Positions 1 to 38,009 of a stretch of 38,009 nt of DNA are shown here, piece by piece. A model generated the notes under the pieces. The model saw only the letters and a program-made list of their open reading frames with translations, was not told the DNA's origin and ran no database searches. Made by a program: the position numbers and the translations under genes. This DNA comes from a virus, in the IMG/VR virus record IMGVR_UViG_3300032298_000543, positions 1-38,009 of that record, one strand, 5' to 3'. Position 1 is the stretch's first letter. The number at the start of each line of letters is the position of its first letter.

Positions 1-33
1 ACGGCCAGCCAGCTCCCCGGAACGGAATCGTGA

Positions 34-942
34 TCACGGCTGGAACGCGATCGGGTAGAGCGTGTTGAGGCGGATGCGTTCCTGGGTCTTGCGCTCGGTG
101 TACATCTGGCGCAACGCCTGCCACGGCTGCACGCCTGCAGCAACCGGCCGGTCAGCGGCACGCTGCGGCTGATCCTGCATGTGCTGCTGCAGCCGGCTCA
201 TCTCGTCCTCAGCGGCGATGCGCAGCCTGACCCCGAGTGACAGCACGTCGAGCATGGTGGTCGACAGCCCGACGTCGGTGACGAGGTCGTTGCTCATCGT
301 GACCAGCGACGTGTCGAACGGCAGCCGGGCGGTGTAGACGATCGTGCCTGAAGCGATTGGTGTGATCAGTCGCATCAGGATTCCAGATGTCGTTGCGTCG
401 CTCCATGTCGTCGAATGACGGTGGAGTCGCACGTCGATCGACGGCCACGCGTACCGGGCCCCAGCCAGATCGGTGGCAATCGCTCGCACGTCGGTGAGGC
501 CGAGCATGTTGGTCAGCGACGCCGGCAGTTCAATCGTTTCTTGCGATGCGCTGATGTCGTCCTCGATGGTGAGCACCCGGAACAAGTTGGGTGACCACGA
601 GTCGATCTCGTCGATCATCGCCTCGTAGATGTCCTGCGTGGTGAACCGAGGGTTGACAAGCACCTCGTCAGCAACGGTGTGCGCAACTGCTTCAGAGTCG
701 AGCCAGCCGCGCACGACGGTGACGACGTTCGACGTCGGGCTGGCGACCGTGACACGCATCAGTTCGGTGCCGACATTGAGGATGCTGCCGACCCGGATGC
801 TGTTGTTGTGCGTCAGCTCCAGCTCGACCGACGTCTCGCTGGCGTCGAGCGCTAGACCGAGAGCGTTGTACTCCCAGCGGTAGTTCGCCGCCAGCTGGCG
901 GCGGATGCGCTGGACCGTGGTGGAAACGGAAGTTCTGGCCAT
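34..942 (-). CDS. probable head-tail adaptor / neck protein downstream of the capsid gene
   Basis: 302 aa. By position, directly after the major capsid gene, it probably joins the portal vertex to the tail or closes the head; I infer this from synteny, not from a recognised family. Residues 52-100 form a beta-rich segment with the pattern G-x-I-L-x-V-G-x-E-L-M-x-V-T, then V-T-V-V-R-G, then A-x-A-H. The same pattern occurs in the capsid protein upstream. The C-terminus (about 235-302) is helical and basic. The ATG is preceded by GAGAGG at a suitable distance. A 14-bp hairpin separates it from the capsid gene. A GGGGAG (positions 13-18, minus strand) just after its stop suggests another gene begins at or beyond the left edge. 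It could instead be a virion surface protein. Confidence 0.6.
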   Translation of the reverse strand: MARTSVSTTVQRIRRQLAANYRWEYNALGLALDASETSVELELTHNNSIRVGSILNVGTELMRVTVASPTSNVVTVVRGWLDSEAVAHTVADEVLVNPRFTTQDIYEAMIDEIDSWSPNLFRVLTIEDDISASQETIELPASLTNMLGLTDVRAIATDLAGARYAWPSIDVRLHRHSTTWSDATTSGILMRLITPIASGTIVYTARLPFDTSLVTMSNDLVTDVGLSTTMLDVLSLGVRLRIAAEDEMSRLQQHMQDQPQRAADRPVAAGVQPWQALRQMYTERKTQERIRLNTLYPIAFQP

Positions 943-961
943 GTGCTGATCCTCTCACGCC

Positions 962-995
962 AAGGGGGGCGGGCCTTGGTAGGCCCGCCCCCCTT
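962..995 (-). terminator. 14-bp perfect hairpin between capsid and adaptor genes
   Basis: Arms at 962-975 and 982-995 are perfectly complementary and almost entirely G:C, with a 6-nt loop (976-981). It lies after the capsid stop codon and before the adaptor's ribosome-binding site. No U tract follows on the minus strand, so it may act as a partial terminator or an mRNA 3' stabiliser. Either would give more capsid than adaptor message. Confidence 0.75.
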
Positions 996-1014
996 ACTGC
1001 CCTGCTCCGGTGGA

Positions 1015-2208
1015 TCAGACGAGGTCGACGGGGAGGCTGGCGTCGAAGTTGAGAGCGGTCCACTTGCCCATGTGGCCCTGGCCCTTCACCTCGAAGCCGA
1101 GCTCCGTCACCATCATGTACGTGTCGGTGTCGTCGGTCTTGGCCAGCTTCTCCTGGATGAGCGGCTGGAACACGCGCTCGACGAAGTTCTCCCGGCTGAA
1201 CGCGAACGCCTCACCGACGGCCGAGCCGCTGACGGACTTCTTCATCCAGCGGTTGCGGACGAGCTGCACCTCACCGAACTCGGTCATGACCTGCAGCGCA
1301 CGCTGACGGCCACGGCGGGAGTCCTCGACCATGACGGTCTGGACGCGCTCGTTGCCGGTGATGTTGTTCAGCGCCTGGAAGGCCGCCGGCTGCGCCATGA
1401 TGTACTCGAACGTGCCGCCCTCGTTGTAGGAGAGCTGCAGCATGTCCTCGATCGAGGCGACGGTCAGCCAGCTGTCGGTGCTGTTGACGTTGCTCGTGAT
1501 GAAGTAGTCGGCTCCACCCGTTGAGCGACGCTTGCTGTCCGAGGTCTGGTGCTTCACGCCGAACAGGGCGGTCTGCTCGACGCCCTGCATGAGGTGCTGC
1601 AGCCGGTTCATCGACTGCTTGTTCAGCTCGTTCGGCACGCCGTACTTCGGGATGCGCTGCTCGGTACGCGACACCTGGATCTTGCCAGAGAAGATCTGAG
1701 TGTAGTTCGAGTACTTGTCGCGGCCCTGGTAGTTCGCACCACCGATGGCACCTTCGTCGAGCATCGTGCCGAGGCCGATGACTTCAGCGCCGATCAGGTG
1801 CGCCGCCGCCGTGGTGTTGGTAGTGGCTGCCGAGCCACGAATGACCGTGAGCACCTCAGTCGAGGTGTCGATCGCAGTCACCTGCATGATCTCGTCGTCG
1901 ACGCGGATGAGGTCACCGACGACGAACTTCACGGCATCGCCGGTCGAGACCGTCAAGTCGGTCTCGGAGCTGTCGAAGCCCGACTCGTTGAGCGTGCCAC
2001 GGGGCAGCGGCACCTCCTCCTCGAGCCAGTAGAAGATCGTGTTGTCGACGGGGAGGCTCGGCAGCAGCGGCACGCCGTCGGCGCCGATGCCGTGGAGCAA
2101 GGGCAGGTCGAGCGGCGACAAGCAGTAGATCAGCTCGTCGATGTTGACCTTGGTTTCGGTGGTGAGGTTGTACGAGTAGAACGCTGGTCCTGCGAGTTCT
2201 TCGGCCAT
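1015..2208 (-). CDS. major capsid protein, SU10-like family
   Basis: 397 aa. The shell protein of the head. The N-terminal region (about 20-75), a long G-x-L-I-R-V-x-D-E-x-M-x-V-T segment followed by V-T-V-I-R-G and a T-rich AAAH stretch (98-146), and the C-terminal hydrophobic strands match the SU10 major capsid family as I know it, an HK97-fold group of about 320-400 aa. It sits after a scaffold-like gene and before an adaptor-like gene, the usual place. The start is supported by AAGGAG upstream. The segment at 98-146 is duplicated in the next protein. Processing, for example loss of the N-terminus, cannot be judged from sequence. Confidence 0.9.
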   Translation of the reverse strand: MAEELAGPAFYSYNLTTETKVNIDELIYCLSPLDLPLLHGIGADGVPLLPSLPVDNTIFYWLEEEVPLPRGTLNESGFDSSETDLTVSTGDAVKFVVGDLIRVDDEIMQVTAIDTSTEVLTVIRGSAATTNTTAAAHLIGAEVIGLGTMLDEGAIGGANYQGRDKYSNYTQIFSGKIQVSRTEQRIPKYGVPNELNKQSMNRLQHLMQGVEQTALFGVKHQTSDSKRRSTGGADYFITSNVNSTDSWLTVASIEDMLQLSYNEGGTFEYIMAQPAAFQALNNITGNERVQTVMVEDSRRGRQRALQVMTEFGEVQLVRNRWMKKSVSGSAVGEAFAFSRENFVERVFQPLIQEKLAKTDDTDTYMMVTELGFEVKGQGHMGKWTALNFDASLPVDLV

Positions 2209-2223
2209 GGTGGCTCAGCTCCT

Positions 2224-2520
2224 TCAGCTGGTGGGGTTTCGATTGCGACGCTGGGTTTCCTCGATGACCGATCGCCTCGACTGGAACTCGCGATGCCTCA
2301 TCTGATCGCCGTGCTTGTTCAGGATGGGCATCTTCGCCCCTCCCGGCCGGTCCTCGTACATGAAGTTCTTGTAGTGCGACGGCGGTGGAACCACCGTCGG
2401 CTTCCAGTTCTGTGTCCTGGTCATCTCGGCGCGTGGCGAGACGAGAGTCCCCTTGGAGCGGAGGTGGCATGCGTAGTGATCGCATGGTCCCTCGCACTGA
2501 CCAACGGGTCGGCTAGCCAC
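2224..2520 (-). CDS. small Cys/His-rich protein between scaffold and capsid genes
   Basis: 98 aa from a GTG at 2520 that overlaps the scaffold stop by 8 bp; an earlier GTG at 2595 would give 123 aa and an 83-bp overlap. Neither start has a clear Shine-Dalgarno. Near the N-terminus is C-x3-C-x3-C-H (CEGPCDHYACH), followed by a basic, proline-containing tail, so it may bind a metal. I do not recognise the family. Its place between scaffold and capsid suggests a head-assembly or structural role. Frame and spacing make it likely real, but the start is uncertain. Confidence 0.5.
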   Translation of the reverse strand: MASRPVGQCEGPCDHYACHLRSKGTLVSPRAEMTRTQNWKPTVVPPPSHYKNFMYEDRPGGAKMPILNKHGDQMRHREFQSRRSVIEETQRRNRNPTS

Positions 2521-3049
2521 GACGTGAACGCCCGTGTCCGTAGTTCGCAGCTTCCTGCTGATACGCCACGGGATCGTGGATCGCACGCTTGTCACCTGAT
2601 GCTGCGGCGGAGAAGATCCGATCGAACGCAGCGAGCTGAGCGGTTTCCATCGGAACGCCCTTCTTCCGGTCAGCGTGGAACTGCGACACGGCCGTCTCGG
2701 TCGGGTGCGGTGCTTCGGCTGGCGGAGTCATTGCCGGGGGTGGCCCGGTCATCGTCTGACGGAACTGCTGCTGGCTGGTTTCCTCGGGACTGTACGCCGG
2801 TCGTGGGCCTGCGATGACGCCGAGCTCGCTGGCTTCTGCCTTGAGCGCGTCGATCGTGTCGCCTTCCCACGTCTTGAACAGCATCTGTCCGACCTTGTTG
2901 TCGAGGTCGACCCCTGCTCGGAGAAACAGGTTCTCGCGGGCCAGTTGGTCCGCTCGAGCCTGCGCTTCCTTGCCGAGCCGTGCTGCTTCGCGCAGCCCGG
3001 CGTTCGTCTCGGGGGCCTGGTCGTCGTCGTGATCGGGGATGTTGGACAT
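2513..3049 (-). CDS. capsid scaffolding-like protein
   Basis: 178 aa, acidic N-terminus followed by a short coiled coil (about 18-43) and the phrase ARENLFLRAGVDLDNKVGQ. In my recollection this ENxFLRAGvD arrangement is typical of actinophage scaffolds. The middle is proline-rich (about 85-115) and the C-terminus is basic and helical, as expected for a tail that contacts capsid subunits. It lies just before the capsid gene. AGGAGA precedes the ATG. Scaffold is inferred from size, composition and order; no catalytic protease motif is visible. Confidence 0.7.
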   Translation of the reverse strand: MSNIPDHDDDQAPETNAGLREAARLGKEAQARADQLARENLFLRAGVDLDNKVGQMLFKTWEGDTIDALKAEASELGVIAGPRPAYSPEETSQQQFRQTMTGPPPAMTPPAEAPHPTETAVSQFHADRKKGVPMETAQLAAFDRIFSAAASGDKRAIHDPVAYQQEAANYGHGRSRRG

Positions 3050-3205
3050 GCGTGTTCTCCTCTGGGATTGGATGTGCCATGCGCCTTGCTCGCACCCGTC
3101 GTCGGCGAGCGACGGGGACTCCCACCAGTGGGCCGTGACAGCTCACCACTGATCGCTCGGGGCCGGTTGCAGCTCACCCGTGCACGCGCAGTGTGCCACG
3201 AACGT

Positions 3206-3221
3206 CGTTGCAAATGCAACG
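3206..3221. promoter_or_regulatory. short inverted repeat in the 246-bp gap before the scaffold gene
   Basis: CGTTGCA and TGCAACG flank a 2-nt centre, lying downstream (minus strand) of the 3234-3270 hairpin. The gap 3050-3295 has no other gene I can support. It could hold a promoter or operator for the head genes, but I see no clear -35/-10 pair. Confidence 0.3.
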
Positions 3222-3233
3222 ATCCTCAAACGC

Positions 3234-3270
3234 GACGAAGGCCACCGCCCACAAGTCGGTGGCCTTCGTC
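3234..3270 (-). terminator. terminator-like hairpin after the 41-aa gene
   Basis: Perfect 14-bp stem (3234-3247 with 3257-3270) and a 9-nt loop, directly after the stop of the tiny gene at 3296. The arms read GACGAAGGCC and its complement, the style common in actinobacterial intrinsic terminators. The downstream sequence has only a short T run (GCGTTTGAGG). Confidence 0.75.
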
Positions 3271-3295
3271 TGGCTGCAATGCCTGGGGGGGGACG

Positions 3296-3421
3296 TTACT
3301 TGCCACCGTTGCAACAGGGGGTGTATCGCTTGTCCTTGCCCGTGGACACGGTGCTCGTCGAGCCCGTGACCGGCTGCACGCCGCGCTTGGTGGCGGGGTT
3401 GATGTACTTGCCGTCAGCCAT
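3296..3421 (-). CDS. 41-aa small protein with C-terminal Cys pair
   Basis: Starts MADGKYINPATKRG and ends TPCCNGGK. It is supported by an excellent ribosome-binding site (GAGGAGGTGAACC before the ATG), by its position 11 nt after the previous stop, and by a strong terminator hairpin right after its own stop. No membrane segment. The function is unknown; small basic proteins in head operons can be minor virion or assembly factors. Confidence 0.7.
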   Translation of the reverse strand: MADGKYINPATKRGVQPVTGSTSTVSTGKDKRYTPCCNGGK

Positions 3422-3432
3422 GGTTCACCTCC

Positions 3433-4503
3433 TCACGCTGTCGCTACGCCGGTCAGGCCGGCTTCGGTCAGTGCGGCGCCACCTTGCGATGACGTCTCGA
3501 TTGCCTTGCGCTCGATGATACGCCGCTCCATCTTGGCGGATGCTTCTCCGTCACCGAGCAGCACAGAGCCGATGCCCTCGCCCTCGGCAGTCAGATCATC
3601 CACCTCCCCGATGTTCTCGTCGAACACGCCACCGCTGGCCGTCAGACGGCCGACGGTCTGCAGGTCTTGCCAGATGCCGCCCTCGGTCGACGGCAGGCCG
3701 GCGATGCGGTCGGCCAGACCTCGACCGATGTTGAGGCCGATCGAGTTGCCCATGCCCGACGTGTACGCCGTGCGTGCGGCGCGATCGAGCGCAGCGGTCG
3801 TGCGTGTCGGGTCGAGGAAAAACGCAGCCAATGCGCCGTCGCCCTGCACGCCGAAGAACTCACCGAACGCCTGGAGCACCAACGGGTCGGTGTTGCGCAC
3901 GAGCTCCCAACTGCGGCCCAGTCGCTCCTCGACCTCGAGCGCCGAGACATTGGCGACCATGAGCGTCTGTAGCTCACTGGGTTCGTCGTAGAACCAGGCC
4001 GGCAGCCCGGCCTGTCGCATGGTGGCTGACACGGTCGACTCGTACTCGCGCACCTGTGCCGGTGTTGGCACGATGCCCGGTGCTCCAGTAGCTGTGGCCT
4101 TGCGCATGGAAACGATGGCCGGGAACCGTTGGATGAACTGCGGCGTCTGCTCAAACGCCAGCTGCAACGCTGCTTCGTCATCAACACCGGAGGTGATCTG
4201 GTTCCACAGCCAGCCGCCCGGGTTGCCGTTGGCGTCGACCGAGAACAAGTCGCCCAGGCCCGACTGCTGCAGGATCAACGCCATGGTGTCGAACACTTGA
4301 CGGTTGCGCGCCTTCACTGCTGCGCCGTCGTCGACCGGCGTTGCTGCTGGTGCAGTCACGCCCGGCACAGCCGCCGGCGTCGTCGGTGCAGTCGTCGTCG
4401 CTGGCCCATTGCCGTTGCCGAACGTCGACTGGAAGTTCGACTGCTCGTCCGGGCTGAGCGTGTTGAACCAGTTGAAGAACTGCTGCTCCTCTGCGGTTGC
4501 CAT
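3433..4503 (-). CDS. probable internal virion protein (356 aa)
   Basis: Third of three consecutive genes after the giant gene, all between portal and scaffold, where short-tailed phages often keep internal or ejection proteins. Residues 1-30 are acidic. A low-complexity Thr/Ala/Pro linker (about 33-60) follows, then a helical domain with Trp and Phe residues (about 65-240), a Gly-rich segment and an acidic-then-basic tail. No catalytic motif is recognised. AGGAG precedes the ATG just after the upstream stop. Function is inferred only from position and domain style. Confidence 0.7.
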   Translation of the reverse strand: MATAEEQQFFNWFNTLSPDEQSNFQSTFGNGNGPATTTAPTTPAAVPGVTAPAATPVDDGAAVKARNRQVFDTMALILQQSGLGDLFSVDANGNPGGWLWNQITSGVDDEAALQLAFEQTPQFIQRFPAIVSMRKATATGAPGIVPTPAQVREYESTVSATMRQAGLPAWFYDEPSELQTLMVANVSALEVEERLGRSWELVRNTDPLVLQAFGEFFGVQGDGALAAFFLDPTRTTAALDRAARTAYTSGMGNSIGLNIGRGLADRIAGLPSTEGGIWQDLQTVGRLTASGGVFDENIGEVDDLTAEGEGIGSVLLGDGEASAKMERRIIERKAIETSSQGGAALTEAGLTGVATA

Positions 4504-4512
4504 CAGGTGCTC

Positions 4513-5514
4513 CTATCCACCGAAGTAGCTTCGCATCATCGACGCTGTCCGACTGGCAGCCACGCTTGCCCCACGCGTGCTGGCCCAGCGTTCATCCTTG
4601 CGAGCCCTCATGGTCAGCTCGCTCTCGGTTGCCGCTCGCACCGTGCCATTGGACGTGTCTGCCGTCTGCAGCATGCCAAGCCACTTTGAATCCATCAGGT
4701 CGATCGACTCAGCGTCCATCTCGAGTTCACGCGCCAGTACGTCTCGACCGGGCAGCATCATGTCGCGCACACTCACGCCCTGGTTGATCTGACTAGCCGC
4801 CCACCCGTACTTCATCGTCGCCTGCGCCTGCAACAGCGAGCCGACGCTTTCGAGCGTCATCTCGTCAGAGGCGATCTTGCTCGCCCACTCGCGCGCGGTG
4901 GCGTCGCTCACGTTCAGCAGCTGGTTCGCCGCCATCTTCTTGATCTGGTCGACGCCGACGGTGATGGTGCCAGCAGCCGTCGTGTTCGTCGCACCTGGCA
5001 CGAGGTAGTCCATCAGCTGATCGTTCGACCAGTTGTTATCGACGGCGACCTTGGACAACGTGACCACGCTGTCGTTGTTGATCTGCAGACCCAGCTTGGC
5101 CGCTTCGTTGCGAATCGATGCCTGCGCCGACAAGTACTGCTGCTCCTTGGTGACGCCGCCGCCACCTCCACCGACCGGCCGTGATCCGCCGCCAGGCGTG
5201 GTCGACTTCGGCGACTGCAGGCCAAGCTGCATGAACTTGTCGATGACCTCGTCAGGGGTCTGGTACTTCCACGCCGTCGCCTTGATCCACCCCGCCTGCT
5301 CTGGGTTGGCGAGCATCCACTGCGTCCAGAAGTAGCCCGACTTATCCCACCATGTGTCGTACGCGAGGTACTGCGTCGCATCATCGAGGCCGGGCCGCGA
5401 CGGCTGGTTCGGCGTTTGTCCGCCCGTGCGTGCCGGCTGCGGCGGCAGTGTTGGCGCTCGCGTTGGGGTTCTGGGCGGGTTGGGGTTGCCACCACCTCGT
5501 GATCCGACCGACAT
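4513..5514 (-). CDS. probable internal virion protein (333 aa)
   Basis: I chose the ATG at 5514, which shares one base with the upstream stop (TGATG) and has GAGGAG in front; a longer reading to 5565 would overlap the upstream gene without such a site. The N-terminal 50 residues are a Pro/Gly/Arg-rich disordered arm. A Trp-rich segment follows (WWDKSGYFWTQW, about 55-66), then a Gly-Gly-Gly linker (about 120-128) and a helical C-terminal half. I do not recognise a family. The neighbours suggest a particle component. Confidence 0.7.
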   Translation of the reverse strand: MSVGSRGGGNPNPPRTPTRAPTLPPQPARTGGQTPNQPSRPGLDDATQYLAYDTWWDKSGYFWTQWMLANPEQAGWIKATAWKYQTPDEVIDKFMQLGLQSPKSTTPGGGSRPVGGGGGGVTKEQQYLSAQASIRNEAAKLGLQINNDSVVTLSKVAVDNNWSNDQLMDYLVPGATNTTAAGTITVGVDQIKKMAANQLLNVSDATAREWASKIASDEMTLESVGSLLQAQATMKYGWAASQINQGVSVRDMMLPGRDVLARELEMDAESIDLMDSKWLGMLQTADTSNGTVRAATESELTMRARKDERWASTRGASVAASRTASMMRSYFGG

Positions 5515-7031
5515 CAGTACTCCTCCTCTTTGCCCAACGTGGCGGGACGGTTGTCCCGTCGCCACTGCGCCAACGCCTGAGTGTCGATCTCGCCAAGGTC
5601 GAACGCCTGCCAGACCTTCTGTGCCGTATCGAAACCGCGCTGGCCTGCCATCTCAGGAGCCGCCAACTGTTGGATGCGCGCGTTGATGTCGTTGTCGTCG
5701 AAGCCGTAGTCGCCCCGCAGCGGCCCGTCGATCCCTTGGTTGATGTCGCCAGCACCTTGCACATACCCGGCGCGCTGACTCCGCAACGTGTCGAGGTAGC
5801 TGACCAACTGCTTGGACTCAGCCACGGTCAACTGACGACCCACCAGCTCTTGCATCGCCATGTCGCCCGCCTGGTCGAGATACTGCTGGTCGATGGGCAA
5901 CAGCTGTTGCTCCAGCTTGGCGCGGTTGCGCTCCTGGTAGCCCTGCAGTCGCGCGCCCATCAGCTTGGTCACCGGCACGTTGCGAGAGATCGACTCCATC
6001 ACCAGGTTGTTCCACGCCTCCATGGTGGCGTCGTCGAACGCGTCGCCCTCGATGTAGCCACGCGGAGTGCTCAGCTCGTTGTAGTAGCCGGCGGCTGCCA
6101 TCTTCTTCTGCATGTCTGCAACCTGCGAATCGGGCAACGTCTGCAGATAGGTCATGGCGTTGATGATGGACAGCTTCTTCATCTGGCCGCGCGTGCCACC
6201 AGCGATGTCCACTCCGCCCTGCTGAGCAATCTCGACCGGCAGATAGTCCTTGGTGTTCCGCTCGCTCTGCAGCTGCAGCTCTTGGCTGAACAACCCTGCC
6301 AAGTCGGTCATCCCACTGGCAGCCAGTTGCCGCAGTTCTTCCTCGGGAATGCCGACCTGTTGAGTCTGCCGTTCCACCAGCGTGCTGGGATCCCAGGTGG
6401 GCGACATCGGATTGGTCGCGTCTGCACCTGCCGGCAGCGCACCTCCTGCAGCGGCCTGACTGAAGGTCGATCCACGTTCCAACGCCTGCACCTCGAACGA
6501 GATGCCAGCCTTGGTGGGATCGAACGTAGTGATCTCCTTCTTGGCCACCTCGACCTGTGCCAACGACAGCCCGTAGCTCTTGACTGCGTTCTCAACTGCG
6601 CGCTCGGCCTGAGCATTCAAACCATCGACAAGCGCTTGCCGACCAACCATGTCGGCCGTGCCGTCCTCGCTCAAGAACCGCTCGTCGTCGGGGCCTCGCG
6701 CATCGAACTGGACGTACCGAGCTGCGTACGGCCGCAGGTCGATCGCTGCAATCACACCAGCCGACATGGCGTTGTCGGGCAGCGACGCGACGATCAGCTT
6801 GGCCAAATCGCGTGCTTCGTCTCGTCGGTTCGCGACGTTGGCTCCAGACGCTACCAAGGCTGCTTCAAGGCGCTCGAAGATGTCCTGACGCGCCGCCGAC
6901 GCTGACAGCTCATCTTCACCAACGCCGCGCTCCAACAACTTCGGATCAATCGCGATGCCGTAGAAGTCGGAGGCGCCCCACTCCTTGACCGGATCGGTGG
7001 ATGTGCGATCCTCGGGTTCCTCATTCGACAT
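5514..7031 (-). CDS. probable internal virion protein (505 aa)
   Basis: Follows the giant gene by 9 nt, with AGGAGG 5 nt before the ATG. The N-terminus is acidic and the rest mostly helical. A central segment (about 283-335; MTYLQTLPDSQVADMQKKM, then AAGYY and later GDAFDDATMEAW) resembles the layout of peptidoglycan-binding domains of the L-Q-x-L-x-x-A-G-Y-Y type, but the match is loose. The remainder is Gln-rich coiled-coil-prone sequence. It is probably ejected with or packaged beside the giant protein; this is inferred from synteny. Confidence 0.7.
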   Translation of the reverse strand: MSNEEPEDRTSTDPVKEWGASDFYGIAIDPKLLERGVGEDELSASAARQDIFERLEAALVASGANVANRRDEARDLAKLIVASLPDNAMSAGVIAAIDLRPYAARYVQFDARGPDDERFLSEDGTADMVGRQALVDGLNAQAERAVENAVKSYGLSLAQVEVAKKEITTFDPTKAGISFEVQALERGSTFSQAAAGGALPAGADATNPMSPTWDPSTLVERQTQQVGIPEEELRQLAASGMTDLAGLFSQELQLQSERNTKDYLPVEIAQQGGVDIAGGTRGQMKKLSIINAMTYLQTLPDSQVADMQKKMAAAGYYNELSTPRGYIEGDAFDDATMEAWNNLVMESISRNVPVTKLMGARLQGYQERNRAKLEQQLLPIDQQYLDQAGDMAMQELVGRQLTVAESKQLVSYLDTLRSQRAGYVQGAGDINQGIDGPLRGDYGFDDNDINARIQQLAAPEMAGQRGFDTAQKVWQAFDLGEIDTQALAQWRRDNRPATLGKEEEY

Positions 7032-7040
7032 GACGGCCTC

Positions 7041-10000
7041 CTAGCTCAGCGATGATTCTGGTTCGAGCACGCTGTTCCAGAATGGCATCAGCTTGGGGTT
7101 CGTTGCGGTGTATCGCTCCATGAAGTCTGCGTACTGCTGCTTCAAGAACTCGATCTCGGCCCGACCGTTGGCCGACCGATCGTTCGACAGGGTCGCCATC
7201 CGCACCTTGTAGTCGTCGAACACGTCGATCATCGTGATCATGCCGTCGAGCTGGGCAGCGTTCATGTCCGAGCGCGGCGCCTCTGGATCCTTGACGATGA
7301 TCCGCATCTGCTCGATGATGCGGGCCCGGCGCTCGCGTCCGTCGCTCGACTGCAGCTCCTCGGAGAAGATCGGGTGAGCAGCTCGATAGATCAGCATCTG
7401 GTAATCCCGCTCGTCCTTGAGCGCCGACACGCGATCGCTGTCACCGTTCTGGCCAGCAAGGGCGATGGCGTCGTTGTACTTGCGCTGCATGGCGAAGTAG
7501 TCACCCGCCGCTGTCCTGAACTTCATGGCCCGGAAGAACTCCTCGGGGCTCTTGCGCACGCGCAACCCCCGCTCGACCACCTGGTTGTAGGCGAACTGCG
7601 TGCGAGTGCCTCCGTCGAGCATTGGCAGCAGCCAGGGCCCGGCGTCGGGGAACTCGTTGAGATAGTCGGAGTTGATGTCGTACCAGGCAAGCGCTTCCTC
7701 GGTGGACGAGATGGGCGCACCGGATGCAGAGGCACCACGAGCCTGCGTGAACGCCATCGGGTTGACCACGTCCTCGAGCGTGGCGTCGGGGAACGTTTCC
7801 ATGAAGTTGATGGTGCCCTGCTCGATGCCGAACTGGCGAACCATCTGCAGATACCGACCACGCACGATCGACGACGGATCCTGTGCCCCGATGCCGAGGA
7901 ACGACGCCGTCTCGCCGGCGTTCAGCGCCGACGGCGGGCCAGGCGCTGTGAAACCAGTGAGCATCTGAGCAAACAGGATGATGCGACCGTGATCGCGTGC
8001 CCGATCCATCAGCTCATCGACCTGCATTGGTGTGAGGTTGTCAGGAATCTGACCCGCCGCATCCATCTGCGCGAGTGCGGCCGTGACAGCCGCTGCGTAC
8101 TTGGGGTTCGATTCGGGCGACGACGTGAGCGACTCGTAGAAGTTCGTCACCGTCGTCGGGATCAACGTCTGGATGACGTTGCGGCTTGACGAGAAGTCAC
8201 CGAGGGCGGCGCGTTGGATCGGCTCGAGCTCGGGGAACATTGCCGTGACCAAGTCGAGCGGCAGCGTGGCCAGCGGGGTGAACGACGGCTGGCCGAAGCG
8301 TGCGCTGAGGCCAGGGAACATCGAGTCGGTCGGCGTCTGAAACATGATGCCACCGGCGATTGTGCCCAAACCCGGCCAGATCCGGCTGATCGTGTCGATC
8401 AGCAGTCCGCTGCCGGGGTACACGAACCAGTCGCGGCCGTTCTCGTCGGTGCGAACGACGCCAGCTTCCTTCAACCCCATGTAGCCGAGCTGCGCCTTGC
8501 GGATCATCGCCGGTCCTTCGTTGATGAGCCCTCGCGCCCAGCGTTTCATGAAGTTCTCTTCGGCGTACCAGAAAGGCAGCATGCCCTTGCCGTACTCAGC
8601 GAACTGGGTCTTGAACTCGTGGCTGTCGAGAAACGGCACGATGTCGTTGATCGCCGTGATCTGTGCGAACTCACCCGACGCCGTGTTGATGTGGTTTCGG
8701 GTAGTGGACCCCTTGATTAGTTCCTCCCACTCGCCGCCTTGCAGTTGCTTCAGCACCGGGTGTGCCATCACGATGTCGGTGACACGGCTGGTGCTGAAAG
8801 CATCGACGGAGTCGAGCGCACCTGGCGGCAGTTGGCTTTCCACATAGGTCAGCACCTCATCGAACGTCGCCTCGCTCCCGAGTGCGTTGATCAACTCGCC
8901 GCTGTTGTGCTTGCTCAACTGGTTGGCCGAGACGCCGGCGCTGGCGGCCTGACTGTCCGCACGCGTCAACACGCGAGGGGGCATCGTGCCGTCAGGATTC
9001 GCCTGCTTCCACGAAGCCGACCGAGCCGCCTTCTGCGCATCGGCGCGAGTGATCGACCGTGCCAGCAGCTCGTCGAACTCGTCTGCCGTGTGACCACGCA
9101 TCCAGGCCAACGCCTGAGCGTCCTTCCAGTTCTCTGCACCGACCAGGCCGTCGTACACGGCCACGTCACGCAGTTGCCGACCGAGCGCACGCGCGTCGAC
9201 ACCGTCCGGCAACGACATCACCGACATGGTGCGGCCAATCTCCTCGAGGCCTTGCTTCATCTCGGGAGACATGAGCCAGCTCATGCCCTTGCGAGCCTCG
9301 ATGAACCGGCGCGAGAAGTGGTGGAACGCCATCGGGTTGCGGACGATCGAGTCGAGCGCAGGACCGATAACGCGATCGAACCCGAACGAGACGAACTTGT
9401 CCCAGCCGCCACGCTCCTTGGACGTGAGCGTCTCACCGATGGCGTAGCTCGGCAGCTGATCGGCGCCCACCTTGGTGACGTGACGCTCTTGCGAGCGGTA
9501 CGCCGGGATGACGTCACGCGTTGGCTCGGCTCTGCCACGTCCCACGGTTGGATGTTCTTGGGGTACGTAGAACTGGCGACCCCACATGGCGTCGTCGGCG
9601 TCGCGTGACGCTGGGCCGTACAACGCCCACATCACCTCACCCTTCTCGTCGACCTTGGTCACGCCCTGGTCGAAGTAGTTGAGGCTGCCGTTGGGCACGA
9701 GCCGGCCCTTGTGGTCGTAGTACATGCCCGGCTCGGTGATCAGCTCGTCGGCACCGACGGGGAACCGCTGGTCGGGATCGTGGAACACCAGCGGCCGCGC
9801 TGGGCCTATGGTGCCGTCAGCCAACTCCTGCCCAGGACGGACCTTCGGCTTCAAGCCCTGGCGGGTGCGGGCCGTGAACAGCTGGCGCATACGGCCCTCG
9901 GCCAGCGAGGCCCACTCCTCCATCTTCGAGTCGGCGTCGTCCGTGCGACGAGTTGCCCGCCGCTCCAGCAGCAACTGGTCATCGACATCCCACACCTCGA

Positions 10001-13000
10001 TGTCCTTGCCCCACGTGGTCTTGGGTTCCTTCAACGTGGCGGCCATGACCTGCCGGTCGATGATCAGCGCGCCGGTCTTGCCGGTGTAGCCAGCCGCGTT
10101 GTCGAGCGCCTGTACAAGCTCACGCGACGACGACACCACGTTGCCAGCGCCTGTCGCCAACGTTTCTTCGATCAGCTGACGGTGCATGATGATCCACCGA
10201 CGTGCTGCCTCGTCAGGCGCTGCCTGCAACACGTCCTCGTAGCTGAACGACGACGGGTTCCAGAAGTTGCCTTGCATCCGTTGGTGGGTCAGATCATCGA
10301 CCGACCAAATCTCACGCGATCCTGCCTTCACGACGGCGTTGTACTGACCGATCAGGTTGTCGGGATCGTCGGCCAACTGACGCAGCGAGTGCTCGACGCT
10401 GTCGGCGTTGTTCGGGTCGTTGAGTGCATCTCTCACCCGGCGCTGGATGTGCGGTGCGGCATCGTCCCACGACTTGTGGAACGGCGACTGTGACGGCCTG
10501 GTGCCCCACGACGTCGGCTTGTCGAACTCGTGGATGCCGTCGAAGAACTCCAGTGGCGTCTTGGCTGCAAAGTCGCGATGGAAGCCCTCGCGCACCCCCT
10601 TCTTCAACTCGACCATGTTCTCTGCGCTGCCAATCGTCTTGTTCCACCCTGCGTCCCTAGCGAACCCCTCGCCGGCCACTTGAAAGAAATGCTCCTTCAT
10701 CTCGTCGTTGCCCATGCGCGTAAAAGCCACTTCTGCTTCCTTGTCCCACGACCACCTCACCAGTTCGTTGGCCATGTCCAACGCTGCGAGGTCGTTCTGG
10801 CTGCCAGTTCGGATCGCGACGTCCTCAAGATCCGAAGCAAGCTGGAAGAGACGCGCCTGGAAGTCGGAGAAATCCGGCGCCGTGGTTACCGAGAACAACC
10901 TGCCCTCGATCATGGCAAAGTTGGCGACTCTGCGGGCTCCGTCGACGTACTGCTCGATCGACGGCGGAGGATTGGCGGCGTCGAGTGCGTCCAAAACTTC
11001 GGACACCGTCTTGCCCTGACGGTCAGCCAGAGTACGAACCGCCATCTGCTCCCAGTCATCGATGCGATCAGGGTTTGCACTGGCCGACACCGTGCTTGCA
11101 ACCGGATCGTTGAGCTGCTGCCAACTCGTCGGTCGACTTGGGCCGAAACGAATGAGAGAGTTCAGCACCTCCTCAACGTCTAGATCAAGTGTGGCCGGAT
11201 CTACGGTGTAGATCTGCAACACGATCTGCTCGAGCTCATCGTCGGTGAGCGTCTTGTACCAGTCGTCGAACTTGACCAGCTTGGCCCGCACTGCGTCCTT
11301 GGCTGCGGCCACCTGAACAGGGTCCGACTGGTTCGCCATCACCTTCCACTTGCCAGCAGGGATGATGATGGACTCCTGCTTGAGCACGCGAATCTTGTCG
11401 TTTTCCAAGTCGTCAATCTCGATCTCGACATCGGTGACCTCACGCCACTTCGCGTCAAGCGTGGCCGTCATCTCATCGATCTTGCGGGCCTCGTCGTCGC
11501 TCAGCCCGTACACCGGATCGCCGGCGTCCATCTGGAACTGCTGGAACTCGTCCCGCATGAGGTTGACTTCGGTCATCAGCTCCGAACGATGAGCTTCCAA
11601 CGCCTCTAGCTTCTGGACAATGGCAGGATCGTTGAGGTCGTGCTTGACGACGTTGTCCTGCAGGTTGATGTTGATCTCGCCGTTCTGGCCGAAGTAGTAC
11701 GCGCCAAACCCGCCGTCCTGATCACCTGCCCACGCAAATCCCTGTGCTCCCGTCGGGTGCTTCGGCTGGCCAGTTTCGCCGTACACATGGTTGGCGTCGA
11801 CTTCGACCGTGAAGCCGTTGAGGTTCGCCTCGCCCTGCTTCTCCGCGTAACTCCTTGCATGCTCACGGTTGGAGGAAAACGAGATGCTGAGGCCCTGACC
11901 GGTGCCAGACGGGTCGTTGTGGGCAGGGTTCCAGTGATCCTGTGGCATGCCGAACAGCTCGAGATCGCCGTTGGGGTGGATCTTAAACTGGTTCTTGGCT
12001 TGCATGCCTCGGAACAGCGACAGCGACGGACCGGGCAGTTCCTCACCGACGCCATTGACAAAGTCCTTGAGCATGTCGTGCGTCATTGACGTTGGATTCC
12101 ACAGGTCGTCCACCTGAGTGGCGAGGAAGCTGCGATGGCCGGGGTCAAGCGTCCGGTAGTAGTCCAACATCGACCGAGCAGCAATGACCTCGCCCAGCAT
12201 GTTGTCGATGAACGCCGGCAACTCGCCGGCGGCGATCAGCGCCTGCTGGTGAGCGCGCAACGCATCGATGACCAGATCAAGGTCAGGTTCGTCCAAGCCG
12301 CTGGCAGGCATGCGCAGCGACAGCTCGCGAGCCAGCAGCGGGTGCTCACGCTGCAGCTCGCCCATCAGCCCACGCCAGGTGTCAGGGTTGAACTCGTCGG
12401 TGAACTCGCGGATGATCTTGCGCCCGAGGTAAGTGTTGACGTCAACGAACGGCTGCAGCGCGTCGAAGATCGCTTGCTCCTCGAGGGCGACCGGGCGGAT
12501 CAGGCGGATCTCCGCCATAGCTGCCTTGTGCAGCACGTCGTCGGTCGCCATGGTCACGTTGTGGTGAACAGCCGACGCGTAGTACGGATCGTTGTTGCGT
12601 GACCGCAGCGTTGGCGAGCCACGCATGGTCACCATCTCACGGGTGCGGACGTTGCCCTTGCGATCGGTGTACGTCTCCCGAATGATCTTGCGCTGATCGT
12701 GGCCGGTATCGACCGGGCCGGAGTTGATGGCCGACGTCGCCCGCCACATGGCGGTGCCGTTCTGCCCGTAGAACTGATCGGCTGCGCGCACCAGCTCGCT
12801 GTCGACACCGCCGAACAACATGCGCCGCCACGAGTACGGGTTGCCCAGCAAGATCGTGTCGACGTTTTCTGCGATGTTGAGGCGCGGACCAGCCCGGACC
12901 GGACCGAAGTCGACGCCAGTGATGCCACGACGGATTGCGCCACGGATGGCGTCCTCGGTCCCGCCAAAGCCTTCTGCGAGCAGGTCGCGCTGCCAACGTC

Positions 13001-15530
13001 CGAACGTCTCGAGGTGCTTGACCATCGGGTCGCCCCAACCGATTGCCGACATCATCCGAACCACCGGGCGCAGGTATGCCGGGATGTTGGCCAGCGGGCC
13101 CTGCTTGCGGACCCACTCCTCGGATGCGGTCAGCTTGGCGTTCGGGTTGTCTGCCAGCTTGCGGATGACGTTGTCGTAGACGTGCGTCTTGCCGATGCCC
13201 TGCGCCGACAGCTCTTGCACCAACCCGCCCAGGCCGCCGCGCAGCGTCCATGCCAAGAACTCCTCACCGGCCGCACGAGGGATGAACGCCAGGCGCAGCA
13301 GCACCGCCGGCTTCCACACCTTCGTGATCGCTGTCTCCACCACGCCGACGTCCAGCACGTCGAGGAACCGAGCCAAGTGCGCTGCGCGCACGGTCTTGAT
13401 CAACGTCTTGAGGTCCGGCATCAGCACCCGGTCGGCCTGTTGGCTGAGGAAGATGCCGGTGTGGGAGGTGCGTCCGTTGATCTGCAAGAAGTCATCTGCG
13501 CCGTAGGCGTGGTGGAATCGCTCCAACACCTCACCGACCAAACGATCACCTTCGGGCAACTCGCGTACACCGGACATGGTGAGGGCGTTGTCGAACCAGC
13601 CGTTGATCAGTTCGACGCGCGTGGCGTTGGAATCGGCAGCGATGATGGAGTCGCGCCACATGCGCCGTGCGTACGACGGCATGTTCATGGATCGACCCAT
13701 CTCCGACAGAGCACGCATGTCCCTGGCCGCGTCCGGGCCGTTGACAGCGAACGACGCATTGGCAGGCGCCATGGTCGTCATAGCAGTCATCACCTCGCCA
13801 AGACGAGCCATGCCCGGCATCTTCCCGGCGTAGCGACCTGCCATGTACGACAGGGGCGCACCCTGGTTGTAGAGCTCGGGCCGGATGATCGAACCGTGCT
13901 CGGTGAGGCGTGCAGTCATCACCGCCGGCAAAGCAGCGCTGATGTCCTGGCCCTGCTTCGTCAAGTGCTCGATCTTGCGGAGCAGACCCTCGTCGCCCAT
14001 ACCGTCGGTGAACGCACGAGCCGATCGCGCCACGTTTTGGTACGTCTCGCGAGCAAAGCCCCACGATTCGAGGATGTACCGATCAGTGCCGTTCACCGAA
14101 CCGACACCGCGCAACAGCGGCGTGTTGTGAGCTTGAGACAGCATGTACTCGTGCAGTTGCTTGACGGTGAACTTGCCGTCGACCAGTCCGCCATAGGCCT
14201 TGAGCACGTTGCGGTGCTGCATCAGCGCTTCGGCTTCTCGACCGAAGGACTTGCTGATCCTCCAGATCTCGTCGATGTTCTCCGCGTTCATGGCGTTGAC
14301 AATGGCTTCGTGGCCGCGCAGCACCTTCGGGTGCTTGGCCACGTCAGCGAACACCTCAGCGAGATTGGAGCCCTCGTTCAGCGCCAAACCGAACGTGCGC
14401 GCCTTGTAGATCTTGTTGACTCCGCCAAGCATGATCGTCGGGTCGACAGCAATGGTGAAGGCGAAGTCCACGCCACCCGACAGGACGTTGTACATCGTGC
14501 TGTCAGGGTCGAGGTGGAACAAGCCAGCGATGTCACGGCCTGGGCTGTACTTCGCTCGCTGCAGTTCTCGGACGGCCTCTTGGAACGTGGCGTCCTGGGT
14601 GACAGCGAAGATGGTCTGGGCCGCCTGCTGGAACTGGGGAGTGCCCACACCACCCATGCGGGAGGCCAGCTGCTCGATCATGGCCATCTGGCGGGCTTCA
14701 CCGCCGCCACGCGCTGACGCAGTCTCCATGGCCAGCTCGCTCAACGAGAACCCGTCGATCTGTGCCAGGTCTTGAGCAAGGCCGCTCAGTCGAGGATCGC
14801 CCAGCATCTCGTCGACGCGACGCAGCGCCCCCGGCTTGAACGTCCGCTCACCGTCCCACGATGCGTCAAACGCTCGCATCCAGTCACCGGGATTGACGAT
14901 GGCAGCTGCTGCTGATCCGGCACCCAGTGCGCCGAGGCCGAACGCGCCGAACGCCAACAGCGAGCCACCGCCTGTCGGTGCCGCCAACGCCAGTGCGCCG
15001 ATGCCACCGACGACACCGAACACGCCCGCAGCGACCTGACCCCACCCGTCCTGCATGCGACTCGTGCAGTACAGGTGGCCCGGCCAGTTGCCTACCCAGG
15101 CCAGTTTTTCAAGCGCAGGACCGGCAACCGGCTTCACGACGTTGCCGATGCCGCCGATCACTGCTCCGGTCACGCCGGCAATCGGCGCAACGATGTCCCC
15201 AAAACCGAACCCGTCGTCGCGTTGAGGCGTCGAGTAACCCATCTGACCGAGCGCCATCTGCTGCTGCTTGGTCAGCTGGCCGAACACCGATCGCTGTGTC
15301 GCCGGCGTCATCCCCTGCAGCTGCGTGAGCATGCCGTCACCGACCTGCGCTGCGTACAGCGAACCAGCCGAGTCGATCAGCTCCTCGTTGCTGAGGTTCG
15401 ACAAGACCATCGACTGCACCGCGTCCGGCCGATCAGCCATGTAACGGTTCATGGTCGTGACGAGGCGCGTCCTCGTTGCAATGTCGGGGGTGAAATCGGG
15501 GTTGTCTGCCAGGAACGAGAAGTCGCTCAC
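7041..15530 (-). CDS. giant 2829-aa virion/ejection-type protein with an ADP-ribosyltransferase-like segment
   Basis: The largest gene, over a fifth of the window. Two Gly/Ala-rich hydrophobic stretches near the N-terminus (about 112-137 and 165-212) could insert into a membrane, as in DNA-ejection proteins. Residues about 1150-1395 have an ART-like layout: LFRGM with R1174, then SFSS at 1217-1220 followed by an A-x-x-Y-A helix, and later QESIIIPAG with E1386. The E-x-E position is imperfect and a coiled coil is inserted before it, so activity is uncertain. The C-terminal 800 residues include Trp/Pro/Gly-rich hydrophobic segments (PFWYAEENF; a glycine-rich patch near IWPGLGTIAGG). It overlaps the preceding gene by 4 bp (ATGA). 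I know that some actinobacterial podoviruses carry a single enormous gene; whether this one is related cannot be tested here. Alternatives are a tape-measure-like or polyvalent injected protein. Confidence 0.85.
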   Translation of the reverse strand: MSDFSFLADNPDFTPDIATRTRLVTTMNRYMADRPDAVQSMVLSNLSNEELIDSAGSLYAAQVGDGMLTQLQGMTPATQRSVFGQLTKQQQMALGQMGYSTPQRDDGFGFGDIVAPIAGVTGAVIGGIGNVVKPVAGPALEKLAWVGNWPGHLYCTSRMQDGWGQVAAGVFGVVGGIGALALAAPTGGGSLLAFGAFGLGALGAGSAAAAIVNPGDWMRAFDASWDGERTFKPGALRRVDEMLGDPRLSGLAQDLAQIDGFSLSELAMETASARGGGEARQMAMIEQLASRMGGVGTPQFQQAAQTIFAVTQDATFQEAVRELQRAKYSPGRDIAGLFHLDPDSTMYNVLSGGVDFAFTIAVDPTIMLGGVNKIYKARTFGLALNEGSNLAEVFADVAKHPKVLRGHEAIVNAMNAENIDEIWRISKSFGREAEALMQHRNVLKAYGGLVDGKFTVKQLHEYMLSQAHNTPLLRGVGSVNGTDRYILESWGFARETYQNVARSARAFTDGMGDEGLLRKIEHLTKQGQDISAALPAVMTARLTEHGSIIRPELYNQGAPLSYMAGRYAGKMPGMARLGEVMTAMTTMAPANASFAVNGPDAARDMRALSEMGRSMNMPSYARRMWRDSIIAADSNATRVELINGWFDNALTMSGVRELPEGDRLVGEVLERFHHAYGADDFLQINGRTSHTGIFLSQQADRVLMPDLKTLIKTVRAAHLARFLDVLDVGVVETAITKVWKPAVLLRLAFIPRAAGEEFLAWTLRGGLGGLVQELSAQGIGKTHVYDNVIRKLADNPNAKLTASEEWVRKQGPLANIPAYLRPVVRMMSAIGWGDPMVKHLETFGRWQRDLLAEGFGGTEDAIRGAIRRGITGVDFGPVRAGPRLNIAENVDTILLGNPYSWRRMLFGGVDSELVRAADQFYGQNGTAMWRATSAINSGPVDTGHDQRKIIRETYTDRKGNVRTREMVTMRGSPTLRSRNNDPYYASAVHHNVTMATDDVLHKAAMAEIRLIRPVALEEQAIFDALQPFVDVNTYLGRKIIREFTDEFNPDTWRGLMGELQREHPLLARELSLRMPASGLDEPDLDLVIDALRAHQQALIAAGELPAFIDNMLGEVIAARSMLDYYRTLDPGHRSFLATQVDDLWNPTSMTHDMLKDFVNGVGEELPGPSLSLFRGMQAKNQFKIHPNGDLELFGMPQDHWNPAHNDPSGTGQGLSISFSSNREHARSYAEKQGEANLNGFTVEVDANHVYGETGQPKHPTGAQGFAWAGDQDGGFGAYYFGQNGEININLQDNVVKHDLNDPAIVQKLEALEAHRSELMTEVNLMRDEFQQFQMDAGDPVYGLSDDEARKIDEMTATLDAKWREVTDVEIEIDDLENDKIRVLKQESIIIPAGKWKVMANQSDPVQVAAAKDAVRAKLVKFDDWYKTLTDDELEQIVLQIYTVDPATLDLDVEEVLNSLIRFGPSRPTSWQQLNDPVASTVSASANPDRIDDWEQMAVRTLADRQGKTVSEVLDALDAANPPPSIEQYVDGARRVANFAMIEGRLFSVTTAPDFSDFQARLFQLASDLEDVAIRTGSQNDLAALDMANELVRWSWDKEAEVAFTRMGNDEMKEHFFQVAGEGFARDAGWNKTIGSAENMVELKKGVREGFHRDFAAKTPLEFFDGIHEFDKPTSWGTRPSQSPFHKSWDDAAPHIQRRVRDALNDPNNADSVEHSLRQLADDPDNLIGQYNAVVKAGSREIWSVDDLTHQRMQGNFWNPSSFSYEDVLQAAPDEAARRWIIMHRQLIEETLATGAGNVVSSSRELVQALDNAAGYTGKTGALIIDRQVMAATLKEPKTTWGKDIEVWDVDDQLLLERRATRRTDDADSKMEEWASLAEGRMRQLFTARTRQGLKPKVRPGQELADGTIGPARPLVFHDPDQRFPVGADELITEPGMYYDHKGRLVPNGSLNYFDQGVTKVDEKGEVMWALYGPASRDADDAMWGRQFYVPQEHPTVGRGRAEPTRDVIPAYRSQERHVTKVGADQLPSYAIGETLTSKERGGWDKFVSFGFDRVIGPALDSIVRNPMAFHHFSRRFIEARKGMSWLMSPEMKQGLEEIGRTMSVMSLPDGVDARALGRQLRDVAVYDGLVGAENWKDAQALAWMRGHTADEFDELLARSITRADAQKAARSASWKQANPDGTMPPRVLTRADSQAASAGVSANQLSKHNSGELINALGSEATFDEVLTYVESQLPPGALDSVDAFSTSRVTDIVMAHPVLKQLQGGEWEELIKGSTTRNHINTASGEFAQITAINDIVPFLDSHEFKTQFAEYGKGMLPFWYAEENFMKRWARGLINEGPAMIRKAQLGYMGLKEAGVVRTDENGRDWFVYPGSGLLIDTISRIWPGLGTIAGGIMFQTPTDSMFPGLSARFGQPSFTPLATLPLDLVTAMFPELEPIQRAALGDFSSSRNVIQTLIPTTVTNFYESLTSSPESNPKYAAAVTAALAQMDAAGQIPDNLTPMQVDELMDRARDHGRIILFAQMLTGFTAPGPPSALNAGETASFLGIGAQDPSSIVRGRYLQMVRQFGIEQGTINFMETFPDATLEDVVNPMAFTQARGASASGAPISSTEEALAWYDINSDYLNEFPDAGPWLLPMLDGGTRTQFAYNQVVERGLRVRKSPEEFFRAMKFRTAAGDYFAMQRKYNDAIALAGQNGDSDRVSALKDERDYQMLIYRAAHPIFSEELQSSDGRERRARIIEQMRIIVKDPEAPRSDMNAAQLDGMITMIDVFDDYKVRMATLSNDRSANGRAEIEFLKQQYADFMERYTATNPKLMPFWNSVLEPESSLS

Positions 15531-15985
15531 AGGTTGGCCTTTCGTGCCAGCTCGGCAAAGTAGGGATCACCTGTTGCAGCGCTCAGTCGACGCCACGACT
15601 CACCGATCGGAGAACCAGTGCGAGCCTGAAGCGCCTCCGTGCCAGGACCGGGACCAAGCGATAGCCCTGCTGTCACGGGCTCACCAGGACGCGCCGACGG
15701 TGCCGTCAGCAATCCAGCCTGACCCTTGAGCTGCTGTGCGCTCGCCATCAGTGCAGCAAACTGATCGGCTGCCGGCATCGGCGGCGCAGCCGGAGGCTGA
15801 CCAGCTGGTGGCGCAGTGGCCTGCTGCATCGGGTTGGTCGCAGGCAGCGAAGCTCCCTGCAGCTGAGGTGCGGGCATGGCCTGCTGCAGCGCTGCCTGCT
15901 CGACGCCTGCGCCGTACATCTGTCCACCAACGGGCGAGACGGCCTGTGCAGGCATGCCCGCCTGGGTCTGTCGCTTGCGTGGCAT
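15527..15985 (-). CDS. Pro/Gln/Ala-rich protein after the portal gene
   Basis: 152 aa. Basic start (MPRKRQTQ), then a disordered Pro/Gln/Ala/Met-rich body (about 10-75), a Gly/Pro linker and a helical C-terminus ending in YFAELARKANL. GGGAGG precedes the ATG. Only one base separates it from the portal gene, and its stop overlaps the giant gene's ATG by 4 bp, so translation is probably coupled. Its composition resembles the C-terminal tail of the portal protein. Family unknown; a portal-associated assembly factor or minor virion protein is the best guess. Confidence 0.65.
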   Translation of the reverse strand: MPRKRQTQAGMPAQAVSPVGGQMYGAGVEQAALQQAMPAPQLQGASLPATNPMQQATAPPAGQPPAAPPMPAADQFAALMASAQQLKGQAGLLTAPSARPGEPVTAGLSLGPGPGTEALQARTGSPIGESWRRLSAATGDPYFAELARKANL

Positions 15986-15986
15986 G

Positions 15987-17816
15987 TCAGCCTCCCATGG
16001 TCTGCATCAGCTGCCGCATTGCTGCGGTGCCCTGCGGTACTGCGATCTGCTCGGCCGGTGGCTGCATCTCGGGCGGCAGCTGCTGCTGCATCGCGCCGGG
16101 ACCACCGGCCATGCCAGGCATCGCCTCAGGCGGTGCCACCATGCCCTCGGGCGGCGGCGGTGCCTGCTGGGCCTGCAGTCGGCGCATCTCCTCGTCGGCC
16201 TTGGCGACAGCGGTGAAAATGTCCTCGCCCTTGATCAGATAGTTGCGGATCAGCACGGCCACCGTCGGCGGCAGCTGACCGGCGACCATCTGCTGCAGGA
16301 TGGTCTGCTTCAAGGCGGCCTCGAACTCCTCCTCGTCCACCGTTGCCGCTTCCATGTCCGGGTCGTCGATCCACGGATGCTTGGCCCGGAACGTGCGGGC
16401 ACTGATCGCCTTGGCGCCGAACAGCGAGCCGAGGATCTGTGTCTGCTGGATGACGTCGGCGCCGGCCACGACGTAACTGACGGTGTTGTCGAGCGTCTCG
16501 ATGTGCTGCATCGGCACGAACTTCACCGTGCCCTTGTCGCCGGGCCAGCCGGAGAACAGCTCGTACCGCTGCTCGGGCCAGTACGCCCGGTACATCTCCA
16601 AGATGCAGCTGTTCAGGTGCGGGAGCCACGCCTCCATGATTTCGTGGAGCTCTTGGACTCGTGGGTCGACAGCCATGCCCGCAAGAGCATCGATGCCACG
16701 GCCAGTACGAAGGGCACCGTAGGTTTCCCCTCCGAACTGCGGGACCAGGCCCGTCGAAGTACGAAAGTTGCGCTCGAGACGATCGATGGTCTGCATCGTG
16801 GCCGGATCGGGTGGGGTTCGCAGCACGCCCACGCTCTCGACGTCGACGAGCATGTTGATGCTGCCTTCGCGCCCATCCTGCCACCGGCCTCCCTGGATCG
16901 ACGGGTTGCCAGCCTGGCGCCCGATGGCGTACATGTCGGGGAAGATCGCCTTCTCCTGGGCGATGATGTTGAGCGCCATCATCTTTGCCTGCAGGTCGAC
17001 CATGCCGAGCATGGAGCCAAGGCGGCTGGCGATCCGGCCGAGGCTGACATTGTGCGGGACGATGCCGTTGACCATGCCGGTGCGGTTCGGGTACACCGGG
17101 CTGATCTGCATCCACGGCACCCGGTAGCTCGGGGTCTGCTGCCACGAGGTGACTTCGCTCGGGCCGACGATGCCCCACACGGTCTGGTCGAGGTCTTGCC
17201 ACTCGACAACGTCCCACAGCGCCTTCAGCTCCCGGCCCGACACCGGACCGCCGTTCTCGGAGGCGCACTTCGGGTAGATGCGGCGCAGGTGCTCGGCCGA
17301 GTAGCGGGTGATGAACGCCACGTACTCGGGCTGGCGCAGTTCCTCATCGGCCTGGTCCTCGACGAACGTGCCGAGCGGATCGCGCACCTGGATCTGTGGC
17401 ATGCCGGTGATGAAGTTCGGCACCACCGAGATGGACGTCGTGTGGTACGCGCTCAGGTGACGGTACGCCCGCCGGCGGCCGAGGTTCCACTTCGAGTGGT
17501 GGTACGTGGCGGCGATGATGCGACGACGCGTGGCGGCGTACTCCTTCGACCGGACGCCTGTGTCCTTGGCCGGGTTGAGCGCCGGCACGGTGACGATCGG
17601 GCGCACCGACGCAGCGCGCATGGCCATGTTGTCGACGGCCTCTGCGATCAGCGCCGGGGTGAGCGGCGGCATGTTCGGCTCCTGCTTCACCTCCGGCACG
17701 GGCAGCACCCAGTCGCCGTCGTAGCGGTCGAGCACGTCGCGCATTTTCTGCAGCACCGGGCTTTGCTCGCGCTGCATCTGCTGCACCAGATGGATGATCT
17801 CCTCGAATGACCTCAT
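15987..17816 (-). CDS. portal protein
   Basis: 609 aa. Forms the dodecameric ring at the packaging vertex, through which DNA enters and leaves. Length, all-alpha core with a long helical stem region, the segment after IDRLERNFRTSTGLVPQFGG and the 'DPRVQELHEIMEAWL' helix fit phage portals. The C-terminal 90 residues are Pro/Met/Gln-rich and disordered. Its ATG overlaps the terminase stop by 4 bp (ATGA), the usual TerL-portal order. The assignment rests on synteny and general likeness; I cannot name the exact portal family. Confidence 0.85.
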   Translation of the reverse strand: MRSFEEIIHLVQQMQREQSPVLQKMRDVLDRYDGDWVLPVPEVKQEPNMPPLTPALIAEAVDNMAMRAASVRPIVTVPALNPAKDTGVRSKEYAATRRRIIAATYHHSKWNLGRRRAYRHLSAYHTTSISVVPNFITGMPQIQVRDPLGTFVEDQADEELRQPEYVAFITRYSAEHLRRIYPKCASENGGPVSGRELKALWDVVEWQDLDQTVWGIVGPSEVTSWQQTPSYRVPWMQISPVYPNRTGMVNGIVPHNVSLGRIASRLGSMLGMVDLQAKMMALNIIAQEKAIFPDMYAIGRQAGNPSIQGGRWQDGREGSINMLVDVESVGVLRTPPDPATMQTIDRLERNFRTSTGLVPQFGGETYGALRTGRGIDALAGMAVDPRVQELHEIMEAWLPHLNSCILEMYRAYWPEQRYELFSGWPGDKGTVKFVPMQHIETLDNTVSYVVAGADVIQQTQILGSLFGAKAISARTFRAKHPWIDDPDMEAATVDEEEFEAALKQTILQQMVAGQLPPTVAVLIRNYLIKGEDIFTAVAKADEEMRRLQAQQAPPPPEGMVAPPEAMPGMAGGPGAMQQQLPPEMQPPAEQIAVPQGTAAMRQLMQTMGG

Positions 17817-19564
17817 GCGTATGCTCCCACCGGGACGATCAAACCGGACTTGGTTCCGCTCCAGGGTACGTTGCGTTTGAACCCCGAGGCATTGATGCCA
17901 TCAGGAGCGTGCTTCCAGCGGTTGCGCCAGAGGATCCATCCGAACCACAGCGCCATCACTCGGTCCTGGCGCAGTTTCGATCCTCGCGCCTTCGGCTTCC
18001 AGGCGTACAGCTGGCGCAGCAGTTCCCCGATCTCGTGGCGGGTGTAGTCGTCCTCGGCCCACGGCAGCTCGATCTCGCCCTTGATGAAGCTGGTCACCAT
18101 CGACGGCACACCGATGTCCTCGTCGTACTTGTTCCAGCCGGTGAGGTGCTCACGGATGGCGAAGCCGTAGTGACGCTGCATGTCCTGCAGCCGCTCGTCG
18201 CGCGCCAGACCGCGCTGGAAGTTCATGCTCTCGATGACGACGTCGGTGACCTGCGCGGTCTGGTTCAGCATCCATACGACCTGGTTCAGCTCGGACATGA
18301 TCTGCTCGTTGGATGACAGGTTGGACTGCTCGCGGATCGCCCGCACCGTCATCTTGCGGTGGCCGATCTCGAGCCCCATGACGCAGTTGATGCCACCGAT
18401 TGCCGGGTCCAGAGTCACATAGCAGATCGATTTCGGAGTTGCCCGATGGTGCAGCAACGACAGCTGCGGGTTGAGGCAGTGCTCGACGTTCTCCGGCGTG
18501 AAGGTGGCGTTCTTGCGGTTGGCAGCTGGGTTCTGCATGTAGTTGCGGTTCCACGCCTCCTCACCGACCTTGCGCCGCTGGCGTTCCAACATCTCCAGGG
18601 TGTAGCGCTCGGGCCACAGCGGCTTCTGCACCGGGTTGTTCATGTCGGTGTAGTCGGTGATGATCGCCGGGAACTTGATGACCTTCAAGATGCCATCGAG
18701 GTGCGGATCCTCAGCGAAGCGTTCGTACACGTCGTCCTCACCGACGCGAGTGCCGGCTATCGAGGTGATGCCGTGCTCGCCGGGCCGTGACAGTGCGTCC
18801 TGACGCACCCAGTCCTCGAGCTTGTTGGTGTCGTTGATCGTGTTGACCGACTGGAGGTCGTCCAAGTGAAGATGGTCGGTGCGGGTCGACACGATCGACG
18901 ACTTCCAACCGAGCGCCATCAGCGAGTAGTCGCGCTCGTCGTGCATCGACTTCTTGTAGACGTTGAAATACTGCGAGCTCCACGGCTGAGCGACCGTCTG
19001 ATCGGCCTCCATGCCGGTCTTGGGCTTGAACGGTCCGAAGTCGCGCACGAACTTCTTGAACGGGCCTGCTGGCTCCATGCGGTGCTTGATGCGGCCGACG
19101 ATCTTCTTGGCAATCGTGAGGTTCTCCGACGCTACGGTGCCACGCCAGTTCGGATTCACCGCCAGGCGCTCGCACGCCAGGTTCTCGTAGGTGGTGGTCT
19201 TGCCGTGCTCAGGCGGCCACAACGACAGCACGATGTTGCCAGGCCGCATCTTGTCGATCTCGTTCAGCCACGCCAGCTGGAACGACGCGTACTCCATGTC
19301 GAAATAGGTCTTGCCGAAGCTGGCATGATCGCCGGTCCACTTTGCCTCGAGGGCGCCGCCGTTGGTCTCCAACCGCGCCTTGTCCATCTCGACGACGAAG
19401 TACGGGTGCTTGCGCCGCCAACCTTCGTACGTGCGGATGCTGACATTGACGTCAGGCTCACGGCACCCGTCAGTGATCGACAGACCGTTCCGCACATGCA
19501 CCAGCAGCGCTTGCCGTCTCTCCTCGGCTTCTCGGTATCGAACATCACCAATCTTGGTCACCAT
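17813..19564 (-). CDS. terL: terminase large subunit with N-terminal HTH
   Basis: 583 aa. Packaging motor: ATPase plus nuclease. Walker A is WPPEHGKT (116-123), Walker B HLHLDD (231-236), and the RNase H-like nuclease residues are D386 (TLDPAIGG), E445 (VVIESMNF) and D534 (QDRVMALW). Residues about 15-55 look like a helix-turn-helix followed by an aromatic/basic helix (YEGWRRKHP), similar to the DNA-binding part of small terminase subunits; no separate small subunit gene is visible nearby. The start lacks a Shine-Dalgarno. CACACT lies 6 nt upstream of the ATG, only a weak echo of the TAGACT-N6-ATG arrangement seen at 24.4 and 24.8 kb. A strong terminator sits just upstream, so it probably has its own promoter. 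Confidence 0.95.
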   Translation of the reverse strand: MVTKIGDVRYREAEERRQALLVHVRNGLSITDGCREPDVNVSIRTYEGWRRKHPYFVVEMDKARLETNGGALEAKWTGDHASFGKTYFDMEYASFQLAWLNEIDKMRPGNIVLSLWPPEHGKTTTYENLACERLAVNPNWRGTVASENLTIAKKIVGRIKHRMEPAGPFKKFVRDFGPFKPKTGMEADQTVAQPWSSQYFNVYKKSMHDERDYSLMALGWKSSIVSTRTDHLHLDDLQSVNTINDTNKLEDWVRQDALSRPGEHGITSIAGTRVGEDDVYERFAEDPHLDGILKVIKFPAIITDYTDMNNPVQKPLWPERYTLEMLERQRRKVGEEAWNRNYMQNPAANRKNATFTPENVEHCLNPQLSLLHHRATPKSICYVTLDPAIGGINCVMGLEIGHRKMTVRAIREQSNLSSNEQIMSELNQVVWMLNQTAQVTDVVIESMNFQRGLARDERLQDMQRHYGFAIREHLTGWNKYDEDIGVPSMVTSFIKGEIELPWAEDDYTRHEIGELLRQLYAWKPKARGSKLRQDRVMALWFGWILWRNRWKHAPDGINASGFKRNVPWSGTKSGLIVPVGAYA

Positions 19565-19589
19565 CGGAACAGTGTGCCCGAACGCGACA

Positions 19590-19633
19590 CCGCCCCCTGC
19601 ACACGTCGGGCGGACGGTGTGTGCAGGGGGCGG
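19590..19633 (-). terminator. 15-bp hairpin terminator before terL
   Basis: Perfect arms at 19590-19604 and 19619-19633, GC-rich, 14-nt loop. It lies after the stop of the 117-aa gene and before terL, so it most likely ends the surface-protein transcript and separates the two late units. There is no U tract, as is common in high-GC genomes. Confidence 0.8.
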
Positions 19634-19647
19634 CGATCAGACGGGGC

Positions 19648-20001
19648 TCAGTACCAGTCGAAGCCCTCGATGTCGTAGGTCGACACGTTGCCGACGATGG
19701 AGCCGCAGAGGAACTTGGCTCGCGGCGAGCGCCAGATCTCACGGGTCTGGTAGCTGCCCGAGGTGAGCACGCCGGGGATGATGTACGTCTCGTCGGCGTC
19801 GGCCACGGCCGTGGTGATGGTGACCTGGCTGTCGTCGGTGACGGCGGTCGACGTGGCCACGATGGTCACGAAGATCGGGTCAGCGTCCCGGTTGGTGATG
19901 CGGAGGCTGTTGCACTTCTGCTGCAGCGCCCACGTCTCGGCGGTGGTGCTGGCGGTTGCGGCGTGGATGGTCTTGTTGCCCGTCTCGGTGATGGCGGCCA
20001 T
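19648..20001 (-). CDS. small decoration-like structural protein
   Basis: 117 aa from the ATG at 20001, which has CAGGAG 7 nt upstream; an upstream in-frame start would run into the neighbouring fibre gene. Nearly all beta: TITTAVADADETYIIPGV and similar Thr/Val/Ile-rich strands, ending in DIEGFDWY. Two cysteines. The style fits a head-decoration or tail-surface protein. It is the last gene of its transcript, followed by a strong terminator. No named family recognised. Confidence 0.75.
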   Translation of the reverse strand: MAAITETGNKTIHAATASTTAETWALQQKCNSLRITNRDADPIFVTIVATSTAVTDDSQVTITTAVADADETYIIPGVLTSGSYQTREIWRSPRAKFLCGSIVGNVSTYDIEGFDWY

Positions 20002-20050
20002 GTCGAAACTCCTGTTGCTCGTCGACCCTTGTTGGTCCGATCGAACGGTA

Positions 20051-21676
20051 TCAGGGAGACGACGACGGTCCGGTGACCGGGTTCTTGTTCGGGTCGTAGT
20101 ACATGCGGTTCGACCGGCCACGGAAGATGATCGTCGGTCGGCGCTGCGCGTCGGGCTCCTTGCCGTAGCGCTGAGCCTGGATGAACATGTGATCAGCGCC
20201 GTCGGTGGCGGCGATGATCCCGGCGATCAAGATTTCGATGTCACCGGCGATGGCAGCCGTGTCGGCCTGGTCGGTGACGTCGATGACGCCGGTGATGACG
20301 AAGGGGATGACGAACTGGCGGTGCCGGTGTGGCAGGCGGTGCTGGACGAGGTGTCGTGGTGTTGGGATGAACGGCCGCTGGCGAGCAATGCGGCGCGCAG
20401 CGAGCTGGCTCTCGGGGATGGCGTTGTCGGTCTGTGTGCCGGCGAACGCCGTTGTGTCGTTCTGATCGGTGACGCTGATCGTGCCGCTGATGGTGTCGGG
20501 CAGGATGATGAACTGACGGGCGCGCTGGCAGGTGCGCTGCTGGACGAGGTGAGGCGTTGGGCGGATGTGCGGCCGCAGGCGGCCGAGGCGGAACAGCGCC
20601 GTGCCGTCGGGCGTTGAGCCGTCGATCTGCGTCCCGGCGAAGGCGGTGGTGTCGTTCTGATCCGTTGCGGCGATGGTGCCGGTGACCGTGTCGGGGGCGA
20701 TCGTGAAGTTGTGGGCGCGCTGCGGGCCCCGCTGCTGGATCCAGTGCTGTGACGACGGCGGGATCAGCGGACGCTGCGCAGCATGACGGCGTGCTCGGGT
20801 GTGGCCGTCGGGGCTGAGCGGTGAACCGGGGTCGAGGACCGTGGCGGCGGTAACGGACAGGTTGTCCCAGTAGTTCGTGATCGCCACGCTGAGGTTCGAC
20901 GTGACGGTGCGGACCATCAGCTGCGTGTTGGTTGCGCCGAAGCTGGACGAGAAGGTCTTGGTCGCATCGTGCGGCCGGGACTCTGCGTTCTTCCACAGAC
21001 GCAGCTGCACGTTGTTGCCGACGGCGGTGAACTCGATGTGGGCGATGTCGTTGGCTGCGAAGGCGAACGAGCCGCTGGCGAGCAGCGTCTGCTGCACGTC
21101 GTTGTCGTAGTCGTGGACGGTGTAGATGTCGTTGTGCGGCTCGAACAACAGGCGCAGGTAGTCGAAGTTGCCGGTGTTGAAGCGGAAGCGCACCTCGGGG
21201 AACTGCGCGTCGTCGGTCGGCATCTCCAGGTCGATGGCGACGGTGACGTCTGCCAACGTGGTGTCGATCCACGCCGACACACCAGCGAACGCGCTGGTGC
21301 CGGTGACCATCCGGCCCCGGTCGGTGAGGATGTCGCCACTGCCCTGCGTGAACGTCCACCCGGTGCCCCAGCTGGCGCCGTCGGTGCCGGTGAAGGTGAA
21401 GTTGTCGGTGCCGGTCGGGAACAGCACCCCTTCGTAGGAGTGGTGGAGCTGGCCGTTGCGCTGATAGACGGTCGTCGGGCGTGGGCGGAAGTGTGGCCGC
21501 CGATGCAGCATGCGCTCGCGCGTGGCGGCAAAGCCGTCGGGGATGAGCGGCGCCGCTGCCGGTGTGACTGCGGGGAGCAGGCTGCCTTGGCGGTCGTAGC
21601 GGCGGCGACGGTAAGCGACCGCCTGCTGGACTCGCGAGAGCGTCCTGAACGTCGCCTTCGGATCATGGAAGCTCAC
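20051..21676 (-). CDS. fibre/receptor-binding-like protein with tandem repeats
   Basis: 541 aa from a GTG 3 nt after the upstream stop, with AGAGG in front. Residues about 85-280 form a beta-sandwich (laminin G/concanavalin-like: WGTGWTFTQGSGDI, FRFNTGNFDYLRLLFEP, VQLRLWKN), plausible for glycan binding. Then come repeats of about 65 aa (285-352, 355-417, 420-481): a basic segment with RP-x-IP and H-x-VQ-x-R followed by G-x-I-x-x-TD-Q-x-DT-x-A-x-AG. A partial basic copy lies at 44-80 and a degenerate end at 486-500. Probably a host-recognition or virion surface protein; binding partner unknown. Confidence 0.75.
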   Translation of the reverse strand: MSFHDPKATFRTLSRVQQAVAYRRRRYDRQGSLLPAVTPAAAPLIPDGFAATRERMLHRRPHFRPRPTTVYQRNGQLHHSYEGVLFPTGTDNFTFTGTDGASWGTGWTFTQGSGDILTDRGRMVTGTSAFAGVSAWIDTTLADVTVAIDLEMPTDDAQFPEVRFRFNTGNFDYLRLLFEPHNDIYTVHDYDNDVQQTLLASGSFAFAANDIAHIEFTAVGNNVQLRLWKNAESRPHDATKTFSSSFGATNTQLMVRTVTSNLSVAITNYWDNLSVTAATVLDPGSPLSPDGHTRARRHAAQRPLIPPSSQHWIQQRGPQRAHNFTIAPDTVTGTIAATDQNDTTAFAGTQIDGSTPDGTALFRLGRLRPHIRPTPHLVQQRTCQRARQFIILPDTISGTISVTDQNDTTAFAGTQTDNAIPESQLAARRIARQRPFIPTPRHLVQHRLPHRHRQFVIPFVITGVIDVTDQADTAAIAGDIEILIAGIIAATDGADHMFIQAQRYGKEPDAQRRPTIIFRGRSNRMYYDPNKNPVTGPSSSP

Positions 21677-21679
21677 GAG

Positions 21680-21916
21680 CTACAGCCTCTCACGACACGC
21701 TGGGCACAACTCCTGATGCTGGGGGGCGAAGTCCGCCGCGTATCCGTTCGTGATCGCATACCGACGACACAGCGTGGTTCCGACCGTCTTGCCTGCGTCC
21801 CCGACCTGGGGGACGTTGTACGTGCCCGGCTGCATGATGTGCCAGGGGCCAAGGGGCTGATCGAAGTCGACGCCGAGCACCGCCAGCCGGCGGCCGACCT
21901 CGATCAGCTTGCCCAT
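21680..21916 (-). CDS. 78-aa protein with C-terminal Cys/His cluster
   Basis: Starts MGKLIEVGRRLAVLGVDFDQ at the ATG 7 nt after the upstream stop. C50, H67, C71 and C74 (the last two as CPAC) could form a zinc site. The TTLCRRYA segment looks like a small conserved phage domain, but I cannot name it. It lies between two structural-type genes, so it may be a minor virion part or an accessory protein. Confidence 0.65.
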   Translation of the reverse strand: MGKLIEVGRRLAVLGVDFDQPLGPWHIMQPGTYNVPQVGDAGKTVGTTLCRRYAITNGYAADFAPQHQELCPACRERL

Positions 21917-21923
21917 GGCTGGA

Positions 21924-22397
21924 TCAGTACGCGTACTCGAGCCAGGTGACCCCGTGGTTCCAGTTGCCCGACGGGGCGACGGAGTGCTTGAGGCCGATGA
22001 ACTCCGATGGGCCGACGCCGATGCGTTCCTCGGGGACGGGGAGGTACAGCGCGCCGTTGCCGACGATGTTGAAGCCCTCCGACCACAGGTAGTTCGTGGC
22101 GTCGGTGCCTTCGGCGGTGGCGGTGATGCCGGTGGCAGTGGTGCTGCCGACGCACTTGGACGCCTGCATGCCGTCGGTGAGGAAGTCAGGCGTCCTCGAC
22201 GTGACGGTGGCGGCGGCCGACTTCTTGATGAGGCCCATCGCCGTGGCGGCCGACGTGGTGGAGCTCGACTGGCCACCCCACGCTCGGACGATGTCGATGG
22301 CGCAGTTGGCCGGGGTGGCGACCTGGATGACGGTGATGGCGGTCGTGGTGGAGACGTTCAGACGAACGACGGCGTACGACCCGGACGGTGATGGCAT
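21924..22397 (-). CDS. beta-rich virion protein (157 aa)
   Basis: Begins MPSPSGSYAVVRLNVSTTTA. The protein is rich in Ala/Thr/Ser strands and ends in WNHGVTWLEYAY. This style (YAVVRLNVSTTTAITVIQ, then an A/T-rich beta body) is common among phage surface proteins I know, but carries no catalytic motif. It is separated from the upstream gene by 3 nt, and AGGAGG overlaps the upstream stop. Confidence 0.75.
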   Translation of the reverse strand: MPSPSGSYAVVRLNVSTTTAITVIQVATPANCAIDIVRAWGGQSSSTTSAATAMGLIKKSAAATVTSRTPDFLTDGMQASKCVGSTTATGITATAEGTDATNYLWSEGFNIVGNGALYLPVPEERIGVGPSEFIGLKHSVAPSGNWNHGVTWLEYAY

Positions 22398-22400
22398 GAC

Positions 22401-23000
22401 CTACCTCCTGTAGACGCTCGAACGATAGTGCGCGAGCGGCGGGACCGCGTCGGATGGGGCGGCAGGTGTGCCGAACTCGATCCACTCCCACTCGGAGTCT
22501 GACACGGTGGTGGCGCTGTTCATGGTGACCCCGGCCTTGGTGCCGGTGGCAACGGTGGAGTTCGTGAACGGTGAGCCGGCGATGTGGGCGTCGTTGACCA
22601 GCGCACCGATGGACGACCCGCTCACCTCGAGACGCAGCTTGTACGCGCCCGGGGTGGCGAACACGCTGGCGATCGTGGCGAGGTTCGTGAACGACCCGGC
22701 GTTCGCGCAGTACACCTGCAGGCCGTCGAAGTTCTGTTGCAGGACGTAGCAGGTGCCGGTGGTCTGCGTGCCGAGACCGTTCCAGCGGGCGACGAGCGAG
22801 TGGTACACGTCGGTCGTGTCGGCCGTGGTGATCAGCAGCCCCTCGACGTGGTGATCGTCGGACCCCATGTCGGTGTTGGAGTACGCCTCGGTGTCGGTCG
22901 CGGTGGCCGACGGGCGCAGACGCCCGCCTGAGATGTTGAACGTCGACAGCACGGCGGTGAATGCCGGTGTCGTGTCGAAGGTTTCGAACGCGACGGGCAT
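22401..23000 (-). CDS. jelly-roll-like surface/fibre protein (199 aa)
   Basis: The ATG at 23000 shares a base with the upstream stop (TGATG); longer in-frame readings overlap the upstream gene and look non-coding. It starts MPVAFETFDTTPAF. The beta-sandwich layout (ISGGRLRPSATATDTEAY, LVARWNG, YKLRLEVSGSSIGALVND, WEWIEFGTPAAP) resembles concanavalin/laminin-G-like carbohydrate-binding folds and parts of the 541-aa repeat protein. Probably on the particle surface. Confidence 0.7.
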   Translation of the reverse strand: MPVAFETFDTTPAFTAVLSTFNISGGRLRPSATATDTEAYSNTDMGSDDHHVEGLLITTADTTDVYHSLVARWNGLGTQTTGTCYVLQQNFDGLQVYCANAGSFTNLATIASVFATPGAYKLRLEVSGSSIGALVNDAHIAGSPFTNSTVATGTKAGVTMNSATTVSDSEWEWIEFGTPAAPSDAVPPLAHYRSSVYRR

Positions 23001-23401
23001 CAGGGGTTGTTGCGGGTGATGGTGGCCGACGTGATCGAGATGCGCGCACCGGCGACGATCGACGTGGTCGACAGCTGCATGTCGCCGCCGCCGCCCGTGG
23101 CGGTGACGGTGCCGTCGAGCACGTGGGTGGCGCCCGACGACTGGATGCGGAACCAGGAGGCGGTGCCGGTTGCGTCTGCGCTGGCGTCGTCGGAGATGGC
23201 GTTCAGGGTCAGAACGGCACTCGACGCTGCAGGAGCGAACGCCGAGGCGTTGCACACCAGCTCGGCCAGGATCGTCGTCTCGGCACCACCCGTGGCGGGC
23301 TGGGTGCCGGAGTAGATACGCAAGATGGCCGAAGTGCCGGCGCGAGTCGTGATCAGGTCGAGCTGCTGATTGCGCAGTGTGACTGCGTAGCCGATGGTCA
23401 T
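23000..23401 (-). CDS. beta-rich structural protein (133 aa)
   Basis: Begins MTIGYAVTLRNQQLDLITTRAG, a start I recognise from small phage structural proteins of unknown exact role. An Ala/Thr-rich beta body follows. One free cysteine. It overlaps the upstream one-TM gene by 4 bp (ATGA) and the downstream gene by one base, so it belongs to a coupled surface-protein operon. No enzyme motif. Confidence 0.75.
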   Translation of the reverse strand: MTIGYAVTLRNQQLDLITTRAGTSAILRIYSGTQPATGGAETTILAELVCNASAFAPAASSAVLTLNAISDDASADATGTASWFRIQSSGATHVLDGTVTATGGGGDMQLSTTSIVAGARISITSATITRNNP

Positions 23402-23556
23402 GGCTTCTCCCTTGGTCTGCGCTGATCATGCCACTCAGAGGGCTGCTGGCGGTGGCTTGCACGTCGGTCGATGCTGTGCCATCCGGCGATCAGCAAGCAG
23501 AACGAGACGAAGCCGACCACGAGCGACACCCCGCAGTACAGCAGGGTGTCGCTCAT
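23398..23556 (-). CDS. one-TM small membrane protein (holin-like candidate)
   Basis: 52 aa from the ATG at 23556, just after the previous stop at 23562. A single hydrophobic segment (about 4-25, CGVSLVVGFVSFCLLIAG) with a short N-terminus and a basic, Gln/Arg-rich tail. It lies two genes downstream of a transglycosylase-like lipoprotein, so a holin or other lysis role is possible. One-TM small proteins are common in phages and the assignment is only by neighbourhood. Confidence 0.55.
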   Translation of the reverse strand: MSDTLLYCGVSLVVGFVSFCLLIAGWHSIDRRASHRQQPSEWHDQRRPREKP

Positions 23557-23561
23557 CCGGC

Positions 23562-23834
23562 TCACCCCTCGAATGGGTGTCGAAGTCGTTCCGAGCGGGG
23601 CGTGACACGCTTCCACTCTGCGATGGCGAGGCGGCGCTCGGCGTCGTCGTCGGCTGCGACGGGGAACACGGGCAGATCCACCGTCGGGGTGATGAAGCCC
23701 TGAACCTCGGTGCGCTCGGGGGCGGGGCCCATCACGTCACCTTCGTCGACGATGGCGATGGTGGCGGTGATCACCACCGGGGCGTCAGGATCGGGAAACT
23801 CGACGGGTGCGCTCGGTTTCTTGCGGGTGGCCAT
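23562..23834 (-). CDS. hypothetical 90-aa protein
   Basis: Starts MATRKKPSAPVEFPDPDAP. A basic, proline-rich N-terminus is followed by a beta stretch (VVITATIAIVDEGD) and a charged helix ending in RHPFEG. No membrane segment or cysteine. It lies 12 nt after the lipoprotein gene without a clear ribosome-binding site. Function unknown. Confidence 0.6.
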   Translation of the reverse strand: MATRKKPSAPVEFPDPDAPVVITATIAIVDEGDVMGPAPERTEVQGFITPTVDLPVFPVAADDDAERRLAIAEWKRVTPRSERLRHPFEG

Positions 23835-23846
23835 GCGCGGACGGTA

Positions 23847-24374
23847 CTACGGAGCGAGGCTGCAGTCGTGGTATCTGCGGGCCTTGGCGTTGTAACACCA
23901 GGGCTGCGAGCCAAGATGTTCGACGGTGATGACCAGGGCACGCATCGAGTTCCACGGGGTGCCGGCGATCTGCTGCCAGGTGCACAGCTGGGCCTGCTTG
24001 CACAGCAGCGCGTTCTTCCCTCGGTACAGCACCGGGGTCACCTGACCGAAGCCGGTGTCGGATCGGCGGCCCCAGCGGTGCGGCTTGTTGCAGTCGTCAC
24101 CGATGGCGTTGTACAGGGTGCCGCCACGCACGGCCGGGCAGCCACCGGACTCCTTGGCGATGATGTCGATGACGAACGGGAGCCACGCCTCGATGTCGGC
24201 GTCGGACCAGCCTTCGTGGGCGGCGACGGCACGGTAGGCGAACAGCGCTGGCTCGAGCTCGCCGTAGCGGTACTCCTGGGTGTTGACGGTCCAGAGGTCG
24301 TCGTCAGGCGGTGGGTCGCTCGACCAGCATCCGGTGAGAACCAGGGTGGCGGCGAAAAGCAGTTTTCTGAGCAT
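23847..24374 (-). CDS. lipoprotein with lytic-transglycosylase-like domain
   Basis: 175 aa. A signal peptide with lipobox LTGC (C16) should anchor it outside the membrane. Residues about 65-125 resemble SLT/lysozyme-like transglycosylases: IIAKESGG with candidate catalytic E75, then DTGFGQVTP (106-114) in the place of the usual G-x-x-Q-x-x-P. Six cysteines, about C79-C171, could form disulfides. The ATG lies exactly 6 nt after CAGGTGTAGACT, implying a leaderless mRNA, and the gene overlaps the preceding one by 71 bp. Possible roles: cleaving peptidoglycan at lysis, or blocking superinfection from the cell surface. Activity is inferred, not shown. Confidence 0.8.
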   Translation of the reverse strand: MLRKLLFAATLVLTGCWSSDPPPDDDLWTVNTQEYRYGELEPALFAYRAVAAHEGWSDADIEAWLPFVIDIIAKESGGCPAVRGGTLYNAIGDDCNKPHRWGRRSDTGFGQVTPVLYRGKNALLCKQAQLCTWQQIAGTPWNSMRALVITVEHLGSQPWCYNAKARRYHDCSLAP

Positions 24375-24591
24375 CAGAGGAGTCTACACCTGGAGAGTCG
24401 GGTGGGCATGAGCAGGCACGATGGCCAGTGCGGGTCAGCGGGTGGCCGTGGCTGTCGCAGCCGTACAGGTCGAAGCACAGCTGTTCCCAGGTGATCGGCA
24501 GCCACAGTTCCTCCATGACGGACACGATCTCCTCGGCGAGCAGCCGGCGCTCGCGGGCCGCCGCCACGTTGCTGGCCTCCTCGGCGTCCAT
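24304..24591 (-). CDS. hypothetical 95-aa protein
   Basis: Starts MDAEEASNVAAARERRLLAEE one base after the upstream stop. A helical N-terminal half with WLPITWEQLCFDLYG is followed by a Cys/His segment (CDSHGHP...GHRACSC) that could bind a metal. The last 24 codons overlap the start and promoter of the lipoprotein gene, so the C-terminal part may be constrained by that overlap. Family not recognised. Confidence 0.55.
   Translation of the reverse strand: MDAEEASNVAAARERRLLAEEIVSVMEELWLPITWEQLCFDLYGCDSHGHPLTRTGHRACSCPPDSPGVDSSDAQKTAFRRHPGSHRMLVERPTA
24381..24392 (-). promoter_or_regulatory. leaderless promoter element before the lipoprotein gene
   Basis: Minus strand reads CAGGTGTAGACT, 6 nt before the ATG at 24374. 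TAGACT fits a -10 hexamer, and the expected transcription start falls on the ATG itself. An identical 12-mer with the same 6-nt spacing precedes the gene at 24829. No convincing -35 box. Confidence 0.6.
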
Positions 24592-24592
24592 G

Positions 24593-24829
24593 TCAGCGGT
24601 TCGTCTCCATGGGCATGACGCCGATGATGCGGACTGACGTCTCGGACGAGAAAGCGTACGTCACGGCCTGCGCAGCGTTCAGCGGGGAGGTGGCGTACAC
24701 GTCGACCTTCCAACGGGCACCGCGCTCGTAGACCACCCGGAACAGCTGGGCGACCTCGACCTCGGCGACCGGGACATCTTCGAGCATGGTGGCGTTCATC
24801 GGCTGCGGGGAGTTGTCGGTGAAGATCAT
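24593..24829 (-). CDS. hypothetical 78-aa protein, first gene of the late arm
   Basis: Starts MIFTDNSPQPMNATMLED and ends IIGVMPMETNR. Mixed alpha/beta with an acidic N-terminus; no metal site or membrane segment. It opens the leftward arm, directly after the non-coding region. There is no Shine-Dalgarno, but the CAGGTGTAGACT element ends 6 nt before the ATG, so the message is probably leaderless. Function unknown. Confidence 0.65.
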   Translation of the reverse strand: MIFTDNSPQPMNATMLEDVPVAEVEVAQLFRVVYERGARWKVDVYATSPLNAAQAVTYAFSSETSVRIIGVMPMETNR

Positions 24830-24835
24830 GCCGCC

Positions 24836-24847
24836 AGTCTACACCTG
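24836..24847 (-). promoter_or_regulatory. leaderless promoter element of the leftward arm
   Basis: Minus strand CAGGTGTAGACT followed by GGCGGC and ATG, the same arrangement as at 24381-24392. Upstream it merges into CCTACAGGTG, part of a near-palindrome ACCTACAGGT at 24842-24851 that could be an operator. No clear -35 box. Confidence 0.6.
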
Positions 24848-24891
24848 TAGGTACTCAGCGGTCTGTCCCCCATTCGGGTGACAGCCGAACG

Positions 24892-24926
24892 GGTCATTGA
24901 CCGGCCCCGAAAGGTGGAGCTACGGT
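24892..24926 (+). promoter_or_regulatory. candidate rightward promoter with operator palindrome
   Basis: TTGACC at 24897-24902, an 18-nt spacer, and TACGGT at 24921-24926. The -35 lies inside the palindrome GGTCA-T-TGACC (24892-24902), a possible repressor or activator site. The predicted start, about 24933, coincides with the first base of the long hairpin 24933-24985. Promoter calls by eye are weak. Confidence 0.4.
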
Positions 24927-24932
24927 GAACGA

Positions 24933-24985
24933 CGAAGGCCGCCCCTTCGACCCCCAGTGTGGCAACTGGAGAGGGACGGCCTTCG
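24933..24985. repeat. long imperfect hairpin at the start of the non-coding region
   Basis: CGAAGGCCG (24933-24941) pairs with 24977-24985; after one mismatch, CCCT pairs with AGGG, and the inner part contains a second 5-bp hairpin (CCAGT/ACTGG). The CGAAGGCC style is that of the terminator at 3234-3270, so it may be a bidirectional terminator or the 5' domain of a structured RNA. Confidence 0.7.
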
Positions 24986-25518
24986 GAACCTACAGACGCT
25001 GGCCATTCTGCCAGATGCGCCGCTCGAGGACAAGCGGACAGGGCGTACTCCAGTCGCACGGAGCGGGTCAGCACACACGGGAACGTGGGTAGATCCCCGC
25101 TGCCTGGTGTCACGCTCAGAAGGACCCGGACCTCAGGCGTCAGATGAGAGTCACCGGGGAGGCGATACAAGATGAACTCGTCGAGCCGTACGTACACGGC
25201 CGGGAGTCCGGGTGTGGCAACCGGACGGGGGCACTGACCAGTGGGTCACACGTGCGGTAGACACCCACAGGGGGGGAATATCCGCAGGTGAGAGCATGAA
25301 ACGGCCAGGACGAAGATATAGGCATAGGGCCTACAGGTACATGCCGGTGTATGCCCCACAACAGCCACGAACACCCCTCCCCGGCGTAGAAACCCCACAC
25401 ATTGCGGCCGGACGGAGCCGTCCGCACGCAACTCACCGTTGCGTTTCAGTGACGACAGTGCCACCTGTGCTGCGTGTTCGTCCACTGACAAGCTCACTCT
25501 GCCTGCCTTTCGTCGCAT

Positions 25519-25557
25519 GGGGTGGTGGCGTAGATCCTGCCGAACCCCCATCACCCC
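25519..25557. repeat. 10-bp hairpin
   Basis: GGGGTGGTGG (25519-25528) with CCATCACCCC (25548-25557), one G:T wobble, 19-nt loop. The wobble pairs only in one RNA orientation, G:U when read as plus-strand RNA (A:C if minus), a small hint for rightward transcription. Confidence 0.6.
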
Positions 25558-25970
25558 GCCTGGCTCCGTACCGCTCACGTCCCGGGCTGTCGGTTCTCGT
25601 CGGAATGGCTGTCGTCTACTGACAGACCGTGCGTCCCGCACACTGGCCAGCGTTTGGCCGCTGGACCGCCACGAACGCAGCGGCGTTCGATCCGCTACTG
25701 ATGAGTAATGAACTGCTGTCTAGACCAACGATCCAACGTGTGGGCACAGCACTCCGAGGCGCTGCCAAGAGCGAGCGCAACCTGTTCGTGCTTGTGCTCA
25801 CGTCCTTGTCTCGTTGGCCGTCGACAGCCCAAGACCGGCGGGGGGCCAGCCTCCCACCACCCCCCAAAGGCCAGCCTCACGTCTCCTGGCGTTGCGGGTT
25901 GGGAACCTGTCCGCTGCGTGTAGCTCTACCGACAACCCATGTGACCAGCAAGCTGGCCGAGGGCTTGATG

Positions 25971-25995
25971 CCGACGACAAACCCCGTGTCGTCGG
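25971..25995. repeat. 8-bp hairpin, first of the dense array
   Basis: CCGACGAC (25971-25978) and GTCGTCGG (25988-25995) around a 9-nt loop AAACCCCGT. Same geometry (8 bp, 9-nt loop, AC/GT closing pairs) as the GGGCT-loop hairpins but a different loop. It abuts the next hairpin without a spacer. Confidence 0.75.
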
Positions 25996-26045
25996 GTGTG
26001 CGGCTCGCCAAGTGTGAGACCAGCGGGGGTAGGCGAGCCGCACAC
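25996..26045. repeat. 14-bp perfect hairpin
   Basis: Arms 25996-26009 and 26032-26045 are perfectly complementary (GTGTGCGGCTCGCC), with a 22-nt loop. The longest perfect stem in the non-coding region; it could act as a terminator or as a structural helix of an RNA. Confidence 0.8.
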
Positions 26046-26090
26046 ACCCTGACGGTGCGCACATCTCCCTGTGACTTCTGCGGCGGGGCT

Positions 26091-26115
26091 GTGGCCACGG
26101 TGGGGCTGTGGCCAC
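26091..26115. repeat. GGGCT-loop hairpin 1
   Basis: GTGGCCAC arms (26091-26098, 26108-26115) around loop GGTGGGGCT. The plus-strand 13-mer over loop and closing pairs is ACGGTGGGGCTGT. A direct repeat GGGGCTGTGGCCACG is created because GGGGCT also precedes the left arm. Confidence 0.75.
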
Positions 26116-26155
26116 GCCTGGTCCCGCCTTGTCCTGGTACCGATGCCCGCTGAAT

Positions 26156-26211
26156 CCCAAGACGACGTCGGCAATGCTGGCGCGCAGCCGTGCGGTGTGT
26201 GTCGTCTTGGG
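26156..26211. repeat. 11-bp hairpin enclosing the 16-nt core repeat, copy 1
   Basis: CCCAAGACGAC (26156-26166) pairs with 26201-26211. Inside, at 26174-26189, lies ATGCTGGCGCGCAGCC, which can itself form GCTG/CAGC. The same 16-mer recurs inside the next hairpin, although the outer stems are unrelated. Confidence 0.75.
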
Positions 26212-26232
26212 GCGAGGCATCGGCCGGTACTC

Positions 26233-26305
26233 CCCGAGGCTCCGCTATCGATCGCACAGTCTCAGATGCTGGCGCGCAGCCTGGCGAGAGTGCGATCGAC
26301 TCGGG
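26233..26305. repeat. two-part hairpin enclosing the 16-nt core repeat, copy 2
   Basis: Inner stem TCGATCGCAC (26248-26257) with 26290-26299; outer stem CCCGAG (26233-26238) with CTCGGG (26300-26305), leaving a 9-nt bulge on the left. The core ATGCTGGCGCGCAGCC is at 26266-26281. Confidence 0.75.
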
Positions 26306-26400
26306 TCCGTGCCTACCAGGAACGCGTAACCACACACACAGTGTCCGCATCGTGGCATGGCGCTGGAGCGGCCTCGCCTGGCCCCTGCTGTGTTGCTTGG

Positions 26401-26435
26401 GCGGCGATTCGACGGAAGGGCTGTCGAATCACCGC
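26401..26435. repeat. GGGCT-loop hairpin 2
   Basis: GATTCGAC (26406-26413) and GTCGAATC (26423-26430) around GGAAGGGCT, extended by GCGG/CCGC after one mismatch. The 13-mer is ACGGAAGGGCTGT. Confidence 0.8.
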
Positions 26436-26484
26436 GCTGAGGAAGGGGCGTCTTTGCCCACCCCACCCGTGATGTGACCCGAGC

Positions 26485-26505
26485 CACCACGGAAGGGCTG
26501 TGGTG
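26485..26505. repeat. GGGCT-loop hairpin 3
   Basis: CACCAC (26485-26490) and GTGGTG (26500-26505) around GGAAGGGCT, identical to the loop of hairpin 2 although the stems differ. The 13-mer is again ACGGAAGGGCTGT. Confidence 0.75.
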
Positions 26506-26530
26506 CCACGGTTCACACCCCAAGTGGGGG

Positions 26531-26556
26531 CCCGAGCAAAGCCGGACGGCTTCGGG
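26531..26556. repeat. bulged hairpin between GGGCT-loop hairpins 3 and 4
   Basis: CCCG, a 4-nt bulge, and AAGCC (26531-26543) pair with GGCTT and CGGG (26548-26556) around loop GGAC. Only 5 nt separate it from the outer stem of the next hairpin, so the array is nearly continuous here. Confidence 0.6.
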
Positions 26557-26561
26557 TCGTA

Positions 26562-26601
26562 AAGGGCGTGGACGAACGGTAGGGCTGTTCGTCCATCCCT
26601 T
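26562..26601. repeat. GGGCT-loop hairpin 4
   Basis: TGGACGAAC (26569-26577) and GTTCGTCCA (26587-26595) around GGTAGGGCT; an outer AAGGG/CCCTT stem extends it across a small internal loop. The 13-mer is ACGGTAGGGCTGT. It is the last large hairpin before the first early gene. Confidence 0.8.
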
Positions 26602-26682
26602 GACGACTTCCCGCCCAGCACCATGCCGTGATGAGTCCACTGCGTGAGTGGTTCTCGCAGCATTTGATGAAGGGAAAACGTG

Positions 26683-26943
26683 ATGAAGCAGGTGGTGAAC
26701 ATCCATCATTCTCGGTTCGACGTGTACATCGGTCGGCCGTCGAAGTGGGGTAACCCGTTCGTGATCGGCCGTGATGGCTCGCGTGCGGTCGTGATTGCGA
26801 AGTATGAGCGCTGGCTCGACTCGCAGCCTCAGTTGCTGGCTTGCTTGGGCGAGCTGAAGGGTCAGGTTCTCGGGTGCTACTGCGCTCCGAACTCCTGCCA
26901 TGGTGACGTCCTCGCTCGTAGGGCAGCGCAGGTGGAGTCGTGA
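26683..26943 (+). CDS. DUF4326 family protein
   Basis: 86 aa from the ATG at 26683, with AGGGA upstream; a GTG one codon earlier is possible. It matches the DUF4326 pattern I know: VNIHHSRFDVYIGRPSKWGNP, then KYERWL and LKGQVLGCYCAPNSCHGDVL, with conserved C-x-C and CHG that suggest a metal or nucleophile site. Biochemical role not established to my knowledge. It is the first early gene after the hairpin region and overlaps the next gene by 4 bp (GTGA). The recurring pairing of small DUF4326 proteins with SLOG-type proteins hints at nucleotide metabolism or sensing. Confidence 0.9.
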   Translation: MKQVVNIHHSRFDVYIGRPSKWGNPFVIGRDGSRAVVIAKYERWLDSQPQLLACLGELKGQVLGCYCAPNSCHGDVLARRAAQVES

Positions 26944-27395
26944 GCGCTGTCGAGAGCGAGTTCCGGTTGCTGGTGTGCGGCTCTCGGGGCTTGACCTTGC
27001 CCGGCGATCGGGCGTGCATCTTCAGCACTCTCGATCTCATCCTCGACAGCCTCGCTGCTGAGGGTTGCGGTGCGTTCCACATCATCGAGGGCGGCGCTCG
27101 AGGTGCAGACGCCGCAGCGGGTGACTACGCCCGCACGAACGAGCTAGGGCTGACCACCGTCCGAGCCGAGTGGGATCGCTACGGCAAGTCCGCTGGGTAT
27201 CGGCGAAACGAGGCGATGCTCAGGCTCCGGCCGTCGCTGGTGCTGGCGTTCACCGATCGACCGCTTCCCGAATCCAGGGGTACGGCGAACATGGTTTCTC
27301 TGGCCCGCTCTGCCGGAGTCCACACGAACGTCTACGTCCTTCGTGGCGCAGCGCTGCACGTCCCGTATCAGAACGACTTGCTGCCTCCGTTCTGA
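26940..27395 (+). CDS. DUF2493 / SLOG-fold (YspA-like) protein
   Basis: 151 aa from a GTG overlapping the previous stop. Rossmann-type pattern LLVCGSRG at the N-terminus, IIEGGARGADAAAGDYA, then AEWDRYGKSAGYRRNEAML and a final beta-alpha part with SRGTANMVSLA. These are signatures of the DUF2493 branch of SLOG proteins, which are thought to bind nucleotide-derived ligands. Ligand unknown. It is followed by a strong hairpin, so it probably ends a two-gene early transcript or marks an attenuation point. Confidence 0.9.
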   Translation: MSAVESEFRLLVCGSRGLTLPGDRACIFSTLDLILDSLAAEGCGAFHIIEGGARGADAAAGDYARTNELGLTTVRAEWDRYGKSAGYRRNEAMLRLRPSLVLAFTDRPLPESRGTANMVSLARSAGVHTNVYVLRGAALHVPYQNDLLPPF

Positions 27396-27437
27396 CCTCA
27401 CTGCCCTCCACCCTCGCCGGGTGGGGGGCTTGAGGTC
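27394..27437 (+). terminator. hairpin after the DUF2493 gene
   Basis: Inner stem GCCCTCCACC (27403-27412) with GGTGGGGGGC (27420-27429) including one T:G wobble, and outer stem GACCTC/GAGGTC. No U tract. The wobble pairs as U:G in plus-strand RNA (as A:C in minus), consistent with rightward transcription. Confidence 0.7.
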
Positions 27438-27478
27438 GTGACTCCGGTCTGGAGTCCACTCACGAAAGGTTCACCATC

Positions 27479-27703
27479 ATGCAGCACACGCCCGACATCG
27501 ACCGTTCCATCCTGGCCGCTTTCGGCCTCATCGGTGACGACGATGTTGTCTCTGATGTTTCTCCTTCTCCTCTTCCTCTCGGCTCTGTCCGGGTCGCAGA
27601 GGTGGACATCACGATCCCTGTCCTGGGTCGGCCTCGCACCGTCACGGTCACTCGGATCGTCTCGACGCTGCCTCCTGCTGGCAGCACCACCAGGTACCAC
27701 TGA
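27479..27703 (+). CDS. hypothetical 74-aa protein
   Basis: Starts MQHTPDIDRSILAAFGLIGDDD. An acidic N-terminal half is followed by a beta hairpin (VAEVDITIPVLGRPRTVTVTRIVSTLP). GAAAGG lies upstream and hairpins flank the gene on both sides. Its size and composition suggest a small accessory protein; function unknown. Confidence 0.65.
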   Translation: MQHTPDIDRSILAAFGLIGDDDVVSDVSPSPLPLGSVRVAEVDITIPVLGRPRTVTVTRIVSTLPPAGSTTRYH

Positions 27704-27714
27704 GTCCCGCGCTC

Positions 27715-27744
27715 CCCGCACCAGCCTCTCCCGGTTGGTGCGGG
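27715..27744 (+). terminator. 9-bp hairpin in the gap before the 276-aa gene
   Basis: CCCGCACCA (27715-27723) with TGGTGCGGG (27736-27744), 12-nt loop; an outer GAGTC/GACTC pair can extend it. It follows the 74-aa gene by 11 nt. Confidence 0.65.
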
Positions 27745-27801
27745 TTGCCCCCGACTCGGGGAAACCAACCGCAATCTCATCCCACAGAAGGAGTTGCCAC
27801 C

Positions 27802-28632
27802 ATGGCATCGAAGTCCAACCCCAACCCGCTCGACGAGATCGTCGAGTCCATCCCCGGTTCGTACGCAGAGGCGGACAACCTGGTCGCCGCTGCGGGCGCA
27901 GCAGGCATGGTCCCTCCGGGCCTCGTCGGAGGCGAGATCGACCAGTACATGCGAGCGTCAGAGATCGTCGCCCGCTTCCTCGCCGAGTGGCAGTCGCCGA
28001 AGCTGGCGTACCCGGTCAGCCAGTCCGACGAGGAGGTCGGCGTCGGGACCATGGCCGCCGCGTACAAGAAGGCGATGGGCTGCTCGGACACTCTCGCCAT
28101 CGAGGAGACGGTCCGCACCATCACCAGCTGGGTCCACGGCGTCACGGCTTCGGGCGCTCTCAAGCGCCAGCAGGCCAAGATCGTCGCAGCCAGCGAGGCG
28201 TACGACACGACCAGCGTCCGCCTCTGGGTCGTCGAGATGCCCCCGTCGCAGCTCACCAAGGACGGCAAGACCCACGCCGTCATCGCACTGTGGCCGACCC
28301 GCACCTACACCACCCCCGACCGCAAGACCGGCGAGATCCGCACGTTCGTGGACGAGGGCCGGTGCGACCCCGAGCGCACCCGGGGCAAGAAGATCCCCAA
28401 CCAGTTGAAGGTGTGGGGCGGCAACGGCGGCATCGTCCGCATGCTCACCAAGGCCGAGGCAGACAAGCTCGCCCTCGACTGGACGTGGGACAGCGACGAG
28501 GCGGACCGCACCGCCACGGCGATCAGCACCTGCCGCACGCTGGAGCGCCTCAGCCTCCGCCGTGACCTCGCCGGTCCGCTGCCGGAGCGTGAGCCGGTCG
28601 GTGACATCGACCCGTACTCCAGCCCCTTCTGA
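27802..28632 (+). CDS. 276-aa early protein of unknown function with PF tail
   Basis: The start at 27802 follows AAGGAG by 8 nt; an upstream in-frame ATG would enter the hairpin. Helical N-terminus (about 25-120), a mixed region with WVVEMPPSQL and VIALWPTRTYTTPDRKTGE, and a helical C-terminus with TCRTLERLSLRRDL, ending DIDPYSSPF. The acidic, PF-ending tail resembles single-strand DNA-binding protein tips. It is one of the larger early proteins and precedes the replication genes, so a DNA role is plausible. I do not recognise the fold. Confidence 0.8.
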   Translation: MASKSNPNPLDEIVESIPGSYAEADNLVAAAGAAGMVPPGLVGGEIDQYMRASEIVARFLAEWQSPKLAYPVSQSDEEVGVGTMAAAYKKAMGCSDTLAIEETVRTITSWVHGVTASGALKRQQAKIVAASEAYDTTSVRLWVVEMPPSQLTKDGKTHAVIALWPTRTYTTPDRKTGEIRTFVDEGRCDPERTRGKKIPNQLKVWGGNGGIVRMLTKAEADKLALDWTWDSDEADRTATAISTCRTLERLSLRRDLAGPLPEREPVGDIDPYSSPF

Positions 28633-28651
28633 GCTTCGGCTCTCCCCGGTC

Positions 28652-28799
28652 CAAGCCGGAGCCTCGGTTGCCTCGAGCAGCCGGCGCTCCGGCTTGTGCC
28701 GCGACCACCAGTCGGAGCGAGCAAGCTCGCACCATCCTCCCTCCCTCTCCCCTTTGGGGAGAGGGAGAGAGAAGGTCAAGGGCAGTCCACGGAATCCGT
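28652..28799 (+). terminator. cluster of hairpins, including a 12-bp terminator-like stem
   Basis: In the 207-bp gap: CAAGCCGGAG (28652-28661) with 28687-28696; GCGAGC-AA-GCTCGC (28717-28730); a 12-bp stem 28741-28752 with 28756-28767 and loop TTT; and a palindrome ACGGA-A-TCCGT (28789-28799). The 12-bp stem is the best terminator; the last palindrome could be an operator or part of a promoter for the next unit. Confidence 0.7.
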
Positions 28800-28839
28800 A
28801 GGGACATGACCCATGACGCCAACTCACCAAGGAGACACC

Positions 28840-29163
28840 ATGCCCATCGCCATCTTCCGTCTCGGCACCATGCGCGACACGCCGATCGAGTTCGCCATCC
28901 AGATCGACACCGTCGATCAGAACATCAACGCGCTCGTCGATGACCTGTTCGTCGCCGCCAACCGCATCCGTTGGGTCGACGAGGACATCGACGCTCTTCC
29001 TCATGCTCATCAGAAGCGTGTTCGTCGACTCATCGAACAGTTCCAGGCTCCGTCGATGAGCGTCGGTGACTCCATCGACATCACCATCGACGGTGGTCTG
29101 CGCAAGCGTCGCTTCGAGTGCGCGCCTGTTGGCTGGATCATCACCGACATGCCCAACGACTGA
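28840..29163 (+). CDS. hypothetical 107-aa protein
   Basis: Starts MPIAIFRLGTMRDTPIEF, with AAGGAG 6 nt ahead. Alpha/beta, with a helix VDDLFVAANRIRWVDEDID and a C-terminal beta part DSIDITIDGGLRKRRFECAP. No recognised motif. It opens a run of small, closely spaced early genes. Confidence 0.7.
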   Translation: MPIAIFRLGTMRDTPIEFAIQIDTVDQNINALVDDLFVAANRIRWVDEDIDALPHAHQKRVRRLIEQFQAPSMSVGDSIDITIDGGLRKRRFECAPVGWIITDMPND

Positions 29164-29188
29164 CCCATCTCACCCACAAGGAGATCCC

Positions 29189-29515
29189 ATGTCCATCCCG
29201 TCCCCCGGCGAGCTCGACTTCCGCAACGTCGCCCGTCTGACCGATCAGCTGCTCGGCTTGCACATCGTCGCTGCTCGTCCGTTCCTCGACATGATCGTCG
29301 TCAACTCGACCAGCGCCACCCTCGTCGTCGTCAGTGACATCAACGAGATCGAGCAAGCCACCCTCGTCGATCTCTGTGTCGACCTGCAGGCCAAGGCCGG
29401 GGAAATGGGCGTGCTCGCCTGCCTCTGGCAAAAGATCACCAACGAGGTCATGTCCATCCACACATGGATCGGCGTCGAGCCGACCGTCGTCCACACCCAG
29501 GAGGTTCCCCTGTGA
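29189..29515 (+). CDS. hypothetical 108-aa protein
   Basis: Starts MSIPSPGELDFRNVARLTDQ with AAGGAG upstream. Acidic, with a Val/Ile-rich beta pair (MIVVNSTSATLVVVSDI) and a helical C-terminal half. Its stop overlaps the next GTG (GTGA). Function unknown. Confidence 0.7.
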   Translation: MSIPSPGELDFRNVARLTDQLLGLHIVAARPFLDMIVVNSTSATLVVVSDINEIEQATLVDLCVDLQAKAGEMGVLACLWQKITNEVMSIHTWIGVEPTVVHTQEVPL

Positions 29516-30225
29516 ACAACACCGTCCGTCCCGTCCGATCCGATGCTCTCGTTGTCAGCACTGCCGAGTGGGTGGAGTACACCACCCGGTTGGAGCAGTG
29601 GTGCGACAACATCGAGCAGCTGCACGCCAACCAGGGTGCCAACATCGCCGGCTACCAGAAGGACGTGCAGAACCTGCGCATCCAGGCCGACAACGTGACC
29701 GAGGGTCTGATCGAGGCGAACCGCACCATCGCTGAGCTGCGCGCCATGAACGAGACGCAGATGACCCGCATCAACGAAGTCGTCGAGCGGTCGGCCAACA
29801 AGGAGGTCACCATTGGCGCCTTGCAGGCCGAGGTCGAACAGCACAAGCTCGACGTCCTCGCATGGCAGGCCGACCTCGCCATCATCCGTGAGGAGCTGCA
29901 GTCCGAGGCCGAGCACCGTGACTGGTGCAGTGAGTACCGCGACTTCACTGATCGGGTCAACGCCCGTCTCACCGTCGCTCTCATCGGTCCCGAACTACAC
30001 ACGTTCAACGTGGTCCACACGTACACCGTCGAAGTGACTGGTTCGGTCCAGGCCAAGGACCGGGATGATGCCAACCGGCTGGCACGCGCCCAGTACAACG
30101 GCATCATCGAGTCGGCCATCTTCTCGCTGCCCGATGACAGCGAGGATGCGCTCGACCCCGATCGTGGCGAACTGTTCAACGTGAGCTGGTCGCACGACCG
30201 CTCCGAAGCACTGGAGAACTCATGA
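29512..30225 (+). CDS. coiled-coil protein (237 aa)
   Basis: GTG start overlapping the previous stop, GGAGG 7 nt ahead. Residues about 30-150 are a long coiled coil (heptad-rich, with Trp near the start), followed by a beta domain (HTFNVVHTYTVEVTGSVQAKDR) and an acidic C-terminus. No enzyme motif. It could be a structural or scaffold-type early protein. The stop overlaps the next ATG (ATGA). Confidence 0.75.
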   Translation: MNNTVRPVRSDALVVSTAEWVEYTTRLEQWCDNIEQLHANQGANIAGYQKDVQNLRIQADNVTEGLIEANRTIAELRAMNETQMTRINEVVERSANKEVTIGALQAEVEQHKLDVLAWQADLAIIREELQSEAEHRDWCSEYRDFTDRVNARLTVALIGPELHTFNVVHTYTVEVTGSVQAKDRDDANRLARAQYNGIIESAIFSLPDDSEDALDPDRGELFNVSWSHDRSEALENS

Positions 30226-30794
30226 CCACCCAACTCACCGCCGAACACATCGAGCGCATCATCGAACTGCGTGACCACCTCATCGAGATGGGCCCCGACC
30301 GTTTCGACATGAACGACTGGTTCATCAAGGCCGACACCACCCGGGTGCATGACACGATGGACTGGTTCGATCTGACCGGCCACATCGACAAGGCCCGAGA
30401 CATCATCAACCACAACAGCTGCGGCACCGCTGCCTGTCTCGCCGGCCACGCCGCGATCCTGTGGGGTGACGAGTTCGGACACAACACCACCACTGCCCAC
30501 GTCGCCCGTTGGCTGGGCATGGACATCGGAGTCGAGCCATGGCAGTGCAAGACGTGGTTCGCCACGCAGGGCTGGCCCGACTTCGCTCGCATCCCCTGGC
30601 TGAACCGCCAGCTCGACCTGTCCACGCTCGACTACGACCCCGAGCACGAGCTGGAGCAGTCGTTCATCCGGCGTGGCATCGAGCATCACATCGTGCTCGA
30701 TGTGATGGATGACCTGATCCATGGTCGTCGTCTCCACTGGTACGACGACGACACCTCCGCAGCCGACATCGCCGACAGACAGGATGCCCAGTGA
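30222..30794 (+). CDS. 190-aa protein with CGTxxC motif
   Basis: Starts MTTQLTAEHIERIIELRDHL. The segment around C67 reads SCGTAACLAGHA; I know CGTxxC-x-x-G from several uncharacterised phage and bacterial families. Many His, Asp and Trp residues follow, so metal binding is possible, but no named site is evident. ATGA overlap with the previous gene. Confidence 0.75.
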   Translation: MTTQLTAEHIERIIELRDHLIEMGPDRFDMNDWFIKADTTRVHDTMDWFDLTGHIDKARDIINHNSCGTAACLAGHAAILWGDEFGHNTTTAHVARWLGMDIGVEPWQCKTWFATQGWPDFARIPWLNRQLDLSTLDYDPEHELEQSFIRRGIEHHIVLDVMDDLIHGRRLHWYDDDTSAADIADRQDAQ

Positions 30795-30795
30795 C

Positions 30796-30969
30796 ATGGC
30801 CTTCATACCTTCACAGTCCCGAGCGCAGCGCCGACGAGCTCGAGGTGGTGCTGCTCCGAGCACTCGACCGAGCCGACCGTCTCGGCTACCCGACCCGGAT
30901 GCCTTCCTCGCCATCTGCGTCTGCACCATCATCGCCTTCACCATCATCGCCGTCGCGCTAGGAGCATGA
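30796..30969 (+). CDS. 57-aa one-TM protein
   Basis: Starts MAFIPSQSRAQRRRARGG; an ATG at 30784 would add four residues. A basic, Ser/Pro-rich N-terminus (about 1-35) is followed by a hydrophobic helix AFLAICVCTIIAFTIIAVALGA, so it is likely a C-tail-anchored membrane protein. Function unknown. Confidence 0.6.
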   Translation: MAFIPSQSRAQRRRARGGAAPSTRPSRPSRLPDPDAFLAICVCTIIAFTIIAVALGA

Positions 30970-30971
30970 GC

Positions 30972-31154
30972 ATGCCTGAAATCCAACACCGCAGCTACGA
31001 AGGTGGCATCCCCGGCAAATGGGAGACAGTCACCATCAGCAACAAGCTGATGGCTGCCATCGACCAAGCCATCATCGACTCCGGGTACTGCTACATCTGC
31101 GGCGCTGCCATCGACGACGGTGAGCAGGGCTGCCCAACACCGGAGGAGCACTGA
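30972..31154 (+). CDS. 60-aa protein with zinc-ribbon half-motif
   Basis: The ATG at 30972 has AGGAG 7 nt upstream; an ATG two codons earlier overlaps the previous stop and is also possible. It contains CYICGAAIDDGEQGCP, with C-x2-C and a later Cys, plus a terminal His. Such tiny putative zinc proteins are common in phage early regions. Its stop shares a base with the next ATG (TGATG). Confidence 0.6.
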   Translation: MPEIQHRSYEGGIPGKWETVTISNKLMAAIDQAIIDSGYCYICGAAIDDGEQGCPTPEEH

Positions 31155-31321
31155 TGCCCAAGACCACCTGTCCCGAGTGCGATCGCGTGTTCGACCTCGC
31201 CAACGCCGACGACGCCGACGAATGGTACGCCGGACACGACTGCGAGGTCGAGGCCGAGTACGACGACGACCTCAGCGGTGAGTTCAGCGACGTTGCGCAA
31301 GGCAGATGGGACTACGACTGA
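31154..31321 (+). CDS. 55-aa acidic protein with zinc-finger-like motif
   Basis: Starts MPKTTCPECDRVFDL. C6, C9, H28 and C30 could form a zinc site; the rest is very acidic and ends QGRWDYD. It is coupled by TGATG on both sides, which supports the reading frame. Possibly a small DNA- or RNA-mimic or a protein-binding regulator; unproven. Confidence 0.65.
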   Translation: MPKTTCPECDRVFDLANADDADEWYAGHDCEVEAEYDDDLSGEFSDVAQGRWDYD

Positions 31322-31566
31322 TGTTCCGACGCAAGAGCCAGCTCTACACCATCTGCGATGACACCATCAGCGTGCTCATCGTGCCCAGCTACGACGCCGG
31401 CCGGTTCACCACCTGGCACTGGTCGGTGGCCGACGTGGTGCACCACACCAAGGACGGCATCCCTGTCGGCGGCAAGCCGTTCGACTACGGGCCGCGCCGC
31501 ACCAAGCGTGAATGCCGCGTCGCTGCGTACAACGCAGCCCTCAAGCGGACTGACGATGCCAGCTGA
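31321..31566 (+). CDS. hypothetical 81-aa protein
   Basis: Starts MFRRKSQLYTICDDTISVLI at a TGATG junction. Beta-rich N-terminal half with Trp-His-Trp, and a basic helical tail ending in KRTDDAS. No recognised family. It overlaps the next gene by 11 bp. Confidence 0.65.
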   Translation: MFRRKSQLYTICDDTISVLIVPSYDAGRFTTWHWSVADVVHHTKDGIPVGGKPFDYGPRRTKRECRVAAYNAALKRTDDAS

Positions 31567-31786
31567 CTCGCGCTTCGTCTATCCCCGCTCCATCCAGAAC
31601 GACGTCGCTGATGCACTCGCATCGGCGCGCTCACGTGTCGGGGCTGATGACCTGTGGGTCATCGACCTCGTCACCAAGGTGCTGATCGACACCTTCTTCG
31701 AACACGATCCCGCCTTCTCCGCGTCAGCTGATGCGTGGACAACGCGAGCGAAATATCACGTCGGCACACCCCGAACAAAGGAATGA
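31556..31786 (+). CDS. hypothetical 76-aa protein
   Basis: Starts MPADSRFVYPRSIQNDVADA. All-helical, with LWVIDLVTKVLIDTFFEHD. It ends one base before the ssb ATG, so translation is probably coupled to ssb. Function unknown. Confidence 0.6.
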   Translation: MPADSRFVYPRSIQNDVADALASARSRVGADDLWVIDLVTKVLIDTFFEHDPAFSASADAWTTRAKYHVGTPRTKE

Positions 31787-31787
31787 C

Positions 31788-32234
31788 ATGGCTGACAATC
31801 AGATCATCGTCATGGGCAATTTGACCCGTGACCCAGAGCTTCGCTTCACCACCAGCGGCAAGGCAATCTGCAATCTGTCGATCGCACAGAACCGCCGCTT
31901 CATGCAGAACAACGAGTGGGTCGACGGACCGACCAACTTCTTCAACGTCACCGTGTGGGACACCATCGGTGAGAACATCGCCGCCTCGCTCGTCAAGGGC
32001 GATCGCGTCGTGGCCGTCGGTCGCCTCGACTTCCGCACGTACGAGAACAAGGACGGCGTCGAGGTTCGCACGCACGACCTCATCGCTGACGAGGTGTGCC
32101 CATCGTTGAAGTGGGCGACGTGCGAGATGTCCCGCACCCGCAAGGGTGGCGGCGACAGCCAGCCGAGCCAGCCCCGCCAGTCGTCGGGCGCGCAGCCGGC
32201 CGACCCGCAGCTCGCTGACGAGGAGCCCTTCTGA
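31788..32234 (+). CDS. ssb: single-stranded DNA-binding protein
   Basis: 148 aa. OB-fold SSB of bacterial type: MADNQIIVMGNLTRDPELRF, then NFFNVTVWDTIGENIAASLVKGDRVVAVGRL, and an acidic C-terminal tip DEEPF that in this family recruits partner enzymes. It protects single strands during phage replication and recombination. A disordered Ser/Gln/Pro linker (about 115-143) precedes the tip. AAAGGA lies just upstream. The next gene's ATG overlaps the stop (TGATG). Two other early proteins here also end in PF. Confidence 0.95.
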   Translation: MADNQIIVMGNLTRDPELRFTTSGKAICNLSIAQNRRFMQNNEWVDGPTNFFNVTVWDTIGENIAASLVKGDRVVAVGRLDFRTYENKDGVEVRTHDLIADEVCPSLKWATCEMSRTRKGGGDSQPSQPRQSSGAQPADPQLADEEPF

Positions 32235-32608
32235 TGCAGGAGCTGCTGCTCGACGCAGCGCCAGTGGTCCGTCGGATCGATGCGCTGTACGAGTCGGACA
32301 AGGCAGCAGCTCGGGCACTCGGCATCCATCGGGAGACGATCATCAGGTGGCGGCAGGGTCAGCGGCTGCGGGAACGCAACGCTGATCGTGTCGCCACCTT
32401 GCTCGGCTGCCATCCGACCGAGCTGTGGTCCGACTGGTACGAGCTGATCGATGACCACGAGCAAGCGATCATCGAGGCTCACCGCCTGGCCAACAGCACC
32501 AAGAACGCAGCGCGCAACCGCCGCCGCGCCCAAACAAGGGAGGCATCATGCCCAACGTCACCGTCAACATCCACCGTGTCGCAGACACCAAGCCCACTGC
32601 CCAGCTGA
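32234..32608 (+). CDS. HTH DNA-binding protein (124 aa)
   Basis: Starts MQELLLDAAPVVRRIDALYE. Residues about 23-55 form a helix-turn-helix (KAAARALGIHRETIIRWRQGQ), followed by a helix and the phrase LGCHPTELWSDWYELID. A basic, Ser/Thr-rich tail follows. It is likely a small regulator or replication-associated DNA-binding protein. The last 61 bp overlap the next gene in another frame, so the tail may be shaped by that overlap. Confidence 0.7.
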   Translation: MQELLLDAAPVVRRIDALYESDKAAARALGIHRETIIRWRQGQRLRERNADRVATLLGCHPTELWSDWYELIDDHEQAIIEAHRLANSTKNAARNRRRAQTREASCPTSPSTSTVSQTPSPLPS

Positions 32609-32817
32609 TCGGGCCCGACCCGGTCACCGTCTGCGTGCGGTTCGGTCCGCTGATGAACAGCATCACGTTGTTCTTCGGCAGCGTGCAGGAAGGCGTCGAC
32701 TACCTGACCGACGCGATCACCGCGCTCAAGCATGCCGAGCACACGTACCTCAACCCGCCCCTGCCGGTATTCGACGGTCACCTCGAGGCCGCCTACGACG
32801 ATCGCAACGGAGACTGA
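32548..32817 (+). CDS. hypothetical 89-aa protein
   Basis: Starts MPNVTVNIHRVADTKPTAQ with GGGAGG 5 nt ahead. Beta-rich N-terminus and a helical C-terminus with a run of acidic residues. No recognised family. Its stop shares a base with the next ATG. Confidence 0.65.
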   Translation: MPNVTVNIHRVADTKPTAQLIGPDPVTVCVRFGPLMNSITLFFGSVQEGVDYLTDAITALKHAEHTYLNPPLPVFDGHLEAAYDDRNGD

Positions 32818-33062
32818 TGGACCTCACACCTGAACGACTGGCCGAACTACTCGGTCCCGACCAGCACGTGCTCACCGTCGTCGACGTGGAGTCCATCGTC
32901 GTGTCGAGCGATCGACATGTGCCAGTGCTCATCGTCGATGTCATCCACGACGAGCTGCCCGAACCGTTCACGTTGGCGATGCGGTTCATCAACGTGCCCA
33001 TGCTCCGTCGCATGGGCGAGACAGCAGTGGCCATTGCCACGTTCATCGAACAAAAGGAGTGA
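32817..33062 (+). CDS. hypothetical 81-aa protein
   Basis: Starts MDLTPERLAELLGPDQHVLTVV at a TGATG junction. Alternating beta strands (VLTVVDVESIVVSS, VPVLIVDVIHDE) and a C-terminal helix. Function unknown. Confidence 0.65.
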   Translation: MDLTPERLAELLGPDQHVLTVVDVESIVVSSDRHVPVLIVDVIHDELPEPFTLAMRFINVPMLRRMGETAVAIATFIEQKE

Positions 33063-33065
33063 CTG

Positions 33066-33386
33066 ATGCGTTGCATCGGAGCATTCATGGACAACGGCGA
33101 GCTGGTGCTCTACACCGCCGAACAGGTGCACGGCCTGCCGCAGCCGCGTGAAGCGATCGATCTCAACTCGATCCTCGCATGGTCTGTCAGCAAGCACACC
33201 ACCGACTACAGCGACAACCACAAGCCGGGCCAGGTGTACCAGACCATCTCGATCTCGCTGCTCAACGGACGCGTGCACCAGTACTCGATCCGTGTCGGCC
33301 ACTGGATCAGGAACAACGCCGAGATCGAGCTCGACAACGGGCTCATCGAAGAAGTGATGGACATGCTCACGAGGAGGTTCGCATGA
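33066..33386 (+). CDS. hypothetical 106-aa protein
   Basis: Starts MRCIGAFMDNGELVLYTAEQ with AAAAGGAG upstream. Mixed alpha/beta, with YQTISISLLNGRVHQYSIRV as a likely beta hairpin. It overlaps the ArdC-like gene by 4 bp (ATGA), so it is probably expressed with it. Confidence 0.65.
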   Translation: MRCIGAFMDNGELVLYTAEQVHGLPQPREAIDLNSILAWSVSKHTTDYSDNHKPGQVYQTISISLLNGRVHQYSIRVGHWIRNNAEIELDNGLIEEVMDMLTRRFA

Positions 33387-34255
33387 AAGCAGACGACGTG
33401 ATGGCAGCGGTGGTCGAGGACATCATCGCTGCGATCGAGGCTGGCGTCGACACGTGGCAGATGCCGTGGCGCACCAGCTTCACCATTCCGACCAACGCCA
33501 GCACGGGCGTGCCGTACAAGGGCGGCAACGTGCTGGCCTGTTGGATCACCGGCGCACACCGCGCCTACTCGACCCAGCTGTGGGCCACGTACAAGCAGTG
33601 GGCTGCGATGGATCGGCAGGTGGCCAAGGGGCAGAAGGGTCTGCACCTGGTGAAGTGGTCGCCCATCGAGCGGCCGCAGCCTGATGGCACGATCAAGAAG
33701 CTGATGATCCCTAACGGCTTCGTCGTGTTCAACGAGGCCCAGCTCGAGCACGCAGGTGAGCCGGACTACGAGCTCGACGTGAGCGAGTGGCCAGCATGCA
33801 CCGCCGAGATGTGGCTCGACCTGGCGATGGTGCCGGCACGCTGCACCGTTGGTGCGCCCGCTTACCACACGCGAGACGACGCAGTGAGCATGCCGCCGAT
33901 CGTGGCGTTCGACACGACCGATGACTACCTCGCCACGTTCGCTCACGAGCTGGCCCACTGGACCGGCCACGAGTCAAGGCTGGCCCGTGACATGACCGGC
34001 CGCTTCGGCTCCGACTCGTACGCGATGGAGGAGCTGGTCGCTGAGCTGTCGGCTGCGTTCACGTGTGCCCGCTACAACGTGCGGCCCGCCGATCGCACCG
34101 ACCACGCCTCGTACCTGGATCACTGGGTGCGTGTGCTGCGTGCCGATCCGAAGGTGCTGTGGACGGTGGCGTCGAAGGCACAGGCTGCAACGGATCACCT
34201 ACGGACGTATGTCACGGACGTAGTGTCGGACGCATGCGCCGACTCTGCTGCCTGA
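33383..34255 (+). CDS. ArdC-like antirestriction / zincin metallopeptidase-like protein
   Basis: 290 aa. The N-terminal half (1-130: ADDVMAAVVEDIIAAIEAG, TWQMPWR, YKGGNVLACW, KQWAAMDRQVAKGQKGLHLVKW) matches the ssDNA-binding domain of ArdC/DUF1738. The C-terminal half has HELAHWTGH with H188-E189-x-x-H192 and a downstream acidic ligand near E217 (MEELVAEL), the zincin-like arrangement. ArdC proteins protect incoming DNA from restriction; the catalytic target of this one is unknown. GAGGAGG precedes the ATG. It is one of the larger early genes. Overlaps the next gene by 22 bp. Confidence 0.9.
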   Translation: MKADDVMAAVVEDIIAAIEAGVDTWQMPWRTSFTIPTNASTGVPYKGGNVLACWITGAHRAYSTQLWATYKQWAAMDRQVAKGQKGLHLVKWSPIERPQPDGTIKKLMIPNGFVVFNEAQLEHAGEPDYELDVSEWPACTAEMWLDLAMVPARCTVGAPAYHTRDDAVSMPPIVAFDTTDDYLATFAHELAHWTGHESRLARDMTGRFGSDSYAMEELVAELSAAFTCARYNVRPADRTDHASYLDHWVRVLRADPKVLWTVASKAQAATDHLRTYVTDVVSDACADSAA

Positions 34256-34638
34256 TCCTCGCCCTCGTGCTCGCCTCAGCTGTGCCTGTCATGGCCGGCG
34301 ATTACACGACGGTGCCGCCTGACACCACGACCACGACGACCGTTCCGCCCACCACCACCACCGTGCCCCCGGTGGTGGTGGTGCCGGAGCCTGCTCGTTG
34401 CAGCTGGCCCGCTGCGTACCACGTCGGGTTCAATGCAGATGGCTCGCTGCGTTGCAGTGACATCGATCCCTGCATCGACACCAACGGTGACGGTCACGGC
34501 GCGTTGCAGTGGGGGTTGAGCGAGTGCTTCACCACCGAGGCCGCCCGTCTGTGGGTAACCACGGTGCGGTCGATCAGCGCGACGTACGGCGTGTCGCTGG
34601 CGGACGCGCAGCTGCTGCTGATTCGCCTGCTTGCGTAA
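34234..34638 (+). CDS. secreted protein with signal peptide and Thr/Pro linker
   Basis: 134 aa. An N-terminal signal peptide (RRLCCLILALVLASAVPVMA) should send it out of the cell. A Thr/Pro linker (TTVPPDTTTTTTVPPTTTT, about 24-50) joins it to a C-terminal domain with paired cysteines (CSWPAAYHVGFNADGSLRC, SDIDPC, and SECF) and a short NGDGHG loop that might bind Ca2+. Exported early phage proteins can affect the envelope or superinfection. The linker style is one I associate with Acidimicrobiia secreted proteins. The role is unproven. The 3' end overlaps a convergent gene by 65 bp. Confidence 0.7.
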   Translation: MRRLCCLILALVLASAVPVMAGDYTTVPPDTTTTTTVPPTTTTVPPVVVVPEPARCSWPAAYHVGFNADGSLRCSDIDPCIDTNGDGHGALQWGLSECFTTEAARLWVTTVRSISATYGVSLADAQLLLIRLLA

Positions 34639-34903
34639 CCACGGGCCAGTCGATCACGTCAGCCGCATCGGTCGTTGCGCTCGGCTGCACCTCGATGGTG
34701 CCGACCAGATGGATCGAGCCGGGCATCGTCGTGAAGTCGATGACTCCTTGCGCTTGCAACAATCTCAGGCGATTTGAGATGTGGGTGTGATGCATCCGCA
34801 TCTCGCCCGCCAGATGACGCGCCGTGCATGCGTGATGCGTTGCCCTGATCTCGGGGATGAGACGAACAATCTTCTCGTCGATGCCTGTGATGACAAGTGC
34901 CAC
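34574..34903 (-). CDS. winged-HTH regulator-like protein
   Basis: 109 aa from a GTG start with AGGAG upstream. Residues about 26-68 read as a winged helix: HLAGEMRMHHTHISNRLRLLQAQG, then VIDFTTMPGSIHLVG for the wing. The tail is Ala/Pro/Arg-rich. One of only two leftward genes in the early arm, convergent with the secreted-protein gene. Likely a transcription regulator, possibly acting on the divergent promoter near 35.2 kb; target unknown. Confidence 0.75.
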   Translation of the reverse strand: MALVITGIDEKIVRLIPEIRATHHACTARHLAGEMRMHHTHISNRLRLLQAQGVIDFTTMPGSIHLVGTIEVQPSATTDAADVIDWPVVTQAGESAAAARPPATRRTSR

Positions 34904-34906
34904 GAT

Positions 34907-35182
34907 CTACCACTTCTCCTTGTTCGCCCAATACGCAGCCGACATCTTGCCCTTGGCGATGTTGTCAGCGTGCCGTGCCTTGAACGATTCCCGACGCTTG
35001 CGATCGGCATCGGACTCGCCGGCTTTCTTGGGTGAACCCGACACACCCTGCTCACCGAAGCGGATCAGCTTGACCTGATCACCTTCCTTGGCAAGCACAG
35101 CGTGCGACTTCGACGCGTGGTTCGGCGTCCGCTTGGGCTTGTTGTATCCAGCAAATGTCTCACCCCGATAGTTGATTGTCAT
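34907..35182 (-). CDS. small basic protein, DUF5872-like
   Basis: 91 aa from the ATG at 35182 with AGGAG 7 nt ahead. The central and C-terminal part (VKLIRFGEQGVSGSPKK, then ESFKARHADNIAKG and MSAAYWANKEKW) is a conserved pattern I know from DUF5872-type phage and bacterial proteins. Basic, so nucleic-acid contact is plausible. It lies just upstream of the winged-HTH gene and is divergent from the nuclease gene. Biochemical role unknown. Confidence 0.8.
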   Translation of the reverse strand: MTINYRGETFAGYNKPKRTPNHASKSHAVLAKEGDQVKLIRFGEQGVSGSPKKAGESDADRKRRESFKARHADNIAKGKMSAAYWANKEKW

Positions 35183-35211
35183 TGCGTTGCTCCTGATGAC
35201 ACGGCCCGACG

Positions 35212-35221
35212 GGTGTAGACT
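35212..35221 (+). promoter_or_regulatory. TAGACT promoter element before the nuclease gene
   Basis: GGTGTAGACT, the same 10-mer as in the two leaderless elements at 24.4 and 24.8 kb, here 59 nt before the ATG at 35281. It is followed by CTACAGG, giving TGTAG-A-CTACA as an 11-bp palindrome (35214-35224). The gap is shared with the leftward gene at 35182. No clear -35 box. Confidence 0.55.
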
Positions 35222-35280
35222 ACAGGTAGAGAACGAGACCGCTGCGGCGAAGGATACGTTCACCAACAAGAGAGGCCCAC

Positions 35281-36414
35281 ATGCCCATCAATGACCCGAT
35301 CGATCACCTGCCGACGGCACCGGTGACCGGACCCCGACTGCCGAGCAAGAACCCGCTCGTCGTCAAGCACCTCGCCGAGACGTGGTGGAACAAGTACCGC
35401 GCCGAAGGCGGACTCGACAAGGCACCGGCACTGCCGGGCAAGACCTTCCGTCTGTCGTCGGTGTCGATGCGGTGTGACCGCCAGCTGTACTACGCCATGA
35501 GCAAGACGCCCGAGACGGAACCGACCACGATGGCCGGCGCCTGGCGCATGGGCCTCGGCACCATGATCCACAACGAGCTGCAGGACGTGATGCTCGCCAT
35601 GCCTGGTGGCTGGCGACCCGAGGTGCTGATCGACATGAGCAGCATCGGCGTCGATGGCTCCGGTCACGCCGACCTGGTGCAGTTCCTGTGCATCCACTGT
35701 GGTGCGCCGATCCGATTGGAACCGCACGTCATCCCCAACATCACCGATGAGGGTGTCGAGATCATCTTCGCCACCTGCGATGAGGAGTGCGAGCAGAGCG
35801 ATTCGTTCTCCGTACTCAAGGTGGCTGAGCCGTACGGCAACCATCACTACACCCACGACCCAGCGCACGAGCGTGCCGAGATCGTGGTCGAGCTCAAGAC
35901 CCAAGGTGGGTTCGGCTTCAAGATGAAGGCGACCAACTTCAAGGGCAACGCCGAAGGACCGCAGCATGACCACGTCATGCAGGGTGCGCTCGCTGCCCGT
36001 GTGCTCGGTGCGCCCAAGCTGATCGTCGCCTACCTCTCGATGGAGAACGTGAGCGCCGACCTCGCTGCTGCGTACTCGGTCGATGAGTTCGGCACGTTCG
36101 CCGCCGAGTGGAAGTTCCTCGTCGCTGACCTCGACCCGGCAATCGACGCTGAGATCGCACGCATCCAGCGCCTCACCCGGTTCGTCGCTGCCGACGTGAT
36201 GCCCGCACGTGAGCTGGCCGATCCCACCGTGCCCGTCGGTGCGGTCATCTTCAACCCTCGTGCCACCCCGACCAACGGTGCGTGGAACCTGCTCGACCGT
36301 GACGGCAACGTCGCACAGGCCGGGCAGAAGTGGTACTGCGGGTACTGCAGGCACAGGACCCAATGTGTCAACGATGGTGCAGGCCAAACAGGACAGGGCA
36401 ATGAGCCGTTCTGA
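35281..36414 (+). CDS. RecB/Cas4-like PD-(D/E)XK nuclease with [4Fe-4S]-type cysteines
   Basis: 377 aa. The nuclease core has H97 (GTMIHNEL), D131 (GSGHADLV), E204-x-K206 (VVELKTQGG) and a Gln/His motif (QHDHVMQG). Four cysteines, C65 (MRCDRQLYY) and C353, C356, C362 (CGYCRHRTQC), are placed as in Cas4/AddB-type Fe-S exonucleases. Between D131 and E204 lies an insertion with a second Cys set (CIHC 137-140, CDEEC 166-170), probably a zinc ribbon; the gap of 73 residues is long for the family. It ends NEPF, and the bases of that tail are also the start of the next gene. It likely resects DNA ends for recombination or replication. Confidence 0.9.
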   Translation: MPINDPIDHLPTAPVTGPRLPSKNPLVVKHLAETWWNKYRAEGGLDKAPALPGKTFRLSSVSMRCDRQLYYAMSKTPETEPTTMAGAWRMGLGTMIHNELQDVMLAMPGGWRPEVLIDMSSIGVDGSGHADLVQFLCIHCGAPIRLEPHVIPNITDEGVEIIFATCDEECEQSDSFSVLKVAEPYGNHHYTHDPAHERAEIVVELKTQGGFGFKMKATNFKGNAEGPQHDHVMQGALAARVLGAPKLIVAYLSMENVSADLAAAYSVDEFGTFAAEWKFLVADLDPAIDAEIARIQRLTRFVAADVMPARELADPTVPVGAVIFNPRATPTNGAWNLLDRDGNVAQAGQKWYCGYCRHRTQCVNDGAGQTGQGNEPF

Positions 36415-36841
36415 CGAAGCCCGAGCCAACGCAGTTGCTCGCTCCCGAGCGTGGCGCTTGGCCAATCCCGAGCGACAGCGCGCGCATGAGCGTGCATCTC
36501 GCGCTCGCAACATCGACAAGGAACGCGCCCGGTCCAACGCCAAGAACGCCGCCACTTATCGCAAGCATCGCGACCTGCTCGACAAGATCAAGCTCGAACA
36601 GGGCTGCGCGCACTGTGGGTTCGACACGCATCCCGCTGCGCTGCAGTTCCATCACCCGTCCGACGACAAGGCATTCACCGTCAGCTCGTCCCTACAGCGC
36701 AGCACGCACCTGCTCCTGGCCGAAGTCGCCAAGTGCATTGTGCTCTGTGCGAACTGCCACGCGATCGAACACGACCGTCATCGCACCCAGTGCATGAACG
36801 ACGGTGCCAGCGACACCGCCACGTCGACCGACGTGTTCTGA
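36401..36841 (+). CDS. HNH-type nuclease-like protein
   Basis: 146 aa starting MSRSDEARANAVARSRAWRL, overlapping the nuclease gene by 14 bp in another frame. A basic helical N-terminus (about 5-55) is followed by a zinc-bound HNH-like domain: CAHCGFDTHPAALQFHHP and KCIVLCANCHAIEHDRH, with two CxxC pairs and the catalytic-type HH and H. Homing or nicking endonuclease are both possible. Its insertion right behind a replication gene suggests it may move with it. Confidence 0.85.
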   Translation: MSRSDEARANAVARSRAWRLANPERQRAHERASRARNIDKERARSNAKNAATYRKHRDLLDKIKLEQGCAHCGFDTHPAALQFHHPSDDKAFTVSSSLQRSTHLLLAEVAKCIVLCANCHAIEHDRHRTQCMNDGASDTATSTDVF

Positions 36842-36866
36842 ATCTCAACCCACAAGGAGAGCAACC

Positions 36867-38009
36867 ATGGCCAAGGCCACCATCATCGACGCCGCATCGG
36901 CAGTCGACAAGTACACCCTCATCGAGTACGACTCGCTCGTGCCCGCCGAGGACAACGTCCGAGGTGTCATCGATGACACCGACGACCTGGCAGAGTCCAT
37001 CTTCCAGAACAACCTGCAGCAACCGCTGCGTGTCGTGTCGCTCGGTGATGGCACGTTCAAGATCATCGCCGGCCACCGCCGCCACCACGCGCTGGGCATG
37101 CTGATCCTGGCCAAGCAGTGGACAGGCCCGATCCCGTGCATGGTGACGGCAGAGATCAGCGACAGCGACCGTGTCGCAGCGATGATCGTCGAGAACCTGC
37201 AGCGCTCCGACCTGAACCCGATCGAGGAGGGCAACGCCTTCCAGCGTCTCGTCAAGGACTTCGGCTACACGCAGGCCGAGCTCGCGCTCAAGGTGGGGCG
37301 CTCGCCGTCGTACGTGAGCGATCGCATCTCGCTGCTCAAGCTGCCCGACACGCTGATCGATGCGGTGCGCGTCGGCTACTTCCCGCTGACCGTCGGCCTC
37401 GAGCTGACCAAGGTCGGTGATGACGACGCCGTGCTCGCTATCACCAAGGACGGCCGCATCATCCCGTCGTTCACGCAGATCGCTGAGGCTGCCCTCAAGG
37501 TCAAGCACGCCAAGCTGCTGGCCGAGTGGGAGAAGGCGATCGAGAAGTCGGGTGTCGACGTGTTCACGCCCGAGGATCGCTTCGACATGCTGCGCCGCAC
37601 CGAGCTGATCGAGTTCCAGCCCGACACCCCGAAAGCGTTGGCCAAGCTGCCGCTGCTGCCGCCCCGCACCAAGCTGCTGCTCAAGTCCGAGCCGTGGCGT
37701 GGCACTGTGACGGTGGAGATGCGCCAGTTCCTCACCGACGCACAGCTCAAGGCTCGGGCCAAGAAGCTGGAGCAGGAGCAGGCCGAGCGTGCATCGGCGT
37801 ACGAGGCTGAGCAGCTGGCCCGCTGGGAGAAGGAGAAGGCTGCCATGTCGGCGGCCCGCCAGCAATGGGTCGATGAGTGCGAGGCCATCAAGGCGCACAA
37901 CGACGCCGAGCGCAAGCGGTACATGCGCGACATCGACGCGGCCGAAGGTGCGTGGGCCCAGCAGGTCGACGCCAAGACGGTGGCCCGCTGGGCGATGCTC
38001 GACGTGCTC
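36867..38009 (+). CDS. ParB-like nuclease/partition protein, truncated by the window edge
   Basis: 381 residues visible; no stop before the right edge. AAGGAG precedes the ATG. It has the ParB core: VPAEDNVRG, KIIAGHRRHHALGML (the G-x-RR box), ENLQRSDLNPIEEGNAF, and an HTH, DFGYTQAELALKVGRSPSYVSDRISLLKLP. The C-terminal third is a long coiled coil rich in Glu/Lys/Ala. No ParA is visible in the window. Phage ParB-like proteins may segregate plasmid-like prophages, regulate genes or nick DNA; which applies is not decided. Confidence 0.9.
   Translation, partial: MAKATIIDAASAVDKYTLIEYDSLVPAEDNVRGVIDDTDDLAESIFQNNLQQPLRVVSLGDGTFKIIAGHRRHHALGMLILAKQWTGPIPCMVTAEISDSDRVAAMIVENLQRSDLNPIEEGNAFQRLVKDFGYTQAELALKVGRSPSYVSDRISLLKLPDTLIDAVRVGYFPLTVGLELTKVGDDDAVLAITKDGRIIPSFTQIAEAALKVKHAKLLAEWEKAIEKSGVDVFTPEDRFDMLRRTELIEFQPDTPKALAKLPLLPPRTKLLLKSEPWRGTVTVEMRQFLTDAQLKARAKKLEQEQAERASAYEAEQLARWEKEKAAMSAARQQWVDECEAIKAHNDAERKRYMRDIDAAEGAWAQQVDAKTVARWAMLDVL

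Follow-up and report, generated by a model that had tools for sequence, protein, structure and literature searches.

A densely structured noncoding block in a phage genome, with one loop repeated on unrelated hairpin stems, as a possible large noncoding RNA

Four hairpins that share one constant loop on unrelated stems were found in a phage genome, in a block without genes between leftward and rightward transcription units. We propose that this block specifies a large noncoding RNA of the phage, on which the arms would offer copies of one binding loop to a single partner. The proposal is given a probability of roughly 0.5; transcription into one RNA, a protein partner and a role are all inferred. 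The window, i.e. the whole stretch of DNA analysed, is IMG/VR phage record IMGVR_UViG_3300032298_000543 (38,009 bases), and all coordinates refer to it unless another locus (L number) is named.

Results

Four hairpins with a constant loop and complementary, unrelated stems

The window contains four exact copies of the 13-mer ACGGWRGGGCTGT, on the + strand only (26097-26109, 26412-26424, 26489-26501 and 26576-26588), within a span of ~600 nt. An earlier note, made by reading the letters without database searches, had listed these four occurrences as the constant loop of perfect stems of 8, 8, 6 and 9 bp. Positions and stems were confirmed, the loop in part. As the outer AC/GT of the 13-mer is paired, the true constant loop is the 9-mer GGWRGGGCT, inside which GG/CT is able to pair (G-U, G-C) so that a WRGGG pentaloop remains. 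Every hairpin caps a longer arm, in which a small internal loop or bulge is followed by a basal stem, such as GTGA-CCG...CGG-TCAC below hairpin 3 or AAGGG...CCCTT below hairpin 4 (Table 1). The last hairpin lies 84 nt ahead of the rightward operon.

The note had further described the stems as covarying and nearly without common sequence, and this was confirmed as well. When the four copies were compared with a fifth from a related phage (L050), 7 of 9 stem pairs differed on both sides while remaining complementary, giving a covariation score of 0.97 vs 0.21 in shuffles. In the block, 4 hairpins combine a DRGGGC loop with ≥6 Watson-Crick pairs, vs 0.08 expected from dinucleotide shuffles (four were attained by 0/300 shuffles), and the remaining window, both strands included (~74 kb), contained one. 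The DRGGGC pattern was widened after relatives had been inspected, and counts based on it are therefore partly post hoc. The motif is also biased towards one strand (12 vs 2 in the window, 10 vs 2 in L247 and 11 vs 2 in L239). GCCCYH, the complement of the loop, is not enriched in the window block, where the + strand has two copies, and an internal kissing partner is therefore unlikely.

The hairpins might be a product of chance or a mutational by-product, such as GC-rich repeats or terminators. The GC content of 64% and the tolerance of noncoding phage DNA for inverted repeats speak for this view. It is all but excluded by the shuffle, strand and cross-genome tests, by the lack of intrinsic terminators (a stem followed by a T-run; none were found) and by the recurrence of the arms, with complementary stems, in relatives whose blocks have only 48-56% GC.

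The hairpins form the 3′ end of a noncoding, structured block

The note had missed the scale of the element, as the hairpins make up the 3′ end of a structured block of ~1.7 kb (~1.7-1.85 kb). Late genes pointing leftward bound this block on one side and the rightward DUF4326 operon on the other, and its 5′ domain is widespread in phages. A codon-usage gene finder called zero ORFs within 24830-26679, a PHROG search of ORFs inside the block gave nothing below E=0.1, and no three-base GC periodicity was seen there. Translation of the region, which the note had named as a refutation, thus found no sign of support. The block is noncoding and structured, and its place and strand are conserved in relatives. 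The two genes that open the rightward operon match PHROG 464 and 289; in L050 a DprA and DUF4326 pair also stands behind the block, there fused (read by eye). A tRNA scan of the window was empty, and no sigma-70 promoter was seen in it.

Table 1. Features of the window, with coordinates and strand.
Feature	Position	Strand	Remark
Giant ORF, 2829 aa	7041-15530	-	present in 7/7 relatives tested
Terminase large subunit (TerL)	17813-19564	-	PHROG 38; query for relatives
Noncoding, densely structured block (inferred giant RNA)	24830-26679	+	no coding call between 24829 and 26680
5′ RNA core (module 1)	24999-25231	+	separate conserved domain at 5′ end of block
Core hairpin CTCC-AGTCGCAC-GGAG	25048-25063	+	constant TYGCA loop, variable 4-bp stem
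21-mer ACACACGGGAACGTGGGTAGA, also given as ACACACGGRAACGTGGGTAGA, in core	25073-25093	+	hairpin with GNRA-type tetraloop
Module 2, weak divergent match	25303-25347	+	relatives have CAGGACGRTTATATATGG...GGCACATC
Hairpin with AAACCCC loop	25971-25995	+	identical loop in L045 (two) and L050 (one), stems unrelated
Perfect hairpin, 14 bp	25996-26045	+	
Constant-loop hairpin 1	26091-26115	+	GTGGCCAC-GGTGGGGCT-GTGGCCAC; perfect 8 bp stem; arm 26082-26128
Sub-domain	26132-26321	+	TCCTGGTA/TACCAGGA as closing stem; two family-B hairpins inside
Family-B hairpins	26156-26211, 26248-26299	+	common apical ATGCTGGCGCGCAGCC, outer stems differ
Long-range stem	26348-26366 with 26615-26633	+	encloses hairpins 2-4; pair probability 0.98-1.00 (fold of 24980-26680)
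Constant-loop hairpin 2	26406-26430	+	GATTCGAC-GGAAGGGCT-GTCGAATC; perfect 8 bp stem; arm 26401-26435
Constant-loop hairpin 3	26485-26505	+	CACCAC-GGAAGGGCT-GTGGTG; perfect 6 bp stem; arm 26473-26517
Constant-loop hairpin 4	26569-26595	+	TGGACGAAC-GGTAGGGCT-GTTCGTCCA; perfect 9 bp stem; arm 26562-26601
DUF4326 gene, first of rightward operon	26680-26943	+	Pfam PF14216
GTP-binding/DprA-like gene, second of rightward operon	26940-27395	+	

The 3′ part of the block (26050-26660) folds 8.8 SD below shuffles (z -8.8), the core just 0.5 SD below, and coding controls range from z -2.6 to 0. The minus strand folds nearly equally well (z -8.0). G-U pairs on the + strand occur in basal and long-range stems. 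A second constant loop, AAACCCC, was also noticed outside the window (L045, reverse complement, 14948-14968 and 15810-15836; L050, reverse complement, 14538-14568). A kissing interaction between the arm loops and the AAACCCC loops was discarded as an explanation, since the two features do not consistently co-occur.

A conserved core heads the block

The core shares 74% identity with L045 over 229 columns, and its part 25010-25231 also matches L038, L040 and L020 (~72-74% across the four). Two hairpins within it are conserved in form. A variant class of the 21-mer, ACACACCGAAAGGTGGGTAGA, changes the closing G-C to C-G, so that the pair is kept by a double change. For the TYGCA hairpin, compared in 17 contigs, both sides had changed in 17 cells, with a score of 0.64 (shuffles, 0.19). 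The exact 21-mer was present in at least 119 IMG/VR stretches and absent from all 84,980 genomes of bacteria and archaea searched. The window core had no match among isolated phages; two 95% partial matches of the 21-mer region to coli phages (E 0.9) were judged to be chance.

No Rfam family was found for the window or for the 21-mer regions where these were tested. GOLLD and ROOL in particular had no match at the gathering threshold in the window or nine TerL relatives, and none by E-value in window positions 24500-26800 (up to E 5) or six core-bearing loci (up to E 0.5). The note knew of no named element with this loop.

An extended -10 box lies directly upstream of the core on the same strand in L100, L107, L119, L138 and L179. 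In many other contigs an ORF of ~580-615 aa follows the core at a distance of 160-300 nt, and five of the six such ORFs that were translated are apparent HNH-terminase fusions (by eye). In those phages the core apparently heads a late operon. Many contigs among the core-bearing loci L097-L214 end <1 kb from the core. As a separate observation, tRNA-like minis without a D-arm were seen between phage genes, e.g. GCCGTAACCCGTTCGGGGGTTTAGTCGGTTCAATTCCGACTACGGC, at ~core+830, +1120 and +1445 in L241 and ~core+1480 in L237; they are possibly processing punctuation.

Related phages carry arms with their own loop

An IMG/VR search for two exact 13-mers spaced 55-85 nt apart returned none, and relatives were therefore sought via TerL and the core. 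The giant ORF was common to all seven relatives tested (E 1e-79 to 1e-213; 2400-3000 aa), which places them in one phage family. Two further structures were noticed among the TerL relatives: a Pistol ribozyme adjoining a tRNA in L014 (4279-4565, - strand), and a pair of hairpins with loop CATGAATGCG and different stems in L061 (2740-2912) and L065 (5090-5262), on the - strand.

Arms were found in L050, L025, L030, L239 and L243, in matching place and strand and with different stems. In L025 (= L247) the arms behind the core are caaaaaaacGGAAAGGGCGTTgtttttttg, ggtcggAAGGGCAccgacc and tttttgacGGTAGGGCGTTgtcaaaaa, and AAGGTCA and AAGAGCA loops also occur. L030 (= L246) and L243 (= L052) each have two arms that follow the core on its strand, L239 (= L026) has three with AAGGGCG/AAGGGCA loops, and L050, which lacks the 21-mer, has atggcggacGGAAGGGCTgtccgccat ~85 nt ahead of its DprA-DUF4326 gene. 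Loci belonging to one contig were not treated as separate lineages, and L030 and L051, whose copies are identical, were counted once. The numbers of loops in hairpins (3 in L247, 2 in L246, 3 in L239 and 2 in L243) were each attained by 0/300 shuffles; the single copy of L050 is not significant alone (38/300 shuffles). The arms are enriched behind the core, where their density is 0.122/kb, against 0.017/kb elsewhere in 4.4 Mb. When all 14 arms were aligned jointly with MAFFT the stems were misaligned, so the two length classes were counted separately, and the copies with a 7-nt loop (L239/L025/L030/L243) gave a covariation score of 1.07 vs 0.33 in shuffles.

Further support is provided by a covariance model, a search suggested by the note. 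Built from the window and L050 copies, the model found L011 (E=8e-4), a more distant phage (TerL 44%), where the hit lies upstream of TerL, with the strand as expected. L011 has three arms in its own structured block, two of them with loop GATGAGACT on different stems, and basal stems are present. The matches to L025 and L030 were weak alone (E 0.11 and 0.16) but coincide with the independently found copies. Non-complementary stems in relatives, the other refutation set in advance, were thus not observed in L050, L025, L030, L239, L243 or L011. The 3′ parts of L050, L011, L187 and L243 fold with z of -6.6, -10.9, -9.5 and -5.3, those of L239 and L247 only modestly below shuffles (-1.8 and -2.6). 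Loops are near-identical within a genome and drift between genomes (GGWRGGGCT, AAGGGCR, GATGAGACT). That the arms covary and that the loops are multiple is shown by these data, and RNA structure is well supported.

The core or module 2 is present without such arms in L045, L187 and L250, and the arms are hence not essential to the function of the core. L250, with the core end and module 2, came from a module-2 pattern search; L248, from the same search, was judged a chance match. The neighbour protein of L050, used as query, yielded no additional arm carrier.

Discussion

RNA or DNA

The note had left open whether the hairpins are an RNA domain or a cruciform site. A functional structure is supported, and RNA is the likely form, although transcription has not been observed. 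RNA is favoured because of the upstream core with its GNRA-type loop, the promoters in relatives, the long arms, the multi-domain fold and the G-U pairs on the + strand. The reading is limited by the stability of the minus strand (z -8.0), the missing sigma-70 promoter in the window and the lack of expression data.

As an alternative, the hairpins could act in DNA, as cruciform protein sites or as promoters of the kind used by the N4 virion RNA polymerase. The N4 promoters are likewise several small hairpins with a conserved loop that precede early genes, and N4 too has a giant ORF; the loops of these promoters have 3 nt. In favour of this view are the constant loop on variable stems, its presence in several copies ahead of what is probably an early operon, and a giant ORF of 2400-3000 aa, near the size class of the N4 virion polymerase. 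Pfam and PDB searches detected no polymerase signature in the ORF of the window; a PF00940 search was empty, but its positive controls were unmatched too. The ORF follows a presumed portal and contains an ART-like stretch (SLFRGM...SISFSSN, by eye). Unlike N4 hairpins (5-7 bp stem, 3-nt loop), those of the window have a constant 9-nt loop, reduced to 3-5 nt only if the inner GG/CT pairs. Moreover, internal loops, basal stems and G-U pairs on the + strand are unnecessary for a cruciform, and relatives in the same family lack the hairpins. Action as DNA is thus disfavoured and very improbable, yet not excluded.

A leader of the rightward operon

An RNA acting in cis, as the 5′ UTR of the rightward operon with put/boxB-like antitermination or translation control, remains a live rival, though we consider it unlikely. 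The HK022 put RNA, which consists of two hairpins, and lambda boxB, where the loop is kept and the stems vary, are also phage RNA hairpins upstream of an operon. Strand and position fit such a leader, and a promoter was not seen in the window. The arms are always on the operon strand, the last one ~85 nt before the first gene (window, L050), and elsewhere the core precedes the HNH-terminase ORF by 160-300 nt. On the other side, 1.7 kb is very long, and arms can sit far from the operon (in L239 one arm is at +266 of ~1600). Put and boxB are far shorter and lack 3-5 identical loops in a 1.7 kb fold (PMC9378689); put RNA is not known to have a four-fold repeated loop.

A large RNA with or without a protein partner

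GOLLD and ROOL, both phage-linked, are large, highly structured noncoding RNAs, and the block resembles them in this respect. They form RNA-only complexes via kissing loops and A-minor contacts (PMC12286853). A possible and live rival is therefore an ornate RNA of this style, whose loops would serve RNA-RNA docking for an oligomer or a compact fold. Its size, the many perfect stems, the long-range closing helices and the GNRA-type core loop agree with this. Against it, WRGGG/AAGGGC loops are not self-complementary, GCCCYH is not enriched and there is no Rfam match. By cmscan neither GOLLD nor ROOL matched the window or tested relatives, and the window has no tRNA; in the literature consulted, the repetition of one loop across unrelated arms is not reported for either of them.

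In the reading we prefer, the four hairpins would be repeated arms of a ~1.7 kb phage noncoding RNA, transcribed from the + strand between late and rightward genes. From its 5′ end this RNA would consist of the conserved core with its GNRA hairpin, module 2 and a 3′ region of unrelated arms with one loop. All copies of the loop may bind one partner in trans, most likely a lineage-specific RNA-binding protein, for which the RNA would act as a multivalent sponge or scaffold. A single trans partner is inferred because the loops are nearly constant in any one genome, change jointly from genome to genome and have no enriched complementary partner; constancy on unrelated stems is expected if copies in one molecule share a partner. 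The partner and the function are thus inferences.

A similar design is known from CsrB/CsrC and RsmY/RsmZ, single RNAs with many copies of a short purine-rich loop motif on unrelated stems. CsrA sites obtained by SELEX are closed by AC/GU pairs (PMC7652899), as are the hairpins of the window. Unlike in CsrB, the motif of the window is RRGGGC-like, GGA is missing from GGTGGGGCT and GGTAGGGCT in the window and from GATGAGACT in L011, and the RNA has a conserved core. It is also about five times longer than CsrB. A CsrA gene was absent from seven phage records. Since GGA is missing from some loops and no phage CsrA gene was found, the RNA is not a member of the CsrB/RsmZ group and is similar in design only.

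A bolder reading is that the block represents a new class of giant phage RNA, with a conserved core and interchangeable 3′ arms, in which 2-5 copies of a genome-specific loop evolve in concert and gather one lineage-specific partner. We offer this joint claim tentatively, as one that is slightly more apt to fail than to stand.

Although phages have compact genomes, this family retains 1.2-1.8 kb of noncoding, structured sequence at one conserved position. If transcribed, it would be an RNA family that is in no catalogue, with a widespread core, and it would join the few large phage RNAs known. One loop in several copies is an unusually direct handle on function, and concerted drift of the loops, if true, would let the partner protein be sought by co-variation.
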